A DNA stretch of 64,000 bases from Streptomyces sp. B21-105 (GTDB lineage Bacteria > Actinomycetota > Actinomycetes > Streptomycetales > Streptomycetaceae), in contig NZ_JARUMJ010000001.1 of assembly GCF_036898465.1 (NCBI RefSeq), forward strand, positions 5,394,001-5,458,000, given 5' to 3'. A model generated the notes under the pieces. The model made no database searches. It had not been told where the DNA came from and saw only the letters and a program-made list of their open reading frames with translations. Position 1 is the stretch's first letter. Every line of letters begins with the position of its first letter. The position numbers were made by a program, and so were the translations under genes. Shown one piece after another: positions 1-64,000 of the stretch.

Positions 1-289
1 CCGTGTCGTAGGTCAGCGTCGCCTCGCCGGCGTAGGCCGTCTCGCGCAGGGCCGCGTCGGTGAGCTGCCGGATGCCGGGAAGCAGGGAGTCGAGGGTGGC
101 CCGGCTCACCACGCCGCATGCCTCCGGCAGCGTCGCGTACTTGCCGGGCCGGGCGGCGGGCGCCGACATGCCTGCCTCGCCCGGGTTGGAGTTGTCGTCC
201 GAGCCGGTGTCGTCCGAGCCGCCGGTGCAGCCGGCCAGCAGCGCCGCGAGGAGCGCGACGACGCCGGGTACGTAGGCCTTCCGCTGCAC
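1..289 (-). CDS. Secreted lipoprotein, 3' end cut by window edge
   Basis: A GTG start at 289 opens an unbroken frame running off the left edge, giving the first 96 residues. The N-terminus is a lipoprotein signal: hydrophobic stretch from about residue 8, then LLAGC with the lipidated Cys at 21, then a Gly/Ser/Asp-rich linker. The next part (LPEACGVVS, LLPG, LTYDT) resembles actinobacterial DUF3558-type lipoproteins, which is inference because the C-terminus is missing. An AGGAG ribosome site sits about 7 bases before the GTG. It is divergent from rtcB across 224 bases in which I see no clear operator. Function unknown; export and membrane anchoring are the firm parts. Confidence 0.75.
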   Translation of the reverse strand, partial: MQRKAYVPGVVALLAALLAGCTGGSDDTGSDDNSNPGEAGMSAPAARPGKYATLPEACGVVSRATLDSLLPGIRQLTDAALRETAYAGEATLTYDT

Positions 290-513
290 GGACGGCTCCT
301 CTCGACGGTCACTTCGGGATGTGTTCGGGATGTGTTCGGTCTTCGGGCCCGCGTCCCCGCTGGTTAATCGCTTGCCGGGCGGGGGCGGCCCCTGCAGACA
401 ATGTGTATCGCACGCACCACCGTGGATGCCGGTTGGCAGTCCGATTTCGTCGACCATGGCACCGGTTTTGCGACTTGAGACTTTTGTTGGTTGTCCCGGG
501 GGGATGAGGGCAT

Positions 514-1707
514 ATGTCGTACGTGGAAATGCCGGGCGCGAGAGTGCCCATCCGTATGTGGACCGACCCGGCGTCGGTCGAGGAGGGCGCGCTGCAGCAG
601 CTGCGCAACGTGGCCACCCTGCCCTGGATCAAGGGCCTGGCGGTCATGCCGGACGTCCACTACGGCAAGGGCGCCACGGTCGGCTCGGTCATCGCCATGC
701 GCGGGGCCGTCTGTCCGGCGGCGGTGGGGGTCGACATCGGGTGCGGGATGTCGGCGGTCAAGACGTCGTTGACGGCGAACGATCTGCCGGGGGACCTGTC
801 CCGGCTGCGCTCGAGGATCGAGCAGGCCGTTCCGGTGGGGCGGGGGATGCACGACGACCCCGTGGATCCGGGACGGTTCCACGGCCTGGCCACCGGCGGC
901 TGGGACGACTTCTGGGGCCGTTTCGACGACGTCGCGGAGACGGTGAGGTTCCGCCGCGAACGCGCGGGCAGGCAGATGGGGACGCTGGGAGCGGGAAATC
1001 ATCACTGTGAGTTCTCGCTCGACACCGAGGGTTCCGTGTGGCTCACGCTGCATTCCGGTTCCCGGAACATCGGCAAGGAACTGGCGGAACACCACATCGG
1101 TGTTGCCCAGAAACTCCCGCACAACCAGGGTTTGGTCGACCGCGACCTCGCGGTGTTCGTCTCGGACACTCCGCAGATGGCTGCCTACCGGCACGACCTC
1201 TACTGGGCGCAGCAGTACGCGAAGTACAACCGCACGATCATGATGGCGCTCCTGAAGGACGTGGTCCGCAAGGAGTTCAAGAAGGCGAAGCCGACCTTCG
1301 AGAGGGAGGTCAGCTGTCATCACAACTACGTGGCGGAGGAACGCTACGAAGGGGTGGACCTCCTGGTCACCCGGAAGGGTGCGATCCGGGCGGGCTCCGG
1401 CGACCTCGGAATCATCCCCGGTTCCATGGGTACCGCCACCTACATCGTGAAGGGCCTGGGCAACGAGAAGGCCTTCAACTCGGCGTCGCACGGCGCGGGT
1501 CGCCGCATGAGCCGGACGGCGGCCAGGCGCCGCTTCTCGACGAAGGACCTGGAGATGCAGACACGGGGCGTGGAGTGCCGCAAGGACTCCGGAGTGGTGG
1601 ACGAGATCCCTGGCGCCTACAAGAACATCGACCAGGTGATGGACCAGCAGCGTGATCTGGTCCAGGTCGTGGCGAAGCTGAAGCAGTTCATCTGCGTGAA
1701 GGGCTGA
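514..1707 (+). CDS. rtcB: RtcB family RNA-splicing ligase
   Basis: A 397-residue protein of the RtcB family, which joins 2',3'-cyclic phosphate (or 3'-phosphate) and 5'-OH RNA ends using GTP and Mn2+. Visible family signatures are PDVHYGKGATVG (46-57), GVDIGCGM with metal ligands D74 and C77, GNHH (161-164), the LHSGSRNIGKEL block with H180, HHNYV (269-273), GSMGTATY (303-310) and SHGAGRRMSR with the guanylylated His at 326. All expected active-site residues appear present. The ATG follows a purine-rich GGGGGGATGAGGG stretch. It is single and ends at a strong hairpin. Its physiological substrate here cannot be read from the context; RNA repair or tRNA maturation are the usual proposals. Confidence 0.95.
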   Translation: MSYVEMPGARVPIRMWTDPASVEEGALQQLRNVATLPWIKGLAVMPDVHYGKGATVGSVIAMRGAVCPAAVGVDIGCGMSAVKTSLTANDLPGDLSRLRSRIEQAVPVGRGMHDDPVDPGRFHGLATGGWDDFWGRFDDVAETVRFRRERAGRQMGTLGAGNHHCEFSLDTEGSVWLTLHSGSRNIGKELAEHHIGVAQKLPHNQGLVDRDLAVFVSDTPQMAAYRHDLYWAQQYAKYNRTIMMALLKDVVRKEFKKAKPTFEREVSCHHNYVAEERYEGVDLLVTRKGAIRAGSGDLGIIPGSMGTATYIVKGLGNEKAFNSASHGAGRRMSRTAARRRFSTKDLEMQTRGVECRKDSGVVDEIPGAYKNIDQVMDQQRDLVQVVAKLKQFICVKG

Positions 1708-1713
1708 CGTGTG

Positions 1714-1748
1714 GAGGGGCCCGAGCTGTGGTGCCGCTCGGCCCCCTC
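1714..1748 (+). terminator. Rho-independent-type hairpin after rtcB
   Basis: Two 13-base arms (1714-1726 and 1736-1748) pair with one mismatch around a 9-base loop, starting 7 bases after the rtcB stop codon. There is no U-run, as is usual in Streptomyces terminators. Confidence 0.7.
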
Positions 1749-2089
1749 AGTTCACTGATCGCCTGTCGGCAGCGGGATTTTTCCGGTCCGGTGTCGCCAG
1801 AGGCGCAAGGCGCAGCTCTGGACAGTTCTGTTCAGTGCCTCGGCGGCCGAGTCGGCGTCTCCGCTTGCAAGAAGCCGAACATGTACGCGTACTCCGGGAC
1901 CGTCAGGTCCATGAAACGTCGGGCGCTAGGCTCGCAGTCAGCCATGAGGAAGTCTGCCTTCCTTGCTGGTCAGGCCCTCGCCTGGGATGCCGCCCGGGCG
2001 AGGGTCGTCGTGTGTGACGTGTCTGGCGCGAGCCCAGGTCGCCAGTTCGCCCGCCGATCGGGTGATCGGCGACATTCACTCGTGTGGGT
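1749..2089. other. Intergenic stretch holding one gene fragment
   Basis: About 340 bases between rtcB and the convergent phosphatase-acetyltransferase gene. Apart from the short minus-strand fragment at 1832-1945 I see no supported gene, tRNA or repeat. The open frames on the plus strand here have no ribosome site or recognisable protein character. Confidence 0.5.
1832..1945 (-). pseudogene. Fragment resembling the start of a LAGLIDADG-like protein
   Basis: A 37-codon minus-strand frame starts with ATG at 1945 and reads through MDLTVPEYAYMFGFLQ before running out of similarity and stopping. From memory, the motif PEYAYMFGFLQ followed by (T/A)DGHL occurs near the N-terminus of actinobacterial proteins related to LAGLIDADG homing endonucleases. 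Here the acidic DGHL part is replaced by ETPTRPPRH and a stop, so at best this is a truncated remnant. No ribosome site is obvious. The family link is recollection, not a computed match. Confidence 0.35.
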
Positions 2090-3346
2090 TCAGGGGAGGC
2101 GTTTTTCCAGGAGGGTTACTGCGTAGGGGCTGCCTGTGCCGCCGTCCTTTGCTCGCTGTTCGCCTACGACGGTGTAGCCCGCCGACTCGTAGTAGGTGCG
2201 CAGGCGGGGGTTGGAGGAGAGGCAGTCGAGGCGGGCGTAGGGGCGGCCGGCGGCGGTGACGCGGGACTCGGCGTGGGCCAGCAGCCTGCGGCCGGCGCCG
2301 GGCGGGGCGGTGTGCGGGGCCGTCATCAGGCGGTGGATGTAGCCCGCCTCGGGCGGACGGGGGCCCCAGGCCGCCGGGTCGTCCCACCAGAGTTCGTAGC
2401 CGCCGGTGAGGGCGGCGCCGGTGTGCGCCAGCCAGACCTCGCCCTCGCGCATGCGGTCGAGGAAGTGGGCCTCGGTCTTCTCGCCCGGCAGCCATTGCCG
2501 GATGCCGCGGGCCAGTTGCCACAGGGCGGCCGTGTCGCGCAGGCGGACCAGCGCAGCGGCGTCGGCGGGGGCGGCCCGGCGGTAGACCGGCTCCGGCCAG
2601 GTGGTGGGGAGCGGTTCGAGGAGGCCGGAGCGCAGCGCGGTGGACAGTTCGGCCGCGTTCAGGCCCAGGGCGTGCGTCACGTACGCCTCGACCGAGCCGT
2701 GGCGCTCGCGCAGGGCCGCCAGGAACAGGCGCATCGCCGCCTCGGGGGCGCGGCCGAAGGCCGGCCAGGACGGGGAGCGGCCGTCGTTGCGGGCCCGCCA
2801 GTCGTCCAGCAGGGCCCGGGTCGCCAGTTCGGTCAGGCTGAAGTCCTCGATGATCGTCTCGTCCGGGACGCCGAGGAGGGCGAGGACCAGGGCGGCGAGC
2901 TGGCCGGTGCGGTCCTTGCCGGAGGCGCAGTGGAAGACCAGGCCTTCCTCCGACTCGGCCACCAGGCGCAGTGCCGCCGCGATCTCCTTGACGCCGTCCT
3001 CGGCGACCTCCATGTAGCGGGCGCTGAGGTAGGGGCCGGGGTCGAGGTCCGGGGTCAGTGCCGCCTGGTTGTAGGGGCGGTGCTCGATGCTGAGGTTCTG
3101 GTAGGCGAAGGAGTCGTGCCGGGGGACGCGGCCCCGTGCCTCGATCTCGAAGGGATGCCGCAGGTCGATCACGGTGCCGATGCCGAGGGCGAGGAAGCGG
3201 TCCCAGTCGGGGCTGCCGGCCGTGAGTTTGCCGAGGGAGTCGGATCGGAACAAGCGTCCCGGGCGGACCCGATGGCCGGTTCCGGTGCGATATCCGCCCA
3301 GGTCACGGAAGTTGTGCAGCGTCTTGAACGGTATGTGTCGGTCCAC
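2090..3346 (-). CDS. Tyrosine-protein phosphatase fused to a GNAT acetyltransferase
   Basis: A 418-residue two-domain protein. Residues 1-240 are a tyrosine phosphatase of the Y_phosphatase3 type: NFRDLGGYR (12-20), LFRSDSL (32-38), VIDLRHPFE (59-67), and the catalytic P-loop HCASGKDRTG at 139-148 with nucleophile C140 and R146. Residues about 255-418 form a GNAT domain (YRRAAPADAAALVRL near its start, an acetyl-CoA loop around PPGAGRRLLAHAE, and a C-terminal NPRLRTYYESAGY block). The GTG start at 3346 fits the N-terminal motif. The two activities are normally separate proteins. Substrates are unknown, and the fusion is a direct reading of one unbroken frame. Convergent with rtcB. Confidence 0.85.
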   Translation of the reverse strand: MDRHIPFKTLHNFRDLGGYRTGTGHRVRPGRLFRSDSLGKLTAGSPDWDRFLALGIGTVIDLRHPFEIEARGRVPRHDSFAYQNLSIEHRPYNQAALTPDLDPGPYLSARYMEVAEDGVKEIAAALRLVAESEEGLVFHCASGKDRTGQLAALVLALLGVPDETIIEDFSLTELATRALLDDWRARNDGRSPSWPAFGRAPEAAMRLFLAALRERHGSVEAYVTHALGLNAAELSTALRSGLLEPLPTTWPEPVYRRAAPADAAALVRLRDTAALWQLARGIRQWLPGEKTEAHFLDRMREGEVWLAHTGAALTGGYELWWDDPAAWGPRPPEAGYIHRLMTAPHTAPPGAGRRLLAHAESRVTAAGRPYARLDCLSSNPRLRTYYESAGYTVVGEQRAKDGGTGSPYAVTLLEKRLP

Positions 3347-3388
3347 GGACCAGACCTTATGTCGGTGGCAGGTGCCGGCGCGGCGGGC

Positions 3389-4165
3389 TCACAGCTCGCG
3401 GTGGACCTTGGTGTTGGACGCCTGGGCACGGGGGCGCAGGACGAGGAGGTCGACGTTGACGTGGCTGGGGCGGGTCACCGCCCAGGCGATCGTCTCGGCG
3501 ACGTCGGAGGCGGTGAGGGGTTCGGCTACGCCCTCGTAGACCTTGGCGGCCCGGTCCTGGTCGCCGCCGAAGCGGGTGAGGGCGAACTCGTCGGTCTTCA
3601 CCATGCCGGGGGCGATCTCGATGACCCGGACGGGCTGCCCGACGATCTCCAGGCGGAGGGTCTCGGCGAGGACGTGCGCGCCGTGCTTGGCGGCGACATA
3701 GCCCGCGCCGCCCTCGTACGTGCCGAGCCCGGCGGTGGAGGACACCACGACCACGGTTCCGTCGCCGCTCGCCACGAGCTGGGGGAGGAGGGCCTGGGTG
3801 ACGTTCAGGGTGCCGAGGACGTTCGTCTCGTACATGGTGCGCCAGTCGGCGGGGTCGCCGGTGGCGACGGGGTCGGCGCCGAGTGCGCCGCCGGCGTTGT
3901 TGACGAGCACGCCGATCGTGCGGAAGGCGGTGGCGAACTCGTCGACGGCGGCGCGGTCGGTGACGTCCAGTTGGTAGGCCGTCGCGGAGCCGCCCGAGCG
4001 GGTGATCTCCTCGGCGAGCGCCTCGATGCGGTCCTTGCGTCGGGCGGTCAGGACGATGCGGTAGCCGGCCGCGGCGAGTTCCCGGGCGGTCGCGGCGCCG
4101 ATTCCGCCGCTCGCACCGGTGACGACGGCGATGCGGGACGCGGTGGACGGTGCGGCGGGGGCCAT
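3389..4165 (-). CDS. SDR family NAD(P)-dependent oxidoreductase
   Basis: A 258-residue classical short-chain dehydrogenase/reductase. It has the cofactor-binding TGASGGIG (16-23), NNAG (89-92), the Ser at 142/143 and the Y156-x-x-x-K160 catalytic pair in GYVAAKHG, followed by APGMVKTDEF. The best start is the ATG at 4165, preceded by GAGGAG 6 bases upstream; the open frame extends further 5' but that part is Pro-rich and looks non-coding. Such YdfG-like enzymes reduce hydroxy acids or small carbonyls, but the substrate cannot be told from sequence. It lies 42 bases downstream of the phosphatase-GNAT start on the same strand, and may be transcribed into it. Confidence 0.88.
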   Translation of the reverse strand: MAPAAPSTASRIAVVTGASGGIGAATARELAAAGYRIVLTARRKDRIEALAEEITRSGGSATAYQLDVTDRAAVDEFATAFRTIGVLVNNAGGALGADPVATGDPADWRTMYETNVLGTLNVTQALLPQLVASGDGTVVVVSSTAGLGTYEGGAGYVAAKHGAHVLAETLRLEIVGQPVRVIEIAPGMVKTDEFALTRFGGDQDRAAKVYEGVAEPLTASDVAETIAWAVTRPSHVNVDLLVLRPRAQASNTKVHREL

Positions 4166-4398
4166 GGACTGCTCCTCGGACGGGGGCGGGACGGGGTCGG
4201 CTGGGCTACGGCCAGGATAGGCGGGCGGTGTGTGCGGTCGGTCGGGGGTCTGGGCCGGGGCCGTGCCGGTGACGTCACCTGGTCGGGACGTCACCTGGCG
4301 GGGCGTCTGGTGGGTGCGTCGTACGATCTGCGGACGGCAGACGACGAGGGCGCCGGCGACCCGGCTGGTCGGCCGGGTGGAGGGCGGGTGTAGGGCGG

Positions 4399-5472
4399 GT
4401 GCGGCAGGAGACGGGCATACGGCCGTCCGGAGCGGGTGCGGATGGGATGGCGGGCGGGGTGGCGGGTGGCCCGGCCGACGGGACGGCGGGCGCTTTCGCG
4501 GGGCGGCGCCTGCCGCGGCACTGGCCGCTGTTGCTGCTGGGCGCGGCGGTGGTGCCGGGTGTGCTGCTGGTGGTCGTGGGGCGGTCGCTGGACGAGCCGG
4601 CGGTGCAGGCGTGGCGGACGGTGTGTCTGGCCGTGACCGTGCAGGCGCTGCCGTTCCTGCTGTTGGGGACGGCGTTGTCGGGGGCGATCAACGCGTTCGT
4701 GCCGGCGAGGGTCTTCCAGCGGATGCTGCCGAAGCGGCCCGCGCTGGCGGTGCCGGTGGCGGGGGCGGCGGGAGTGGTGCTGCCGGGGTGTGAGTGCGCG
4801 TCGGTGCCGGTGGCGAACAGTCTGATCGGGCGCGGGGTGACGCCGGCCGCGGCGTTCGCGTTCCTGCTGTCGGCGCCGGCGGTGAACCCGGTGGTGCTGA
4901 CGGCGACGGCGGTGGCGTTCCCGGGCCGTCCGGAGATGGTGCTGGCGAGGCTGGTGACCTCGCTGGTGACGGCCGCCGCGATGGGCTGGCTGTGGCTCTG
5001 GCTCGGGCGGGAGGAGTGGCTGCGGCCGAGGTCGCGGACCGTCGGGCAGGCGGGGCATGTGCCGGGGCACAGCCGTTTCCGGGAGTTCCGGCAGGGTTTC
5101 CAGCATGATTTCCTGCACGCCGGGGGTTTCCTGGTGGTGGGGGCGATGGCGGCGGCGACGTTCAACGTGGCGGTGCCGCGTTCGGTGCTGGACACGTTCG
5201 CGGGTTCGCCGTGGCTGTCGGTGCTGTTCCTCGCGGCGCTGGCGATCGTGCTGGCGGTGTGCAGTGAGGCCGACGCGTTCGTGGCGGCGTCGCTCAGCGG
5301 GTTCTCGCCGGTGGCGCGGCTGACGTTCATGGTGGTGGGGCCGATGGTCGATCTGAAGCTGATCGCGTTGCAGGCGGGGACGTTCGGGCGGGCCTTCGCG
5401 GTGCGGTTCTCGGCGGCCACGGCGGTGGTCGCCGTGGTGTGCAGCGCGGTGATCGGAGGTGTGCTGCTGTGA
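4399..5472 (+). CDS. DUF318/ArsP_1-type permease
   Basis: A 357-residue polytopic membrane protein of the permease family (DUF318) to which ArsP and YraQ/YcgR-like proteins belong. After a 40-residue Gly/Ala-rich cytoplasmic tail come roughly eight hydrophobic segments. Diagnostic motifs are LPGCECASVPVANSL (128-142, two Cys) and, in the second half, AVCSEADAFVAASLSGF followed by MVVGPMVDLKL. The GTG at 4399 is the furthest start; an in-frame ATG at 4447 is an alternative. Its stop overlaps the start of the TIGR03943 gene, its usual partner, so the two likely form one membrane complex. The substrate is probably a metal or metalloid, but this is unproven. Confidence 0.85.
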   Translation: MRQETGIRPSGAGADGMAGGVAGGPADGTAGAFAGRRLPRHWPLLLLGAAVVPGVLLVVVGRSLDEPAVQAWRTVCLAVTVQALPFLLLGTALSGAINAFVPARVFQRMLPKRPALAVPVAGAAGVVLPGCECASVPVANSLIGRGVTPAAAFAFLLSAPAVNPVVLTATAVAFPGRPEMVLARLVTSLVTAAAMGWLWLWLGREEWLRPRSRTVGQAGHVPGHSRFREFRQGFQHDFLHAGGFLVVGAMAAATFNVAVPRSVLDTFAGSPWLSVLFLAALAIVLAVCSEADAFVAASLSGFSPVARLTFMVVGPMVDLKLIALQAGTFGRAFAVRFSAATAVVAVVCSAVIGGVLL

Positions 5473-6287
5473 GGCGGTTCGCGCAAGCGGCGTTGCTGGT
5501 GCTCAGCGGCCTGGGGCTGCTGCACGCCGCGCTCTTCACCGACCTGTACCTCAACCTGGTGAAGCCGGGCATGCGGCCGCTGCTGATCGCGTCGGGAGTG
5601 GTGCTGGTGGCGCTGGGCGTCCTGGCGGCGGCGGAGGCATGGGGCCTGCGGCGGCCTGGCGACGGGCGGGACGGGGGCGAGCGGGACGGGGGCGAGCGGG
5701 ACGGGGGCGAGCGGGACGAGGGTGAGCGGGACGAGGGTGAGGGCGCGCACGGACACGGGCACGGGCACGATCACTCCCGGGTGCCGCGGGTGGCGTGGCT
5801 GCTGTTCCTGCCGGTGCTGAGCCTGCTGTTCTACGCCCCGCCGGCGCTCGGTTCGTACACCGCCTCACGTGAGCCGGCCAAGGCGGTGGCGGTGGAGGAG
5901 GACGGGTTCGATCCGCTGCCGTCGACCTCGCCGCTGCCGATCACGCTGACCGACTTCACCCAGCGGGTGCAGCAGGACCGGTCCGGGGCCGTAGGGAAGC
6001 GGACGGTGGTGATGACGGGGTTCGTCACGCCGGCCCCGGGCGGGAACGGCTGGTATCTGACCCGGATCGTCGTCAACTGCTGTGCGGCGGACGCGTCGTC
6101 GGTGAAAGTGCTGGTCCACGGGGTCGCCGCGCCGAAGGCGGACACCTGGGTGAACGTCACCGGGACCTGGCATCCGGGCGGGACGCTGGGCACGGCGTCG
6201 GCGTCGGTCGCGCTGGACGCGCTGAGCGTGACCCAGGCGCCGAAGCCGTCCAACGCGTACATGGACGCACTGCCGCTGACGTCTTGA
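5469..6287 (+). CDS. TIGR03943 family membrane protein, permease partner
   Basis: A 272-residue protein starting at GTG 5469, overlapping the permease stop by 4 bases (GTGA), with GGAGGT 8 bases upstream. Two N-terminal membrane helices (about 5-25 and 36-57) are followed by a low-complexity cytoplasmic loop of five GERDG-type repeats (66-90) and a His-rich run HGHGHGHDH (94-102). A third helix (108-126) leads to a C-terminal DUF1980-like domain (IVVNCCAADA, GTWHPGG). The family is typically encoded next to DUF318 permeases. The His run suggests divalent metal binding in this copy. The transported ion is unknown. Confidence 0.82.
   Translation: MRRFAQAALLVLSGLGLLHAALFTDLYLNLVKPGMRPLLIASGVVLVALGVLAAAEAWGLRRPGDGRDGGERDGGERDGGERDEGERDEGEGAHGHGHGHDHSRVPRVAWLLFLPVLSLLFYAPPALGSYTASREPAKAVAVEEDGFDPLPSTSPLPITLTDFTQRVQQDRSGAVGKRTVVMTGFVTPAPGGNGWYLTRIVVNCCAADASSVKVLVHGVAAPKADTWVNVTGTWHPGGTLGTASASVALDALSVTQAPKPSNAYMDALPLTS
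5666..5740 (+). repeat. Five 15-bp in-frame tandem repeats
   Basis: Unit gcgggacgggggcga (copies 1-3 identical) and gcgggacgagggtga (copies 4-5 identical), contiguous with no gaps. Each unit adds five residues (GERDG/GERDE) to the TIGR03943 protein just before its His-rich run. Copy number is expected to vary between strains by slippage. Confidence 0.95.
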
Positions 6288-6328
6288 GACCGCAGGCCGG
6301 GCCCGAGGTCCGGGAGGGGCGCGCGGGC

Positions 6329-7150
6329 CTACGGTGTGCGGGCGGCGTGGGCGTAGGCGGCCGGGGGGAGGCCGACGGTGCTGGTGAAGTCGCGGGCAAG
6401 GTGGGCCTGGTCGGCGTAGCCGAGGTCGGCGGCGAGGCCGGCCCAGTCGAGGCCCTGCCGGGTGCCGGCGAGTTCCAGGGCCTCGTGGAGGCGGTACCGG
6501 AGGATGGCCCACTTCGGGCTGACGCCGACGTAGGCGGCGAAGAGCCGTTGCAGCGCCCGTACGGAGAGTCCCTCGGCGCGGGCGAGGTCGGCGACGCGGC
6601 GCACCGCACGGTCGGCGCGGATCTGCTCGACGAGGCGCATGGCCTGGTCGGCGCGCGGGTCGGGCTCGGGGTCGAGGGAGAGCAGGAAGGCGTCGAGGGC
6701 GGCGACCCGGCCGAGGTCGTCGGCGGGGCCGGTCACGGTGCGGGGGGTGTCGCCGCCGGCCCGGGGGAAGACGTCCCGGGCGGGCAGGACGCGGCCGGTC
6801 CAGTGCGCGACGGGTTCCGCGGGGGCGTACGGGCGGAAGCCGCCGGGCCGGAACTTCACCCCGCAGACCCGTCCCCGGCCGGTGAGCTTCCTGGTGTAGA
6901 GGCCGCGGGCGACGCCGGTCAGCTCACCGTAGGGCGGGCCGTCGGCCTCCTCCCACTGGAAGGTGAGGTTGACGGACGGGTGCGGGACGATGTGGGAGGC
7001 GTACGGCTCGGGCAGGTCCCAGTCGATCAGCCAGTACGTCTCGACGTGACGGCGCAGCGGCTCGGCGGGCAGTTGGCGGCGGAACCGCACGCGGGCCAGC
7101 AGCCCGGCCGGGTCGACGATCCCGCGGGTGTCGCGGCGGAGGGCGGCCAT
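6329..7150 (-). CDS. AraC family transcriptional regulator
   Basis: A 273-residue regulator. The N-terminal about 160 residues are a ligand-sensing region of the DUF6597 type (LRRHVETYWLIDWDLPEP, VCGVKFRPGGFRPY). The C-terminal about 100 residues are a tandem helix-turn-helix AraC domain (RVADLARAEGLSVRALQRLF, then GYADQAHLARDFTSTVGLPP). It is divergent from the TIGR03086 gene with only 61 bases between start codons, so that gene is the likely target along with its own promoter. A TACGAT hexamer ends 7 bases before the ATG, so the message may be leaderless. The inducer is unknown. Confidence 0.9.
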   Translation of the reverse strand: MAALRRDTRGIVDPAGLLARVRFRRQLPAEPLRRHVETYWLIDWDLPEPYASHIVPHPSVNLTFQWEEADGPPYGELTGVARGLYTRKLTGRGRVCGVKFRPGGFRPYAPAEPVAHWTGRVLPARDVFPRAGGDTPRTVTGPADDLGRVAALDAFLLSLDPEPDPRADQAMRLVEQIRADRAVRRVADLARAEGLSVRALQRLFAAYVGVSPKWAILRYRLHEALELAGTRQGLDWAGLAADLGYADQAHLARDFTSTVGLPPAAYAHAARTP

Positions 7151-7156
7151 GCCCGG

Positions 7157-7205
7157 ATCGTACGTCGCGTTTCTTCAAGACGGGCGGCGCCGGTGTCCTT
7201 ACGGT
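7157..7205. promoter_or_regulatory. Divergent leaderless promoters, araC-type / TIGR03086
   Basis: On the minus strand TACGAT occupies 7162-7157, placing transcription start at the A of the ATG at 7150. On the plus strand TACGGT occupies 7200-7205, placing transcription start at the A of the ATG at 7212. No good -35 boxes are visible, which fits activation by an AraC protein. Confidence 0.5.
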
Positions 7206-7211
7206 CGAGGT

Positions 7212-7838
7212 ATGGACATCGACGGCAGCGGCAACGGTATCGGCACCGACGGTCACCGTGGGAGCGCGTACGGCATCGGTGAGCTGCTCGACAGGGCGCG
7301 CGAGCGGGCGGAGCCGGTGCTGCGGGGCATCCCGGACGCGGCGTTGGCCGATCCCACGCCTTGCGCGGAGTACGACGTGAAGGCCCTGGTCAACCATCTG
7401 TTCCAGGTGGTCGTCCAGTTTCAGCGGCTGGCGGCCAAGGAGGCGTCGGAGTTCGGGGAGGCTCCCGACCGGGTGGGTGCGGGGCCCGACTGGTGCGGGC
7501 GGCTGGTGGCGGAGACGGATCTGCTGGTGGCGGCCTGGTCCGAGCCGGGCGCCGAGGAGGGCACGACGGGCGCGATGGACATGCCCGCGCGGCTGGTCGG
7601 CTCGATGGCGCTGCTGGATCTGACGGTGCACGTGTGGGATCTGGCGCGGGCCACCGGCCAGGAGTTCCCGGAGGCCGACGAGGCGGTGGTGGCGGAGCTG
7701 GCGGGGGCGGTCGCCGTGCTGGAGCCGACGGCCCGGCGGATGGGGGTGTTCGGCGAGGCGGTGGCGGCGGCCGAGGACGCGTCGCCGTTCGAACGGCTGC
7801 TCGCACGCACCGGCCGTGATCCGCACTGGAAGGGGTGA
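7212..7838 (+). CDS. TIGR03086 family metal-binding protein
   Basis: A 208-residue protein of the TIGR03086 group within the DinB/maleylpyruvate isomerase-N superfamily, four-helix bundles that bind a metal through conserved His. Visible signatures are TPCAEYDVKALVNHLF early on, WCGRLVAETDLL, and the later DLTVHVWDLARATGQ with its His. The ATG at 7212 is chosen over an upstream extension because the leader before it is non-coding and a -10-like hexamer ends 7 bases upstream. Probably controlled by the adjacent AraC regulator. A thiol-dependent transferase or isomerase role is only suggested by the superfamily. Confidence 0.82.
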   Translation: MDIDGSGNGIGTDGHRGSAYGIGELLDRARERAEPVLRGIPDAALADPTPCAEYDVKALVNHLFQVVVQFQRLAAKEASEFGEAPDRVGAGPDWCGRLVAETDLLVAAWSEPGAEEGTTGAMDMPARLVGSMALLDLTVHVWDLARATGQEFPEADEAVVAELAGAVAVLEPTARRMGVFGEAVAAAEDASPFERLLARTGRDPHWKG

Positions 7839-7895
7839 GCCAAGAGGGTGGGCCGGCCGCGGGGAATAGCCGTGGGCGGGCCGCCGTTCTCCGGG

Positions 7896-7913
7896 TATAG
7901 TTGAAGCGTCAAC
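7896..7913 (+). promoter_or_regulatory. Promoter -10 with overlapping inverted repeat
   Basis: TATAGT (7896-7901) is a good -10 hexamer. It overlaps a perfect inverted repeat, GTTGA-agcg-TCAAC (7900-7913), centred near the expected transcription start of the flavin monooxygenase operon. That position suits a repressor of the MarR or TetR type. Confidence 0.5.
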
Positions 7914-7933
7914 AACCTGGAGGGTGAGCGACC

Positions 7934-9064
7934 ATGCAGTTCGGGATCTTCAGCGTCGGCGATGTCACGCCGGACCCCCCCACGGGCCGTACGCCGACCG
8001 AGCGCGAACGGATCAAGGCCATGGTCGCGATCGCGCTGAAGGCGGAGGAGGTCGGCCTCGACGTCTTCGCGACCGGCGAGCACCACAACCCGCCGTTCGT
8101 GCCCTCGTCCCCGACCACCATGCTCGGCTACATCGCCGCGCGGACCGAGAAGCTGATCCTCTCCACCTCCACCACCCTCATCACCACGAACGACCCGGTG
8201 AAGATCGCCGAGGACTTCGCGATGCTCCAGCACCTCGCCGACGGGCGCGTCGACCTGATGATGGGACGCGGCAACACCGGCCCGGTGTATCCCTGGTTCG
8301 GCCAGGACATCCGCGAGGGCATCAACCTCGCCATCGAGAACTACGCCCTGCTGCGCAGACTGTGGCGCGAGGACGTCGTCGACTGGGAGGGGAAGTTCCG
8401 CACCCCGCTGCAGGGCTTCACCTCCACGCCCCGCCCGCTGGACGACGTGCCGCCGTTCGTCTGGCACGGCTCCATCCGCTCGCCCGAGATCGCCGAGCAG
8501 GCCGCGTTCTACGGCGACGGCTTCTTCCACAACAACATCTTCTGGCCGGCCGACCACACCCGGCGGATGGTCGAGCTCTACCGCGCCCGGTACGCGCACT
8601 ACGGGCACGGCACGCCCGAGCAGGCCATCGTCGGCCTCGGCGGCCAGGTGTTCATGCGGAAGAACTCGCAGGACGCGGTGCGCGAGTTCCGGCCGTACTT
8701 CGACAACGCGCCGGTCTACGGGCACGGGCCGTCCCTGGAGGACTTCACCGACCAGACCCCGCTGACCGTGGGCACGCCCGAGCAGGTCATCGAGAAGACC
8801 CTGAAGTTCCGCGAGTACGCGGGCGACTACCAGCGTCAGCTGTTCCTGCTGGACCACGCGGGGCTGCCGCTGAAGACCGTGCTGGAGCAGCTCGACCTGC
8901 TCGGCGAGGAGGTCGTGCCGGTGCTGCGCGAGGAGTTCGCCGTGGGCCGCCCGGCCGCCGTGCCGGACGCGCCGACCCACGGATCGCTGCTCGCGCAGAA
9001 GCGGGCCGAGGAGGCCGGGCAGGCCGACGCGGGCCGGGCGGAGAAGAAGGAGGTCGTGGCATGA
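7934..9064 (+). CDS. CE1758 family LLM-class flavin-dependent monooxygenase
   Basis: A 376-residue luciferase-like flavin enzyme. The N-terminus (MQFGIFSVGD), GEHHNPPF (53-60), the LSTSTTLITTNDPVKIAEDF strand-loop, and MMGRGNTGPVYPWF are typical of the bacterial luciferase TIM-barrel group called CE1758. The enzyme uses reduced FMN delivered by a separate reductase, which here is the next gene, overlapping by 4 bases. The ATG follows GGAGGGTGAG. The substrate is not predictable. An inverted repeat over the promoter suggests the pair is switched by a local or distant repressor. Confidence 0.9.
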   Translation: MQFGIFSVGDVTPDPPTGRTPTERERIKAMVAIALKAEEVGLDVFATGEHHNPPFVPSSPTTMLGYIAARTEKLILSTSTTLITTNDPVKIAEDFAMLQHLADGRVDLMMGRGNTGPVYPWFGQDIREGINLAIENYALLRRLWREDVVDWEGKFRTPLQGFTSTPRPLDDVPPFVWHGSIRSPEIAEQAAFYGDGFFHNNIFWPADHTRRMVELYRARYAHYGHGTPEQAIVGLGGQVFMRKNSQDAVREFRPYFDNAPVYGHGPSLEDFTDQTPLTVGTPEQVIEKTLKFREYAGDYQRQLFLLDHAGLPLKTVLEQLDLLGEEVVPVLREEFAVGRPAAVPDAPTHGSLLAQKRAEEAGQADAGRAEKKEVVA

Positions 9065-9708
9065 AGCTCGTCGTGCTCTCGGCGGGGCTGAGCGTCCCCT
9101 CGTCGACCCGGCTGCTGGCCGACCGGCTCGCCGGCGCCGTGCAACGGCACGCGTCCGTCAGCGTCAGGGGCGGCGTCGATGCCGAGGTCGAGGTCGTGGA
9201 GCTGCGTGAGCTGGCCGTCGAGATCGCCCACCACTTCACCAACGGCTTCCCCGGACGGCGGCTCGCGGCCGCGCTGGAGGCGGTGACGGCGGCGGACGGA
9301 CTGATCGCCGTCACCCCGGTGTTCTCCGCGTCCTACAGCGGACTGTTCAAGTCCTTCTTCGACGTCCTCGACCCCGATGCACTGTCCGGAAAGCCGGTGC
9401 TGATCGCTGCCACGGGCGGCTCCGCACGCCACTCGCTGGTGCTGGAGCACGCCCTGCGGCCGCTCTTCTCCCACCTGCACGCCGTCGTCGTCCCGACCGG
9501 TGTCTACGCGGCCTCGGAGGACTGGGGCGCGCAGGGCCTGCCGGAGCGGATCGAGCGCGCGGCGGGCGAACTGGCCACGCTGATGGCAGGACTGTCGGCG
9601 CCCGCGCCCGCGTCGCCTCCGGAACCGGCGAAGGCCGGCCAGGGCCAGGAGGCCGGGTTCACCGTGACGCCGTTCGCCGACCAGCTGGCGGCCCTGGCCG
9701 CCCGGTGA
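9061..9708 (+). CDS. CE1759 family NAD(P)H-dependent FMN reductase
   Basis: A 215-residue flavodoxin-fold reductase starting with ATG at 9061 inside the stop of the monooxygenase gene (ATGA overlap). The N-terminus KLVVLSAGLSVPSSTRLLADRL is a phosphate-binding loop, PVFSASYSGLFKSFFDVLD is the FMN-contact strand, and KPVLIAATGGSARHSL is conserved. It should supply FMNH2 to the upstream monooxygenase, making a two-component system. The last 35 residues or so are Pro/Ala-rich and probably disordered. Confidence 0.9.
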   Translation: MKLVVLSAGLSVPSSTRLLADRLAGAVQRHASVSVRGGVDAEVEVVELRELAVEIAHHFTNGFPGRRLAAALEAVTAADGLIAVTPVFSASYSGLFKSFFDVLDPDALSGKPVLIAATGGSARHSLVLEHALRPLFSHLHAVVVPTGVYAASEDWGAQGLPERIERAAGELATLMAGLSAPAPASPPEPAKAGQGQEAGFTVTPFADQLAALAAR

Positions 9709-9847
9709 CCGCCCGGACCGCTCACGCCGCCGGCGAGCGCTGAGTCCGCTGACCTCCTGAGCGCCCGACGGTGAGAGCCGAGTAAGAAGGGTGACTCCAC
9801 GACCGTCCCCCCGGCCCAACCGTCGAAGGCCAGGGCAGACTGGGCAG

Positions 9848-10615
9848 GTGCCTCCCACCGTGCTGCTCGCCGAAGACGACCGTGCCATCCGCAACGCCCT
9901 GGAACGCGCCCTGTCCCTGGAGGGCTACCGGGTCACCGCGGTCGCCGACGGGGTCGAGGCGCTGGCGCAGGCCCACCGGAACCCGCCGGACGTGCTCGTC
10001 CTCGACGTGATGATGCCCGGGATCGACGGCCTCCAGGTCTGCCGGGTGCTGCGCGCCGAGGGCGACCGGACGCCCGTCCTGATGCTGACCGCGCTGGTGG
10101 AGACCGCCGACCGGATCGCCGGACTGGACGCGGGCGCCGACGACTACGTCGTCAAGCCGTTCGACGTCGAGGAGGTCTTCGCCCGGCTGCGGGCGCTGCT
10201 GCGCCGGACCAGCCCCGACCCTGCCGCGCCCGCCGCGCCCGCCGTGCCTGCCGCGCCCGCGGCGGCCGCAGTCCCCGCCGCGCCCGTCCCGGACGTCCCG
10301 ACGCCGGCGTCCGAGCGCCAGGTGGAGGCCGCCGGGCTGCGCATGGACCCGCAGGCACGACGGGCCTGGCGGGACGGACGGGAGCTGGAGCTCACCCGCA
10401 CCGAGTTCGAGCTGCTGGAACTGCTGGTGCGCAACGCCGGGATAGTCCTGGACCACTCCACGATCTACGACCGCATCTGGGGCTACGACTTCGGTCCCGG
10501 CTCCAAGAATCTCGCCGTCTACGTCGGCTACCTGCGCCGCAAGCTCGACCACCCCGGCGCCCCGCAGCTGATCCACACCGTGCGCGGCGTGGGTTACGTG
10601 CTGCGCGAGGACTGA
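9848..10615 (+). CDS. OmpR/PhoB-type response regulator
   Basis: A 255-residue regulator. The receiver domain (1-120) has the acidic pocket LLAEDD (6-11), phospho-acceptor D53 in VLDVMMPGIDG, a Thr in MLTA and Lys in YVVKPFD. The C-terminal winged helix has ELTRTEFELLELLVRNAG and VGYLRRKLD, ending HTVRGVGYVLRED. Between them lies an unusually long Ala/Pro linker of about 40 residues. The GTG at 9848 is preferred; a GTG at 9791 also opens the frame but has AGAAGG directly against it with no spacer. It lies 11 bases before its histidine kinase. Confidence 0.9.
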   Translation: MPPTVLLAEDDRAIRNALERALSLEGYRVTAVADGVEALAQAHRNPPDVLVLDVMMPGIDGLQVCRVLRAEGDRTPVLMLTALVETADRIAGLDAGADDYVVKPFDVEEVFARLRALLRRTSPDPAAPAAPAVPAAPAAAAVPAAPVPDVPTPASERQVEAAGLRMDPQARRAWRDGRELELTRTEFELLELLVRNAGIVLDHSTIYDRIWGYDFGPGSKNLAVYVGYLRRKLDHPGAPQLIHTVRGVGYVLRED

Positions 10616-10626
10616 GGGGCGCGCGG

Positions 10627-12108
10627 GTGAGCCGTCAGCGCCCGATGCTGCGCCGGCTGCTGCCCCCGTTCCTGTCCCGGCCGCGGCCCAAGCTGGTGTC
10701 GCTGCGCACCACGCTCGCGGTGTCCTTCGCGGCGGTGACCGCCGCCGTCACCGTCCTCGTCGGCGTCCTGTCCTACTCGGCGGCCGCCCGGCTGGTCCGG
10801 GTCGACCAGGAGTCGGTGTTCGACGAGGTCGTGCAGGACCTGCGGGACGAGGTGCGCGACCAGCGGATGGCGCCGGAGGACTTCTCCTCGGCCGAGCCCG
10901 GGCACGACATCGTGCGGCCCGCCCGTACGGACGTGCAGGTGCTCGGCCCGGACGGGACGGTCGTGGACGGCGGCACACCAGGGCTGCCGGTGGTGGCCGC
11001 CGACCGCGCGGTGGCGGGCGCCGCCGACGCCGGGGCGATGGCCGAGCACAAGGACGTGGACGTCGGCAGCGACGTCTACCGCATCGCGACCGTCTCGCTC
11101 GGCGACGGGCGGGGCGCGGTCCAGGTGGCGCAGGAGTTCAGCGACACCGAGGACCTGCTGCGGGCGCTCCAGCAGCGCACACTGATCCTGATGGCCGCGG
11201 TCGTGACGGCCGCGGGGCTGTTCGGCTGGTGGCTGGCCCGGCGCATCACCCACCGCCTGGTGATCCTCACCACCGCCGCCGAGAGCGTCGCCCGCACCCG
11301 GCAGCTCGGCGTGCAGGTGCCCGTCACCGGCCACGACGAGGTGGGCCGACTGGGCCGCGCGTTCGACCGCATGCTGGGCCGGCTCGCTCAGTCGGAGGAG
11401 GACCAGCGGCGGCTCGTCCAGGACGCGGGGCACGAACTGCGCACGCCGCTGACCTCGCTGCGGACCAACATCTCCCTGCTGCACCGCATCGACGAACTGC
11501 CGCCGGACGTCCGCGACGAGCTGGTGGCGGACCTCGGCCAGGAGGCCCGGGAGCTGACCGACCTGGTCAACGAGCTCGTCGACCTCGCGGCCGGCCAGTC
11601 CGACGCCGAGCCGCCGCGCAAGCTGGACCTCGCCGACCTCGCCGAGGAGGTGGCGGCCCTCGCCCGGCGCCGCACCGGGCGGCAGATCGTGCTCCGGGCG
11701 CACGGCGACACCAGCTCCTACGGGCGGCCGGGGATGCTCCAGCGGGCGGTGTCGAACCTCGTGGAGAACGCCACCAAGTTCGACCGGGAGAGCCGTGCGC
11801 CCGTCGAGATCGCCGTCACCGGTCCCGCCCGGCCGGGCGTCGTCCGCGTCGAGGTCCTCGACCGCGGGCCCGGCATCGCCGACGCCGACCTGACACGCGT
11901 CTTCGACCGCTTCTACCGCGCAGCCGACGCGCGCTCCCGGCCCGGATCCGGCCTCGGGCTGTCCATCGTGCGCGAGGTGGCGCTGGCCCACGGCGGCGCG
12001 CCGTTCGCCGCGCGCCGCGCGGGCGGCGGCTCGGTGATCGGCTTCACCGTGAGCGGAGGCCTGCCGGAGGGCCGGCGCGACGCGGAAGGACCACCGGACG
12101 GGGCGTGA
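10627..12108 (+). CDS. Two-component sensor histidine kinase
   Basis: A 493-residue membrane kinase. TM1 (about 27-50) and TM2 (about 185-205) flank an extracytoplasmic sensor domain of about 130 residues. A HAMP linker (RRITHRLVILTTAAESVA, then DEVGRLGRAFD) follows, then the dimerisation helix with phospho-His 269 in AGHELRTPLTSLRTN, and an ATP-binding domain with the N box SNLVENATKFD, G1 DRGPGIADAD, F box FDRFYRA and G2 GSGLGLSIV. The GTG start comes 11 bases after the response regulator stop, so the two form an operon and cognate pair. The signal is unknown. The closest familiar type is the MprB/CseC-like group. Confidence 0.92.
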   Translation: MSRQRPMLRRLLPPFLSRPRPKLVSLRTTLAVSFAAVTAAVTVLVGVLSYSAAARLVRVDQESVFDEVVQDLRDEVRDQRMAPEDFSSAEPGHDIVRPARTDVQVLGPDGTVVDGGTPGLPVVAADRAVAGAADAGAMAEHKDVDVGSDVYRIATVSLGDGRGAVQVAQEFSDTEDLLRALQQRTLILMAAVVTAAGLFGWWLARRITHRLVILTTAAESVARTRQLGVQVPVTGHDEVGRLGRAFDRMLGRLAQSEEDQRRLVQDAGHELRTPLTSLRTNISLLHRIDELPPDVRDELVADLGQEARELTDLVNELVDLAAGQSDAEPPRKLDLADLAEEVAALARRRTGRQIVLRAHGDTSSYGRPGMLQRAVSNLVENATKFDRESRAPVEIAVTGPARPGVVRVEVLDRGPGIADADLTRVFDRFYRAADARSRPGSGLGLSIVREVALAHGGAPFAARRAGGGSVIGFTVSGGLPEGRRDAEGPPDGA

Positions 12109-12119
12109 GCGGCACGGGA

Positions 12120-12201
12120 TGACCGGCGGTGGGGTGCCCGGTGACGGTGACCGGCGACGGGGTGAGAGACGGTGGAGTGACCGGCGACGGTGTGACCGGC
12201 G
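12120..12201. repeat. Degenerate TGACCGGCG repeats after the kinase gene
   Basis: TGACCGGCG occurs at 12120, 12148, 12178 and 12193, embedded in GGTG/GACGG-rich spacer, with spacings of 28, 30 and 15 bases. There is no plausible gene here. It may simply be decayed tandem repeats between the histidine kinase and the phosphatase gene. Confidence 0.6.
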
Positions 12202-12270
12202 GTGGGGCGGTCGCGGTCCCGGCGTTCTCACGGAAGTGCGAGCGATCCCGTGTAGCGCGTATTTGCCGGG

Positions 12271-12291
12271 GAATGATACGGATTGCGTATT
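12271..12291. promoter_or_regulatory. Inverted repeat upstream of the PP2C gene
   Basis: ATACG (12276-12280) and CGTAT (12286-12290) pair perfectly around GATTG. The outer bases GAAT and ATTC extend the symmetry with one bulge. It lies 16 bases before the ATG of the phosphatase gene in a locally AT-rich patch, so it is a candidate operator or promoter element. Confidence 0.4.
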
Positions 12292-12306
12292 CCGCGGGAG
12301 AGTGAG

Positions 12307-14997
12307 ATGAGCGAGGCATCGGACGCCGCCGGCGAGGTGCTCACCGCGCGGGTCACCGTCGACGAACAGGGCGCTGTCACCGGCTGGAACACGGGCGCGG
12401 CACGGCTGCTGGGCTACGCCCCGGAGGAGGCCGTCGGCCGCCCGGCCGCAACGCTGCTCGCCCGCACCCCGACCGCCCCGGACGCCCCGGCCCCACCTCG
12501 GCCCCGACCCCCGGCGGACGAATCATCCCCGGCCGACGCGCCCTCCGCCGGCCCGCGCCGCCCGCCCGGCCCGCGCCCGATCGCCACGCCACCCGCCGAC
12601 CCGCGCCCGACCAGGGCACCGCCGCCCACAGGATCGCAGCTCCCGAACCCCTCAGACGCGCCCCTCCCGGACCCCGCAGGCACGCCCGCCACCGGCCTGC
12701 CCCCCACCAACCCGCCTCCGCTCACCCGGGCCGCCCTCGCGGACCTGCCGCGGTGGCACGGGGTGCTCGTCCTGCGGCATCGGGACGGTCGTGCCGTGGA
12801 GGCCAGGGTCGTCGCACATCACCGGATCGGGGACGACGGCGTCCGCGACTGGCTGCTGGTCTGCGCGGTGCCCGGGTCGCCGAACGGATCGCCGTCCCGG
12901 CCCCAGGCTGACGAGGACGCGCTCGCGCGGTGGGGTTTCGTCGACTCCCCCTGCTGCGCGACCTCGGTGCACGACACGGACCTGCGCTTCTGCCGGTCCA
13001 ACCGGGCCGCACAGCGCGCGCTCGGCCTGGGCGAGGAGTATCTGTGCGGCCTGCGGATCACCGACGTCCTGCCCACGGCGTCCGCGCAGGACGTCGAGCG
13101 GATGATGCGGCGGACGCTGGAGACCGGCGAGCCGCGGCACCTGGAGGACGTCGCGCGGGCCCCCGGCGAGAGCCGGCAGCACGCCTGGGCGGTCGATCTC
13201 TACCGGGTGCAGGACGAGGACGGCCGGATCCTCGGCGTGGCGCTCACCGGGCACGACATGACGGAGCAGCACCGCGCCCGTGAGCGCCTCCAGCTGATCG
13301 CCGAGGCCAGCACCCGGATCGGCAGCACCCTCGACGTGACCCGGACGGCACAGGAGCTGGCGGACGTGGCGGTGCCGGGGCTGGCCGACTTCCTCAGCGT
13401 CGACCTGCTGACCTCGTTCGAGGCGGGGCAGGAGGAGACCACGACCGGCGGGCCCCTGCCGCTGCGCCGGGTCGCCCACCGGTCGGTGCTGCCGGGCGCC
13501 CCGGAGGCCGTCCTCCAGCCGGGCGACGTCGACGTGTACCCGGAGAGCTCGCCGCCGGCCGAGAGCCTGCGCACGGGACGGGCCGTGCGCCGTCAGGTGA
13601 CCGAGTCCGCCATCGCCGCCTGGGTCGCCGGGGACCCGGTGCGCACGGCCCGCATCCGGGACTTCGGTCTCCACTCGGTGATCGCCGTCCCCCTGACGGC
13701 GCGCGGTACCGCGCTGGGCGTCGCCGTCCTCGTCCGGCACCGGCGTCCGGAACCGTTCCAGCACGACGACGTGGTGCTGGCCGAGGAACTCGCGGCCAAG
13801 GCGGCGGTCTGCATCGACAACGCCTGGCGTTACACCCGCGAGCGCCGCACGGCCGTCACCCTGCAGCGCAGCCTGCTGCCGCAGCGGCTGCCCGAGCAGT
13901 CCGCGATGGAGATCGCCTCCCGCTATCTGCCGGCCGACGCGCGCGCCGGGGTGGGCGGCGACTGGTTCGACGTCATCCCGCTGTCGGGCGCCCGGGTCGC
14001 GCTCGTCGTCGGCGACGTCGTGGGCCACGGCATCCACGCCTCGGCGACCATGGGACGGCTGCGCACGGCCGTGCGCACCCTCGCCGACATCGACCTGCCG
14101 CCCGGCGAACTGCTCACCCACCTCGACGACCTGGTCGGCCGGCTGGCCACCGAGGCCGACACGCTCGGCGACGAGGGGACCGCGGGCGACGTCGGGGCGA
14201 CCTGCCTGTACGCCGTGTACGACCCGGTCACGCGCCGCTGCACGCTGGCCAGGGCCGGGCATCCGCTGCCCGCCGTGGCGCGGCCGGACGGCACGGTGGA
14301 ACTGCTGCCGCTTCCCGCGGGGCCCCCGCTCGGCCTGGGCGGGCTGCCGTTCGAGGCGCTCGAGACGGAACTGCCCGAGGGCAGCATGCTCGCCCTCTAC
14401 ACCGACGGCCTCATCACCTCCCGGTCCCGCGACAGCGACGTCGACGTCGGCGCCGCCCGCCTGTGCCGCGCGCTGACCGCTCCGGCGGCCTCCCTGGACG
14501 TCATGTGCGACGCGGTCCTCGACAGCCTGCTGCCCCGGACGCCCACCGACGACGTGGCGCTCCTCCTCGCCCGCACCCGGGTGCTGGACGCCTCCCGCGT
14601 CGCGACCTGGGACGTGGACTCCGACCCGGCCGCGGTCGCCGACGCCCGCAAGAAAGCGGTCGGCCGCCTGGCGGACTGGGGGCTCGCAGACGCCGCGTTC
14701 GTCACCGAGCTGATCGTGAGCGAGCTGGTCACCAACGCCATCCGGCACGGCGAACCGCCCGTCCATCTGCGGCTCATCCATGACCGCACCCTTGTCTGCG
14801 AGGTCAGCGACGGCGGCGGCACGGCGCCCCACATGCGCCGCGCCCGCACCTACGACGAGGGAGGCCGCGGCCTGCTGCTGGTCGCCCAGCTGTCCCGGCG
14901 CTGGGGCGCCCGCCCGGGAACCAAGGGCAAGACGATCTGGGCGGAGCAGGACATCGAGCAACCGGAGGGCGACCCCCCGATCCCCCACTGGCACTGA
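12307..14997 (+). CDS. PAS-GAF-PP2C (SpoIIE)-HATPase regulatory phosphatase
   Basis: An 896-residue cytosolic signalling protein typical of Streptomyces anti-sigma regulation networks. Order: a PAS-like domain at the N-terminus, interrupted by a roughly 100-residue Pro-rich segment (about 60-150); a second PAS with CATSVHDTDLRFCRSNRAAQ; GAF (about 335-520); a SpoIIE/PP2C phosphatase with ARAGVGGDWFDVIPL, VVGDVVGHGIHA and YTDGLI; and a C-terminal anti-sigma-type HATPase with VTELIVSELVTNAIRHG and GGRGLLLVAQL. It should dephosphorylate an anti-anti-sigma factor and may also phosphorylate one. No partner STAS gene lies nearby. The ATG at 12307 has GAGAGTGAG upstream. Confidence 0.9.
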   Translation: MSEASDAAGEVLTARVTVDEQGAVTGWNTGAARLLGYAPEEAVGRPAATLLARTPTAPDAPAPPRPRPPADESSPADAPSAGPRRPPGPRPIATPPADPRPTRAPPPTGSQLPNPSDAPLPDPAGTPATGLPPTNPPPLTRAALADLPRWHGVLVLRHRDGRAVEARVVAHHRIGDDGVRDWLLVCAVPGSPNGSPSRPQADEDALARWGFVDSPCCATSVHDTDLRFCRSNRAAQRALGLGEEYLCGLRITDVLPTASAQDVERMMRRTLETGEPRHLEDVARAPGESRQHAWAVDLYRVQDEDGRILGVALTGHDMTEQHRARERLQLIAEASTRIGSTLDVTRTAQELADVAVPGLADFLSVDLLTSFEAGQEETTTGGPLPLRRVAHRSVLPGAPEAVLQPGDVDVYPESSPPAESLRTGRAVRRQVTESAIAAWVAGDPVRTARIRDFGLHSVIAVPLTARGTALGVAVLVRHRRPEPFQHDDVVLAEELAAKAAVCIDNAWRYTRERRTAVTLQRSLLPQRLPEQSAMEIASRYLPADARAGVGGDWFDVIPLSGARVALVVGDVVGHGIHASATMGRLRTAVRTLADIDLPPGELLTHLDDLVGRLATEADTLGDEGTAGDVGATCLYAVYDPVTRRCTLARAGHPLPAVARPDGTVELLPLPAGPPLGLGGLPFEALETELPEGSMLALYTDGLITSRSRDSDVDVGAARLCRALTAPAASLDVMCDAVLDSLLPRTPTDDVALLLARTRVLDASRVATWDVDSDPAAVADARKKAVGRLADWGLADAAFVTELIVSELVTNAIRHGEPPVHLRLIHDRTLVCEVSDGGGTAPHMRRARTYDEGGRGLLLVAQLSRRWGARPGTKGKTIWAEQDIEQPEGDPPIPHWH

Positions 14998-15016
14998 GCC
15001 CGCGCCCCTGCCCCCG

Positions 15017-15835
15017 TCAGGTGTCCTTGCGGGCCACTCCGCCGTACATGCCGATGGGCGGGGTGTCCGGTGCGGGCGGCTCGTCGGGACGCCACTGCGG
15101 GACCAGGACCACGCCCGGGTCGAGCAGGGTGAAGTCCCCGAAGAAGTCCAGGACGCGGGAGTGGCTGCGGGGGTTCATGGTGGCGGTCGCGCCCTTGTAG
15201 ATCGCGGCCGCCTCCTTGCGCCCGTCCGCGTGGAGGTCGCCCGTCGCGTGGGACAGCACCAGGTACGAACCGGCGGGCAGCGCGTCACGGAGTTCGGCGA
15301 CGACGGCGTCCGGGTCCTCCGCCTCGGTGACGAAGTGCAGGACGGCCACCAGCAGCAGGGCCACCGGCCGGTCGAAGTCGATCACCCGGCGCACGTCCGG
15401 GTGGTCGAGGACGGCCCGGGGGTCGCGCAGGTCGGCCAGGACGACGGAGGTGTCGGCGGCGTCGTCCACGAGGGTCATGGAGTGGGTGCTGACGATCGGG
15501 TCGTTGTCGACGTAGGCGACGCGCGTCCCGGGTGCGACGGCCCGCGCGACCTGGTGCACGTTGGGCTCGGTCGGCAGACCCGTGCCGATGTCGAGGATCT
15601 GCCGGATGCCGCCCTCCGCGACGACATGACGCACGGCGCGGTGCAGGAAGCTCCGGTTGGCCCGCACGGCCACCCGGACCTCGGGCGCCGCCTTGATGAA
15701 CTGCTCGGCGGCCGCCTGATCGACCTCGTAGTTGTCCTTCCCGCCGAGGAAGTAGTCGTACATCCGGGCGGGGTGCGGCTTGCTCGTGTCGATCCGCAGA
15801 GAGGGACCGCCGTCGCCGCCGAGGGCAGAGGACAT
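15017..15835 (-). CDS. DUF574 family SAM-dependent methyltransferase
   Basis: A 272-residue protein of the DUF574 (Methyltransf_19) family, expanded in Streptomyces. Hallmarks are IDTSKPHPARMYDYFLGGKDNY (about 14-35), ANRSFLHRAVR, the SAM-binding LDIGTGLPTEPNVHQVA, VAYVDNDPIVSTHS, and ALLLVAVLHFVTEAEDPDAV. The structure is a Rossmann methyltransferase, but no substrate is established for most members. In S. coelicolor related genes are often tied to developmental regulators. It is convergent with the PP2C gene, with only 19 bases between stop codons. Confidence 0.92.
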   Translation of the reverse strand: MSSALGGDGGPSLRIDTSKPHPARMYDYFLGGKDNYEVDQAAAEQFIKAAPEVRVAVRANRSFLHRAVRHVVAEGGIRQILDIGTGLPTEPNVHQVARAVAPGTRVAYVDNDPIVSTHSMTLVDDAADTSVVLADLRDPRAVLDHPDVRRVIDFDRPVALLLVAVLHFVTEAEDPDAVVAELRDALPAGSYLVLSHATGDLHADGRKEAAAIYKGATATMNPRSHSRVLDFFGDFTLLDPGVVLVPQWRPDEPPAPDTPPIGMYGGVARKDT

Positions 15836-16006
15836 GGCGCAGGACTCCGTCCATGAGTGACTGTCGGATCGTCATCCTGACACGCCCCGCCCCGCCCCAC
15901 CGTCACCGCCACCCCGGCCCACCGCCTGCGCCTGAACACGCCGACCACAATGGCGAGTTGCCCCAAGAGGACAATCCCGTCGGCGCCGGAAGCCGCCGCA
16001 CAGCCG

Positions 16007-16029
16007 GACGAGGCAGTAGGGCTGGTGGC
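16007..16029. repeat. 23-bp direct repeat, distal copy
   Basis: Identical over 23 bases to 16597-16619. The proximal copy encodes residues GHQPYCLV at the C-terminus of the downstream hypothetical protein. This copy is a detached duplicate of that 3' end, bounding 567 bases of inserted-looking DNA. The pattern resembles attachment-site repeats left by integration into a gene end. Confidence 0.85.
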
Positions 16030-16154
16030 TGATTGCTGCTCGAACGCGCAGTCCTGACTCCCTGCGACGGGGCTCACCGCCCTCACCCGTGGGCGCAGAG
16101 CCCTGTGCAAGCCCATCGCTTCAGCGGCGACGGGGAGTCGACCGGCAGGCACTC

Positions 16155-16540
16155 CTACTTTCCGCCCCCTGGCGTCCCGCCGCGGTGTACCCAGTAGAGC
16201 GTGCCGTCCATCTCCGCCCATCTCCGCCAGGGTCGAGGCGGAGACACTCAGGTGGTCGGCGAAGGCCACCGCCGGGCTCCAGCCCTTCTGGGTCGTGTAG
16301 ACCGCCCGCCACAGGTTCTGGTCGTCCGGTTCGCTCTCGGTGTCGGCAGCCCCAGCAGAACGGGCCCGCCCGATGCCGCCGGGTCGATCCGGCCGATCTT
16401 GGCTTTGGCGCCGGCGAGGCTGACACGGAGCCCCTCGCGCTCGCCGAGCCGGCCTTCACGCTCGGCTTCGGCGATCCGGTCGAGCAGGTTTTCGCGGATC
16501 TCCACGAGCCGGCCCCGATGGGCGCTGCCTTCCTGAGACA
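16155..16540 (-). pseudogene. Broken integrase/transposase-like gene with HTH-like tail
   Basis: Minus-strand coding-like text survives in three frame segments. The first reads RLSQEGSAHRGRLVEIREN then LLDRIAEAEREG and VSLAGAKAKIGRIDP, a helical pattern I recall from the C-terminal part of actinobacterial phage-type integrases or transposases. A shift near 16345 leads to LWRAVYTTQKGWSPAVAFAD and HLSVSASTLAEM, an HTH-like helix pair. A second shift is explained exactly by a 10-bp tandem duplication at 16209-16228: removing one copy restores DGTLYWVHRGGTPGGGK and a stop at 16155. At least two frameshifts make it non-functional. Assignment to integrase is by recollection only. Confidence 0.5.
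16209..16228. repeat. 10-bp tandem duplication causing a frameshift
   Basis: catctccgcc occurs twice in succession (16209-16218, 16219-16228). Deleting one copy restores an open minus-strand frame through to a TAG at 16155-16157, so this is a probable inactivating mutation in the surrounding pseudogene. Confidence 0.8.
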
Positions 16541-16587
16541 GCCGGCGAGGCCCCCAAGGCCTCGCCCGGGTTACACGAGACGGTGGG

Positions 16588-17019
16588 TCACGGCCAGACG
16601 AGGCAGTAGGGCTGGTGGCCTGCCTCGTGCAGACGGTGGCTGAAGTCCTGCCATTCGTGCAGGAGTTGGTACACGTTGTAGGCGTCGCGGGGGCCGCCGC
16701 GGTCGGGGACCGTCGACCAGATGAAGGCGGCCGCGCCGACCGCTTCCTCGCCGATGTCCCGCAGCGGGTCGACGACGGTCATGGGGAGTTTCACGACGGC
16801 GTAGTCCGGGTGGAGGACGACCAGTTCCAGCGGGGGCACCTTGTGCAGGGGGACGCCTTCGATGCCGGTCAGGACCATCGCGGCCATCGTCTCCGGCTTG
16901 ATCTTGGTGAACATGCCGTTCATGCCGAGCTCGTCGCCGCCGAGCTCTTCGGGGCGCATCGAGATCGGGACGCGGGCCGCCGTGGCGCCGTCCGGCGCGC
17001 CGAAGTACTTGTACGTCAC
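16588..17019 (-). CDS. Conserved actinobacterial hypothetical protein
   Basis: A 143-residue protein beginning VTYKYFGAPDGATAARVPIS and ending HEAGHQPYCLVWP. It contains a Met/Leu-rich core (MRPEELGGDELGMNGMFTKI) and VVLHPDYAVVKLPMTVVDPL. I recognise it as a streptomycete-conserved protein without a named function; no signal peptide or membrane segment is visible. The GTG at 17019 overlaps the stop of the upstream small gene (GTGA), favouring this start and translational coupling. Its last codons form one copy of the 23-bp direct repeat, so an element may have inserted at its 3' end while preserving the protein. Confidence 0.7.
   Translation of the reverse strand: MTYKYFGAPDGATAARVPISMRPEELGGDELGMNGMFTKIKPETMAAMVLTGIEGVPLHKVPPLELVVLHPDYAVVKLPMTVVDPLRDIGEEAVGAAAFIWSTVPDRGGPRDAYNVYQLLHEWQDFSHRLHEAGHQPYCLVWP
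16597..16619. repeat. 23-bp direct repeat, gene-proximal copy
   Basis: Perfect match to 16007-16029, lying inside the last codons of the hypothetical gene at 16588-17019. The two copies are 590 bases apart, start to start. Confidence 0.85.
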
Positions 17020-17237
17020 CCCCACTCGACCACCATTCCTGCTTCCCGCCTCGAGACGATCGACCTGGCCGACCCGTCGGTCGACCCGCTCGGACTCGCT
17101 CGGCGCGCCTTGTGCCTGCGTCTGTCGCGCTTCGCCGCTTTCCTCCACGTTGCGCCGGTGCCTGCCCCGCCGGGCACGTCGAGGACCCAGGTCGTCAGTC
17201 CCCTCGCCCAGTCCGCCACCGCGATGCATATCTCCAC
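17016..17237 (-). CDS. Small basic hypothetical protein coupled to downstream gene
   Basis: A 73-residue frame from GTG at 17237 to TGA at 17016-17018. Its stop overlaps the GTG of the next hypothetical gene by the classic 4-base GTGA arrangement, the main reason to believe it. The N-terminus (VEICIAVADWARGLTTWVLD) looks coding, the middle is Arg/Lys-rich (RKAAKRDRRRHKARRA), and the C-terminus is SRREAGMVVEWG. I do not recognise a family. There is no clear ribosome site at the start, and an ATG at 17229 opens a different frame. Moderate to low confidence. Confidence 0.4.
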   Translation of the reverse strand: MEICIAVADWARGLTTWVLDVPGGAGTGATWRKAAKRDRRRHKARRASPSGSTDGSARSIVSRREAGMVVEWG

Positions 17238-17623
17238 CCGACTGCTTTTCTAGGACGCGCCGGCGCCGCCGCGCAACCCGATCATCGTGTCAGTGACCTC
17301 CCCCACGGCCGCCCGCCGAAACGTGCGGTGAAACACCTGTCCGCAGGAAACTCGCAGTCCCTCGACACACGGTCGGTGAGATCTACGTCTGTCAGGCCCG
17401 TTACGACTCAGTTTCGCAGATGGTGAGGGGGTCGGCGGAGCCACGTGCGCCACGGCCGGCCCGTGGAAGGGGGCCGCGGTCGTGGCACGGGCCCTGACCG
17501 GTACGTAGCCGTCGCGGCTGGTCACGGCACGCCCCGTGGGCCCCGGCCCCCGCTGGCCTACCCTGGGAGGTCACTGGCAACCGGAGTCCAGCAAGTCGGA
17601 GAAGGTCGGAGAAGTCGCAGGTC
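17238..17623. other. 386-base intergenic region before hemL
   Basis: Divergent space between the small basic protein gene and hemL. It should hold both promoters, but I cannot assign convincing -35/-10 pairs. TACCCT near 17560 is a weak -10 candidate for hemL. No tRNA, repeat or conserved small frame is seen. Confidence 0.4.
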
Positions 17624-18943
17624 ATGAGCGAACTGCCCTATTCATACGATGCGCCCGTCTCGCAGGCGCTGTTCGACCGTGCGTCCGTCGTCACGCCGGG
17701 CGGCGTGAACTCGCCGGTGCGCGCGTTCCGCGCCGTGGGCGGCACACCGAGGTTCATGGTGTCCGGCGCCGGCCCGTATCTGACGGACGCCGACGGGCGG
17801 GAGTACGTCGACCTGGTCTGCTCCTGGGGACCCATGATCCTCGGGCACTCGCACCCCGAGGTGATCGCCGCCGTGCAGGAGGCCGTCACCCGCGGCACCT
17901 CCTTCGGCACGCCCGGTGAGGGCGAGGTCGCGCTCGCCGAGGAGATCGTGGCGCGGGTCGCGCCCGTCGACCAGGTGCGCCTGGTGTCCAGCGGCACCGA
18001 GGCCACCATGTCGGCCATCCGGCTCGCCCGCGGCTTCACCCGCCGCACCAAGGTGATCAAGTTCGCCGGCTGCTACCACGGGCACGTCGACTCGCTCCTC
18101 GCGGCGGCGGGCAGCGGGGTCGCCACCTTCGCCCTGCCCGACACCCCGGGCGTCACCGGCGCGCAGGCCGGCGACACGATCGTCCTGCCGTACAACGACC
18201 TGGAAGCCGTGCAGGAGGCCTTCCACCGGCATCCCGGTGAGATCGCCTGCGTGATCACCGAGGCCTCGCCGGGCAATATGGGCGTCGTCCCGCCGCTGCC
18301 CGGGTTCAACCAGGGGCTCAAGGACGCCTGCCGGGCCAACGGCGCGCTGTTCGTCTCCGACGAGGTGATGACGGGCTTCCGCACCAGCCGCTCCGGGTGG
18401 TTCGGGATCGACGGGGTCACGCCCGACCTGATGACCTTCGGCAAGGTCATGGGCGGCGGCTTCCCGGCCGCGGCGTTCGGCGGGCGGGCCGACGTCATGG
18501 CGCACCTCGCGCCCGCCGGGCCCGTCTACCAGGCCGGCACGCTCTCCGGGAACCCGGTCGCCACCGCGGCCGGTCTGGCCCAGCTGCGGCTCCTCGACGA
18601 CGCCGCGTACGCCAAGGTGAACGAGGTCTCCACGCAGATCCAGTCGCTGGTGTCGGAGGCGCTGACCAAGGAAGGCGTCGCGCACACGCTGCAGAGCGCA
18701 TCCAACATGTTCTCCGTCTTCTTCACGGACCGTCCCGTCCGCGACTACGACGACGCCAAGGCGCAGGAGTCGTTCCGCTTCACCGCCTTCTTCCACTCGC
18801 TGCTGGCGAACGGCGTCTACCTGCCGCCGTCGTCCTTCGAGTCCTGGTTCGTGTCCACGGCCCACGACGACACGGCCGTCCAGAGAATCGCCGACGCCCT
18901 CCCGGCGGCGGCCCGAGCGGCTGCGGAGGCCACGGCGGAATGA
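17624..18943 (+). CDS. hemL: Glutamate-1-semialdehyde 2,1-aminomutase
   Basis: A 439-residue PLP enzyme that isomerises glutamate-1-semialdehyde to 5-aminolevulinate in the C5 haem/corrin pathway. It is a class III aminotransferase fold with [12 protein letters not shown] (24-35), PLP phosphate contact [12 protein letters not shown] (122-133), the aromatic [10 protein letters not shown] block, DEVMTGFR (246-253) and Schiff-base K274 in [11 protein letters not shown]. Length matches the family. The ATG at 17624 is preceded by GGAGAAG about 9 bases upstream. The next gene overlaps its stop by ATGA. Haem supply fits the cytochrome c maturation genes a few kilobases downstream. Confidence 0.96.
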
Positions 18944-19677
18944 GCACCTTGGGGAATTTCGAGAATTTCGAGAAGAACGGCGCCGCTCAGGACATCACCG
19001 TCGTCCACGTCATGCGGCACGGCGAGGTGCACAACCCCGACGGCGTGCTCTACGGCCGTCTCGACGGCTACCACCTCTCCGAGCTGGGCCGGCAGATGGC
19101 CGACCGGGTCGCCGAGCACCTCGCCTCCCGCGACGTCACGCACGTCGTCGCCTCGCCGCTGGAGCGGGCGCAGGAGACGGCGACCCCCATCGCGAAGGCG
19201 CACGGGCTCGACCTGGCCACCGACGCGCGGCTCCTGGAGGCCGAGAACGTCTTCCAGGGCAAGACGTTCGGGGTGGGGGACGGGGCGCTGCGCCGGCCGG
19301 AGAACTGGAAGCACCTCGTCAACCCGTTCAAGCCGTCCTGGGGCGAGCCCTACGTCGACCAGGTCGTGCGGATGATGGGCGCGCTGGACGCGGCGAAGGA
19401 CGCGGCCCGCGGGCACGAGGCCGTGCTGGTCAGCCATCAGCTGCCGATCTGGATCGTGCGGTCCTACGTCGAGCGGCGGCGGCTGTGGCACGACCCGCGC
19501 AAGCGGCAGTGCACGCTCGCTTCACTGACGACGTTCACGTACCAGGGCGACCGGATCATGTCGGTCGGGTACACCGAACCCGCCCTCGACCTGGTGCCGG
19601 CGCACCTGCGCGCCGGAGCCAAGCCGGTGCAGGGCAAGGGTGCGGGCACGGGTCAGGGCAAGGCCTTCGGTGCGTAA
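18940..19677 (+). CDS. Histidine phosphatase family protein
   Basis: A 245-residue phosphoglycerate-mutase-like protein. The start is ATG at 18940, inside the hemL stop (ATGA). The catalytic RHGE motif is at 26-29 (H27), followed by [33 protein letters not shown], and the second His in [11 protein letters not shown] conserved streptomycete neighbour of hemL in my recollection. The 10-residue N-terminus and the Gly/Lys-rich C-terminal tail are extensions. The substrate is unknown; being coupled to hemL it may hydrolyse a phosphorylated metabolite rather than act as a mutase. Confidence 0.88.
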
Positions 19678-19815
19678 CGGGTGATGACGGGGTGTTGTGG
19701 GGGATTACGGGTGATTGCGGTTGGTGAGAGGCCTGTCCGGTCGGGTACTTCCGCCCGGACGGTCCGGTCGCCTGGCTGAAATCCCCCTTCTGTTACCGAA
19801 TCCGGAACTATCGGC

Positions 19816-19844
19816 GGAACCCTGTCGTTCATCATGTCCTCTGA
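19816..19844 (+). promoter_or_regulatory. Possible ECF-type promoter before the deacetylase-like gene
   Basis: GGAACC (19816-19821) and CTCTGA (19839-19844) are separated by 17 bases, resembling ECF sigma promoters such as the sigma-E envelope-stress type. The ATG is 24 bases downstream. This is pattern reading only. Confidence 0.3.
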
Positions 19845-19867
19845 ATGGGTGACCACCTGAGGATCTG

Positions 19868-21214
19868 ATGAACGAGGACGCCATGCGCACGATCACCCGA
19901 AGGGGAGCACTCGGACTCGGGGCCGGAGCCGCTGCCGCGGCCGGACTCGCCGGCTGCGGCAGCCTCACCAGTTCGGACGAACCCTCCTCCGGTGGTTCCG
20001 GTTCCGGGAAGAAGGGCGCCAAGGACGGCGGCTCCGGCAGCCCCCGTCCGAAGTCCACCACCCGCCCCCTCGGCGACGGTTCCACCTCCTTCACCGGCAA
20101 GCAGCCCCACCAGCCGGCGGGGCCGGTGCCGCTCCAGCCCGGCGAGGAGCCGCCGCAGTTCGTCGTCTTCTCCTGGGACGGCGCGGGCGAGGTCGGAAAC
20201 GGACTCTTCAACCGTTTCCTCGACCTTGCCAAGGCGCACGGCGCGAGCATGACCTTCTTCCTCTCCGGGCTGTATCTGCTGCCCGAGTCCAAGAAGCGGC
20301 TCTACGACCCGCCGAACAACCCCCGCGGGGCCTCCGACATCGGCTATCTCACCGACGAGCACGTCAAGATGACGCTCGCGGGAGTGCGCCGCGCCTGGCT
20401 CGAGGGGCACGAGATAGGCACCCACTTCAACGGTCACTTCTGCGGCGAGGGCCGCGGCTCGGTCGGCAAGTGGACGCCGGCGCAGTGGCGCAGCGAGATC
20501 GACCAGGCGAAGAAGTTCGTGATGGAGTGGCGGACCAACACCGGCTGGACCGACCTGCCCGCGCTGCCCTTCGACTACGACAAGGAACTCGTCGGCGGCC
20601 GCACGCCCTGTCTGCTCGGCCAGGACAACCTGCTGCCCACCGCCCGCGCCCTCGGCTGGCGCTACGACGCCTCCTCGCCGGGCGGCCGCCAGGTGTGGCC
20701 GAGGAAGAAGGACGGCATCTGGGACCTGCCGTTGCAGCAGATACCGTTTCCGGGACGCCGCTTCGAGGTCCTCTCGATGGACTACAACATGCTCGCCAAC
20801 CAGTCGATCAACTCGACCAAGGCGCCCGCCCACAACTACCCCGGCTGGCGGCAGCAGTCCGCCCAGGCGTACATCCAGGGATTCAAGCGGGCATTCGAGA
20901 CGAACCGGGCACCCTTCTTCGTCGGCAATCACTTCGAGCAGTGGAACGGCGGCATCTACATGGACGCCGTCGAGGAGGCCTTCAAGCACATCGCGCGCGA
21001 GAAGGAGAAGGGCGCGGACGTGCGCATCGTCTCCTTCCGGCAGTTCGTGGACTGGATCGACGTCCAAAAGCCCGAGGTGCTCGAGAAGCTGCGCACCCTC
21101 GAGGTCGGACAGCAGCCGGCCGGTGGCTGGAAGACGTTCCTGGCCGCGACCCCGAAGACGCCGAAGTCGCCGACGGCTCCGAAGTCGCCGACGGGCTCCG
21201 CGTCTGCCGCCTGA
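19868..21214 (+). CDS. Secreted lipoprotein with polysaccharide-deacetylase-like fold
   Basis: A 448-residue exported protein. The N-terminus MNEDAMRTITRRGALGLGAG has a Tat-like RR followed by a hydrophobic run and lipobox GLAGC (C30), then a Ser/Gly/Lys linker to about 75. The main domain begins PQFVVFSWDGAGEV, with GASMTFFLSGLYLLP, GHEIGTHFNGHFCG and later VGNHFEQWNGG, in the order expected of a NodB-type deacetylase (Asp, then an HxxxH pair). The C-terminus carries TPKSPTAPKSPTG repeats. It may remodel cell-wall polysaccharide; the catalytic assignment is inferred. An ECF-like promoter lies upstream. Confidence 0.75.
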   Translation: MNEDAMRTITRRGALGLGAGAAAAAGLAGCGSLTSSDEPSSGGSGSGKKGAKDGGSGSPRPKSTTRPLGDGSTSFTGKQPHQPAGPVPLQPGEEPPQFVVFSWDGAGEVGNGLFNRFLDLAKAHGASMTFFLSGLYLLPESKKRLYDPPNNPRGASDIGYLTDEHVKMTLAGVRRAWLEGHEIGTHFNGHFCGEGRGSVGKWTPAQWRSEIDQAKKFVMEWRTNTGWTDLPALPFDYDKELVGGRTPCLLGQDNLLPTARALGWRYDASSPGGRQVWPRKKDGIWDLPLQQIPFPGRRFEVLSMDYNMLANQSINSTKAPAHNYPGWRQQSAQAYIQGFKRAFETNRAPFFVGNHFEQWNGGIYMDAVEEAFKHIAREKEKGADVRIVSFRQFVDWIDVQKPEVLEKLRTLEVGQQPAGGWKTFLAATPKTPKSPTAPKSPTGSASAA

Positions 21215-21281
21215 AATGCGGTTCTCTCCCCACAAAGGGGGGTGCGCAAGATCCCCAGAACGGCCATGCGAAACTTTTCAC

Positions 21282-21884
21282 ATGAGTGCCGCCTGGATCC
21301 GTCCGCGCCGCCCCGCAGTCCTCGGCGCGGGTGCCGTCGTCGCAGCGTTGCTGCTGTCCGCCTGCGGCTCCGGCGGCACGTCGGGCGGGGGCGGCGGCAC
21401 CAACTTCGTCCTGGGCAAGGACGGCATCTCCACCGCCGAGAAGGGTGAGCGGGCGCAGGTCCCCGACCTCTCCGGCGAGACCGTCGCGGGCAAGCAACTG
21501 GACATCGCGTCCTTCAAGGGCAAGATCGTCGTCCTGAACGTGTGGGGCTCCTGGTGTGCCCCGTGCCGCGCCGAGGCGCCCAACTTCGAGAAGGTCTCCA
21601 AGGACCTCCAGGGCAAGGGCGTCCAGTTCGTCGGCATCAACGTCGCCGACCCCCAGGTGCGCAGCGCCCTCGCCTTCGAGGAGCAGTTCGGCGTCACCTA
21701 CCCCAGCCTGTACGACCCCAGCAGCAAGCTGATCCTCCGCTTCCGCAAGGGCACGCTCAGCCCGCAGGCGATCCCCTCCACGCTCGTCGTCGACCGGGAA
21801 GGGAAGATCGCCGCCCGCTCGCTGGCCGCGCTCAGCGAGGAGAAACTGCGCAAGATGATCGCCCCGATCCTCGCGGAGAAGTGA
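21282..21884 (+). CDS. resA: ResA-like thioredoxin-fold lipoprotein
   Basis: A 200-residue TlpA/ResA-type thiol-disulfide oxidoreductase anchored outside the membrane. The lipobox LLSAC has C28. The thioredoxin domain starts near 58 (AQVPDLSGETVAGK), with active-site WCAPC (C92, C95) after VVLNVWGS and a cis-Pro region AIPSTLVVDREGKI. It reduces apocytochrome c haem-binding cysteines before ligation. It heads resA-ccdA-resB-ccsB, the complete system II cytochrome c maturation set; its stop is 1 base from the ccdA start. The ATG at 21282 is chosen because it directly precedes the signal peptide. Confidence 0.92.
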   Translation: MSAAWIRPRRPAVLGAGAVVAALLLSACGSGGTSGGGGGTNFVLGKDGISTAEKGERAQVPDLSGETVAGKQLDIASFKGKIVVLNVWGSWCAPCRAEAPNFEKVSKDLQGKGVQFVGINVADPQVRSALAFEEQFGVTYPSLYDPSSKLILRFRKGTLSPQAIPSTLVVDREGKIAARSLAALSEEKLRKMIAPILAEK

Positions 21885-21885
21885 C

Positions 21886-22659
21886 GTGAGCGCGCTCACC
21901 ACGTTCGCCGCCGCCACCGACCCGAACCAGACGGTGATGAGCGGCGCGCTGCTGCTCGCTCTGCCGCTCGCCCTGTTCGGCGGACTCGTCTCCTTCTTCT
22001 CGCCGTGCGTCCTGCCGCTCGTCCCCGGCTATCTCTCCTACGTCACCGGCGTGACCGGCACCGACCTCGCCGAGGCCCGGCGCGGACGGATGGTCGCCGG
22101 CGCCTCGCTGTTCGTCCTCGGCTTCACCGCCGTGTTCGTCTCCGGCGGGGCCCTGTTCGGGTACTTCGGCCAGACGCTCCAGGAGAACCAGGGCGTCCTG
22201 TCCAAGGTGCTGGGCGTCCTCATGATCCTCATGGGCGTCTTCTTCATGGGCCTGATGCCCTGGATGACACAGCGGGAGTTCCGCTTCCACCGCAGGCCCG
22301 CCGCCGGGCTCGTCGGCGCTCCCTTCCTCGGCGCGCTGTTCGGCATCGGGTGGACCCCCTGCATCGGCCCGACCCTCGCCTCCGTCATCGCCCTCTCCTC
22401 CCAGCAGGGCAGCGCGGGCCGCGGTGCCATACTGACCGTCGCCTACTGCCTCGGCCTCGGTGTGCCGTTCGTGCTCGCCGCGGTCGCCTTCCGCAAGGCG
22501 CTCGGGGCCTTCGGCTGGGTCAAGCGGCACTACGTCTGGGTGATGCGGATCGGCGGCACGATGATGATCGTGACCGGTCTGCTGCTGCTGACCGGTGCGT
22601 GGGACCGCATCGTGCAGGACATGCAGTCCTGGTCCGCCGGCTTCACTGTGGGGATCTGA
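21886..22659 (+). CDS. ccdA: Cytochrome c biogenesis protein CcdA
   Basis: A 257-residue membrane protein with six predicted helices that moves electrons from cytoplasmic thioredoxin to extracytoplasmic ResA. The two redox Cys are in FFSPCVLPLVPGYLS (C41) and GWTPCIGP (C159), the signature pair of the CcdA/DsbD-beta family. GTG start 1 base after the resA stop, so translation is coupled. Length is a little above the usual about 235-240 residues because of a short N-terminal extension. Confidence 0.95.
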   Translation: MSALTTFAAATDPNQTVMSGALLLALPLALFGGLVSFFSPCVLPLVPGYLSYVTGVTGTDLAEARRGRMVAGASLFVLGFTAVFVSGGALFGYFGQTLQENQGVLSKVLGVLMILMGVFFMGLMPWMTQREFRFHRRPAAGLVGAPFLGALFGIGWTPCIGPTLASVIALSSQQGSAGRGAILTVAYCLGLGVPFVLAAVAFRKALGAFGWVKRHYVWVMRIGGTMMIVTGLLLLTGAWDRIVQDMQSWSAGFTVGI

Positions 22660-22662
22660 TCC

Positions 22663-24459
22663 ATGAGCAAGAGCACGGTCGACACCGGCCCCGGTGAGAC
22701 GCCGCCCCCCTCCGGGAAGCAGGACCTCGGCCCCGGTGAGACGTCGGCCGCCGCCGAGGAACAGGATCTCGGCGCGGCCGGATCCCAGTTGTCGACCGCG
22801 CCCGCGGACTCGCTCGCCAGCATGCCCGCCCTCGGCGTCATCGGCTGGGCCCGCTGGTTCTGGCGGCAGCTCACCTCCATGCGGGTCGCCCTGCTGCTGC
22901 TCCTGCTGCTCGCGCTCGGGGCGATCCCCGGCTCGCTGATCCCGCAGTCCGGCAACGACGAGACGAAGGTCGACGACTTCCGCCGGGCCCACGAGAGCCT
23001 CGCCGGCGTCTACGACCGGCTCGGCCTCTTCCACGTCTACAGCTCGGCGTGGTTCTCCGCGATCTACCTCCTGCTGTTCGTCTCCCTCGTCGGCTGCATC
23101 GTGCCCCGCACCTGGCAGTTCGTGGGCCAGCTGCGCGGCCGCCCGCCGGGCGCGCCGAGGACCCTGACCCGGCTGCCGGCCTACACGACCTGGCGCACCG
23201 AGGCCGAGCCGGAGCAGGTGCGCGAGGCCGCGCTGACGCTGCTGCGCAAGCGCCGCTTCCGCGCCCACCAGGCCGGGGACGCCGTCGCCGCCGAGAAGGG
23301 CTATCTGCGCGAGGCCGGCAACCTCGCCTTCCATATCGCCCTCATCGTGATGCTGATCGCCTTCGCCTGGGGCCAGCTCTTCAAGTCCGAGGGCAACAAG
23401 CTGCTCGTCGAGGGCAACGGCTTCTCCAACACCCTCATCTCCTACGACGACTTCAAGTCCGGCAACCTCTTCGACACCGACGACCTGAACCCGTTCAGCT
23501 TCACCCTGGACAAGTTCACCGGCACCTACGAGACCTCGGGCCCCAACACCGGCACCCCGCGCACCTACCAGGCCGCCCTCACCTACAGCGTCGGCGCGTA
23601 CGGCAAGGACCAGAAGACCCTCGTCAAGGTCAACCACCCGCTGGAGATCGACGACTCGAAGGTCTACCTCACCGCTCACGGCTACGCCCCGGTGATCACC
23701 GTCCGCGACGGCAAGGGCAAGGTCGTCTTCCATGACGCCGTCCCGCTGCTGCCGCTCGACTCCAACGTCACCTCGTCCGGCGTGATCAGGGTTCTCGACG
23801 GCTACCGGAACGCCCGGGGTGTCAGCGAGCAGCTGGGCATCTCGGCGTTCTTCCTGCCGACGTACACGCCGGGCAGCGAGACCGCCTCCACGTTCCCGTC
23901 GCTGAGCAACCCGGTGCTGAACCTGACGCCGTACCACGGCGACCTCGGCGTCAACTCGGGCATCCCGCAGAGCGTGTACCAGCTCGACAAGAGCCACATG
24001 AAGGAGTTCAAGGACTCCAAGAAGGCTCAGCTGCGCGCGAACCTGAAGCCCGGCGAGACGATGACCCTTCCCGGCGGGGCCGGCACGGTCACCTACGACA
24101 GCACCCGGCAGTGGGCCAACTTCCAGGTCACCCAGCAGCCGGGCAGCGGCTGGGCGCTGGGCGGCGCGATCACCGCGATCTTCGGGCTCGCCGCCTCCCT
24201 GTTCATCCAGCGCCGCCGGGTGTGGGTGCGTGCCGTGCGGGGCGCGGACGGGGTGACGGTCGTCGAGATGGCCGGCCTCGGCCGCAGCGAGTCCGCCAAG
24301 GTGCCCGAGGAACTCGGCGCTCTCGCCGGAACCCTGTACGACCAGGCTCGCGGGGCCTCCGACCCCGAGGACGACTCAGACGCCCCAGACGACTCAGACG
24401 CCTCACCCGAACCCACCGACCCCCACGTCGTACCCGCCGAAAAAGGGGCTGAGCAGTGA
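22663..24459 (+). CDS. resB: Cytochrome c biogenesis protein ResB
   Basis: A 598-residue ResB/Ccs1 membrane protein, half of the system II haem-delivery and ligation complex with CcsB. After a 55-residue acidic, Pro-rich N-terminus comes TM1 (WRQLTSMRVALLLLLLLALG), TM2 (FSAIYLLLFVSLVGCIVPRTW), TM3 (LAFHIALIVMLIAFAWGQLF), a large extracytoplasmic domain, and a last helix near 500 before a cytoplasmic tail. The final 60 residues or so are Asp/Pro-rich. The ATG is 3 bases after the ccdA stop and its own stop overlaps the ccsB GTG. Confidence 0.94.
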   Translation: MSKSTVDTGPGETPPPSGKQDLGPGETSAAAEEQDLGAAGSQLSTAPADSLASMPALGVIGWARWFWRQLTSMRVALLLLLLLALGAIPGSLIPQSGNDETKVDDFRRAHESLAGVYDRLGLFHVYSSAWFSAIYLLLFVSLVGCIVPRTWQFVGQLRGRPPGAPRTLTRLPAYTTWRTEAEPEQVREAALTLLRKRRFRAHQAGDAVAAEKGYLREAGNLAFHIALIVMLIAFAWGQLFKSEGNKLLVEGNGFSNTLISYDDFKSGNLFDTDDLNPFSFTLDKFTGTYETSGPNTGTPRTYQAALTYSVGAYGKDQKTLVKVNHPLEIDDSKVYLTAHGYAPVITVRDGKGKVVFHDAVPLLPLDSNVTSSGVIRVLDGYRNARGVSEQLGISAFFLPTYTPGSETASTFPSLSNPVLNLTPYHGDLGVNSGIPQSVYQLDKSHMKEFKDSKKAQLRANLKPGETMTLPGGAGTVTYDSTRQWANFQVTQQPGSGWALGGAITAIFGLAASLFIQRRRVWVRAVRGADGVTVVEMAGLGRSESAKVPEELGALAGTLYDQARGASDPEDDSDAPDDSDASPEPTDPHVVPAEKGAEQ

Positions 24460-25568
24460 CTCTCGCCGCCGCGACCGAGTTGGCCGCCGCCACCAACGAA
24501 AACCTCGCGAGCATCAGCAACACGCTGATCTACTCGTCGATGGCCGTCTACACCCTGGCCTTCTTCGCATACATCGCCGAATGGCTCCTCGGCAGCCGCA
24601 GCAAGGTCGGCCGGACCGCCGCCGCGCTCACCGCCCAGCCGGCCGCGCAGGCGAAGGGGCCGGCGAAGGGGCCGGCCGTCACTGTGACGAAGGGCGGCTC
24701 CACCGCCGTCCTGGAGCGGCCGCAGGTCGTCGTGCGCTCCGCGGCCGGCGCGCGTGACGTGCCCGACGGGCCGGGCGCGCACGGCGGCGACGAGCAGGGC
24801 GACATGTACGGCCGGATCGCCATCTCCCTCACCGTGCTCGCCTTCCTCGTCGAGGTGGGCGGCGTGATCGCCCGTGCGGCCTCGGTGCAGCGTGCGCCGT
24901 GGGGCAACATGTACGAGTTCAACATCACCTTTTCCACGGTGGCCGTCGGCGTGTACCTCGGCCTGCTCGCGCTGAAGAAGAACGTGCGCTGGCTCGGCCT
25001 GTTCCTGATCACCACGGTGCTGCTGGACCTCGGCCTGGCGGTCACCGTCCTCTACACGGCGAGCGACCAGCTGGTCCCGGCGCTGCACTCGTACTGGCTG
25101 TACATCCACGTCTCCACCGCGATCTTCTGCGGCGCGGTGTTCTACGTCGGCGCGGTCGCCACGATCCTGTACCTGTTCAAGGACTCCTACGAGAACAAGC
25201 TCGCCAACGGCGGCACGCCGGGCAGGTTCGCCAACTCGGTCCTGGACCGGCTTCCCGCCTCCGCGTCTCTCGACAAGTTCGCCTACCGCGTGAACGCGGC
25301 CGTCTTCCCGCTCTGGACGTTCACGATCATCGCGGGCGCGATCTGGGCGGGCGACGCGTGGGGCCGCTACTGGGGCTGGGACCCCAAGGAGACCTGGTCG
25401 TTCATCACCTGGGTCGCCTACGCCTGTTACCTGCACGCCCGCGCCACCGCCGGCTGGAAGGGCCGCAAGGCCGCCTACCTGGCGATGATCGCCTTCGGCT
25501 GCTGGCTGTTCAACTACTACGGCGTCAACATCTTCGTCTCCGGCAAGCACTCGTACGCGGGCGTGTGA
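24456..25568 (+). CDS. ccsB: Cytochrome c biogenesis protein CcsB/ResC
   Basis: A 370-residue member of the haem-handling protein family. The tryptophan-rich haem-binding WWD motif reads WGRYWGWDPKETW, flanked by conserved His in the LHSYWLYIHV region and in CYLHARATAGWKG. About eight hydrophobic helices are visible, with an 80-residue cytoplasmic insertion after the first. GTG at 24456 overlaps the resB stop (GTGA). With ResB it exports haem and attaches it to CXXCH motifs. The operon ends at a strong hairpin 13 bases after the stop. Confidence 0.95.
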   Translation: MTLAAATELAAATNENLASISNTLIYSSMAVYTLAFFAYIAEWLLGSRSKVGRTAAALTAQPAAQAKGPAKGPAVTVTKGGSTAVLERPQVVVRSAAGARDVPDGPGAHGGDEQGDMYGRIAISLTVLAFLVEVGGVIARAASVQRAPWGNMYEFNITFSTVAVGVYLGLLALKKNVRWLGLFLITTVLLDLGLAVTVLYTASDQLVPALHSYWLYIHVSTAIFCGAVFYVGAVATILYLFKDSYENKLANGGTPGRFANSVLDRLPASASLDKFAYRVNAAVFPLWTFTIIAGAIWAGDAWGRYWGWDPKETWSFITWVAYACYLHARATAGWKGRKAAYLAMIAFGCWLFNYYGVNIFVSGKHSYAGV

Positions 25569-25581
25569 CTCTCGTACAAAG

Positions 25582-25621
25582 AAGGCCGGTTCCTGTGACG
25601 TGGGTCACCGGAACCGGCCTT
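25582..25621 (+). terminator. Strong terminator of the resA-ccsB operon
   Basis: Arms aaggccggttcc (25582-25593) and ggaaccggcctt (25610-25621) are perfectly complementary. An inner GTGAC/GTCAC pair extends the stem to a 4-base loop. It lies just after ccsB. Confidence 0.92.
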
Positions 25622-25645
25622 CGTCGTGCGGACGGGCAAGGGGGC

Positions 25646-25940
25646 GTGGATACGATTCCGAGCACGACGAGCAGTCTGAGGAAACGCATCCGCGCGGGGG
25701 ACCACGACGCCTTCGGTGAGCTCTTCGACGCCCGCGCACGCTCCGTCTACCTCTGACCTTGGCCAGTGCACCGGGCTTGGGAGTGGACGACGGCCGAGGA
25801 GATCGTCTCGCCGACCTTCCTGGACGCCTGGCGGCTGCGCGGGAAGCTCGACGAGGACGGCGGTTCGCTGCGCCCGTGACTGACAGGCATCGCCACCCAC
25901 GTCACGCGCAACACCCGCCGCGCGGCCCGGAGAACAGGGC
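25646..25940 (+). pseudogene. ECF sigma factor pseudogene with two in-frame TGA stops
   Basis: From GTG at 25646 one frame reads LRKRIRAGDHDAFGELFDAR and ARSVYL, then TGA; then AEEIVSPTFLDAWRLRGKLD and EDGGSLRP, then TGA; then LTGIATHVTRNTRRAAR. This is the region 2 pattern of RNA polymerase ECF sigma factors. In relatives the second stop position is normally Trp (RPWLLGIATNV), so a single TGG-to-TGA change explains it. Region 4 is absent: the frame runs into the convergent binding-protein gene. Both stops and the truncation make it inactive. It sits in the lee of the resA-ccsB terminator. Confidence 0.82.
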
Positions 25941-27506
25941 TCAGGACGGCGGCAGGCACTCCTTTCCCGGGGGTTTGCCCTCCGGCCAGGCGATGCGGAC
26001 GAAGCGGGAGCCGCCGTCGGGGTGGAGTTCCACGATCGGCACCGCCTTGTCGTACGGGTTGCCGTGCACGTCCAGGCAGATCCAGCCGCTCGCCCCGCTC
26101 ACTCGCAGCGAGCCCTTGACCTGGGGCCACTGGAGGCCGACGTCCGCCAGGGTCGGGACGTTCCCGCCGTCCGGCGTGGCCTCGCGGATGCCGTGGACGG
26201 CCAGCGTCATCGCGTCGTAGCCGATGATCAGCTGACCGTCCTCCAGGGCGACCTCGCCGATCGGGCCGACCGGCTCACGGACGCTCCGGGCGAGCAGGTC
26301 GGTGAGGACCTTCGCGTCCTGCGCGGAGCCGCCCGTCAGCCCCGCCGGGGCGTTCGCCCAGGCGTCCGGGTGGGCGAGCGAGGTGTAGCGGACGGACAGG
26401 TTGTGGGTGAGGGCGGTGCGGTCCAGCTTCTTGTCGCCGGACAGGTACGAGCCCTCGTCGCCGGTCAGCACGGTGAACTTACGGTCCTGGCAGCCGCGGG
26501 TGCCCAGAGCGTTCACGAACTGCCGCAACTGGGTGTGCCGGCCGGCGAACAGGATGGTGTCCGTGCCCGCCGTGGTGTCGCACACCAGATGCGTGATCTG
26601 CCGGAAGGTGTTCGCGGTGGTGCCCTCCTGGGTGCGGTCGGCGGGCGGGGTGAACGGCTGCGGCTCGTAGGGAGAGCCCTTCAGCAGAACGGCGAACGAC
26701 GTCTGGAGCGTCCGGGTGTAGGGGTCGCCGGGCTTGTCGTACACCAGCAGCGCCCGTCCGGCCTCGACCTTGGCGAACGAGGCCAGGGCGCGCGCCTCGT
26801 CTGTGTTGGTGGGGGCCACCCGGGCCAGCCCGGGGAACGGGTCCTTGCCGTTCTGCCCGTTGGCGAGGTCGTCGGCGGTGATCGACGCGCCGACCACCGG
26901 GATGCCCCGCCGGGTCAGCTCCGTCACCGCCTTCTTGTTGGCGTCGGTGCTCTGGCCGACCCCCGCCACCGCCCGCAGCCGGTCGTCGCCCCGTGCCATG
27001 CGCTCCAGCTGGTCGACCATCGTCTCCCAGTGGGCGCTGGTCGCCCCCGGGTTGGCGAGCACCAGCCGGATCGCCGGGGCCTGCCCGTTGGAGGTGTGGT
27101 TGGCCTGCCACTGCGCGAGGTACGCGCCCTGCAGCTCGTGCTGGATGTCGCTGAGCGTCGAGGGGGTAGTGGCGGTGTACGGCAGCATCAGCGCGACCGT
27201 GACGTAACCGCCCTTCTTCAGACGGCTGTTCTCCCGGTCGATCGCCTTCACCGCGTCCCGCAGTTGGGCGTGCCCGAAGTCGAATGCGCCCGCGGCCACA
27301 CCCACGCATTCGTCGCTGTCGGGCGGACGGGCCACTCCCGGCGCGCACGCGCGGTTCTCCGCGGTGACCGCCCGCACGGCGAAGACCAGCCCGGCCACCA
27401 CGGCGGCCGTGACCAGCAGTGCCAGATAGCGGTAGAGACGGATCTCCCAGATCTCCCGAAGCCACCGCACCAGCGGGCTTCTGACCCCGCCGCCCTCCGC
27501 CATCAC
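25941..27506 (-). CDS. Membrane-anchored periplasmic-binding-protein-like sensor
   Basis: A 521-residue protein with a short cytoplasmic N-terminus, one membrane helix (about 27-45) and a large external domain with the bilobed type I periplasmic-binding fold (VALMLPYTATTPSTLSDIQH, AIRLVLANPG, RLRAVAGVGQSTDANKKAV, GIPVVGASITADDL, GQLIIGYDAMTLAVHGI). It resembles branched-chain amino acid ABC substrate-binding proteins, but no transporter genes are present. ATG at 27506 overlaps the stop of the upstream NTPase gene (ATGA). It may act as a receptor reporting to that NTPase. The ligand is unknown. Confidence 0.78.
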   Translation of the reverse strand: MMAEGGGVRSPLVRWLREIWEIRLYRYLALLVTAAVVAGLVFAVRAVTAENRACAPGVARPPDSDECVGVAAGAFDFGHAQLRDAVKAIDRENSRLKKGGYVTVALMLPYTATTPSTLSDIQHELQGAYLAQWQANHTSNGQAPAIRLVLANPGATSAHWETMVDQLERMARGDDRLRAVAGVGQSTDANKKAVTELTRRGIPVVGASITADDLANGQNGKDPFPGLARVAPTNTDEARALASFAKVEAGRALLVYDKPGDPYTRTLQTSFAVLLKGSPYEPQPFTPPADRTQEGTTANTFRQITHLVCDTTAGTDTILFAGRHTQLRQFVNALGTRGCQDRKFTVLTGDEGSYLSGDKKLDRTALTHNLSVRYTSLAHPDAWANAPAGLTGGSAQDAKVLTDLLARSVREPVGPIGEVALEDGQLIIGYDAMTLAVHGIREATPDGGNVPTLADVGLQWPQVKGSLRVSGASGWICLDVHGNPYDKAVPIVELHPDGGSRFVRIAWPEGKPPGKECLPPS

Positions 27507-29827
27507 GCCTCCCCGTCCCCGCTGTTGCCGCCGTGTCCGTTTCCGGCGTTTCCGTCCCCGCCGTCCCCGCCGTCCCCGCCGTTTCCGCCGTTTCCGCCGT
27601 TTCCGTCGTCCGGTCCGTTGCCGGGCCTGTCGCCGTCGCCGTTTCGGCCGTTTCCGTCGCTTCGGCCGTTCCCGCCGTCCCCGTCCCCGCCCCTGTCCGC
27701 GTCGTCGCCGTCCTCGTCAGGGATGCTCAGTGGGCGGCCCGCGAGGGCGTCGCGGGGCCATGCCCGGGAGGTCGCGAACAGCAGCGCGCCCCCGGCGGGC
27801 CGCAGATCGGACAGCTGGAGCAGTTCGAACTCCAGCCGCTCGCACACTCGTGGATCCGGCAGGACCAGCGGGTCGGACGCCTGCCACACCGCGTGCAGCA
27901 GCCGCCGTATCCGCAGATGCAGGGCCCGGTCGACGCCCTCGGGCGGTTCTTCGCCGGCGTCGGTGCGGCCCAGCGCGACCGCCGAGCGCCGGTCCTCGTC
28001 CCCGTCCGCGTCGCGCCCCTCGGTGTCGTGCGCGTGGAAGTAGGGCGCGGTGCCCAGCAGCCGCAGCGTCAGCAGCCAGGTGCGGGTGGCGAGGACCGGG
28101 AACGTGTCACGCAGGTGGGCGACCGCGCCGGCCGGGTCCCCGAGGGCGAGGCGGTGGTACAGACGGAAGGCGTCCACGCCGGGATTCGGGGTCCTGGAGT
28201 CCCGGCCCGTCGCGAAGTAGTGCTCGATCATCGTCTCGTGCGTCTCACGCCACCCGGTGTGGTCGGCCTGCCGGTGGTGCAGCCGGAGCAGCAGCAGGGT
28301 GCGCAGGAACGGGTCGCCGACGAAGTGCCCGGCGTCGACCGGGAGCCCCTCCTCGGCCAGCCGGATCCGCAGCGACCGTACGCCCGACGAGCCGAAGTCG
28401 TCGGGAAGCCGGGCCTGCGCGAGGGACGTGGCGGAGGCGTGGTCGTGGGCCGCCGCGAGGACCGTCAACTCGTCGAGCCGGTCGGCGGGGACCAGCCGGG
28501 CCAGCAGCTCGGCGTAGACGGGCCGGCCCTCGTCGGCCTGCCCCTCCTCCAGCCTGACCTTCGCGGTGAGCAGGCGTCCCAACGACGCCGCCTGCTCGGG
28601 GTGCTGCCGGGCGGCGGTCGCCAGCAGCACGATGCCGAGCGGGTTGCCGCCGGTCAGCCGGTGGGTGGCATGCGGAAACCGGGGCGGCAGTTCCACGTCG
28701 TCGCACACCGCGCCCACCATGTGCAGGGTGTCGTCGGGGGAGAGCGGCGGCAGCGGTACCGCCAGCGCCCGCGAGGACGGCGAAGCGCCCGGCTGCCAGT
28801 CGGTGGCCCGGGCGACGTCCGGCAGCGCGCGGCGCACGGCGTCCCCCAGCGCCGGATGGTCGGGGCCGCGTACGGTCGCCACCCACACCACCTGGTCGGC
28901 GGTCCCGTCCGCCCGGTCCCGCAGGACGGCGTCCAGCAGTCCCGGACCCGGACCGCCGCCCGCGTTGTCCAGCAGCACCAGCGGCCGGCCCAGCCGGGTG
29001 AGGTGCGAGCCGAGCCCCGAGTACGCCTCGGCCAGGTCGGCGAGCAGCGCCCGCACCAGCCAGCGCTCGGCGTGCTCGCGCGAGGTGCCGCCCGCCCGGA
29101 AGTTCCCGGCGAGCAGCAGCAGGCCGCGCTTGGCGTTGCCGCCCGCGTTCGGATAGGAGCGGTACCAGGTGGCCGGCTTCTGCTCCCTGCGGTGCGTGAC
29201 CCCCTCGGACAGCGCCTCCAGGGTGGCCTCGACGGTCGCCGCGACGAACGGGCCGCCGCCGCTCGCCGCCGCGATCACCTTCGACGCCACCTTCGCCGCC
29301 CACCGCCCGGCCAGGCTGAAGCGCGAGGCCCGCTCGTTCAGCAGCAGGATGCGCACCAGTTCGCGCCGGATGCGGTCGGAGTCGGTCCGGCCGCTCCAGT
29401 CGCTGGCCCGCACGGCCACCAGCCCGGCCGTCAGCCGCGGGAACGTGAGCTGCCCGGCCGCCCGCACCGGCTCCGTCAGCTGCTCGGCGACCACCAGCAG
29501 CGCCTGCCACACCGGTGACCACGACTCGGGGCTCTCCTCGTGCGGCGGCCGGGCGAACTGCTCGTCCTCGCAGTCGATCGACGCGACCGGCGTCCGCCTG
29601 CGGGCCTCGCCCCGGCGGGTGTGGTCCGTGTAGGCGTCCCACAGCTCGGCCAGCACCGCGCTCTTGCCGAGTCCCCGGCCGCCCGTCAACACCAACAGCG
29701 GTGGCCCGCCGGGGTGTTCGAGTTTCTCCGCGTGCAGCTCGTAGGGACGGATCCCGACGAGCCGCGGTACGAGGCCGGCCGGATCGACGTCGAACAGCGC
29801 GCCCCGCCCGTACAACCGTCTGTGCAC
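27503..29827 (-). CDS. Large P-loop NTPase with Gly/Asn/Asp-rich tail
   Basis: A 774-residue protein. A Walker A site GGRGLGKS (49-56) sits near the N-terminus after PLLVLT; a Walker-B-like PLVLLDNAGG and VVWVATVRGPDHPALGDAVR follow in a STAND/AAA-like ATPase region up to about 400, with a helical C-terminal half (LPDDFGSSGVRSLRIRLAEE, WRETHETMIEHYFATGRD). The last 71 residues (704-774) are almost only Gly, Asn and Asp. No membrane segment is seen. The GTG start has GGGAGG 5 bases upstream. The 4-base overlap with the binding-protein gene implies joint function, perhaps signalling. No established role is known to me. Confidence 0.75.
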   Translation of the reverse strand: MHRRLYGRGALFDVDPAGLVPRLVGIRPYELHAEKLEHPGGPPLLVLTGGRGLGKSAVLAELWDAYTDHTRRGEARRRTPVASIDCEDEQFARPPHEESPESWSPVWQALLVVAEQLTEPVRAAGQLTFPRLTAGLVAVRASDWSGRTDSDRIRRELVRILLLNERASRFSLAGRWAAKVASKVIAAASGGGPFVAATVEATLEALSEGVTHRREQKPATWYRSYPNAGGNAKRGLLLLAGNFRAGGTSREHAERWLVRALLADLAEAYSGLGSHLTRLGRPLVLLDNAGGGPGPGLLDAVLRDRADGTADQVVWVATVRGPDHPALGDAVRRALPDVARATDWQPGASPSSRALAVPLPPLSPDDTLHMVGAVCDDVELPPRFPHATHRLTGGNPLGIVLLATAARQHPEQAASLGRLLTAKVRLEEGQADEGRPVYAELLARLVPADRLDELTVLAAAHDHASATSLAQARLPDDFGSSGVRSLRIRLAEEGLPVDAGHFVGDPFLRTLLLLRLHHRQADHTGWRETHETMIEHYFATGRDSRTPNPGVDAFRLYHRLALGDPAGAVAHLRDTFPVLATRTWLLTLRLLGTAPYFHAHDTEGRDADGDEDRRSAVALGRTDAGEEPPEGVDRALHLRIRRLLHAVWQASDPLVLPDPRVCERLEFELLQLSDLRPAGGALLFATSRAWPRDALAGRPLSIPDEDGDDADRGGDGDGGNGRSDGNGRNGDGDRPGNGPDDGNGGNGGNGGDGGDGGDGNAGNGHGGNSGDGEA

Positions 29828-30030
29828 CGTACCTCCCCCAGGGCCGGTCCCTGACGCAAGGGTAAGGAGAGGGAGTTGATATCCGCCAGATCGCGTGGTG
29901 CCGGTCTGGCGACGAACGTGGCCTCACACGGCGGCCGGACCGGCGAAACCCGAGGGACTGGAGGGACCAGCGAGACTGGAGGGACTAGAGGGGGCGGCCG
30001 GACCGGCGGGCCCGACCCGCGCTCCGTGGG

Positions 30031-30657
30031 TCACCAGTTCGCTTCGGCGGTGGTCTTCGCCGGGCCGAGGACCTGCACATGGCCGTGATCGCCGTACACG
30101 GAGAGCCGCCAGCGGGCGAAGACCCTGGCGGTGCGGTCGGCCCCCGCCTGCTCCCACAGGCCGTAGTCGACGTGGACGACGGCCACACTGCGGGCACTGT
30201 CGGCGGGCACGCGGATCTGGACGCTCGTCACATGCGCGGAAACGGCGGCGTCCGCCTCGGGGACGCTCGACGCGAGGTACGCGCGGAACTCGCGGAGCAT
30301 CGGGAACCAGCGATGCGGCCCCTCCGCCGGCACACCCCCACCGTCGTCGGTGGTGTTGTCCGCGCCGGTCCCCTGGTCGTCGGTGGTGGTGTCGGGGCCG
30401 GTGCCCTGGTCGTCGGTGGTGGTGTCGGGGAGGGTGCCCTGGTCGTCGGTGGTGGTGTCGGGGAGGGTCTCCTCGCCGTCGTCGCTCGTCTCGTCCCCCG
30501 CGGACGATTCCGACGATCCCCCTCCGGACCGGTCCCCTGCCCCCTGCGTCCCTGCCGCCTGCGTCCCCGGGCGTTCCGTGCCGCAGGCGGCCAGCGGCAG
30601 ACAGCAGCAGACGAGCAGTGCCGCGACGGGCGTGTACCGGTTCATCACGAACTTCAT
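30031..30657 (-). CDS. Secreted lipoprotein with 11-residue repeats
   Basis: A 208-residue lipoprotein: MKFVMNRYTPVAALLV then lipobox LAAC (C25). A Ser/Gly/Asp/Thr-rich stalk (about 27-105) contains tandem 11-residue repeats of the type GTLPDTTTDDQ. The globular C-terminal about 100 residues (GPHRWFPMLREFRAYLAS, VQIRVPADSARSVAVVHVDY, VFARWRLSVYGDHGHVQV) look like a small NTF2-like or Mce-associated-type domain, an uncertain impression. ATG at 30657 has GAAGGGGG upstream. The stalk probably spans the cell wall. It is upstream of the NTPase pair on the same strand. Confidence 0.72.
   Translation of the reverse strand: MKFVMNRYTPVAALLVCCCLPLAACGTERPGTQAAGTQGAGDRSGGGSSESSAGDETSDDGEETLPDTTTDDQGTLPDTTTDDQGTGPDTTTDDQGTGADNTTDDGGGVPAEGPHRWFPMLREFRAYLASSVPEADAAVSAHVTSVQIRVPADSARSVAVVHVDYGLWEQAGADRTARVFARWRLSVYGDHGHVQVLGPAKTTAEANW
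30371..30469. repeat. Three 33-bp tandem repeats in a lipoprotein stalk
   Basis: Units start at 30371, 30404 and 30437, nearly identical (ccctggtcgtcggtggtggt at each start). A more diverged fourth copy precedes them at about 30338. Each encodes 11 residues on the minus strand, keeping the lipoprotein in frame. Confidence 0.95.
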
Positions 30658-30793
30658 CGGCTTTCCCCCTTCGGCCTGTGAGAGAGGCTCGCGCGGTCCG
30701 GGGTTCCTTCGGCGGTGCCGGAGATGTGCGGTGGCCGGCCGCCGATCGAGTGGCGGCGTTGCCCCCGGCCGTCCGCCGCAGCAGCATGAGCGC

Positions 30794-31273
30794 ATGGAGC
30801 GCAATCAGCGTACGCATCACCTTCTGGACCGGCCGACCGCCCGGACCTGGCTGGCCACCGCCGTCGCCGAGGCGCGGACCGGACTCGCCGAGGGCGGCAT
30901 CCCCGTCGGCGCGGCCCTGTACGGCCCGGACGGCACGCTCCTCGGCCGCGGCCACAACCGCCGCGTCCAGGACGACGACCCCTCCGTGCACGCCGAGACG
31001 GCCGCCTTCCGCGCGGCGGGCCGGCAGCGCTCGTACCGCGGCACGACGATGGTCACGACCCTCTCCCCGTGCTGGTACTGCTCCGGCCTGGTCCGCCAGT
31101 TCGGCATCTCCCGGGTGGTCGTCGGAGAGGCTACGACCTTCCGGGGCGGCCACGACTGGCTGGCGGAGCACGGCGTGGAGATCGTGCTGCTGGACGACGC
31201 GGAGTGCGTCTCGATGATGCGCGACTTCATCGAGCGGAACCCGACCCTGTGGAACGAGGACATCGGCGAGTGA
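30794..31273 (+). CDS. Yeast-type cytosine deaminase
   Basis: A 159-residue zinc deaminase. The metal site is HAE (H66, E68) and PCWYC (C93, C96). The sequence tracks the fungal cytosine deaminase Fcy1 unusually closely: IPVGAALYG near 36, GRGHNRRVQ, and the C-terminus HGVEIVLLDD followed by MRDFIERNPTLWNEDIGE, which is the Fcy1-type ending, at almost the same length (158 in yeast). It should convert cytosine to uracil in pyrimidine salvage. ATG at 30794 lacks an evident ribosome site; CAGCAT ends 7 bases upstream, so a leaderless message is possible. Tadlike deaminases are the alternative. Confidence 0.87.
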   Translation: MERNQRTHHLLDRPTARTWLATAVAEARTGLAEGGIPVGAALYGPDGTLLGRGHNRRVQDDDPSVHAETAAFRAAGRQRSYRGTTMVTTLSPCWYCSGLVRQFGISRVVVGEATTFRGGHDWLAEHGVEIVLLDDAECVSMMRDFIERNPTLWNEDIGE

Positions 31274-31346
31274 TTCCGCAGGTCGGCTCGCACGTCTACC
31301 TGCGCGCGAAGCTGGACTCCATCACCGTCGGCTGAACTCCGCCCGC

Positions 31347-31429
31347 GTTTCCGGCCGGAAACACCTGTCCCCTACCGCGACTCCTGTTTCCACCTGCGGA
31401 AACAGTCGGTGTTTCCGTTCCGCAACACC
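31347..31429. promoter_or_regulatory. Cluster of three inverted repeats sharing GTTTCC/GGAAAC
   Basis: Site 1 is a perfect 16-base palindrome, gtttccggccggaaac (31347-31362). Site 2 has perfect 8-base arms ctgtttcc / ggaaacag (31384-31391, 31398-31405). Site 3 pairs ggtgtt / aacacc (31408-31413, 31424-31429) around a tttccgttcc core. Sites 1 and 2 are centred exactly 40 bases apart, sites 2 and 3 exactly 24. They precede the 58-residue membrane protein and the HTH-kinase gene, so they are strong candidates for operators. Confidence 0.65.
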
Positions 31430-31480
31430 CTTGGTCCTCGCCACGCTTGAGCACATGTCGAGGCATCCAAGGAGGCTGTC

Positions 31481-31657
31481 GTGAACCGTACGTTGCTGAC
31501 CACTCGCTCGGCCCTGATCTTCCTGCTCGCGGTCCTGTGTGGCATCGGCGCGGGCGTCCTGACCGGGTTGACCGGGCCGAGCACCGCACAGGCCGTCCTG
31601 ACGGGTGCGGCAGGCTTCGGGCTCGCAGTGCCGTTCTTCAACAGCCTCATCGACTGA
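31481..31657 (+). CDS. 58-residue small membrane protein
   Basis: GTG at 31481, with GGAGG 5-9 bases upstream, opens a 58-residue frame (VNRTLLTTRSALIFLLAVL, then CGIGAGVLTG, ending VPFFNSLID). Two hydrophobic helices (about 10-27 and 38-54) with a short polar turn make a hairpin membrane protein. It is the first gene after the inverted-repeat cluster and ends 26 bases before the HTH-kinase start, so the two are almost certainly co-transcribed. I know no function for it; it could recruit the soluble kinase to the membrane. Confidence 0.7.
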   Translation: MNRTLLTTRSALIFLLAVLCGIGAGVLTGLTGPSTAQAVLTGAAGFGLAVPFFNSLID

Positions 31658-31683
31658 CCCTGGAGGTGGAAGGGGCGCAGGCG

Positions 31684-33570
31684 GTGGGAATCAATGACGA
31701 CCAGGGACACGGAGAGGCGGGACGGTCTGTGGGGGAGCAGGGGTTCGACGACGGGGAGCCGTCCTTCGGCGACGTGGAGCACCTCAAGGGCTTCCAGTCC
31801 TTGCGGCCCGACCTTTCGCAGGAGACACGGGACCTGGTTCTCGCGATGCGTGGCCTTTTCAAGGCGACGCGGCTGAGTCTGCGTGTGTTCGCCGCTCGCC
31901 ATCATTTCAGCGCGCCTTCGGTCTCCCGCTACCTCAAGGGTGACCGCATTCCCGACAAGCAGTTCCTCGACGTCCTCATGAAGTCGGCCTGCGAGCGGAA
32001 CGGGTGGGAGGTCACCGCCGATCTGCAGGCACATCTGTATCAGCGGTACCGCGAGGCCCTGATGGCCGATCAGCCCGCCCGGTGCCGAGAGCAGATGGCG
32101 AGCGACAGGCTGGAGGACGCGGTGCTGAGGCAGGAGGACGCCGAACTGCGCATCCACGACCTCGAAGGGAACCTGTCCCGCCACAGGGAACAGCTGGACG
32201 GGCTCAGGACGCGTATGAAGGAGCTCGAAGCCGCCTGCGCGCTGGAGCAGCGGGAGCTCGGCTCAGAGCTGGACCTGTACCGCCGTCAAAAGGCCGATCT
32301 CGAAGTCCGCGGCGAGCACCTGCGCGAGACGATCGCGGAACTGGAGGCGGCGCTCGCCGAAGCGGTCCGGGAACGCGATGCGGCGAGGGCGCGCTGTGGG
32401 GAACTGGAGGCGGAGCTCGTCGCCGTCGAGGAGTCGGCGGACCGCGAACGGCTGGAGAGGCGCGTCGCCGAGGAACGTCTGCGGGTGGCGAAAGCGGAGG
32501 GTGCCGCCGCAGAGCGTCGCGTGGACCTCGAACGGGCCAAGCGGGACGCCGAGCGGCTGCGCCTGGAGGCGGAGGCCCAGGCCAGAGAGATCATCGAAGA
32601 GGCCAACAACAGGGTGACCAGGATCCGGCCCTCGGTCGTCACCAGGTCGGCAGCACTGCGCCAGCTGCGGGACGCGGCACTCGAGGTCGCCGACGTCAGG
32701 CTGCCCGCAATGGTCGAGGGGATCTCCCCAGCCGACTCGGCCGACGTCGTCAGCACGGTCAAGCCGATCGGCATCCAGACCAAGGACGAGATCGGGGAGG
32801 TCGCCCGGGCATTCGACCGGCTCCATCTTCAGGCGGTTCGTATCGCCGCCGAGCAAGCGTCGCTCCGCGCGGTTTTCGGCGGTATGGCCCGTCGACAGAA
32901 GGCCTTCATCGAAGCGCAGCTGGATTTGGTCTTCCGACTGCGTCGCCCGGACTCGGACGCCGGCCAGCTGGAGGGGCTCTTCCGCCTGAACCACTTGGCC
33001 GCCCGTCTGGGGCGCATCAGCGAGACCCTCCAGCTTCTCGCCGGCGGCGTGCCCGACCGATACGGGGACCGGGGCGTCCGCCTTGCCGACGTGTTCCGCG
33101 CCGCCTCCTTCGAGGTGGAACAGTACGAGCGCTTCGATCTGTCCGGTCTTCCGGAAGTCGAGATCCGCGGCGTCGCCGCGAGCGGCCTTGTCCACCTGTT
33201 GGCCGAGTTGCTGGAGAACGCCGCCACGTTCTCCTCGCCGAAGACCGAGGTCCGTGTCACCGGCTACCTGCTGCCCGACGGCCGTGTCCTGCTGGAGATC
33301 CACGACCAGGGATGCGGCCTGACTCTCGAGGACTTTGGCGACGTCAACGCGCGGCTTGCCGACCTGCGGGCAGCTCCGGACGCCGGGACCTCCGAGCGCA
33401 TGGGCCTCTTCGTGGTGCGTCGCATCTGCGAACTGTACGGTTTCCGGGTCCAGCTACGTCCCTCCGACCGGGGCGGCGTCACCGCCCTGATCATGCTGTC
33501 GCTCCAGCACGTCAACCGCGACCGCCCGGACACTCACGACACCGGCGCCTGGAGCCCGGACATCGCGTAG
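31684..33570 (+). CDS. HTH-coiled-coil-CvnA-like histidine kinase fusion
   Basis: A 628-residue soluble protein. Residues about 45-105 resemble an XRE-type helix-turn-helix (LSLRVFAARHHFSAPSVSRY then LKGDRIP). Residues about 135-315 are a long Glu/Arg-rich coiled coil. From about 340 it follows the cytoplasmic half of conservon CvnA sensor kinases: HAMP-like TKDEIGEVARAFDRLH (366-381), LFRLNHLAARLGR (432-444, H437), N box HLLAELLENAATFSSP (504-519), G1 EIHDQGCGLTLEDF (538-551) and RMGLFVVRRI (572-581). The membrane sensor part of CvnA is missing, and no cvnB-C-D genes follow. The GTG at 31684 has GGAAGGGG upstream; GTG 31666 is an alternative. An autoregulated DNA-binding kinase is inferred. 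Confidence 0.8.
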   Translation: MGINDDQGHGEAGRSVGEQGFDDGEPSFGDVEHLKGFQSLRPDLSQETRDLVLAMRGLFKATRLSLRVFAARHHFSAPSVSRYLKGDRIPDKQFLDVLMKSACERNGWEVTADLQAHLYQRYREALMADQPARCREQMASDRLEDAVLRQEDAELRIHDLEGNLSRHREQLDGLRTRMKELEAACALEQRELGSELDLYRRQKADLEVRGEHLRETIAELEAALAEAVRERDAARARCGELEAELVAVEESADRERLERRVAEERLRVAKAEGAAAERRVDLERAKRDAERLRLEAEAQAREIIEEANNRVTRIRPSVVTRSAALRQLRDAALEVADVRLPAMVEGISPADSADVVSTVKPIGIQTKDEIGEVARAFDRLHLQAVRIAAEQASLRAVFGGMARRQKAFIEAQLDLVFRLRRPDSDAGQLEGLFRLNHLAARLGRISETLQLLAGGVPDRYGDRGVRLADVFRAASFEVEQYERFDLSGLPEVEIRGVAASGLVHLLAELLENAATFSSPKTEVRVTGYLLPDGRVLLEIHDQGCGLTLEDFGDVNARLADLRAAPDAGTSERMGLFVVRRICELYGFRVQLRPSDRGGVTALIMLSLQHVNRDRPDTHDTGAWSPDIA

Positions 33571-33725
33571 TCGACGACGGCAGGGCGGTAGCGGGCGTGC
33601 CCGGTGTCCCGGGGTGCCGCGCGGAGCCCTGGGCCGCGTTCGTCGAGCCGGTTCGCTCCTGATGTCGACTTCCGGCTTATTCGATGTCGTGGCGAGGTGG
33701 AAGCTGGCTGAACCGGGGAGGACGC

Positions 33726-33953
33726 ATGGCGCGAACAGTCATCGACGTGGACGACGAAATGCTCGCCGAGGCGGCCGAGATCTTCGGGACGACGACCAAG
33801 GTCGCGACGGTCAACGCCGCTCTGGAGGATGCGGTCAACCGCAGGAAGCGGGCGTCCTTCCTGGGCTGGCTGGCGGAGGGCGGCCTGCCTGATCTGACCG
33901 GTCCGGTCAGTGCCTCGGGCAAGCCGCACGGGGCCGCCGGGACCGCGGACTGA
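33726..33953 (+). CDS. VapB-type antitoxin without adjacent toxin
   Basis: A 75-residue protein starting MARTVIDVDDEMLAEAAEIF, the ribbon-helix-helix N-terminus of the VapB (DUF2191) antitoxin family, with TTKVATVNAALEDAVNRRKR completing the fold. The C-terminal FLGWLAEGGLPDL region is where VapB grips a VapC PIN toxin. No VapC follows: the next gene is on the opposite strand 16 bases away. The ATG at 33726 has GGGGAGG 6 bases upstream. It is either a solitary regulator or the relic of a lost toxin-antitoxin pair. Confidence 0.82.
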   Translation: MARTVIDVDDEMLAEAAEIFGTTTKVATVNAALEDAVNRRKRASFLGWLAEGGLPDLTGPVSASGKPHGAAGTAD

Positions 33954-33968
33954 GCGAGGCTGTCCGGC

Positions 33969-34364
33969 TCAGCCTTCCGTGGGGTCCTCGCCTGTTTCGC
34001 GGCGCTTGAGTTCGTCCTCACGGCGGCGCAGGTCGGCTTCCCAGTCCTTGAGGAGCTTCTCGTCCTTCTTGTTCTCGTCCTTCAGGGACTTGAGGAACTC
34101 GGGGTTGTCGTCCGGCGCGACGAACTCCGTGCGGTGGTTGCGGTGCCACTGCGACGGCGTGGAGCCGCCCGCCGGCGCGTGCCGCGTCTTTCCGGCGACC
34201 AGCCAGGCGATCGGGCCCACGAGCACCTCGCCGAAGAGCAGGATGATGATGACCCAGACCACCTTGGGCAGCCCGCGCACCTCCTCCTCGGGGGTGTTCA
34301 GGCAGTCGATGAAGGCGTAGATCCACAGCGCCAGGACCAGCAGGAACGGCAGATACCTGAGCAT
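33969..34364 (-). CDS. PLDc_N-domain membrane protein
   Basis: A 131-residue protein with two membrane helices (about 3-22 and 36-58) forming the phospholipase-D-nuclease N-terminal (PLDc_N) domain: YAFIDCLNTPEEEVRGLPKV and VVWVIIILLFGEVLVGPIAW. It is followed by a charged cytoplasmic tail rich in Lys/Glu/Asp, probably helical. There is no HKD catalytic motif, so it is not itself a phospholipase. It is divergent from mqnL with 87 bases between starts. Function unknown; the family is common in actinobacteria. Confidence 0.85.
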   Translation of the reverse strand: MLRYLPFLLVLALWIYAFIDCLNTPEEEVRGLPKVVWVIIILLFGEVLVGPIAWLVAGKTRHAPAGGSTPSQWHRNHRTEFVAPDDNPEFLKSLKDENKKDEKLLKDWEADLRRREDELKRRETGEDPTEG

Positions 34365-34438
34365 GGTGGCGGGTTCTCCCGGAAGACGGCGGCAGGGCGC
34401 GGGCGGCCCCGGTGACGGGGTCAGGGTAGCGGGTGGCC

Positions 34439-34444
34439 GATACT
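34439..34444 (+). promoter_or_regulatory. -10-like hexamer, near-leaderless mqnL start
   Basis: GATACT ends 8 bases before the mqnL ATG (34452), predicting transcription start at or one base before the start codon. No ribosome site is visible between them. Confidence 0.45.
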
Positions 34445-34451
34445 GGGACAC

Positions 34452-35909
34452 ATGGCTTATGACGATCTTCGTTCCCTGCTCAGGGCACTGGAACGCGAAG
34501 GCGACCTCAAGCGCGTCAAGGCCGAGGTCGATCCGTATCTGGAGGTCGGGGAGATCGTCGACCGGGTCCAGAAGTCCGGCGGCCCCGCGTTGCTCTTCGA
34601 GAACGTGAAGGGCTCCAGCATGCCCCTCGCGATGAACGTGTTCGGCACCGACCGGCGGCTGCTGAAGGCCCTCGGGCTGAAGTCGTACGCGGAGATCAGC
34701 GACAAGATCGGCGGGCTGCTGCGCCCCGAGCTGCCGCAGGGCTTCGTGGGTGTGCGCGAGGCCTTCGGGAAGCTCGGCGCGATGACGCACGTGCCGCCGA
34801 AGAAGGTGAAGCCGCAGGACGCGCCCGTCCAGGAGGTCGTCCTGTACGGCGACGAGGTCGACCTCGACGCGCTGCCCGCGCTCTTCACCTGGCCGCAGGA
34901 CGGCGGCTCCTTCTTCAATTTGGGCCTCACCCACACCAAGGACCCCGAGAGCGGCATCCGCAACCTCGGCCTGTACCGCCTCCAACGCCACGACAAGCGC
35001 ACGATCGGCATGCACTGGCAGATCCACAAGGACAGCCGCAACCACTACCAGGTCGCCGCCCGCAAGGGCGAGAAGCTGCCCGTCGCGATCGCCTTCGGCT
35101 GCCCGCCCGCCGTGACGTACGCCTCCACCGCCCCGCTCCCCGGTGACATCGACGAGTACCTGTTCGCCGGGTTCATCGCCGGCAAGCGGATCGAGATGGT
35201 CGACTGCAAGACGGTGCCGCTGCAGGTGCCGGCGCAGGCGGAGGTCGTCATCGAGGGCTGGCTGGAACCCGGCGAGATGCTGCCGGAAGGCCCCTTCGGC
35301 GACCACACCGGCTTCTACACCCCGCAGGAGCCGTTCCCCGCCCTGAAGATCGACTGCGTGACGATGCGGAAGCGGCCGCTGCTCCAGTCGATCGTGGTCG
35401 GTCGGCCGCCGACCGAGGACGGGCCCCTCGGCCGGGCCACGGAACGCTTCTTCCTGCCCCTCCTCAAGATCATCGTCCCGGACATCGTGGACTACCACCT
35501 GCCCGAGGCCGGCGGCTTCCACAACTGCGCGATCGTCTCGATCGACAAGAAGTACCCCAAGCACGCGCAGAAGGTCATGCACGCGGTCTGGGGCGCGCAC
35601 ATGATGTCGCTGACCAAGCTGATCGTGGTCGTCGACGCCGACTGCGACGTCCACGACCTGCACGAGGTCGCCTGGCGGGCGCTCGGCAACACCGACTACG
35701 CCCGCGACCTGTCGATCGTCGAAGGCCCCGTCGACCATCTCGACCACGCCTCCTACCAGCAGTTCTGGGGCGGCAAGGCGGGCATCGACGCGACGCGCAA
35801 ATGGCCCGAGGAGGGGTACACGCGCGACGGCGGCTGGCCCGAGATGGTCCTGTCCGACCCGGAGACGGCGGCCAAGGTCGACCGCCGCTGGAAGGAGTAC
35901 GGGCTTTGA
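34452..35909 (+). CDS. mqnL: Menaquinone biosynthesis UbiD-type decarboxylase
   Basis: A 485-residue prenylated-FMN decarboxylase of the UbiD family. Blocks seen are LRALEREGDLKRV (9-21), ALLFENVKG, NLGLYRLQRHDKRTIGMHWQ, KLPVAIAFGCPPAVTYASTA, IEGWLEPGEMLPEGPFGDHT and RFFLPLLKIIVPDIVDYHLP. With the prenyltransferase and UbiX-type genes that follow it matches the mqnL-mqnP-mqnM set, which processes dihydroxy-naphthoate intermediates late in the futalosine pathway. The ATG lacks a ribosome site and is probably leaderless. An IS605-type element starts immediately after the stop codon, separating it from mqnP. Confidence 0.92.
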   Translation: MAYDDLRSLLRALEREGDLKRVKAEVDPYLEVGEIVDRVQKSGGPALLFENVKGSSMPLAMNVFGTDRRLLKALGLKSYAEISDKIGGLLRPELPQGFVGVREAFGKLGAMTHVPPKKVKPQDAPVQEVVLYGDEVDLDALPALFTWPQDGGSFFNLGLTHTKDPESGIRNLGLYRLQRHDKRTIGMHWQIHKDSRNHYQVAARKGEKLPVAIAFGCPPAVTYASTAPLPGDIDEYLFAGFIAGKRIEMVDCKTVPLQVPAQAEVVIEGWLEPGEMLPEGPFGDHTGFYTPQEPFPALKIDCVTMRKRPLLQSIVVGRPPTEDGPLGRATERFFLPLLKIIVPDIVDYHLPEAGGFHNCAIVSIDKKYPKHAQKVMHAVWGAHMMSLTKLIVVVDADCDVHDLHEVAWRALGNTDYARDLSIVEGPVDHLDHASYQQFWGGKAGIDATRKWPEEGYTRDGGWPEMVLSDPETAAKVDRRWKEYGL

Positions 35910-35922
35910 CATCCTCCCCGTC

Positions 35923-37167
35923 CTAAAGGACGGGGATTCCTGGCTCACGTTGGCTGGGGATCAGCGATCCGCCAGCTCTTACACGATCAACACCAGCCGG
36001 GTCGAGACCAGCCCGGACCAGCATCACGCGTGCGGAGTTCTTGTCCCTGGGGGATACGACTCCGCACGCGGTGCAGGTGTAGGTACGTTCCGAAAGAGGA
36101 AGTGCGTGCTTGGTTCTCGCTCCGCACGACGCGCGGTCCATGGTGGTGTGCGCGGGATGCACGAGGCGGATGTCCCGCCCGTGCTTGCGGCCCATCTCGA
36201 TCAGGGCCGTCTTCGTGGCGCCGATCGCCGCGTCAGCGGCCTTGCGGGCCATGGTGGTCTTCGCGAGGAACTTCGGGCGGAAGTCCTCGACGGCGATGGC
36301 GTCGTGGTCGAGGACCACGCGCTTGGCCCACTTGCGGGCGGTGTCCTGCCGCTGCCGGGCCGCCTTCTTGTGCACCTTCGCGGCCTGCGGCCGGGCTTGC
36401 CGGTAGCCCTTGGAGGCGGCCTGTCCCCTGGCGGGGCGGCGGCGGGCCATCATCCGCTGGTAGCAGGCGCGGCGCTGCGCCGACTTCTTGCCGTGCCCGG
36501 CGTGGGGAAGATCGTGGGCGTCGGATGTGGTGGTGGCGGTCTCCTTGACGCCCCAGTCCACGCCGAGCACTCGCCCCGTCTCCGGGAGCGGCTGCGCCTG
36601 GGTGGCGACGACGAACGAGGCGTACCAGTGGCCGAGGCTGTCCTGGTACACGCGAACGCTCGACGGCGCGGACGGCAGGTCGCGGGACCACACCACCGCC
36701 AGCACGATCCCGCCCGCGACGTGCAGGCGGCCGTCCTTCAACCGGAAGCCACGGGCGGTGTAGTTCAGCGTGGGCAGCGCGTCCCGCTTGCGCTTGATGC
36801 GGGGCATCCCGGCACGCTGCCGGACCGGAAGCTTCGCCTTGATGTCCTTGAGCGCCTTGGCACGGGACTTGGCGAAGTCGCGGATGGTCTGCTGCTGCGG
36901 CACCGACGCGCCCTCACGCAGCCAGGCCATCACGCCCCGAGCCTCGGTCAGCATCCTGTCGAGCTGCGCCGGGCCGCACGTCGTCTTCTCGGCGGCATCC
37001 CGGTTCGCGGCGTGGACCTTGCGGGACATGGCCACGCACTCGTTCCACACCCACCGGCAGCGCGCCCACTCGGCCGACAAGCTGGCGCGGGCGGTCGACG
37101 ACACGCGGAGCCGGTAGGTGTACCGGGCGCACCCCGTACCCTCCGCGCCTTCCTGTCGTGCCGTCAT
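35923..37167 (-). CDS. tnpB: TnpB, RNA-guided nuclease of IS605 family
   Basis: A 414-residue TnpB (OrfB). The N-terminal HTH-like domain (FAKSRAKALKDIKAKL) precedes the beta-barrel (FRLKDGRLHVAG). RuvC-like motifs are GVDWGVKET (D204), IAVEDF (E294) and PRDKNSARVML (D375). The zinc ribbon reads DRASCGARTKHALP then TCTACG; relatives usually have CxxC at the first half (DCxxCGART), so R345 stands where a zinc-ligand Cys is expected. A guide RNA would be encoded over the 3' end towards 35910, where the hairpin lies. TAGAAT (37179-37174) ends 7 bases before the ATG, predicting a leaderless message. Confidence 0.9.
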   Translation of the reverse strand: MTARQEGAEGTGCARYTYRLRVSSTARASLSAEWARCRWVWNECVAMSRKVHAANRDAAEKTTCGPAQLDRMLTEARGVMAWLREGASVPQQQTIRDFAKSRAKALKDIKAKLPVRQRAGMPRIKRKRDALPTLNYTARGFRLKDGRLHVAGGIVLAVVWSRDLPSAPSSVRVYQDSLGHWYASFVVATQAQPLPETGRVLGVDWGVKETATTTSDAHDLPHAGHGKKSAQRRACYQRMMARRRPARGQAASKGYRQARPQAAKVHKKAARQRQDTARKWAKRVVLDHDAIAVEDFRPKFLAKTTMARKAADAAIGATKTALIEMGRKHGRDIRLVHPAHTTMDRASCGARTKHALPLSERTYTCTACGVVSPRDKNSARVMLVRAGLDPAGVDRVRAGGSLIPSQREPGIPVL

Positions 37168-37195
37168 GACACCATTCTACCACTACAGTTGGGGT

Positions 37196-37357
37196 ATGAA
37201 TCATGAAGAAGTGCGCATCACGCTCCGCCTGCCCGCGGACCTTCACGCGTGGCTCGTCGTCGTCGCCAAGCGCGACCGGCGGTCCCTCAACTCCGAGATC
37301 GTTCACCGGCTGGAGGTCGGGTGCGACAACGCCCCGGCAGACGACCAATCACCCTGA
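37196..37357 (+). CDS. Arc-like ribbon-helix-helix protein within the IS
   Basis: A 53-residue protein, MNHEEVRITLRLPADLHAWL followed by VVVAKRDRRSLNSEIVHRLE. This is the Arc/MetJ-type ribbon-helix-helix fold: a short beta strand (VRITLRLP), then two helices with the NSEI turn. It is divergent from tnpB with 28 bases between start codons, so it probably represses the shared promoter region. TACAGT (37184-37189) ends 7 bases before its ATG, suggesting a leaderless start. Such small RHH genes accompany tnpB in many streptomycete IS605 elements, in my recollection. Confidence 0.8.
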   Translation: MNHEEVRITLRLPADLHAWLVVVAKRDRRSLNSEIVHRLEVGCDNAPADDQSP

Positions 37358-37459
37358 CGGCGATTGCTCTATCCCGTGCCCCGCTACGCGGGAGCTTCGA
37401 TTCCTCCCCGGCCTGGAGGACTCTGCTGAGAAGGCCGGGGCATCCTCGAAGGAGGCTCG

Positions 37460-38365
37460 GTGACCTCCGCTTCCGCGGCGCTCCCGCAGCAGCCGGGGCG
37501 CACCAAGGCCTTCCTGCGCCTGGTGATGATCGAGCACTCGGTCTTCGCGCTGCCCTTCGCCTACATCGCCGCGCTGACGGCGATGTACGAGCTGGACGCC
37601 AACATCCACTGGGGCAGGCTGCTGCTGGTCACCGTGTGCATGGTGGGCCTGCGCACCTTCGCCATGGCGGTCAACCGGATCATCGACCGAGAGATCGACG
37701 CCCGTAACCCGCGCACGGCGCAGCGCGAGCTGGTGACGGGTGCGATGTCGGTGAAGCACGCCTGGACCGGCGCGCTGATCGCCGTCGCCGTGTTCCTCGG
37801 CTCGGCGGCCATGCTCAACCCGCTCTGCCTGGCGCTCGCCCCCATCGCGGTCGTCCCGATGGTCGTCTACCCCTACGGCAAGCGTTTCACGAACTTCCCG
37901 CAGGCCATCCTGGGTCTGGCGCAGGCGATGGGGCCGATCGGCGGCTGGCTGGCGATCACCGGCGAGTGGTCCTGGGACGCGGTGATCCTGGGCCTCGCCG
38001 TCGGCGTCTGGATCGGCGGCTTCGACCTGATCTACGCCTGCCAGGACGTCGAGACCGACCGGGAGACCGGCGTCATGTCGGTCCCGGCCCGCTTCGGCAT
38101 CCCGGCGGCGGTCAAGGGGGCGCGCGTCTGTCACGCCGCGACGACCGCGCTGCTCGTCTGGTACGCGGTGGCGACCGGCGCGGGCGCGTTCTTCTGGCTG
38201 GGGCTGCTGATCGTCGCGGGCGCGTTCGTGTACGAGCACACCATCGTCCGCCCGCACGACCTGTCCCGCCTGAACAGGGCGTTCTTCTCGACGAACGGGT
38301 TCATCGGCATCAGCTTGTTCGTCTGTGCGCTCGCCGACCTGATGGTGCGTGGGCTCACGGTGTAG
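37460..38365 (+). CDS. mqnP: Menaquinone biosynthesis prenyltransferase (UbiA type)
   Basis: A 301-residue UbiA-superfamily membrane prenyltransferase. The two Asp-rich Mg-diphosphate motifs are NRIIDREIDARNPRT (first) and YACQDVETDRETG (second). Eight to nine hydrophobic helices are seen, including FALPFAYIAALTAMY at the N-terminus. It attaches the polyprenyl chain in the futalosine menaquinone pathway. GTG at 37460 has GAAGGAGG upstream, just inside the boundary of the IS element, so the ribosome site survived insertion. Its promoter may now lie in or before the IS. Confidence 0.92.
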   Translation: MTSASAALPQQPGRTKAFLRLVMIEHSVFALPFAYIAALTAMYELDANIHWGRLLLVTVCMVGLRTFAMAVNRIIDREIDARNPRTAQRELVTGAMSVKHAWTGALIAVAVFLGSAAMLNPLCLALAPIAVVPMVVYPYGKRFTNFPQAILGLAQAMGPIGGWLAITGEWSWDAVILGLAVGVWIGGFDLIYACQDVETDRETGVMSVPARFGIPAAVKGARVCHAATTALLVWYAVATGAGAFFWLGLLIVAGAFVYEHTIVRPHDLSRLNRAFFSTNGFIGISLFVCALADLMVRGLTV

Positions 38366-38395
38366 TCCGGTCCTGAAGACCTCAGCGCCCACCGG

Positions 38396-38401
38396 TACGC
38401 T
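38396..38401 (+). promoter_or_regulatory. -10-like hexamer for leaderless mqnM
   Basis: TACGCT ends 7 bases before the GTG at 38408, predicting transcription from the G of the start codon. It would make mqnM independent of read-through from mqnL-mqnP. Confidence 0.45.
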
Positions 38402-38407
38402 CGAGGT

Positions 38408-39094
38408 GTGAACGCAGGAGAAACGCAGCGCGTGCCTTGGATCGTGGGGGTGTCCGGGGCGTCCGGTACGCCCTATGCCGCTGCTGTGCTGCGTGCGCTG
38501 CTCGCCGGGGGCGAGAACGTGGACCTGGTGGTCAGCCGGGCCTCGCGGCTCACCCTGCTCGACGAGACCGGGATCTCCTTCCGGGACGCGCACTGGCGTG
38601 ACGACCTGCGGGAATGGCTCGCGCGCGGGGCCGACGGCAAGCCGGGCGCGTTCGACGTGGACGTCAGCGGCGACCGGGTACGGCACTGGAGTGCGGGGGA
38701 TCTCGCCGCCGGACCGTCCTCCGGGTCGTATCCCGTCAAGGGGATGCTGATCGTGCCCGCGTCGACGGCCTGCGTCGCCGGCGTCGCCCTCGGCCTGTCG
38801 AAGGACCTGCTCCAGCGGGCCGCGAGCGTCACGCTCAAGGAGCGGCGGCCCCTCGTCGTGGCCGTGCGCGAGACCCCGCTGAACGGGCAGACGCTGCGGC
38901 AGCTGGTCGCGCTGGACGACGCCGGCGCGAGCGTCGTGCCCGCCTCACCCGCCTTCTACGCGGGGGCCACCCACATCCAGGACCTGGTCGACTTCGTCGC
39001 CGGGCGCGTACTCGACGCGGCGGGGGTCGCGCACGGGCTCTATCGCCGGTGGGACGGCGATCTGGGCGGCGCGGCCGGAACCCGGGCCCCCTGA
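38408..39094 (+). CDS. mqnM: UbiX-type flavin prenyltransferase
   Basis: A 228-residue homo-oligomeric flavoprotein-fold enzyme that prenylates FMN to make the cofactor of the UbiD-type decarboxylase MqnL. Motifs are IVGVSGASGTPYAAAVLRAL (near 13), the SGSYPVKGMLIVPASTACVA loop, KERRPLVVAVRETPL and PAFYAGATHIQDLVDFVAGR. There is a family-typical insertion of about 25 residues around 75-100. GTG start at 38408; the adjacent GAGG is too close to act as a ribosome site, so leaderless translation is likely. 42 bases after mqnP. Confidence 0.93.
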   Translation: MNAGETQRVPWIVGVSGASGTPYAAAVLRALLAGGENVDLVVSRASRLTLLDETGISFRDAHWRDDLREWLARGADGKPGAFDVDVSGDRVRHWSAGDLAAGPSSGSYPVKGMLIVPASTACVAGVALGLSKDLLQRAASVTLKERRPLVVAVRETPLNGQTLRQLVALDDAGASVVPASPAFYAGATHIQDLVDFVAGRVLDAAGVAHGLYRRWDGDLGGAAGTRAP

Positions 39095-39161
39095 GCGCCA
39101 TCTGAGCAAGTCGCAGTACCTCTCATCTTTCAGGAATCTTGATCGGAAGGCTTCGATTCGC

Positions 39162-39617
39162 ATGGACGCGGTGGACAGGCAGCTCATCCAGGCCCTCCGG
39201 GAGAACGGCCGGGCCTCGTACGCGGAGCTGGGACGCCTCGTCGGCCTCTCGGGACCCAGTGTCACCGACCGCATCAACCGGCTGGAGGCGGCCGGCGTCA
39301 TCACCGGCTACCGGGCCACGGTGAACTCCGCCCAGCTCGGCCTCGGCGTCATCGCCCTCATCGGCATCTCCCTGTCCGACGCGGCCGACCACGAGGACGT
39401 GGCGGCCCGGCTCAAGGACCTCAGCGAGATCGAGGACTGCTGGTTCATCGCCGGCGACGACTCGTTCATGCTCAAGGTGCGGGCCACGGACGTCGACGGT
39501 CTGGAGAAGATCATCCGCCGGCTCAGCGGGACCAAGGGCGTGTCCCGGACCCGTACCACCATCGTGCTCTCGACGAAGTGGGAGAACCGCGTCGGGGAGC
39601 TGCCGGAAGAGGTGTAG
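39162..39617 (+). CDS. Lrp/AsnC family transcriptional regulator
   Basis: A 151-residue feast/famine regulator. N-terminal HTH: DAVDRQLIQALRENGRASYA and SGPSVTDRINRLEAAGVITG. C-terminal RAM effector domain: ALIGISLSDAADHEDVAARL and CWFIAGDDSFMLKVRATDVD. The ATG has GGAAGG about 15 bases upstream with a better-spaced purine run missing. It sits between mqnM and mqnE and may sense an amino acid or pathway metabolite. A regulatory link to menaquinone synthesis is suggested by position only. Confidence 0.92.
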   Translation: MDAVDRQLIQALRENGRASYAELGRLVGLSGPSVTDRINRLEAAGVITGYRATVNSAQLGLGVIALIGISLSDAADHEDVAARLKDLSEIEDCWFIAGDDSFMLKVRATDVDGLEKIIRRLSGTKGVSRTRTTIVLSTKWENRVGELPEEV

Positions 39618-39670
39618 GGGCGAAGACGTACGGTGGGTCGGGCCGGCAGGGAGCCGGGCCGCCGGGAAGT

Positions 39671-39720
39671 CGTCGGCAGTGGTCGGCAGTGGTCGGTAGT
39701 CGTGGGTAGGTCGTCGGTGA
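39671..39720 (+). repeat. Degenerate 10-bp repeats in the mqnE leader
   Basis: Five consecutive 10-base units (cgtcggcagt, ggtcggcagt, ggtcggtagt, cgtgggtagg, tcgtcggtga) end 11 bases before the mqnE ATG. The run is purine- and GT-rich and could structure the leader. Confidence 0.7.
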
Positions 39721-39731
39721 AAGGTGTGGGC

Positions 39732-40895
39732 ATGGACGTCGGGCTCAAGCGCGAGCTGGAGGAGAAGGTCAGGGCCGGTGAGCGGCTGACCCGTGAGGAC
39801 GGCGTCGCGCTGTACGAGTCGGACGACCTGGCGTGGCTGGGCGGCCTGGCGCACGAGGTGCGGACCCGCAAGAACGGCGACGTCGTGCACTTCAACGTCA
39901 ACCGCCACCTCAACATGACCAACGTGTGCACGGCCTCCTGCGCCTACTGCTCCTTCCAGCGCAAGCCGGGCGAGAAGGACGCGTACACGATGCGCATCGA
40001 GGAGGCGGTGAAGCTCGCCAAGGCGATGGAGGGCGAGAACCTCACCGAGCTGCACATCGTCAACGGCCTGCACCCGAACCTGCCGTGGCGTTACTACCCG
40101 CGCTCGCTGCGCGAGTTGAAGGCCGCCCTGCCGAACGTCTCGCTGAAGGCGTTCACGGCGACGGAGATCCACCACTTCGAGACGATCAGCGGGCTCACGG
40201 CCTCGGAGATCCTGGACGAGCTGATCGACGCGGGGCTGGAGTCGCTGACCGGCGGCGGCGCGGAGATCTTCGACTGGGAGGTCCGGCAGCACATCGTCGA
40301 CCACCGCACCCACTGGGAGGACTGGTCGCGCATCCACCGCCTCGCGCACGAGAAGGGTCTGAAGACCCCGTGCACGATGCTGTACGGCCACATCGAGGAG
40401 CCCCGCCACCGCGTCGACCACGTCCTGCGGCTGCGCGAGCTGCAGGACGAGACGAACGGCTTCCAGGTCTTCATCCCGCTGCGCTACCAGCACGACTTCG
40501 TGGACATGAAGGACGGCAAGGTCCGCAACCGGCTCCAGGCCCGTACGACGATGGCGACGGGCGCGGAGGCGCTGAAGACGTTCGCGGTCTCGCGGCTGCT
40601 CTTCGACAACGTCCCGCACGTGAAGGTCTTCTGGGTGATGCACGGCGTCCAGACCGCGCAGCTGGCGCTCCAGCACGGCGCGGACGACATGGACGGCTCG
40701 GTCGTCGAGTACAAGATCACCCACGACGCCGACAACTACGGCACGCCGAACAAGCTGACCCGCGACGACCTGCTGGACCTCATCCGGGACGCCGGGTTCC
40801 GCCCCGTGGAGCGCAACACCCGCTACGAGATCATCCGCGAGTACGACGGCCCCGACCCGGCACTGCGCGAGTCGCCGCAGCCGATGCGGGTGTGA
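39732..40895 (+). CDS. mqnE: Aminofutalosine synthase, radical SAM
   Basis: A 387-residue radical-SAM enzyme joining SAM-derived adenosine to 3-enolpyruvyl-oxybenzoate to give 6-amino-6-deoxyfutalosine, the second step of the futalosine pathway. The [4Fe-4S] cluster motif is CTASCAYCSF. Also seen: HFNVNRHLNMTNVC, TELHIVNGLHPNLPW, SLTGGGAEIFDWEVR and HGVQTAQLALQHGADDMDGS. The ATG at 39732 is preferred (AAAGG 8 bases upstream) over an extended frame that would translate the repeat leader. It is a paralogue of mqnC in the same window. Confidence 0.95.
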   Translation: MDVGLKRELEEKVRAGERLTREDGVALYESDDLAWLGGLAHEVRTRKNGDVVHFNVNRHLNMTNVCTASCAYCSFQRKPGEKDAYTMRIEEAVKLAKAMEGENLTELHIVNGLHPNLPWRYYPRSLRELKAALPNVSLKAFTATEIHHFETISGLTASEILDELIDAGLESLTGGGAEIFDWEVRQHIVDHRTHWEDWSRIHRLAHEKGLKTPCTMLYGHIEEPRHRVDHVLRLRELQDETNGFQVFIPLRYQHDFVDMKDGKVRNRLQARTTMATGAEALKTFAVSRLLFDNVPHVKVFWVMHGVQTAQLALQHGADDMDGSVVEYKITHDADNYGTPNKLTRDDLLDLIRDAGFRPVERNTRYEIIREYDGPDPALRESPQPMRV

Positions 40896-41003
40896 TGCCG
40901 GCGGTGTGATGCCGGCGGTGCGAGCCCGGCGGCGGATCGGGAGCCGGGGGCCGGTGGGCCGGGGGCTGGTCCAGGATCCGAGAACGGCGGCGCGGCTCCT
41001 GTC

Positions 41004-41034
41004 GTAAGGGTTACGATTCGATCGTGACCCTTAC
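41004..41034. promoter_or_regulatory. Inverted repeat spanning -10 and start codon of a GNAT gene
   Basis: GTAAGGGT (41004-41011) and ACCCTTAC (41027-41034) are perfectly complementary with 15 bases between. The gap contains TACGAT (41012-41017), which ends 7 bases before the GTG at 41024. Binding there would block both RNA polymerase and the leaderless start. Confidence 0.55.
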
Positions 41035-41548
41035 TTTCACCCTCGACCCCACTGTCGCCCCGGCCCTGCGCGACGGCGTCCTCGACCTGTGGACGGACGT
41101 CTCCAACGCGGGCGGCGCGGTCGGTTTCGTGGCGCCCGTGTCGCGCGACGAGATCCGGCCGGATCTGGTGAGGCAGCTCGCGGCCATGGCCGAGGGCCGC
41201 AACCGGCTGCTCGTCGGCCACGACGCGTCGGGTCGGGTGGCCGCGACCGCGTTCTTCGCCTTCAACAGCCACCGCCTCCGTACCCACTGGGTGATGCTGC
41301 ACACGGTGATGGTCCACCCCCGCCACCAGGGCAAGGGGCACGGCCGCGACCTGCTGGCCGCCGCCGCGGACGCGGCCCGCGGCTTCGACGGCATCGAGGC
41401 GATCCGGCTCGGCTGCCGCGGCGGACTCGGCCTGGAGCACTTCTACGGCTCCTGCGGCTACAAGGAGGTCGGCCGGGTGCCCGGTGCGATCCGGGTCGGG
41501 CCGGGCGACGACCGCGACGACATCACCATGCTGCTGCCGCTGACGTGA
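41024..41548 (+). CDS. GNAT family N-acetyltransferase
   Basis: A 174-residue acetyltransferase: VGFVAPVSRDEIRPDLVRQL, VAATAFFAFNSHRLRTHWVM, the acetyl-CoA pyrophosphate loop HPRHQGKGHGRDLLAAAADA, and GLEHFYGSCGYKEVGRVPGA. This is the standard GNAT motif order (C, D, A, B). GTG start with a -10-like TACGAT exactly 7 bases upstream and no ribosome site, so probably leaderless. An inverted repeat embraces the start. Substrate unknown. Confidence 0.88.
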   Translation: MTLTFTLDPTVAPALRDGVLDLWTDVSNAGGAVGFVAPVSRDEIRPDLVRQLAAMAEGRNRLLVGHDASGRVAATAFFAFNSHRLRTHWVMLHTVMVHPRHQGKGHGRDLLAAAADAARGFDGIEAIRLGCRGGLGLEHFYGSCGYKEVGRVPGAIRVGPGDDRDDITMLLPLT

Positions 41549-41639
41549 CGCCCGGGGCCCGTCCACCCCGCTGCAAGATCGGGAGCCGGGCGTGCTTCAC
41601 TGGACGGCGGCCCCTTTGGAATCGGAAGTCTGGATTGAG

Positions 41640-41969
41640 ATGCTCCGCTACACGCTGATGCGCCTCGGTGTCTTCGCAGGCTGCCTCGTGGCCGTCTGGG
41701 GACTCGTCTACTCGGGCGTCGTCCCGCGCGGCCTCGGTGACTCCAACGGCATGTGGATCGTCCTGCTGGCCCTGGTGATCTCCGCGCCGATCAGCTTCGT
41801 CGTGCTGCGCAAGGAACGCGACCGCGCCTCGGTGACGGTCGTCGAGCGGGTGGACCGTATGAAGGCCAACCTCGAGGCCAACCGGGCCCAGGAGGACGAG
41901 GCGGTCGACTCCGCCCACACCCAGGGCCGGGCTGGGGAGCAGGGCAGGACGCAGGAACAGGCGTCCTGA
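41640..41969 (+). CDS. DUF4229 small membrane protein
   Basis: A 109-residue protein, MLRYTLMRLGVFAGCLVAVW, with two membrane helices (about 6-27 and 37-56). A charged cytoplasmic tail (LRKERDRASVTVVERVDRMK, then ANLEANRAQEDEAVDSAHT) ends in a Gln/Glu-rich stretch. This matches the actinobacterial DUF4229 family; no function is established. The ATG at 41640 follows the short purine stretch TGGATTGAG. It lies between the GNAT and a TetR gene on the same strand. Confidence 0.82.
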   Translation: MLRYTLMRLGVFAGCLVAVWGLVYSGVVPRGLGDSNGMWIVLLALVISAPISFVVLRKERDRASVTVVERVDRMKANLEANRAQEDEAVDSAHTQGRAGEQGRTQEQAS

Positions 41970-42008
41970 ACGGGACTGCCGGTGGCGGGGCCCAACTAGG
42001 CTTGCCCC

Positions 42009-42689
42009 ATGGGTGCCGTGAAGACCAAGCGGATGCCGCGTGCGGTCCGTGAGCAGCAGATGCTGGACGCCGCCGTGGAGACCTTCGGCCGCCGCGGGTA
42101 CATGGCCGCGTCGATGGACGAGATCGCCGAACTCGCGGGCGTGTCCAAGCCGTTGGTGTACCTGTACCTGAACTCCAAGGAAGACCTCTTCACCGCCTGC
42201 ATCCGGCGGGAGGCCGCGTCGCTCGTCGAGGCGGTCCGCAACGGCGTTCGCACGGATCTGCCCGCCGACCGCCAGCTGTGGGACGGCCTGCGGGCGTTCT
42301 TCGCGCACACCGGGCGGCATCCGCACGCCTGGACCCTCCTGTACCTCCAGGCCCGCACACACGGCGAGTCCTTCGCCGGCGAGGTCGCGGCGATGCGCGA
42401 GGAGATCGTCGCGTTCGTGACGCAGCTGATCGCCGTCGCGGCCCGGGAGGCCCTCCCCCACCCTCGGCTGCGCTCGTGCGGGGGGACCACCACCGACCCC
42501 GACCTGCCCGAACGCGAGGTCGCCGGGCTCGCCGAGGCCCTGGTCGGGGCCGCCGAGTCACTCGCCGCCTGGGCCAACACCGACGACGCCGTCTCCTCCC
42601 ACCAGGCGGCGGCCACCCTGATGAACTTCGCCTGGGCAGGCCTCGGCAACCTCATGAACGGCCACCCCTGGTCCCCACCGGCTGCCTGA
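42009..42689 (+). CDS. TetR/AcrR family regulator
   Basis: A 226-residue TetR regulator. DNA-binding N-terminus: RAVREQQMLDAAVETFGRRG, then YMAASMDEIAELAGVSKPLV and YLYLNSKEDLFTAC. The C-terminal ligand and dimer domain has HPHAWTLLYLQARTHGESFA. TAGGCT (41997-42002) ends 7 bases before the ATG at 42009, so the message is probably leaderless. A low-complexity patch (about 150-160) reads PHPRLRSCGGTTTD. The target and ligand are unknown; the neighbouring DUF4229 gene is upstream on the same strand. Confidence 0.9.
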   Translation: MGAVKTKRMPRAVREQQMLDAAVETFGRRGYMAASMDEIAELAGVSKPLVYLYLNSKEDLFTACIRREAASLVEAVRNGVRTDLPADRQLWDGLRAFFAHTGRHPHAWTLLYLQARTHGESFAGEVAAMREEIVAFVTQLIAVAAREALPHPRLRSCGGTTTDPDLPEREVAGLAEALVGAAESLAAWANTDDAVSSHQAAATLMNFAWAGLGNLMNGHPWSPPAA

Positions 42690-42725
42690 CCGCCAAAGCG
42701 TGAACCACCGGCCCCCGATTGCAGT

Positions 42726-42762
42726 TCCTAGGGGCTCTAGGTTAAAACTAGAGCTCCTAGGA
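42726..42762. promoter_or_regulatory. Operator of the TetR-hydrolase operon
   Basis: Arms tcctaggggctctag (42726-42740) and ctagagctcctagga (42748-42762) are complementary over 15 bases with one mismatch around gttaaaa. It lies 13 bases before the TetR ATG, an expected position for self-repression. Confidence 0.75.
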
Positions 42763-42775
42763 TCCAGGAGGGTGC

Positions 42776-43387
42776 ATGGCACGGGCCGGGCTGACGGCGG
42801 AGCGGGTGACGATCGCGGGCGCCGAGCTGGCGGACGAGGTCGGGTTCGACCAGGTGACCATGTCGCAGGTGGCGCGGCGGCTGGGCGTGAAGGACGCGAG
42901 CCTCTATACGCACGTTCGCGGCCTGGAGGATCTGCGGGGACGGATCGCGCTTCTCGCGGCGGACGAGAAGACCATCCGCATCGCGGAGGCGACCGTCGGC
43001 CGGTCGGGGAAAGCCGCTCTGGTCGCCTTTGCGAACGCCTGGCGGGAGTACGCACACCAGCACCCGGGCCGCTACACGGCGACGCAGACGCCGATCCAGA
43101 TCGACCCTGAGCTGGCCTCGAAGGCGCCCGGACCGCGGCGCGCGGTCGAACTGACCTACGGCATGCTGCGCGGCTACGGACTTGCCGAGCCTGACCTGAC
43201 CGACGCGGTCCGGCTGCTGCGCAGCACGTTCCACGGGTTCGTCGCCCTGGAGTCCGCGGGCGGCTTCGCGCACGAGCGTTCACCGCAGCAGTCGTGGATC
43301 CGCGCCCTCGACGCGCTGCACACCCTCCTGGAGCGCTGGCCCCCGTCCCGAGAATCCCGAGAATCCCGAGAAGGAGACCGAGCATGA
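42776..43387 (+). CDS. TetR family regulator, likely autorepressor
   Basis: A 203-residue TetR-type regulator with a WHG-type C-terminal domain. N-terminal HTH: TAERVTIAGAELADEVGFDQ, then VTMSQVARRLGVKDASLYTH and VRGLEDL. The C-terminus has RSTFHGFVALESAGGFAH. ATG at 42776 has CAGGAGGG upstream. A 15-base-armed inverted repeat just before it is the probable operator. Its stop overlaps the ATG of the alpha/beta hydrolase (ATGA), so it should control that enzyme's expression. The last residues are SRESRESREGDRA, coded by 9-bp repeats. Confidence 0.92.
   Translation: MARAGLTAERVTIAGAELADEVGFDQVTMSQVARRLGVKDASLYTHVRGLEDLRGRIALLAADEKTIRIAEATVGRSGKAALVAFANAWREYAHQHPGRYTATQTPIQIDPELASKAPGPRRAVELTYGMLRGYGLAEPDLTDAVRLLRSTFHGFVALESAGGFAHERSPQQSWIRALDALHTLLERWPPSRESRESREGDRA
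43346..43372 (+). repeat. Three perfect 9-bp repeats at the end of the TetR gene
   Basis: tcccgagaa is repeated three times without interruption (43346-43354, 43355-43363, 43364-43372), directly before the GGAG ribosome site of the hydrolase. Copy change would alter the regulator's C-terminus by three residues per unit without a frameshift. Confidence 0.95.
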
Positions 43388-44220
43388 CCGATCCGACCAT
43401 CGGCAGCCTGCGGGTGAACGGCGCCGATCTGCACTACGAAGTGCGCGGCCAGGGCCCGTTGCTGCTGCTGATCCCCGGAGGGACGGGCGGCGCCGCCTCC
43501 TTCGACGGCATCGCCGACTGCCTGGCCGCCGAATACACCGTTGCGACCTACGACCCGCGTGGCATGTCCCGCAGCACGCTGGACGACCCCGACGCCGAGC
43601 AGCGAGTCGCTGAGCACGCCGATGACGCGTTCCGGATGCTGGAACTGCTGTCGTCCGATGAGCCCGCCCGAGTGTTCGGCGCCAGCTCGGGTGCGATCGT
43701 CGCAGTGCACCTGCTCACCGCTCGTCCCGAACGCGTCGCACGCGTCGTGGCGCACGAGCCGCCGTTGGTGGAGGTCCTTCCGGACGCCTCGGAACACCGC
43801 GCGCTCATCGCCCGCGTGAAGGAGACCTTCCGCACGCAGGGGCTCATGCCGGCGATGGCCGCTTTCGCAGCGGGGCTGAAGAAGGACGGCGCCGCCACCG
43901 CACCGGAGGCCGAGATCGAACTTCCGCCTCAGGCAGCGGCGCGGGCCGAGCAGACGATGGCGAATCTGCCGTACTTCGTCGGGCGCATCGTGCCCGCCTT
44001 CATGTCCTACGCGCCGGACATCCAGCGGCTCAAGGCGCTGTCGGACCGGCTCGTGCTCGCATGCGGCGAGGACTCGCGTGGCGAACTGCCCTACCGGCCG
44101 GCCGCTTTCCTGGCCGAGCACCTTGGCACGGAGCTCCATCACTTCCCGGGTGGGCACACCGGACTGACTACACATCCCGCCGAGTACGGAGAGCTCCTGC
44201 GGAAGGCCCTACGTGCCTGA
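43384..44220 (+). CDS. Alpha/beta-fold hydrolase
   Basis: A 278-residue alpha/beta hydrolase. Oxyanion region LLLIPGGTGGAASFD (27-41), YDPRGMSRS (56-64), nucleophile elbow FGASSGAIVA with S101, and the catalytic His in FPGGHTGLTTH near the C-terminus. ATG at 43384 overlaps the TetR stop (ATGA), with AAGGAG upstream. Being driven by its own TetR repressor, it probably acts on a small ligand of that regulator, such as an ester or an antibiotic-like compound. The exact substrate is unknown. Confidence 0.92.
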   Translation: MTDPTIGSLRVNGADLHYEVRGQGPLLLLIPGGTGGAASFDGIADCLAAEYTVATYDPRGMSRSTLDDPDAEQRVAEHADDAFRMLELLSSDEPARVFGASSGAIVAVHLLTARPERVARVVAHEPPLVEVLPDASEHRALIARVKETFRTQGLMPAMAAFAAGLKKDGAATAPEAEIELPPQAAARAEQTMANLPYFVGRIVPAFMSYAPDIQRLKALSDRLVLACGEDSRGELPYRPAAFLAEHLGTELHHFPGGHTGLTTHPAEYGELLRKALRA

Positions 44221-44250
44221 ACCACTCGGTTCGGCCCTCCCGATCAGTCT

Positions 44251-45111
44251 CTAGACGCGGTCCACGCGGCCCGTCACGTGGATCCGGGTCGGGTCTTCCG
44301 TGCCGCACAGGACGAACCGTGCGCCGTCCGACGCGAACGACACCGTGCCCGGGAGCAGGACCGGAGCCCGGAAGTCGGCCCGGACCCGTGCCCGCTGCGG
44401 GACGCCGTGGGCGGCGAGGCAGCGGGCGACGGTCCACATGCCGTGCGCGATGGCCCGGGGGAAGCCGAAGAGCCGGGCGGTGAGCGGGTGGAGGTGGATG
44501 GGGTTGCGGTCGCCGGAGGCGGCGCCGTAACGCCGGCCGACGTCGGCGGCGAGCCGCCACTCGTCGAGCACCGGCAGCGGGCCGGGTTCCGGTTCCCTGG
44601 CGGCGGGCGCGGCCCGGGTGGCGTGCCGGGCGAGGTATCTGCTCGTCGACTCCCACACGGTCTCGCCGTCCTGTCCCAGCTCGGTGATCACGACGGCCTC
44701 CGTCCCGCGCCGGTGCGCCGCCAACTCCTCGACGCGCACCGAGAGTTCGTAGGCCCCGGCGGACGCGAGGGCGGCGCGGCGGGTGATCTCGATCGAGGTG
44801 TGGACGAGGCCGAGCAGCGGGAGCGGGAAGTCCCGGCCGCTCATGATGCCCATGGCCAGCGGGAAGCCCAGGACGTGCGGGTAGGTGAGCGGCAGCGAGT
44901 CCTCGCCGGTGGGGAAGCCGCAGACGCGTTCGTAGGCGGCGAGCCGGGGCAGGTCCACGCGCAGGCCGGGCACGACCAGGCGGTCGCCGGCGCCGGCGAA
45001 GGAGACGCCCGGGCGGGGGTGCTTGAAGGGGGACCGCAGCGCCCCGCGGGCGAGCAGCGGGCCGAGGGACGGAAGCGCGGTCAGGGTTCTCGGCGTGGTC
45101 GGAGTGCGCAC
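44251..45111 (-). CDS. MaoC-like acyl dehydratase, double hot-dog
   Basis: A 286-residue protein. The hydratase-2 motif is in the C-terminal hot-dog: YGAASGDRNPIHLHPLTARL then FGFPRAIAHGMWTV, with the Asp/His pair of (R)-specific enoyl hydratases. The N-terminal half (LPLTYPHVLGFPLAMGIMSG) is a second hot-dog lacking it. The GTG at 45111 overlaps the fabG stop by one base (TAGTG), so translation is coupled. With the FabG4-like reductase and the divergent thiolase this forms a short fatty-acyl cycle cassette like mycobacterial fadA2-fabG4-htdX. Confidence 0.88.
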   Translation of the reverse strand: MRTPTTPRTLTALPSLGPLLARGALRSPFKHPRPGVSFAGAGDRLVVPGLRVDLPRLAAYERVCGFPTGEDSLPLTYPHVLGFPLAMGIMSGRDFPLPLLGLVHTSIEITRRAALASAGAYELSVRVEELAAHRRGTEAVVITELGQDGETVWESTSRYLARHATRAAPAAREPEPGPLPVLDEWRLAADVGRRYGAASGDRNPIHLHPLTARLFGFPRAIAHGMWTVARCLAAHGVPQRARVRADFRAPVLLPGTVSFASDGARFVLCGTEDPTRIHVTGRVDRV

Positions 45112-46487
45112 TACGCCCCCAGCAGGCTCTGGCCGCACACCCGCACGACCTGCCCGTTGACCGCGCCGGACGCGGGGTGGGCGAGCCACGCCGTCGTCTC
45201 GGCGACGTCGACGGGCAGCCCGCCCTGCGCCAGGGAGTTCATCCGCCGGCCCGCCTCACGGATGAACAGCGGCACGGCGGCCGTCATCTTCGTCTCGATG
45301 AAGCCGGGGGCGACCGCGTTCACCGTGACCCCGTGCTCGGCGAGCGCGTGGGGCGCCAGGGTGCGCACGAGTCCCGCGATCCCCGCCTTGCTCGCGCCGT
45401 AGTTCGTCTGGCCCGCGTTGCCCGCGAGTCCGGCGATGGAGGCGGTGGCCACGATCCGCCCGCCCGGGCGCAGCACACCCTTGGCGAGCAGCGCGTCCGT
45501 GGTGCGCAGCACGCTCGCCAGGTTGACGTCGAGCACCGAACTCCAGCGTTCGGCGGGCATGTTGACCAGCCGGCGGTCCCTGGTGATTCCCGCGTTGTGG
45601 ATCAGCACGTCCAGTCCGTCGGGCAGTTCGGCGGCGATCCGCTCACCGGCGTCGGCCGCGGTGATGTCGAGCGCGAGGGCGGTGCCGCCCAGCCGTTCGG
45701 CGACCCGCCGGGCGTCGTCCTCGGCCTGCGGCACGTCGAGGACGACGACCCGCGCGCCGTCCCTGGCCAGCGTCTCGGCGACTGCCGCGCCGATCCCGCG
45801 GGCGCCGCCGGTGACGAGCGCGGTGCGGCCGGCGAGGGGGAGCGACCAGTCGTCGGGACCGGAGGAGCGGGAGGAGCGGGAGGGGCCGACTGGGTCGGCG
45901 TGGAGGCTGCCGGAGCCGGCGGCCTCCACTGCGATCACCTGCCCGCTGACGTAGGCCGACTTGGGGGAGAGGAGGAAGCGCAGGGTGGACTCGGCGGCCT
46001 GCGCGTCGGTCAGCCGGACCAGGTTCACCGTCCTGCCGCGCCCGACTTCCTTGCCGAGGGAGCGCACAAACCCTTCCAGGGCCTGCTGCACGGCCGCCTG
46101 GCAGTGGTCGCGGGGGTCGAGGGGCGCGCCGAGGACGACGATCCGGCCGCTCGCCGCGACCGACCGCAGCACCGGGTGCAGGGCCGCGTGCGCCTCGGCG
46201 AGCGCTTCGACGTCCCGGACGCCGGTCGCGTCGAGGACGATGGCGGCGGGGTCCGGGACGTCGGCTCCGCCCACGCCGGCGGGCCCGTGCGGCGGCAGGC
46301 CGGCGCGGGACAGTACCGGCTCGAGGTCCAGGGCGGACCTCCCGGCCGTAAGGTGGATCAAGGAGCCGGTGAGGGAGGGACGTTCGGCTGACCAGCGCTG
46401 CAGCGCCGCCGGTTGCGGAAGGCCGAGCCTCCGGGTGAGGAAGCGGCCCGGTGCGGTGGCGGTGAAGCTCAGATAGCGGTCGGCCAT
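45111..46487 (-). CDS. High-molecular-weight 3-oxoacyl reductase (FabG4-like)
   Basis: A 458-residue protein, about twice normal FabG length. The N-terminal half (to about 205) is a degenerate flavodoxin-like domain (AIVLDATGVRDVEALAEAHA, GRIVVLGAPLDP). The C-terminal SDR has LVTGGARGIGAAVAE, HNAGITRDR, the Ser in TASIAGLAGN and the NYGASKAG Tyr/Lys pair, with VNAVAPGFIETKM. This layout matches mycobacterial FabG4 (HMwFabG), an NADH-dependent 3-oxoacyl-CoA reductase. The ATG at 46487 has GGGAG upstream. It is divergent from the thiolase across an operator-like region. Confidence 0.9.
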   Translation of the reverse strand: MADRYLSFTATAPGRFLTRRLGLPQPAALQRWSAERPSLTGSLIHLTAGRSALDLEPVLSRAGLPPHGPAGVGGADVPDPAAIVLDATGVRDVEALAEAHAALHPVLRSVAASGRIVVLGAPLDPRDHCQAAVQQALEGFVRSLGKEVGRGRTVNLVRLTDAQAAESTLRFLLSPKSAYVSGQVIAVEAAGSGSLHADPVGPSRSSRSSGPDDWSLPLAGRTALVTGGARGIGAAVAETLARDGARVVVLDVPQAEDDARRVAERLGGTALALDITAADAGERIAAELPDGLDVLIHNAGITRDRRLVNMPAERWSSVLDVNLASVLRTTDALLAKGVLRPGGRIVATASIAGLAGNAGQTNYGASKAGIAGLVRTLAPHALAEHGVTVNAVAPGFIETKMTAAVPLFIREAGRRMNSLAQGGLPVDVAETTAWLAHPASGAVNGQVVRVCGQSLLGA

Positions 46488-46516
46488 GTTCGTCTCCCAC
46501 GGGCTCGGCACACATG

Positions 46517-46546
46517 CTTACTCTGGAGTAAGGTTACCTGGGGTAA
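46517..46546. promoter_or_regulatory. Two adjacent inverted repeats in the fabG/thiolase divergent promoter
   Basis: Site 1: CTTACTC-tg-GAGTAAG (46517-46532), a perfect 16-base palindrome. Site 2: TTACC-tgg-GGTAA (46534-46546). They share the TTAC(C/T) half-site and lie side by side between the divergent genes, as for a cooperative TetR-type fatty-acid regulator. Confidence 0.7.
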
Positions 46547-46576
46547 GTCTAGGTCAAGGGTGAGGAGCAGGTCGAG

Positions 46577-47926
46577 ATGAGTGCCTCGGAGCCGTCACGG
46601 CTGAAGCTGGTGGAGCCCTCGCTCCACACCCCTCCTTCCGAGCCCCCGCGCGCCCGCCGGGTCGCGATCGTCGGCGGCTCGCGCATCCCCTTCGCCCGCT
46701 CCGACGGCCCCTACGCCACCGCCTCCAACCAGGAGATGCTGACGGCGGCCGTCGACGGGCTGGTGAGCCGGTACGCCCTCGACGTCCCCGGCGTGGTGGG
46801 GGAGGTGGTCGCCGGGGCCGTCCTCAAGCACAGCCGCGACTTCAACCTCGCCCGCGAGACCGTCCTCGGCTCGAAGCTCGACCCCCGCACCCCCGCCTAC
46901 GACATCCAGCAGGCCTGCGGCACCGGCCTGCAAGCCGTGATCGCCGCCGCCAACAAGATCGCCCTCGGCCAGACCGACTCGGCGATCGCGGGCGGCGCGG
47001 ACACCGCGAGCGACGCGCCGCTCGGCGTCAACGACCGGCTGCGCCGCATCCTCCTGGAGGCCCGCCGGGCGAAGACGACCGGAGCCCGCCTCAAGGTGCT
47101 CGCACAGATCCGCCCCTCCCACCTGATCCCCGAGATCCCGCGCAACGCCGAACCGCGCACAGGCCTGTCCATGGGCGAGCACGCCGCGGTCACCGCCCGC
47201 GTCTGGGGCGTCGAGCGCGAGGCCCAGGACGTGCTGGCGGCCGCCAGCCACCAGCGCCTCGCGGCCGCCTACGAGCGCGGCTTCTTCGACGACCTCGTCG
47301 TCCCCTTCCGCGACCTGGCCCGCGACCAGAACATGCGGCCGGACTCCACCGTCGAGAAGCTGGCCCGGCTCAAGCCGGTGTTCGGCGTCGACGGCCCCGA
47401 ACCGACCATGACGGCGGGCAACTCGACGCCGCTGACGGACGGCGCCGCGGTCGTCCTCCTCGCCTCCGAGGAGTGGGCCGAGGCCCGCGGCCTGGAGCCG
47501 CTCGCCTACCTGACGGCCTACGAGACGGCGGCCGTGGACTTCGTACGCGGCGACGCGGCGGGCGCCGGAAACGGGAGCGGCGACGGCCTGTTGATGGCCC
47601 CCGCGTACGCCGTCCCGCGGATGCTGGAACGGGCCGGCCTGGGCATGGAGGACTTCGACCTGGTGGAGGTCCACGAGGCCTTCGCCTCCCAGGTGCTGGC
47701 GACGCTGTCGGCCTGGGAGAAGCAGGGCCTCGCCCCGGTCGACCGGGACCGGCTGAACGTCGCCGGCTCCTCGCTCGCCACCGGCCATCCCTTCGCCGCG
47801 ACCGGCGCCCGCATCGTCGCGACGCTCGCCAAACTGCTCACCGAACAGCACGGCCCCGCGCGCGGCCTGATCTCCGTCTGCGCGGCGGGCGGCCAGGGAG
47901 TGACAGCGATCCTGGAACGGGCGTGA
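46577..47926 (+). CDS. Acetyl-CoA C-acetyltransferase (thiolase)
   Basis: A 449-residue thiolase of the FadI/FadA2-type. Acyl-accepting Cys 114 is in QQACGTGLQAVIAAANKIAL; the second active-site elements are VEVHEAFASQ and SLATGHPFAATGARIVA with a His, and the base Cys is in VCAAGGQGVTAIL. ATG at 46577 with GAGGAGCAGG upstream. It catalyses the last thiolytic step of fatty acid beta-oxidation, or its reverse. It is divergent from the FabG4-like gene through paired palindromes, implying common regulation. No FadB partner is adjacent. Confidence 0.93.
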   Translation: MSASEPSRLKLVEPSLHTPPSEPPRARRVAIVGGSRIPFARSDGPYATASNQEMLTAAVDGLVSRYALDVPGVVGEVVAGAVLKHSRDFNLARETVLGSKLDPRTPAYDIQQACGTGLQAVIAAANKIALGQTDSAIAGGADTASDAPLGVNDRLRRILLEARRAKTTGARLKVLAQIRPSHLIPEIPRNAEPRTGLSMGEHAAVTARVWGVEREAQDVLAAASHQRLAAAYERGFFDDLVVPFRDLARDQNMRPDSTVEKLARLKPVFGVDGPEPTMTAGNSTPLTDGAAVVLLASEEWAEARGLEPLAYLTAYETAAVDFVRGDAAGAGNGSGDGLLMAPAYAVPRMLERAGLGMEDFDLVEVHEAFASQVLATLSAWEKQGLAPVDRDRLNVAGSSLATGHPFAATGARIVATLAKLLTEQHGPARGLISVCAAGGQGVTAILERA

Positions 47927-48195
47927 CCGGAGAGAGCCCCGCACTCGACTAACGGCAAAGTCGGGTGAAGCTATGACAAACCTGAAGGTTCCTCAGATAA
48001 ACCCCGAGATTGCACAACCCCGACCCCGGAACAACCCGGAACACGCACAAGCCCCACATGTGAGCGCCGTACGATCTCCTACCTAACTGGCGGTAACCCC
48101 TTTCTTAGGGGGCATCCCGGTTGAACGCGTCGGTGCGCGAAGCACGTACGTCATGCAGCAAGCAGTTTCTTCGCTGCACGCCCAGGGAGCCGCCC

Positions 48196-50121
48196 GTGTC
48201 CACCCCGTACTCAGCCGACGGCTCGGCCTACGCCGACCAAGACGCTCCTCCCGCCCTTGTGGAACCCGAGACGCGACGACTGGACGGCGCGGTACGCGAG
48301 GCGTCCCTGCCGGCCCTCGCCCGCCCGGTGACGTACGGCTCGCTCGCCGACCTGCCCTACGACAACGCGGCGGCCGTCCCCGAGTCGGTGGTCCTCAGCC
48401 GCCGGGGACCGGACGGACACTGGACCGACATCACGGCGGAACGATTCGCCGCCCAGGTCCACGCCGTGGCCCGCGGGCTGATCGCGGAGGGGCTGGTGCC
48501 CGGCGACCGGCTCGCCATCATGTCCCGCACGACCTACGAGTGGACCCTGCTCGACTTCGCGGCCTGGGCGGCAGGCCTGGTCACCGTGCCCGTCTACCCG
48601 ACGTCATCCGTCTTCCAGACCCGCTGGATCCTCCAGGACTCCGGCGCGGTCGCCCTCGTCACCGAGACCGCGGGCCAGGCGGCGGCCCTCGGCCCCGAGC
48701 GCGACCGGCTGCCCGACCTCCAGCACCTGTGGGTCATGGAGAAGGGGCACGTGGACCGGCTGATCGAGGCGGGCGAGCGGATACCGGACGCCGAGGTCGA
48801 GATCCGCCGCGGCATGCTCGTCCCCGACACCCTCGCCACCCTCATCTACACCTCCGGCACCACCGGCCGGCCCAAGGGCTGCGCGCTCACCCACGGCAAC
48901 TTCTTCGCCGAGGTCGACAACGCGATCGAACTCCTCTACCCGGTCTTCAAGGCCAAGAACGACGACGAGCTCTCCGTCCTCCTCTTCCTCCCCATGTCGC
49001 ACGTCTTCGGCCGCATGGTCGCCATCGCCTGCATCCGCGCCCGCGTCCGCCTGGGCCACGCCCCGAGCCTGAAGGCGGAGCAACTCCTGCCGGACCTGGC
49101 GGCCTTCCGGCCCACCTGCCTGCTGGCCATCCCGTACATGCTGGAAAAGATCTTCAACACCGCCCGCGCGAAGGCCGAGGCGGGCGGCAAACTGACCTCC
49201 TTCGAGCGGGCCGTGGGTGTGGCCCGCCGCTACGGCGAAGCCGTCGAGGCGCAGAAGACCGGCGCGGGGTCCGGCCCGGCGGCCACCCTGCGCGCCGCCC
49301 GCGCCCTCTACGACCCGCTCGTCTACCGCCGTATCCGAGGCGCCATGGGCGGCAGGGTCCGCCACGCCATCTGCGGCGGCTCCCCGCTCGGCCGCCGCCT
49401 CTCCGCCTTCTACCTCGGCGCGGGCATCGAGATCTACGAGGGCTACGGCCTGACCGAGACCACGGGCGCGTCCACGGTGACCCCGCCGATGAAACCCCGC
49501 CTGGGCACGGTGGGCTGGCCGCTGCCCGGCACGAAGATCCGCATCGCCGCGGACGGCGAGATCCTCATCGCCGGCGACCACGTGCTGCGCGGCTACTGGG
49601 ACCCGGCGGCCGGCGGAGTGGTCCCCGCCGCCCCCGACGGCTGGCTCCCCACCGGCGACCTCGGCGAACTCGACGACGAGGGCTACCTGACGATCACCGG
49701 CCGCAAGAAGGAGATGATCATCACAGCGGGCGGCAAGAGCGTCGCCCCCGCGCCCCTGGAGAACTGGCTGCGCTCGCACCCCCTGATCTCCCAGGCCATG
49801 GTCCTCGGCGACGGCCGCCCCTACGTCTCAGCCCTGCTCACCCTCGACCCGGACGGCCTCACCCACTGGCGGCACATGAACGGCAAGCACCCGGTGCCGG
49901 CAGAACTGCTCATCGGCGACGAGGAACTGAACGCCGTGCTCCAGCGGGCCGTCGACGAGGCCAACAAGCTGGTCTCCCGGCCCGAGTCGATCCGCCGCTT
50001 CGTCATCCTGCCGACCGACTTCACCGAACAGGCCGGCCACCTCACCCCGTCGATGAAACTCCGCCGCGAGGTCGTCCTGCGCGACTTCGCGGACCAGGTG
50101 GAGGGCCTGTACGTGAGATGA
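48196..50121 (+). CDS. Long-chain acyl-CoA ligase (AMP-forming)
   Basis: A 641-residue ANL-superfamily enzyme. The ATP-binding P-loop is YTSGTTGRPKG (about 218-228), with FLPMSHVFGRMVAIACIRAR, the A5 motif EGYGLTETTGASTVTPP, the A7 motif PTGDLGELDDEGYLTITGRK and Lys/hinge KKEMIITAGGKSVAP. The length and the C-terminal FADQVEGLYVR resemble FadD15-type long-chain fatty acid ligases. GTG at 48196 follows CAGGGAG; an ATG-like earlier frame start at 48121 is less likely. It activates fatty acids for the neighbouring thiolase, reductase and dehydratase. Confidence 0.93.
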   Translation: MSTPYSADGSAYADQDAPPALVEPETRRLDGAVREASLPALARPVTYGSLADLPYDNAAAVPESVVLSRRGPDGHWTDITAERFAAQVHAVARGLIAEGLVPGDRLAIMSRTTYEWTLLDFAAWAAGLVTVPVYPTSSVFQTRWILQDSGAVALVTETAGQAAALGPERDRLPDLQHLWVMEKGHVDRLIEAGERIPDAEVEIRRGMLVPDTLATLIYTSGTTGRPKGCALTHGNFFAEVDNAIELLYPVFKAKNDDELSVLLFLPMSHVFGRMVAIACIRARVRLGHAPSLKAEQLLPDLAAFRPTCLLAIPYMLEKIFNTARAKAEAGGKLTSFERAVGVARRYGEAVEAQKTGAGSGPAATLRAARALYDPLVYRRIRGAMGGRVRHAICGGSPLGRRLSAFYLGAGIEIYEGYGLTETTGASTVTPPMKPRLGTVGWPLPGTKIRIAADGEILIAGDHVLRGYWDPAAGGVVPAAPDGWLPTGDLGELDDEGYLTITGRKKEMIITAGGKSVAPAPLENWLRSHPLISQAMVLGDGRPYVSALLTLDPDGLTHWRHMNGKHPVPAELLIGDEELNAVLQRAVDEANKLVSRPESIRRFVILPTDFTEQAGHLTPSMKLRREVVLRDFADQVEGLYVR

Positions 50122-50143
50122 CCCCGCCGGGGCCGCCCCTCGC

Positions 50144-50662
50144 TCAGGGCGCGTCGCCCCGCAGCACGCTGTAGGACAGGCTGTCGCGCCAGCGTCCGTC
50201 CCGGAACAGGACGCTGCGCAACACGCCCTCGCGGGTGAAACCGGCCTTCTCCAGCGCGCGTTGCTCGGCGATGTTCTCCACCTCGGTGTGCGCCTCGATC
50301 CGCACGGCGGGCGTGTGCGCGAACAGGTAGCGGGCCAGGAGGCGCTGGGCCTGGGTGCCGACGCCGCGTCCCTGCGCCCGCGGCAGCAGCTGGATGCCTA
50401 TGTTCCAGTAGGACGAGTGGGGCACGGTGACGATCCTGCGCCAGGCCACGAAGCCGAGCGGTTCCGTGCCGGACGCCACCATCAACTGGCCCCCGTCGAC
50501 GGAGAGCATGCCGTTCTCGGCCCAGCGGCGCCTCATGCGCCCGGCGTCCGTCCAGCCGAACCAGGAGAACGTGCCGGCCGCCTCGGGGTCGAGCATGAAC
50601 TGTTCCAGCATCGGCAGATCGTCCTCGCGGACGGGGCGCAGTCGCACGGTGTCATCGATCAT
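50144..50662 (-). CDS. GNAT family N-acetyltransferase (RimJ-like)
   Basis: A 172-residue acetyltransferase of the Acetyltransf_3 (RimJ/RimL-like) type. VRLRPVREDDLPMLEQFMLD opens the fold; IGIQLLPRAQGRGVGTQAQR is the acetyl-CoA loop; RIEAHTEVENIAEQRALEKA and GFTREGVLRSVLFRDGRWRD are conserved in this group. Substrates may be protein N-termini or small amines. Convergent with the acyl-CoA ligase (22 bases between stop codons). Confidence 0.9.
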   Translation of the reverse strand: MIDDTVRLRPVREDDLPMLEQFMLDPEAAGTFSWFGWTDAGRMRRRWAENGMLSVDGGQLMVASGTEPLGFVAWRRIVTVPHSSYWNIGIQLLPRAQGRGVGTQAQRLLARYLFAHTPAVRIEAHTEVENIAEQRALEKAGFTREGVLRSVLFRDGRWRDSLSYSVLRGDAP

Positions 50663-50671
50663 TCGGCCACG

Positions 50672-51181
50672 CTAGCCGTACTCGCCGGCGCGTGTTCCCG
50701 CGCGCTGCATCACATACGTGTTCCCGGCGTCGGGGTCGCCGTAGAAGAAGAACAGCACCAGGTTCTCGTGCTCGCCGCGGTCTGCCTGGAAGTGCCAGGT
50801 GTAGGCCGAGGGCGCCGCGGGGGACTCCGTGGGGGCCGTCGCGTCGGAGCGGATCGCGACCGCCGTCCGGGAGGTCATGGTGAGATGGACCTCCTGGCCC
50901 CCGCTGTCGTCGACGAGCTTCCAGACTCCCGTGCCGGTCACGCGCCAGGCGTCGTCGAAGTCGAAGTCCTCGCCGTCGAGCAGACGGAACTCGGCGGTGC
51001 CGTCCGTGTGCAGGGTCAGCCGAGTGCCGTCGACGCACTCCCAGGCACCGGCCGCCTCGACCGCGGTGGCGTCGTGCAGACCGGTGCCGAGGTAGTACTG
51101 GGCGGGGCCGCATCCGCTCAGCGAGACCGTCAGAAGGGCGACGGACAGCGCGAACAGCACCCCCCTGAAGGTCCGTTCCAT
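50672..51181 (-). CDS. Small secreted lipoprotein
   Basis: A 169-residue lipoprotein: MERTFRGVLFALSVALLTVS then the lipobox LSGC (C24). The mature part is an all-beta small domain (AWECVDGTRLTLHTDGTAEF, VWKLVDDSGGQEVHLTM, YTWHFQADRGEHENLVLFFF) like streptomycete proteins that carry a lipocalin-like fold in my impression. Function unknown. Only 9 bases separate its stop from the start of the GNAT gene on the same strand, so they are likely co-transcribed. Confidence 0.8.
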   Translation of the reverse strand: MERTFRGVLFALSVALLTVSLSGCGPAQYYLGTGLHDATAVEAAGAWECVDGTRLTLHTDGTAEFRLLDGEDFDFDDAWRVTGTGVWKLVDDSGGQEVHLTMTSRTAVAIRSDATAPTESPAAPSAYTWHFQADRGEHENLVLFFFYGDPDAGNTYVMQRAGTRAGEYG

Positions 51182-51212
51182 GGGGTCACCCTGGCAGATT
51201 TTTTGAACGTGT

Positions 51213-51935
51213 TCAACTGATTCGGTCGTGAACGGTCCCGGGTTCGGTCTCGGGGGGCCTGCGGGCGATCAGGAACGCCTGGGGGGCCGGCTCGCGGAGG
51301 TCCGCGTGCGGCTCCCGCACCGTTTGCGACAGCATGGTGAACCCGGCCGAGGTCAGCAGCCCGGCCATCGCCTCCGGGCGTCGACGCTCGAAGTCGATGG
51401 AGACCGGGCGGCCCCATGGGCGGTCGTAGTGCCGGGGCTCGTCGCCGACCTGGAAGGCCAGCAGGAGGTGGCCGCCCGGGGCCAGGACCCGGTGGAACTC
51501 GGCGAAGAGGGCCGGCAGTTCGTCCGGCGGGGTGTGGATGGACGAGTAGAAGGAGACGACTCCGGCCAAGGCGCCGTCCGGGAAGTCCAGCTCCAGCATC
51601 GAGCCCTGCTCGAAACGGATCCCGGGGTTCTCGCGCCGGGCGATCGCCAGCATCGACTCCGACAGGTCGAGCCCGGACACGTCCAGCCCGAGCGAGGCGA
51701 GCCGTGCGGTGGTCCGGCCGGGCCCGCAGCCCAGGTCGGCCACCCGCCCGCCCGCCCCGACGAGCTCGGCGTAGGCGGCGACGAGGGCCCGCTCGAGCGG
51801 TCGCGCGGCGAGTTCGTCACGGAACTGCTCGGCGTAGTCCTCGGCGACGGCGTCGTAGAAGGCACGGGTGGTGCTGACGAAGTCGGGGGTGGGGGTGGGG
51901 GTGGGCTCGGGTTTCGTGGTGTCGGTGTCGGTCAT
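51213..51935 (-). CDS. Class I SAM-dependent methyltransferase
   Basis: A 240-residue methyltransferase. The SAM-binding glycine loop is VADLGCGPGRTTARLASLGL (about 65-84), followed by VSGLDLSESMLAIARRENPG (motif II), VVSFYSSIHTPP (motif IV) and RVLAPGGHLLLAFQVGDEPR (post II). The N-terminus has a Thr/Pro-rich run before DFVSTTRAFYDAVAEDYAEQ, a common cap helix. Substrate unknown. It is 31 bases upstream of the small lipoprotein gene on the same strand. Confidence 0.93.
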   Translation of the reverse strand: MTDTDTTKPEPTPTPTPDFVSTTRAFYDAVAEDYAEQFRDELAARPLERALVAAYAELVGAGGRVADLGCGPGRTTARLASLGLDVSGLDLSESMLAIARRENPGIRFEQGSMLELDFPDGALAGVVSFYSSIHTPPDELPALFAEFHRVLAPGGHLLLAFQVGDEPRHYDRPWGRPVSIDFERRRPEAMAGLLTSAGFTMLSQTVREPHADLREPAPQAFLIARRPPETEPGTVHDRIS

Positions 51936-52030
51936 GGGTGGGGAGCCTAGGAGCGCCGACTGACACCGAAGCGGTTTCGCGCCACTCCCACCGAGGAGTG
52001 TGGAAACGGGAGAGGGCCGACGGCAAAGGC

Positions 52031-52062
52031 AGGAGCCCCGTGCCGAACGGCACAGGGCTCCT
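52031..52062 (-). terminator. Terminator of the cold-shock gene
   Basis: AGGAGCCC and GGGCTCCT arms (52031-52038, 52055-52062) with an inner GTGCC/GGCAC pair form a stem with one mismatch and a 4-base loop, about 40 bases beyond the cold-shock stop codon. Confidence 0.85.
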
Positions 52063-52102
52063 TGGGTACTGCTCTCAGACTTGCGATCTCAGGGTGTGAA
52101 GA

Positions 52103-52306
52103 TCAGACGGGAGTGACGTTCTCCGCCTGGGGACCCTTCGGGCCCTGCGTCACGTCGAAGGAGACCGCTTGGTTCTCCTCGAGCGAGCGGAAGCCCTGCG
52201 CGTTGATCGCGGAGTAGTGGACGAAGACGTCGGGGCCGCCGCCTTCCTGGGCGATGAAGCCAAAGCCCTTTTCGGCGTTGAACCACTTCACGGTTCCGGT
52301 AGCCAT
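52103..52306 (-). CDS. CspA-family cold shock protein
   Basis: A 67-residue single cold-shock domain, [20 protein letters not shown] and [20 protein letters not shown]. The RNP1 (KGFGFI) and RNP2 (VFVHY) nucleic-acid-binding motifs are intact. It binds single-stranded RNA/DNA as a chaperone. ATG at 52306 has AAGGAGG 6 bases upstream. A good promoter 160 bases further up gives a long 5' leader, as is usual for cold-shock messages. A strong hairpin follows the gene. Confidence 0.96.
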
Positions 52307-52464
52307 AAGCCCTCCTTGGGCCCAAAGGGTTGCCCTGCTCCAGAACCCTGCAAGCGTGAAAGCAAGTGCCGCACAACTGCATACGTCTGAAAACGACGAG
52401 AGCCCGCGGTTACATGCTCCGCAGGCTCTGTACTGCAAGGGAAACCAAACTGCAACTTGCGGCG

Positions 52465-52492
52465 AGCCTAGCATGTGGGCAGCCGGATGCAA
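52465..52492 (-). promoter_or_regulatory. Cold-shock gene promoter with long leader
   Basis: On the minus strand TTGCAT (52492-52487) and TAGGCT (52470-52465) are 16 bases apart, with TG one base before the -10 (extended -10). Transcription near 52458 would leave an untranslated leader of about 150 bases containing AT-rich and CTTGC-repeat sequence. Confidence 0.6.
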
Positions 52493-52582
52493 TAGAGGTC
52501 AAGATCACGTCACTCGGACGTTTGAAGATCCATGAAGAGGGTTGACTCGGGGGTCGGAGTCCGCAGCGTACCCGACGGGGTC

Positions 52583-53452
<870 letters not shown>

Positions 53453-53458
53453 TCTCCT

Positions 53459-53519
53459 ACGGAGTCCTGACGGGGGACACGGAGTCCCGGCGCGGACACG
53501 GAGTCCTGATGGGGGAGGG
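53459..53519. repeat. ACGGAGTCC repeats before the kinase gene
   Basis: ACGGAGTCC occurs at 53459-53467, 53479-53487 and 53498-53506, at periods of 20 and 19 bases, with GACGGGGG/GATGGGGG between. It fills the gap between mqnA and the kinase and includes the kinase ribosome-binding region (GGGGGAGGGG). Confidence 0.85.
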
Positions 53520-53521
53520 GG

Positions 53522-55483
53522 GTGGCGCCGATGCAGCCGCTCGGAGACGGTGAACCCACGACCGTGGGGCCCTACCGGCTGCTCGGCCGGCTGGGCTCCG
53601 GCGGCATGGGCCGGGTCTACCTGGGTCGCAGCGCCGGCGGCCGCACGGTGGCCGTGAAGATCGTGCATCCGCACCTCGCGCTCGACGAGGAGTTTCGGGC
53701 CCGCTTCCGGCGCGAGGTCGAGGCCGCGAGGCGGGTCGGCGGGGCGTGGACCGCGCCGGTCCTGGACGCCGACCCGGAGGCGACGGTGCCCTGGGTGGCC
53801 ACCGGTTACGCGGCCGGACCGTCCCTGGCCGCCGCGGTCGCGTCCGGCGGGGCACTGCCCGAGCACTCCGTGCGCGTGCTGGGCGCCGGCCTGGCGGAGG
53901 CCCTCGGCACGGTGCACGAACTGGGCCTGGTGCACCGGGACGTCAAGCCGTCCAACGTCCTGCTGACCGTCGACGGCCCGCTGCTGATCGACTTCGGCAT
54001 CGCCCGCGCGACCGACGGCACCGCGTCGCTCACCTCGACCGGCGTCTCGGTCGGCTCGCCCGGCTACATGGCCCCGGAACAGATCCTCGCCAGGGGAGCG
54101 TCCGGCGCTGCCGACGTCTTCTCCCTCGGCGCGGTGCTGGTCTACGCGGCGACCGGGCAGTCCCCGTTCCCCGGTGACTCGTCGGCCGCGCTCCTTTACA
54201 AGGTGGTCCACGAGGAACCGGAACTCGGCGCGCCCGAGGGCGGACTGCGCGGTGAACTGCGGGCGGTCGCCGAGGCGTGCCTCGCCAAGGACCCGGCCGC
54301 GCGGCCGTCCCCCGCAGAGGTGGCCCGGCGCCTGGCACCCGACGGCGCGGCCCGGCTGGTGGCGGGCGGCTGGCTGCCGGGAGCGCTGGTGGAACAGCTG
54401 GGGCGCAGCGCCGTCCAGTTGCTGAACCTGGAGGGGACGCAGGCCGGCGCGGAGCCCGCAGCGTCCGGTCCGGTGGGGTTCAGCAACGCGGCGATGACGC
54501 CGGGGGAGCCCGCGGGAGCGGCCTCGGGCAGAGCCCCGGCAGGCGAGCCGCCGGCCTCGCTGGGCGTGTTCGGACCGCCACCGGTGATGGACGCGATCCC
54601 GGCAATCCCGGCGACTCCCGCGACGCCGGCGACCCCCGCGACTCCTGCGGACGGGGTCGACCGCTCGGCTGCCTTGCCCGCGGTCCTGCCCGTGCCCACG
54701 CCGAGGGACGCCGGGCCCGCAGCCGCCGAGGCCGAACACTCCGAGCACTCCGAGCGCGCCGAACACTTGGAACACTCCGAACACTCCGAACACTTGGGAC
54801 GATCCGATGGTCGCGGTCGGCTCTCGGTCACCGTGGCGGGCAGTGCGACGCCGGGTGAGAACGGCCGCGGCCGGCGGTTGAGCTGCACCGTCGCGCTGGC
54901 GGTCGCGGGCGCGATGGCGACGGTGACGGTCGGCTCGGTGCTGCTGTTCCGGCTGCTGCCGGGCGACGGCGGCCAGGACACCCAGGCCGGCAGCGACGTG
55001 AACTCCCCGGGGCCGACGGCTGCGGCGACCCCGGGCGCCACGGAGGGCGAGACGCCCGCGGCGAGCCCCGGCCCCACCGAAGGGCAGTCGCCCCCGGCGA
55101 GCCCCGGAGCCACCGACGGCTCGTCGGCCGCCGCGCTTCCCGCCTGGTACGTCGGCACCTGGGAGGGGCAGGCCAGCGGCCTCGGCGGCGCCCTCCCGAT
55201 GGGCACGTTCCGGGTGACGGTCCAACGGGCGGTCGTGGGCGGGAAACTGGGGGAGCTGCGGCAGACGGACGTGCTCGGCGGCGTCTGCGTCGACATCCTG
55301 ACGCTGAAGCAGGTGACGGCGAAGGAGGTCGTCGCCACGTCGGTGGGCGCTGAGGACAACCACGGCGGCTGCAATCCGAAGCCGCACCCGATCCGGCTCA
55401 CCCCGACCGGTGACGACCTGACCTACGCCTCCGACAGCGCGGCGGAGGGCAACCCGGTCGCACGCATGTCGAGGGTCGAGTAG
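53522..55483 (+). CDS. Membrane Ser/Thr protein kinase (PknB-like)
   Basis: A 653-residue eukaryotic-type kinase. Kinase domain about 15-280: glycine loop GRLGSGGMGRVYLG (22-35), ATP-binding K46, catalytic HRDVKPSN (138-145), DFG (157-159), and VGSPGYMAPEQIL. A Pro/Ala-rich linker (about 320-410) holds PATPATPATPA and an EHSEHSERAEHLEHSEHSEH run. One membrane helix (about 456-482) leads to an external Thr/Pro stalk and a C-terminal domain (AWYVGTWEGQASGLGGALPM) of the lipocalin-like sensory kind. GTG at 53522. Phosphorylated partners are unknown. Confidence 0.92.
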   Translation: MAPMQPLGDGEPTTVGPYRLLGRLGSGGMGRVYLGRSAGGRTVAVKIVHPHLALDEEFRARFRREVEAARRVGGAWTAPVLDADPEATVPWVATGYAAGPSLAAAVASGGALPEHSVRVLGAGLAEALGTVHELGLVHRDVKPSNVLLTVDGPLLIDFGIARATDGTASLTSTGVSVGSPGYMAPEQILARGASGAADVFSLGAVLVYAATGQSPFPGDSSAALLYKVVHEEPELGAPEGGLRGELRAVAEACLAKDPAARPSPAEVARRLAPDGAARLVAGGWLPGALVEQLGRSAVQLLNLEGTQAGAEPAASGPVGFSNAAMTPGEPAGAASGRAPAGEPPASLGVFGPPPVMDAIPAIPATPATPATPATPADGVDRSAALPAVLPVPTPRDAGPAAAEAEHSEHSERAEHLEHSEHSEHLGRSDGRGRLSVTVAGSATPGENGRGRRLSCTVALAVAGAMATVTVGSVLLFRLLPGDGGQDTQAGSDVNSPGPTAAATPGATEGETPAASPGPTEGQSPPASPGATDGSSAAALPAWYVGTWEGQASGLGGALPMGTFRVTVQRAVVGGKLGELRQTDVLGGVCVDILTLKQVTAKEVVATSVGAEDNHGGCNPKPHPIRLTPTGDDLTYASDSAAEGNPVARMSRVE

Positions 55484-55587
55484 GGCCACGGGGCGAGGAG
55501 AGAGACGGGGGAGGCGGGGCGGGCGGACGGCGTCGTGCTGACGGTTCCGGTGCCCGTGCCCTCCTCCTGTCCCTACGATCTCTGACG

Positions 55588-56463
55588 ATGACCACACCTC
55601 CCAGCGACCTGACACTGGCCGCCGTCGCCGCGCTGTGGGGCGCCGTGACAGGGGCGCTGCTGCCGCGCGCCGCCTACCGTTTCTCCGTGCCGCCGGAGGA
55701 GGAGCGGGACGAGACGACCGAGGAGCGGGAGGAGACGGCGGGGCAGGAGGAGCAGGAGGAGCAGGAGGAGCAGGAGGCGGGCGGCGGCTGGCGGGCGATC
55801 TGCCCGGCCGGGCATCCGATGCGGGGCTGGCTCGGACGCGCACCCTGTCGCCGTTGCGCCGACACCGGCGCACCCGGCGCACCCCGCCCATCCGGCGTAC
55901 CCGGCACCCCCGCCGAACCCGTCGCGTCCGGCGCCCTTCTCCTCCCCCTCCTGACCGCCCTCGTGTGTGCCGCGCTCGCCGTGGCGACCGGTGTGCGGCC
56001 CGAGCTGGCCGTGTGGCTGGCGCTCGCGCCGGTCGGGGTGCTGCTGGCCGTCGTCGACGTGCGGGTGCGCCGGCTGCCCGACCCGCTCACCCTCCCGCTC
56101 GCCGTCGCCGCCCTCGCGCTGCTGGGCCTGGCCGCGCTGCTGCCCGAGCACGCCGGGGACTGGACGACGGCCCTGCTGGGCGCGCTCGCCCTCGGCGCCG
56201 GCTACCTCGTGCTGCACCTCGTCAACCCCGGCGGCATGGCCTTCGGCGATGTGAAGCTCGCGCTCGGCATGGGCGCCGCCCTAGGCTGGTACGGCTGGCC
56301 GACGGTCATGCTGGGCACGTTCGCCGCGTTCCTGTTCGGCGCGCTGTACGGCGGCGTGCTGTTCGTCGTGGGGCGGGCGGGACGCGGGACGCTGATCGCC
56401 TTCGGGCCGTTCATGCTCGCGGGGACGCTCGCCGGGCTGCTGGCCGGCGCGTACACGGCCTGA
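55588..56463 (+). CDS. Type IV prepilin peptidase (A24), stand-alone
   Basis: A 291-residue membrane aspartyl protease. Catalytic Asp residues are D157 in LLAVVDVRVRRLPDPL and D221 in AFGDVKLALGMGAALG (the GxGDxKL-like motif). About six helices. The N-terminal region keeps a degenerate zinc-binding cytoplasmic segment (ICPAGHPMRGW, APCRRCAD) but also a Glu/Gln-rich insertion (EEQEEQEEQEA, about 52-62). It normally processes type IV pilin or Tad leader peptides; no pilin, secretin or assembly ATPase lies in this window. ATG at 55588. Confidence 0.88.
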   Translation: MTTPPSDLTLAAVAALWGAVTGALLPRAAYRFSVPPEEERDETTEEREETAGQEEQEEQEEQEAGGGWRAICPAGHPMRGWLGRAPCRRCADTGAPGAPRPSGVPGTPAEPVASGALLLPLLTALVCAALAVATGVRPELAVWLALAPVGVLLAVVDVRVRRLPDPLTLPLAVAALALLGLAALLPEHAGDWTTALLGALALGAGYLVLHLVNPGGMAFGDVKLALGMGAALGWYGWPTVMLGTFAAFLFGALYGGVLFVVGRAGRGTLIAFGPFMLAGTLAGLLAGAYTA

Positions 56464-56536
56464 GGTCGGGGCGTCGGGAGGGCTGGCGTAGGCTGACTTG
56501 GTCTGTCCACAACCCTTGACGAAAGGGACGCTCCCG

Positions 56537-57736
56537 GTGACCGAGAAGGCCGACCTTCAGTCCGTCCTCGACCGTGCCGCCGCCGGTGGGCGGATCACCC
56601 CCGAAGAGGCCCTCGACCTCTACCGCGACGCCCCGCTGCACGCGCTGGGCGCCGCCGCCGACGCTGTACGCCGTCGTCTGTACGCGGGGACCGAGCACAT
56701 CGCGACGTACATCATCGAGCGGAACATCAACTACACGAACGTGTGCGTCACGGCGTGCAAGTTCTGCGCCTTCTACGCGGCCCCCAAGGACAAGGCCAAG
56801 GGCTGGACCCGCGACCTCGACGACATCCTGCGCCGCTGCGCGGAGACCGTCGAACTCGGCGGCACCCAGATCATGTTCCAGGGCGGCCACCACCCGGACT
56901 TCGGCGTCGAGTACTACGAAGAGCACTTCGCCGCCATCAAGAAGGCGTTCCCGCAGCTGGTGATCCACTCGCTGGGCGCGTCCGAGGTCGAGCACATGGC
57001 GCGGATCTCGAAGGTGAGCGTGGAGGAGGCGATCACCCGGATCCACGCGGCGGGCCTCGACTCCTTCGCGGGCGCGGGCGCCGAGCTGCTGCCCGCCCGG
57101 CCGCGCAAGGCGATCGCCCCGCTCAAGGAGTCGGGCGAGCGCTGGCTGGAGATCATGGAGACCGCGCACGGGCTGGGCGTCGAGTCGACGTCCACCATGC
57201 TGATGGGCACCGGCGAGACCAACGCCGAGCGCATCGAGCACCTGCGGATGATCCGTGACGTGCAGGACCGCACCGGCGGCTTCCGCGCCTTCATCCCGTA
57301 CACGTACCAGCCCGAGAACAACCACCTGAAGGGCCGCACCCAGACGACCCTCTTCGAGTACCTGCGGATCATCGCGGTCGCCCGTCTCTTCCTCGACAAC
57401 GTCCGGCACATCCAGGGCTCCTGGCTGACGACGGGCAAGGAGGTCGGCCAGCTCTCCCTGCACTACGGCGCCGACGACCTCGGCTCGATCATGCTGGAGG
57501 AGAACGTGGTCTCCTCGGCCGGCGCCAAGCACCGCTCCAACCGCCTCGAGATCATCGACCTGATCAGGAAGGCCGACCGCGTCCCGGCGCAGCGCGCCAC
57601 GACGTACGAGCACCTCGTCGTGCACGACGACCCGGCGAACGACCCGGTCGACGAGCGGGTCGTGTCCCACATCTCGTCCACGGCGATCGAGGGCGGCACG
57701 GCCCACCCCGAGCTGAAGCTGCTGGCGTCCAACTAG
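56537..57736 (+). CDS. mqnC: Cyclic dehypoxanthinyl futalosine synthase, radical SAM
   Basis: A 399-residue radical-SAM enzyme that cyclises dehypoxanthinyl futalosine in the futalosine pathway. The cluster motif is CVTACKFCAF, with NINYTNVC before it and GGTQIMFQGGHHPDFGVEYY after it; later SFAGAGAELLPARPRKAI and GTGETNAERIEHLRMIRDVQ. GTG at 56537 has GAAAGGGA about 9 bases upstream; an in-frame GTG at 56498 is less favoured. A TAGGCT hexamer at 56489-56494 may be its -10. Paralogous to mqnE. Confidence 0.95.
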   Translation: MTEKADLQSVLDRAAAGGRITPEEALDLYRDAPLHALGAAADAVRRRLYAGTEHIATYIIERNINYTNVCVTACKFCAFYAAPKDKAKGWTRDLDDILRRCAETVELGGTQIMFQGGHHPDFGVEYYEEHFAAIKKAFPQLVIHSLGASEVEHMARISKVSVEEAITRIHAAGLDSFAGAGAELLPARPRKAIAPLKESGERWLEIMETAHGLGVESTSTMLMGTGETNAERIEHLRMIRDVQDRTGGFRAFIPYTYQPENNHLKGRTQTTLFEYLRIIAVARLFLDNVRHIQGSWLTTGKEVGQLSLHYGADDLGSIMLEENVVSSAGAKHRSNRLEIIDLIRKADRVPAQRATTYEHLVVHDDPANDPVDERVVSHISSTAIEGGTAHPELKLLASN

Positions 57737-57756
57737 CCGCCGCACCGGCCTTTCGC

Positions 57757-58419
57757 ATGCTGACGATTCACGCCGCGCCCCTGGTCCTGCCGGTCGGCGC
57801 GGTGCCCCTCCCGGACGGCGCCGTCGCCGTGGACGGCGGCCGGATCGCGGCCCTCGGTCCGTACGACGAGGTCGCCGCCGCGGCCCCCGGGGCACGTGTC
57901 CGGCGCTGGCCCGGCGTCCTCACCCCCGGACTGCGCCAGTGGCACGGCCTGTGGCTGCTGCGCCGCTGCTACCACCCCGACCCGCGCGAGTACGACGAAC
58001 TCGGCGAACTCCCGCTGTGGGGCGAGCGCTTGGCAGCCCTGGACCTGACCGAGACCCGCTGGTCGGGCAGTGTCCGCCGCGGCCTCCAGCGGATGCTGAG
58101 CCACGGGACCACGGCATTGGCCTCTCCCGGCGCCCGCTTCACCGACCCCCTGGTGGCGCGGGCCGTGGCCCGCTCCGGCCTGCGGGTCGTCCCGGTCACC
58201 GGCGCTCCCGGCGGGATGCTCCTGGGCGACCACCCCGACCTGGACCCCTTCTCCGAGGGGTTCGACCTGGCGGGCACGGTCCACGGACCCCTGGAGGTGG
58301 GCGCCCGAGCCGACCTGGCGGTCTTCGACGCGGAGGACGAGGCGATTCTGGCGGCGAAGGGCGCGTCCACCTGCGTGGCCACGGTGATCGAGGGCAGGCT
58401 GCTGTACCGGTCCAGGTGA
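57757..58419 (+). CDS. Shrunken imidazolonepropionase/amidohydrolase-like protein
   Basis: A 220-residue protein keeping the two small beta-sandwich arms of amidohydrolases, N-terminal (GAVAVDGGRIAALGPYDEVA, 21-40) and C-terminal (LEVGARADLAVFDAEDEAIL, then VIEGRLLY), with a much-reduced barrel. The usual metal-binding HxH after LTPG is absent: the sequence is LTPGLRQWHG (55-64). A full amidohydrolase is about 400 residues. It is 20 bases after mqnC and probably co-transcribed; homologues are common beside mqnC in streptomycetes in my recollection. It could be a remnant or a repurposed binding protein. Confidence 0.72.
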   Translation: MLTIHAAPLVLPVGAVPLPDGAVAVDGGRIAALGPYDEVAAAAPGARVRRWPGVLTPGLRQWHGLWLLRRCYHPDPREYDELGELPLWGERLAALDLTETRWSGSVRRGLQRMLSHGTTALASPGARFTDPLVARAVARSGLRVVPVTGAPGGMLLGDHPDLDPFSEGFDLAGTVHGPLEVGARADLAVFDAEDEAILAAKGASTCVATVIEGRLLYRSR

Positions 58420-58512
58420 GTCCCCGAAGGGGTGCGGGGAACCGCGCGACCAGCCACAACGCACCTGCACCGGCGCACCGCAGACCCTCGGCGCACTACG
58501 GACCCCCGCCCC

Positions 58513-59568
58513 CTACCCCGAGAAGGCATCCGCGAAGGCCCCCGAACTCTGCGACACCCCACTGCAATTGCTCAGCGCGTCATCCCTGTCCGTCCCGGCG
58601 GCGCACTGCCGGTCCCGGAACGTCGCCCACATCGACACCCAGGCGATGCCCTTCTCCTCGGCGAACGTCCGCACCTGGACCGCGTCGGCGAGCGTGAACG
58701 TCTCGTTGGCGACGTCGTTCGTGCCGATCATCGACGTCAGCGCCATTCCCCGCCACGCGGTCGAATCGTCCGTCCCGAAGACCTTCTTCAGCTGGGCCTG
58801 CGCGGCCGTCGCCGAAGTGATCGCGTATCCGCCCATGTCACCGGAGTGCGACTCGCTGTAATTCATCGTCATGAGGTTGACGGTGGAGACCTGGACGTCG
58901 TATTTGTTCGCGGACGCCAGCAGCGCCAAGCCGTCGGAATCCAGCCCCGAGGGCATCACCGGAAGCGTGAAGGTGACCTCCAGACCGGGGCGCTCCTTCT
59001 GCAGTGCCGCGATCGCCGCGGAGCGCCTGGCGACCGAGCCGGAGTCGGTCAGTTCGTCGCCCTCGACGTCGAAGTCGGCCTGTGTGGAGCCGGCCGCGTC
59101 GAGCGCGTCGCCGTACGCCTTCGCGAGGGCCGACGCGCTGTCGCACGCCGCCGCGAGTTCCGTGCCGGAGGCTCCGCCGAAGGAGACGCGCACCGTGGAG
59201 CCCGTCTTCGTCAGCGCCGAGATACGGGACTTCACCGCCTTGTCCCGGATCGCGTCGACGCCGTTCCACTTCGGCGTGCAGTCGCGGCCGTCGGCGATGA
59301 CGAACGCCAGGTTGTACGTCGTCGGGGCGCCGGCGGAATCGTTGCCGGAAGCCTCGACCGCGCTCACGTAGGGCGCGTAGCCGGTGCCGGTGCCGGACGC
59401 CTCGGCGCTCGTCCACCGCGAGGCGCTCGCGGACGGTCCGTCGGCCCGGCCGGTGCCACCGTGTGCCGCGGCCGACGGGTCGCCGGAATCCGCGGAGCAT
59501 CCCGCCAACGCCAGGGCGGCGAACAGGCAGGCGACCCCGGCCGTCGGCAGCACCAGGAGACTCCTCAT
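58513..59568 (-). CDS. GH18 (chitinase-like) lipoprotein
   Basis: A 351-residue exported protein. The N-terminus MRSLLVLPTAGVACLFAALA leads to lipobox LAGC (C24), then a Ser/Ala/Gly linker to about 65. The GH18-like domain has YAPYVSAVEASG, YNLAFVIADGRDCTPKWNGV, VRVSFGGASGTELAAAC and the catalytic motif region QADFDVEGDEL, matching the DxxDxDxE core with its acidic ending, then VSTVNLMTMNYSESH. It should bind or cut N-acetylglucosamine polymers. ATG at 59568; an upstream in-frame extension lacks a ribosome site. Confidence 0.8.
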   Translation of the reverse strand: MRSLLVLPTAGVACLFAALALAGCSADSGDPSAAAHGGTGRADGPSASASRWTSAEASGTGTGYAPYVSAVEASGNDSAGAPTTYNLAFVIADGRDCTPKWNGVDAIRDKAVKSRISALTKTGSTVRVSFGGASGTELAAACDSASALAKAYGDALDAAGSTQADFDVEGDELTDSGSVARRSAAIAALQKERPGLEVTFTLPVMPSGLDSDGLALLASANKYDVQVSTVNLMTMNYSESHSGDMGGYAITSATAAQAQLKKVFGTDDSTAWRGMALTSMIGTNDVANETFTLADAVQVRTFAEEKGIAWVSMWATFRDRQCAAGTDRDDALSNCSGVSQSSGAFADAFSG

Positions 59569-59619
59569 TGCGCAAGCACCCGCTTTCTTGATTTCTGCCT
59601 GGGACGGAAACAATGTGCG

Positions 59620-59634
59620 TTCCCGAATTGGGAA
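59620..59634. promoter_or_regulatory. Inverted repeat upstream of the GH18-like gene
   Basis: TTCCC and GGGAA arms around GAATT, 52 bases before the minus-strand ATG at 59568, in AT-rich sequence. A candidate operator for the lipoprotein gene. Confidence 0.35.
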
Positions 59635-60039
59635 TGTCTCACATCTGGGCGGATCGCGCGGGAACAGTGGGCACACAGTCAGTTCAGGGATGCAGGCGCG
59701 CAAACATGATATTCATCCGACCAAAAGGGGTCATCAACCCTCCCATGAAGGATCGGGGTTGCGCAGAGATTTCATATTTCTCTCAGGTGGGTGACAGGCT
59801 CGGGTGCTTCTCATGGGTCTCTCATATGCGGCGCAGAGTTTGCCCCGCATAATGGCTCCCTGATATCCGGTGAATGCAATCCGAGCCTGCCGTCGAAATC
59901 CGTGCCGCCGCTCGCGGCAACCGTCGCAGCCGCAAACGTGACGACGCCTCAGCCGACTTCGGCATCGGATTCGCCGGCTGATCGGCGTCTTCGTGCTGCT
60001 GTGCGGATGGGCCGAGGACGTGGCGGCGCACACGAAGCC

Positions 60040-60086
60040 GAGGCTCCTGACGTGAGCCGACGCGAGGCTCCTGCCGTGAGCCGACG
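60040..60086. repeat. Two 23-bp direct repeats before menG
   Basis: gaggctcctgacgtgagccg (60040-60059) plus acg is repeated at 60064-60086 with a single mismatch, a period of 24 bases. It lies 26 bases before the menG GTG. Confidence 0.85.
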
Positions 60087-60099
60087 GGGGAGGGGCTGA

Positions 60100-60105
60100 C
60101 ACAAT
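60100..60105 (+). promoter_or_regulatory. -10-like hexamer for leaderless menG
   Basis: CACAAT ends 7 bases before the GTG at 60112. There is no ribosome site in the interval. Confidence 0.4.
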
Positions 60106-60111
60106 GACCGG

Positions 60112-60807
60112 GTGACCCGTGCTTCCCTGAACAAGCAGCCCCACGAAGTCGCCTCGATGTTCGACCGCGTGGCGGAACGGTACGACCTGACCAACGACGT
60201 CCTGTCGCTCGGACAGGACCGGCGGTGGCGCAAGGAGGTCGCGAAGGCGGTCGACGCCCGCCCGGCGCAGAAGGTCCTGGACCTCGCCGCCGGCACGGCC
60301 ACCTCCTCCCTCCCGTTCGCGCAGACCGGCGCCTACGTCGTCCCCTGCGACTTCTCCCTCGGCATGCTCCAGGTCGGCAAGAGGAACCACGCCTGGCTGC
60401 CGTTCACCGCCGGGGACGCGACGAAGCTGCCCTTCAAGGACGACTCGTTCGACGCCGTCACCATCTCCTTCGGCCTGCGCAACGTGCAGGACTTCGACGC
60501 GGCCCTGCGCGAGATGCACCGGGTGACCAGGCCCGGCGGGCGCGTCGTGATCTGCGAGTTCTCGCACCCCACCTGGGCGCCCTTCCGCACCGTCTACACC
60601 GAGTACCTGATGCGCGCCCTGCCCCCCGTCGCCCGCGCGGTCTCCTCGAACCCGGACGCCTACGTCTACCTCGCCGAATCCATCCGCGCCTGGCCCGACC
60701 AGGCCGCCCTCGCCGAGCACCTGCGCAAGGCGGGCTGGTCGAAGGTCGCCTGGCGGAACCTGACGGGCGGCGTGGTGACCCTGCACCGGGGCTTCAAAGA
60801 GGCGTGA
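60112..60807 (+). CDS. menG: Demethylmenaquinone methyltransferase
   Basis: A 231-residue UbiE/MenG C-methyltransferase, the last step of menaquinone synthesis, methylating demethylmenaquinone with SAM. Motifs: [20 protein letters not shown] (16-35), SAM loop [68 protein letters not shown] and the C-terminal [20 protein letters not shown]. All family blocks are complete. The GTG at 60112 probably begins a leaderless message. Confidence 0.95.
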
Positions 60808-60822
60808 GGACCACCATCGCTG

Positions 60823-61191
60823 TCACCCGGTGACAGCCGTCATCGGGTGATCGCCTGCGAGGGGGTCCTTCGGCCGGTCCAGCTCGCGCTCCAGGCCGCC
60901 CCCGCCCGGTCGCGGCACGCGCGGTTCGCGCACACCCGCGCCTCCGCCGCCCTCCCCTTCGCGGAACTCGAACCACACCGTGACGACCGCGCCCAGCGGC
61001 ACCTCGACACCGGGTGGCGGGTACTGCCGTACGACGTAGTCGACGACCGCGCGGTGGAAGTCGGGCCGGTCCGGTGCGGCCAGCAGCACACCCCGCGCCG
61101 CAGCCGCCTCGCGCGCGTCGACGGCCATCAGGCCGACGAACCTGGGCACGCGCACTTCGGGTGTTTTGGGTGGTATGAGCACAGATGTCAC
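60823..61191 (-). CDS. PASTA-domain protein
   Basis: A 122-residue protein with one PASTA-type domain: VRVPRFVGLMAVDAREAAAA followed by RGVLLAAPDRPDFHRAVVDY and VVRQYPPPGVEVPLGAVVTV, the usual V(P)xxxG-(xA)...QxPxxG pattern. The last about 40 residues are Gly/Arg/Pro-rich. There is no membrane helix or kinase, unlike PASTA kinases. The GTG at 61191 is chosen because the domain begins right after it; an upstream GTG at 61269 is possible. Convergent with menG (15 bases). Function unknown. Confidence 0.7.
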   Translation of the reverse strand: MTSVLIPPKTPEVRVPRFVGLMAVDAREAAAARGVLLAAPDRPDFHRAVVDYVVRQYPPPGVEVPLGAVVTVWFEFREGEGGGGAGVREPRVPRPGGGGLERELDRPKDPLAGDHPMTAVTG

Positions 61192-61287
61192 CCCCAGCGG
61201 TACTGGAAGGGTAACCGCCCGGGGGTGCTGTCCGGAAGCGTCAGGTGTCTTTCCGTAGTCGACGACCACATGGAGTCACCGAAATCG

Positions 61288-61794
61288 TCACCAGGCCAGG
61301 CGGTAGCAGCGCGCCTGCCGCGTCGACCCGGGCCTCGGGTACACCTCCGCGAGCCGCATCCCCAGCCGCTCGGCGACGGCGATGGACCGCTTGTTGGCCG
61401 CGTCGACCATGGCCACCACCTCCGGCACCCCGGCCGCCCGCACCCGCTCCAGCGTCGTCCGGGCGGCCACCGTCGCATACCCGCGACCCCAGTGCTCCCG
61501 CCCGAGCCGCCACCCGATCTCGATCTCGCCCCGGGGACCCCAATCCCGCGGCCACGGCTGGGCGCCGGTGAAGCCGATGACCCGGTCGTCCGCGTCCAGC
61601 ATCGTCCACAGGCAGAAGCCGTACTCGGCGTCGTGCCGGCGCTGGCGGGCGGTGAGCTCCTCGTAGACCGAGAGCTCCGCGGATCTCCCGCCGTGGAACT
61701 CCATGACGTCCGGATCGTCGAAGGCCCGGTGCCAGGCGACCGCGTCCTCGTCCGTGGGGACGCGCAGCCGTACTACGGGGAGAGCTCGGTTCAC
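61288..61794 (-). CDS. GNAT family N-acetyltransferase
   Basis: A 168-residue Acetyltransf_3-type protein. VRLRVPTDEDAVAWHRAFDD opens the domain, GEIEIGWRLGREHWGRGYAT is the acetyl-CoA-binding loop, and VPEVVAMVDAANKRSIAVAE followed by RLGMRLAEV is the RimJ-like C-terminal block. Starts at 61794 (ATG). Substrate unknown; likely a small amine or protein N-terminus. Divergent from the reductase gene. Confidence 0.9.
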   Translation of the reverse strand: MNRALPVVRLRVPTDEDAVAWHRAFDDPDVMEFHGGRSAELSVYEELTARQRRHDAEYGFCLWTMLDADDRVIGFTGAQPWPRDWGPRGEIEIGWRLGREHWGRGYATVAARTTLERVRAAGVPEVVAMVDAANKRSIAVAERLGMRLAEVYPRPGSTRQARCYRLAW

Positions 61795-61892
61795 GGGGCA
61801 GCCCCTTCAGCCAGGTGATCAATTCTGCTGAATAGACTGCCCGTGTCCAGTGCCGGTCGGCACGCAGATTCCGAACTTGGGGAGATCCCGCC

Positions 61893-63200
61893 GTGACCGC
61901 CGTGACCGAGCCCCACTCCGAGCCCTTCACCGCGAACACCGCCGACGTCATCGTCGTCGGCGCGGGACCGGCCGGCTCCACGACCGCCTACTACCTCGCC
62001 AAGGCCGGACTCGACGTACTCCTCCTCGAGAAGACCGAGTTCCCCCGCGAGAAGGTCTGCGGCGACGGACTCACCCCGCGCGCCACCAAGCAGCTGGTGG
62101 CCATGGGCATCGACATCTCCGAGGAGGCAGGCTGGCTGCGCAACAAGGGCCTGCGCATCATCGGCGGCGGCGTCCGCCTCCAGCTGGACTGGCCCGATCT
62201 GGCCTCCTTTCCCGACTACGGGCTCGTCCGCAAGCGTGACGACTTCGACGAGCAGCTCGCCCGCCAGGCCCAGAAGGCGGGCGCCCGCCTCCACGAGCGC
62301 TGCAACGTCGGCGCCCCGATCGTCGACGACCGCACCGGCCGCATCACCGGCGTGCACGCCAAGCTGGGGGAGGAGAAGCGCGAAGTCACCTTCCACGCCC
62401 CGCTCGTGGTCGCCGCCGACGGCAACTCCACCCGTCTCTCGCTGGCGATGGGCCTGCACCGCCGCGAGGACCGCCCCATGGGCGTGGCCGTCCGCACCTA
62501 CTTCACCTCCCCGCGCCACGAGGACGACTACCTGGAGTCCTGGCTGGAGCTGTGGGACCGCCGCGGTCCCGGCGAGGACCGACTGCTGCCCGGCTACGGC
62601 TGGATCTTCGGCATGGGCGACGGGACGTCGAACGTCGGCCTCGGCGTGCTCAACACCTCCGACTCCTTCAAGGAGCTGGACTGGCGCGAGGTCCTCAAGG
62701 CCTGGTGCGCGTCCATGCCGGAGGACTGGGGCTACACCCCCGAAAACATGACCGGCCCGATCCGCGGCGCCGCCCTCCCCATGGCCTTCAACCGCAAGCC
62801 CCACTACACCAAGGGCCTGCTGCTGGTCGGCGACGCCGGGGGCCTGGTGAACCCGTTCAACGGCGAGGGCATCGCCTACGCCATGGAGTCGGGGCAGCTC
62901 GCCGCCGACGTCATCGTGCAGGCCCACGCCCGCGCCACCCCCGGCCAGCGCGAACTCGCCCTGCAGCGGTACCCGCAGATCCTCGCGGACACCTACGGCG
63001 GCTACTACACGCTCGGCCGCGCCTTCGTGAAGCTCATCGGCAACCCGAAGGTCATGAAGATCGCGGCCCAGCGCGGCCTGACCCACCCGATGCTGATGAA
63101 GTTCACGCTGAAGATGCTCGCCAACCTGACGGACCCCACGGGCGGCGACGCGATGGACCGCATCATCAACGGCCTGAGCAAGGTGGCTCCCAAGGCCTGA
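61893..63200 (+). CDS. Geranylgeranyl reductase family FAD-dependent oxidoreductase
   Basis: A 435-residue flavoprotein. The FAD-binding Rossmann motif VIVVGAGPAGSTTAYYLAKA (19-38) is followed by EKTEFPREKVCGDGLTPRAT, the family's PYRKxCxGG-like segment, then AADGNSTRLSLAMGL and LLVGDAGGLVNPFNGEGIAY, the second FAD motif. C-terminus is helical. The family reduces isoprenoid side chains, and mycobacterial MenJ saturates a menaquinone bond, so a role in partly saturating menaquinone is plausible next to menG. GTG at 61893 with GGGGAG upstream. Confidence 0.9.
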   Translation: MTAVTEPHSEPFTANTADVIVVGAGPAGSTTAYYLAKAGLDVLLLEKTEFPREKVCGDGLTPRATKQLVAMGIDISEEAGWLRNKGLRIIGGGVRLQLDWPDLASFPDYGLVRKRDDFDEQLARQAQKAGARLHERCNVGAPIVDDRTGRITGVHAKLGEEKREVTFHAPLVVAADGNSTRLSLAMGLHRREDRPMGVAVRTYFTSPRHEDDYLESWLELWDRRGPGEDRLLPGYGWIFGMGDGTSNVGLGVLNTSDSFKELDWREVLKAWCASMPEDWGYTPENMTGPIRGAALPMAFNRKPHYTKGLLLVGDAGGLVNPFNGEGIAYAMESGQLAADVIVQAHARATPGQRELALQRYPQILADTYGGYYTLGRAFVKLIGNPKVMKIAAQRGLTHPMLMKFTLKMLANLTDPTGGDAMDRIINGLSKVAPKA

Positions 63201-63215
63201 CCCGACCGGTGAGCC

Positions 63216-63248
63216 CGGCGGGCCCGCCCACGCGGTGAGGGCCCGCCG
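63216..63248 (+). terminator. Terminator after the reductase gene
   Basis: Perfect 10-base arms cggcgggccc (63216-63225) and gggcccgccg (63239-63248) with a 13-base loop, 15 bases after the reductase stop codon. Confidence 0.88.
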
Positions 63249-63301
63249 TTCGGCGGCCGACGCGCGAAGACTGCTTCCCGCCGGTCGGCCCGATGATGAA
63301 G

Positions 63302-63319
63302 TGCCCGACATGTCGGGCA
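63302..63319. repeat. 18-bp perfect palindrome, with a nearby half-site
   Basis: tgcccgacatgtcgggca is fully self-complementary. A further copy of the half-site TGTCGGGC lies at 63332-63339. It sits in the 412-base gap between convergent genes, so it may form a transcript hairpin or a protein site. Confidence 0.9.
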
Positions 63320-63457
63320 TCTTCGCCCCTGTGTCGGGCGTGAACGAACAGCCGCAGCCCGACGGCCGCTGGGCGGCCGGCGAGACCTGCCTTCGCGGTG
63401 GCGCACGGTGACGAGCCGCCCGCCCGCCCCGCGTCAGGGCCGAGCACGCCCGAAGAG

Positions 63458-63529
63458 CCCGAAGGGTCAGGAAAGCCCGGAGGGCCAGGAACGCCCGAAG
63501 GGTCCGGAACGCCCGGAGAGTCGGAGTGC
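63458..63529. repeat. Four degenerate 18-bp tandem repeats
   Basis: Units begin at 63458, 63476, 63494 and 63512, of the type cccgaagggtcaggaaag with scattered changes. A plus-strand frame through them gives Gly/Pro/Ser/Glu-rich low complexity. I do not accept it as a gene. The remaining sequence up to 63612 shows nothing else. Confidence 0.75.
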
Positions 63530-63612
63530 CGGAGAGAGCCCGAAGGGCCGCTGCCCCCGAGCGGCTGCGGCCCTTGCGTGCGTGAGGCGCTTTCAGAGGC
63601 GCCCGGGGGCGG

Positions 63613-64000
63613 TCAGAGGACCCTCACCGCACCGCTCGGCGGGTCGTACGACAGAGGCTTCTCGGCCACGCCGGTGGACGGGTTCTGCGCACCGACGAAC
63701 ATGCCGTCGCCGACGTAGACCGCCACGTGGTAAGCGCTGCCCGCTTTGCCCCAGTAGAGGATGTCGCCGGGCTGCAGGTTGTCCAGGGACACCTGGGTGC
63801 CGACGGTCGACTGGTCCTGCGAGACGCGCGGCAGGTCGATGCCGACCTGCTTGAAGGCGGTCTGCATCAGGCCCGAGCAGTCCCAGGAGTTGGGGCCGGT
63901 TCCGCCGGAGACGTAGGCGTCACCGATCTGCGCCTTCACGAAGGCGATGACGGCCGCGGCCGAACCGGTCGCCGTGGAGCCGCTCGTGCTGCTGTAGCTG
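63613..64000 (-). CDS. NlpC/P60 family cell-wall hydrolase, 5' end beyond window
   Basis: The visible 128 residues are the C-terminal NlpC/P60 peptidase domain: AYVSGGTGPNSWDCSGLMQT with catalytic Cys, VGIDLPRVSQDQSTVGTQVS, LQPGDILYWGKAGSAYHVAV with catalytic His, and DGMFVGAQNPSTGVAEKPLS. A Ser/Thr/Gly/Ala linker (SSTSGSTATGSAAAV) precedes it, so an N-terminal region lies past position 64000. It cleaves gamma-D-Glu-diaminopimelate bonds in peptidoglycan. The frame enters from the right edge with no start in view. Confidence 0.93.
   Translation of the reverse strand, partial: SYSSTSGSTATGSAAAVIAFVKAQIGDAYVSGGTGPNSWDCSGLMQTAFKQVGIDLPRVSQDQSTVGTQVSLDNLQPGDILYWGKAGSAYHVAVYVGDGMFVGAQNPSTGVAEKPLSYDPPSGAVRVL

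Follow-up and report, generated by a model that had tools for sequence, protein, structure and literature searches.

The window, a 64,000-nucleotide stretch of the Streptomyces sp. B21-105 genome, encodes a CvnA-type kinase that carries an XRE-type helix-turn-helix (HTH) head. Our best reading, which we regard as evenly poised, is that of an autoregulated, DNA-binding CvnA-type kinase encoded in one operon with a small membrane protein (microprotein). Below, genomes are denoted by G (G000 is that of the strain itself) and loci by L. The features are located in the window as follows.

31347-31362, no strand: operator-like palindrome 1, GTTTCC-N4-GGAAAC, GTTTCCGGCCGGAAAC; found in G301, and in G033 with both arms altered alike
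31386-31403, no strand: operator-like palindrome 2, GTTTCC-N6-GGAAAC, GTTTCCACCTGCGGAAAC; from sequence comparison
31408-31429, no strand: operator-like imperfect palindrome 3, GGTGTTTCCGTTCCGCAACACC; from sequence comparison
31481-31657, + strand: 58-residue small membrane protein with homologues; one strong and one weak hydrophobic segment
31729-33570, + strand: HTH-coiled-coil-CvnA-type kinase, 613 residues (628 with the GTG 31684 start)
31819-32001, + strand: XRE-type HTH; Pfam HTH_31 match, model and fold matches
32077-32628, + strand: coiled coil, proline-free stretch; from composition and full-length model
32656-32823, + strand: HAMP-like stretch; Pfam match under the cut-off
32992-32994, + strand: codon of the conserved DHp histidine, H437 in the 628-residue form and H422 in the 613-residue form
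33181-33504, + strand: HATPase_c domain; Pfam

The HTH, the coiled coil and the HATPase are all located in one open frame, at 31447-33570 (+). Translation from GTG 31684 gives 628 residues, and from GTG 31729 it gives 613. The latter appears the likelier start, because its MGEQGF... corresponds to VGDDE (G301) and VGDDD (G033) in an alignment made by reading the sequences, and a purine-rich stretch lies directly before it. The head alone matches HTH_31 at E 2.4e-4 and 21.8 bits, against a Pfam cut-off of 27, as do 44 of the 47 aligned family members at E up to 0.1. Of five single-sequence AlphaFold2 models, the best has a mean pLDDT of 84 (57-65 in the remaining four) and forms helices at residues 46-61, 66-72, 77-85 and 92-106 of the 628-residue form. 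Profile, model and fold matches together place the head in the XRE (Cro/CI) HTH family and fold. A sequence-only reading of this DNA had proposed an HTH-like segment at about residues 45-105 and suggested structure prediction as a check; the fold is present, with model helices spanning 46-106. In none of G301, G033 and G018 are head and kinase encoded by adjacent separate genes. The coiled coil, proposed at about 180 residues, measures about 200. It lacks proline at 132-315 and is 45% charged at 119-315 (628-residue form), and the full-length model, whose kinase part is of very low confidence, shows long helices there at high pLDDT.

Residues 321-606 are most closely related to CvnA-type kinases of the same genus, with identities up to 58%. 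Of the predicted CvnA parts, the histidine box and HATPase_c (Pfam, E 1.9e-12) were found; the HAMP-like stretch scores 18.1 bits against PF00672, under the cut-off of 25. An alignment of 20 kinase parts, including ten paralogues from the same genome, shows that the DHp histidine, N box, and DQGCG and MGLFVV motifs are all retained in the window protein. The histidine, that of LNHLAARL, is aligned in G301 and G033. Part of the DHp region is missing in the G301 kinase.

The surroundings of the kinase differ from those of most of its paralogues. DUF742, which we take to be the CvnC marker of conservons, occurs at 11 places in the genome. The nearest is 0.8 Mb from the kinase gene, whereas nine of the ten paralogous kinases have DUF742 within 2.3 kb. 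This indicates that the kinase is a CvnA-type kinase outside any conservon. Pfam scans of eight neighboring frames found neither cvn partner families nor a CvnE (P450) or CvnF (GAF) accessory gene, and the earlier observation that no partner genes follow the kinase holds for these frames. A second orphan CvnA-type kinase of the genome, a membrane protein without DUF742 nearby, is encoded at G000:C1:1351842-1353137 (L004). The window kinase contains no transmembrane segment (highest 19-residue Kyte-Doolittle mean 1.33), no Pfam match to a NIT-type sensory domain at E up to 0.1, and no Pfam match to a receiver domain in its chain. The proposal that a DNA-binding-like head replaces the membrane sensor is thus right about what is missing and what is present, but not as a one-off swap, since the head belongs to a modular family.

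All three operator-like palindromes are located upstream of the microprotein gene. A 45-bp block at 31385-31429 is identical at 43 of 45 positions in G301 and at 42 of 45 in G018, where the genes are arranged divergently and a head protein 49% identical to the window head has no kinase domain. Two of the palindromes are also seen in G033, as GTTCCC/GGGAAC, with matching changes in both arms. Spaced half-site pairs are found in front of all four kinase-type heads (window, G301, G033 and the kinase-less G018) versus 22 of 227 control upstream regions, taken from other genes in the same loci; head promoters measured 245 to 350 bp and controls 250 bp, with means scaled and presence/absence counts unscaled. 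GGAAACA is absent from the promoters of G033 and two distant kinase members. In G000, GTTTCC-N2-8-GGAAAC occurs at 11 places: six of one sequence, of which five were checked and are all in rRNA loci, two in the kinase promoter, and three elsewhere. From this distribution, regulation by the kinase head would be expected to be mainly local autoregulation.

Related half-sites accompany other heads. [CG]CAAC[AG] is present in all 25 receiver-class promoters, at a mean of 3.5 per 250 bp versus 0.30 in controls, and GCAGCAC in all six promoters of one head class versus about 5% of controls; since family members are related, p-values of the k-mers, and of the half-site comparison among microprotein genes and the class-linkage Fisher test described below, overstate significance. 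The rules are not uniform. GCAACA is found in only 5 of 16 promoters of the mixed class called other and in 2 of 6 GCAGCAC-class promoters. Spaced pairs occur in no more than 8 of 25 receiver promoters, and they are missing from all six GCAGCAC-class and both distant kinase promoters. The recognition region changes in step with the half-site: it is HFSAPSVSRYL in the window, AYDSSTVSRYL and similar in the GCAGCAC class, and RDPGTFSRYL and similar in the receiver class.

HTH domains can also dock proteins, as in the bacterial RodZ-MreB complex. It is distinctly unlikely that the head is such a docking domain and that the promoter sites belong to another regulator. In 245-bp stretches, [CG]CAAC[AG] is found upstream of 20 of 21 microprotein genes with an HTH-coiled-coil neighbor versus 7 of 37 without one, which indicates that the half-site goes with the HTH gene and not with the small gene. 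That half-site variants go with the HTH subgroup also argues against docking.

The microprotein was previously described as a two-helix membrane protein directly upstream. The gene, on the + strand, has homologues. Of the two hydrophobic segments it encodes, one is strong (the first, mean Kyte-Doolittle 2.46) and one weak (1.59). The gene is upstream of the head gene in G301 and G033 and divergent from it in G018. Homologues adjoin 21 of 71 head frames, 19 directly upstream and two divergent. By class, they neighbor 15 of 25 receiver heads, all three of the close kinase type, neither of the two distant kinase ones and 1 of 22 heads in four other classes; the Fisher test for this linkage used hand-entered counts for 52 of the 71 frames, leaving out 19 unclassed ones that include the linked L073 (G018) and L085. 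On a tree of 57 microprotein copies the head-linked ones cluster, requiring four changes versus 17.3 when shuffled, with none of 500 shuffles reaching so low a number, in a weakly resolved tree where near-copies add to the signal.

Many copies live apart from the head. Among 58 sampled, 37 have no head gene within 1 kb. Ten of these unlinked copies are by a decarboxylase-like gene (named by reading), seven are divergent from a protein with a sigma-region-4-like end (Pfam-checked in L158), four are by a SpoIIE-type phosphatase gene (Pfam-checked in L138), and the remainder are in other settings. At L158 3776-4630 and six similar loci, the microprotein gene is thus paired, divergently, with a second kind of DNA-binding-like protein; the end of the L158 partner matches sigma-70 region 4 and ECF sigma models (Pfam). 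A small membrane gene together with a DNA-binding protein and palindromic sites in front resembles a toxin-antitoxin pair, which would match a harmful microprotein with an autoregulating HTH partner. We consider this very unlikely, as the 37 small genes lack an HTH-coiled-coil neighbor and neither protein matches a toxin or antitoxin family.

The window head is one case of a modular HTH-coiled-coil family. We analyzed 101 regions (window, L072-L091 and L122-L201), chosen from longer homologue listings. The same head carries receiver, kinase, DnaA-like AAA+, NB-ARC and other C-terminal parts, with class labels taken from sequence clusters and from Pfam scans that covered 21 of the 71 head frames, the window's own not counted; the trypsin-like label was given by reading, with no Pfam match. 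Matches of the receiver type in plasmid records are annotated ‘response regulator’ or ‘hypothetical protein’. L079, L081, L082 and L083 combine the head with a DnaA-like AAA+ ATPase that includes the C-terminal HTH of DnaA (by Pfam in L079, by clustering in the other three). Frames of more than 1000 residues in L075, L076, L077 and L187 contain the same head. Three of them were scanned with Pfam: NB-ARC scores over the cut-off in L076 and L187, the latter also with TIR, and both are below it in L075. The four proteins are possibly of the immunity-receptor type.

Receiver, DnaA-like AAA+ and NB-ARC domains are conformational or oligomerization switches. Their presence on the same head favors an alternative in which DHp/HATPase acts as a dimer switch, driven by ATP, and adjusts DNA binding in cis instead of working as a phosphate donor; the protein would then be a one-component regulator, like the receiver-domain members. 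The lack of a partner gene beside the kinase (neighboring frames and DUF742 scan) and the missing part of the DHp in G301 also fit. We judge it unlikely, however, as the window protein retains its histidine and ATP motifs, with the histidine aligned in G301 and G033. Furthermore, in the accessible part of one source, the relative CvnA8, which is outside our alignment, autophosphorylates and requires H183 (PMC13343842).

The family head appears to have been joined to CvnA kinases at least twice, an interpretation with moderate support. The five HTH-kinases require two changes on the tree of 20 kinase parts and two to three on bootstrap trees (one change in 0 of 200), with the starred branches alone compatible with one origin. 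In addition, the G033 kinase match starts only after the HAMP-like part (query position 62), which the window and G301 keep. Both the tree and this different start point to separate fusions.

The kinase-microprotein system is patchily distributed. Among 295 genus genomes, at least 4 have strong orthologues of the head (E up to 1e-44), G000 and the kinase-less G018 being among them; this count is a lower bound, about 11 to 21 first-look candidates having been scored per genome. The nearest relative, G013, is 96.5% identical over about 1 kb downstream and keeps the promoter sites. There the C-terminal part of the kinase gene follows immediately on the opening codons of the small gene, giving a 98-residue frame. 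Judged from its sequence this locus is a remnant without head or coiled coil and with most of the kinase lost, and the system is thus dispensable in G013. Patchiness and the remnant would both suit an incidental fusion in decay, with no selected function. This is highly improbable, since conservation between G000 and G301 extends to the frame, most catalytic motifs and the promoter sites, and the fusion of head and CvnA kinase probably arose more than once.

Several neighboring genes were noted. At 31274-31335 a 2OG-Fe(II) oxygenase-like gene is represented by its final codons, most of it being missing. A complete copy precedes the sites in both G301 (L072 8889-9854; Pfam) and G013 (L253 1089-2108; by reading). 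A VapB-type antitoxin gene (Pfam 3.4e-11) is at 33726-33953 (+), with no toxin gene seen directly beside it. An IS605 OrfB/TnpB-like gene at 35923-37167 (-) has a UbiD gene on one side and a gene for a UbiA-type prenyltransferase on the other.

In the operon reading, the kinase and microprotein genes would form one autoregulated operon. The kinase HTH would bind the repeated GTTTCC/GGAAAC half-sites at 31347-31429 and control its own operon, which we consider quite probable from the domains and conserved promoter sites. The coiled coil would set a fixed spacing of two heads and link them to the CvnA-type DHp/HATPase, such that kinase state and DNA-bound state affect each other; this coupling is plausible, but we put it somewhat short of even. 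The microprotein would be a partner made along with the kinase. It could serve this kinase, which lacks a membrane sensor of its own, as an anchor or sensor, or it could be the regulated output. Physical contact between the two is likewise a tentative proposal, and the microprotein as tether and signaling by the kinase to a target are hypotheses. The operon reading is favored by the HTH family and fold, the block kept in G301 and G018, the spaced pairs before all four kinase-type heads, the few places of the paired site in the genome, half-sites that follow HTH genes, a microprotein gene next to all three close kinase members, and the kept catalytic motifs. Against it are the G013 remnant, a microprotein commonly without an HTH-coiled-coil gene, the DHp gap in G301, the very low confidence of the modeled kinase part, and the missing spaced pairs in most receiver and all GCAGCAC-class and distant kinase promoters. 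More broadly, it is a rather doubtful but coherent possibility that the protein is an operator-reading histidine kinase on its own promoter, tied to the membrane by the microprotein, and one product of a genus-bound plug-in family. Such a family would join one DNA-reading head and half-site to modules of receiver, kinase, DnaA-like, NB-ARC-TPR and other types.

Detached from the G-protein module and carrying a DNA-reading head for which there are candidate operators, this CvnA-type kinase makes a compact system that is open to experiment. With these operators DNA binding is directly testable, and the receiver and kinase members with related microproteins offer the same for a shared membrane step. 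The family suggests an evolutionary route in which promoter-reading head and half-site are kept and the signal module is swapped.

Among papers listed by searches of the open-access PMC literature, which excludes subscription papers and preprints, we recognized no description of the HTH-coiled-coil-CvnA architecture or of the HTH-coiled-coil family. The window protein shares with conservon CvnA kinases the DHp/HATPase and the conserved histidine. A NIT sensory domain is present in most but not all CvnA, and the window kinase resembles those without it. The accessible text of PMC13343842 pairs CvnA kinases lacking a sensory domain with CvnE or CvnF accessories, whose place is taken here by the head, coiled coil and microprotein gene, and gives the conservon components phosphorylated by CvnA8 as unknown. 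Unlike conservon CvnA, the window kinase has no transmembrane segment or DUF742 neighbor and has an N-terminal HTH and coiled coil. Bacteroides hybrid two-component systems, as described in the accessible part of PMC11253607, combine a membrane sensor kinase and a response regulator in one chain. The window protein similarly has kinase and DNA-binding regulator in a single polypeptide, but contains neither receiver nor membrane sensor. A further parallel is offered by the Streptomyces HTH-coiled-coil-receiver proteins, which have the same head followed by a coiled coil, related half-sites and, in 15 of 25, the same kind of upstream small membrane gene. They differ in carrying a receiver instead of a kinase at the C-terminus, and GCAACA instead of GGAAACA half-sites.
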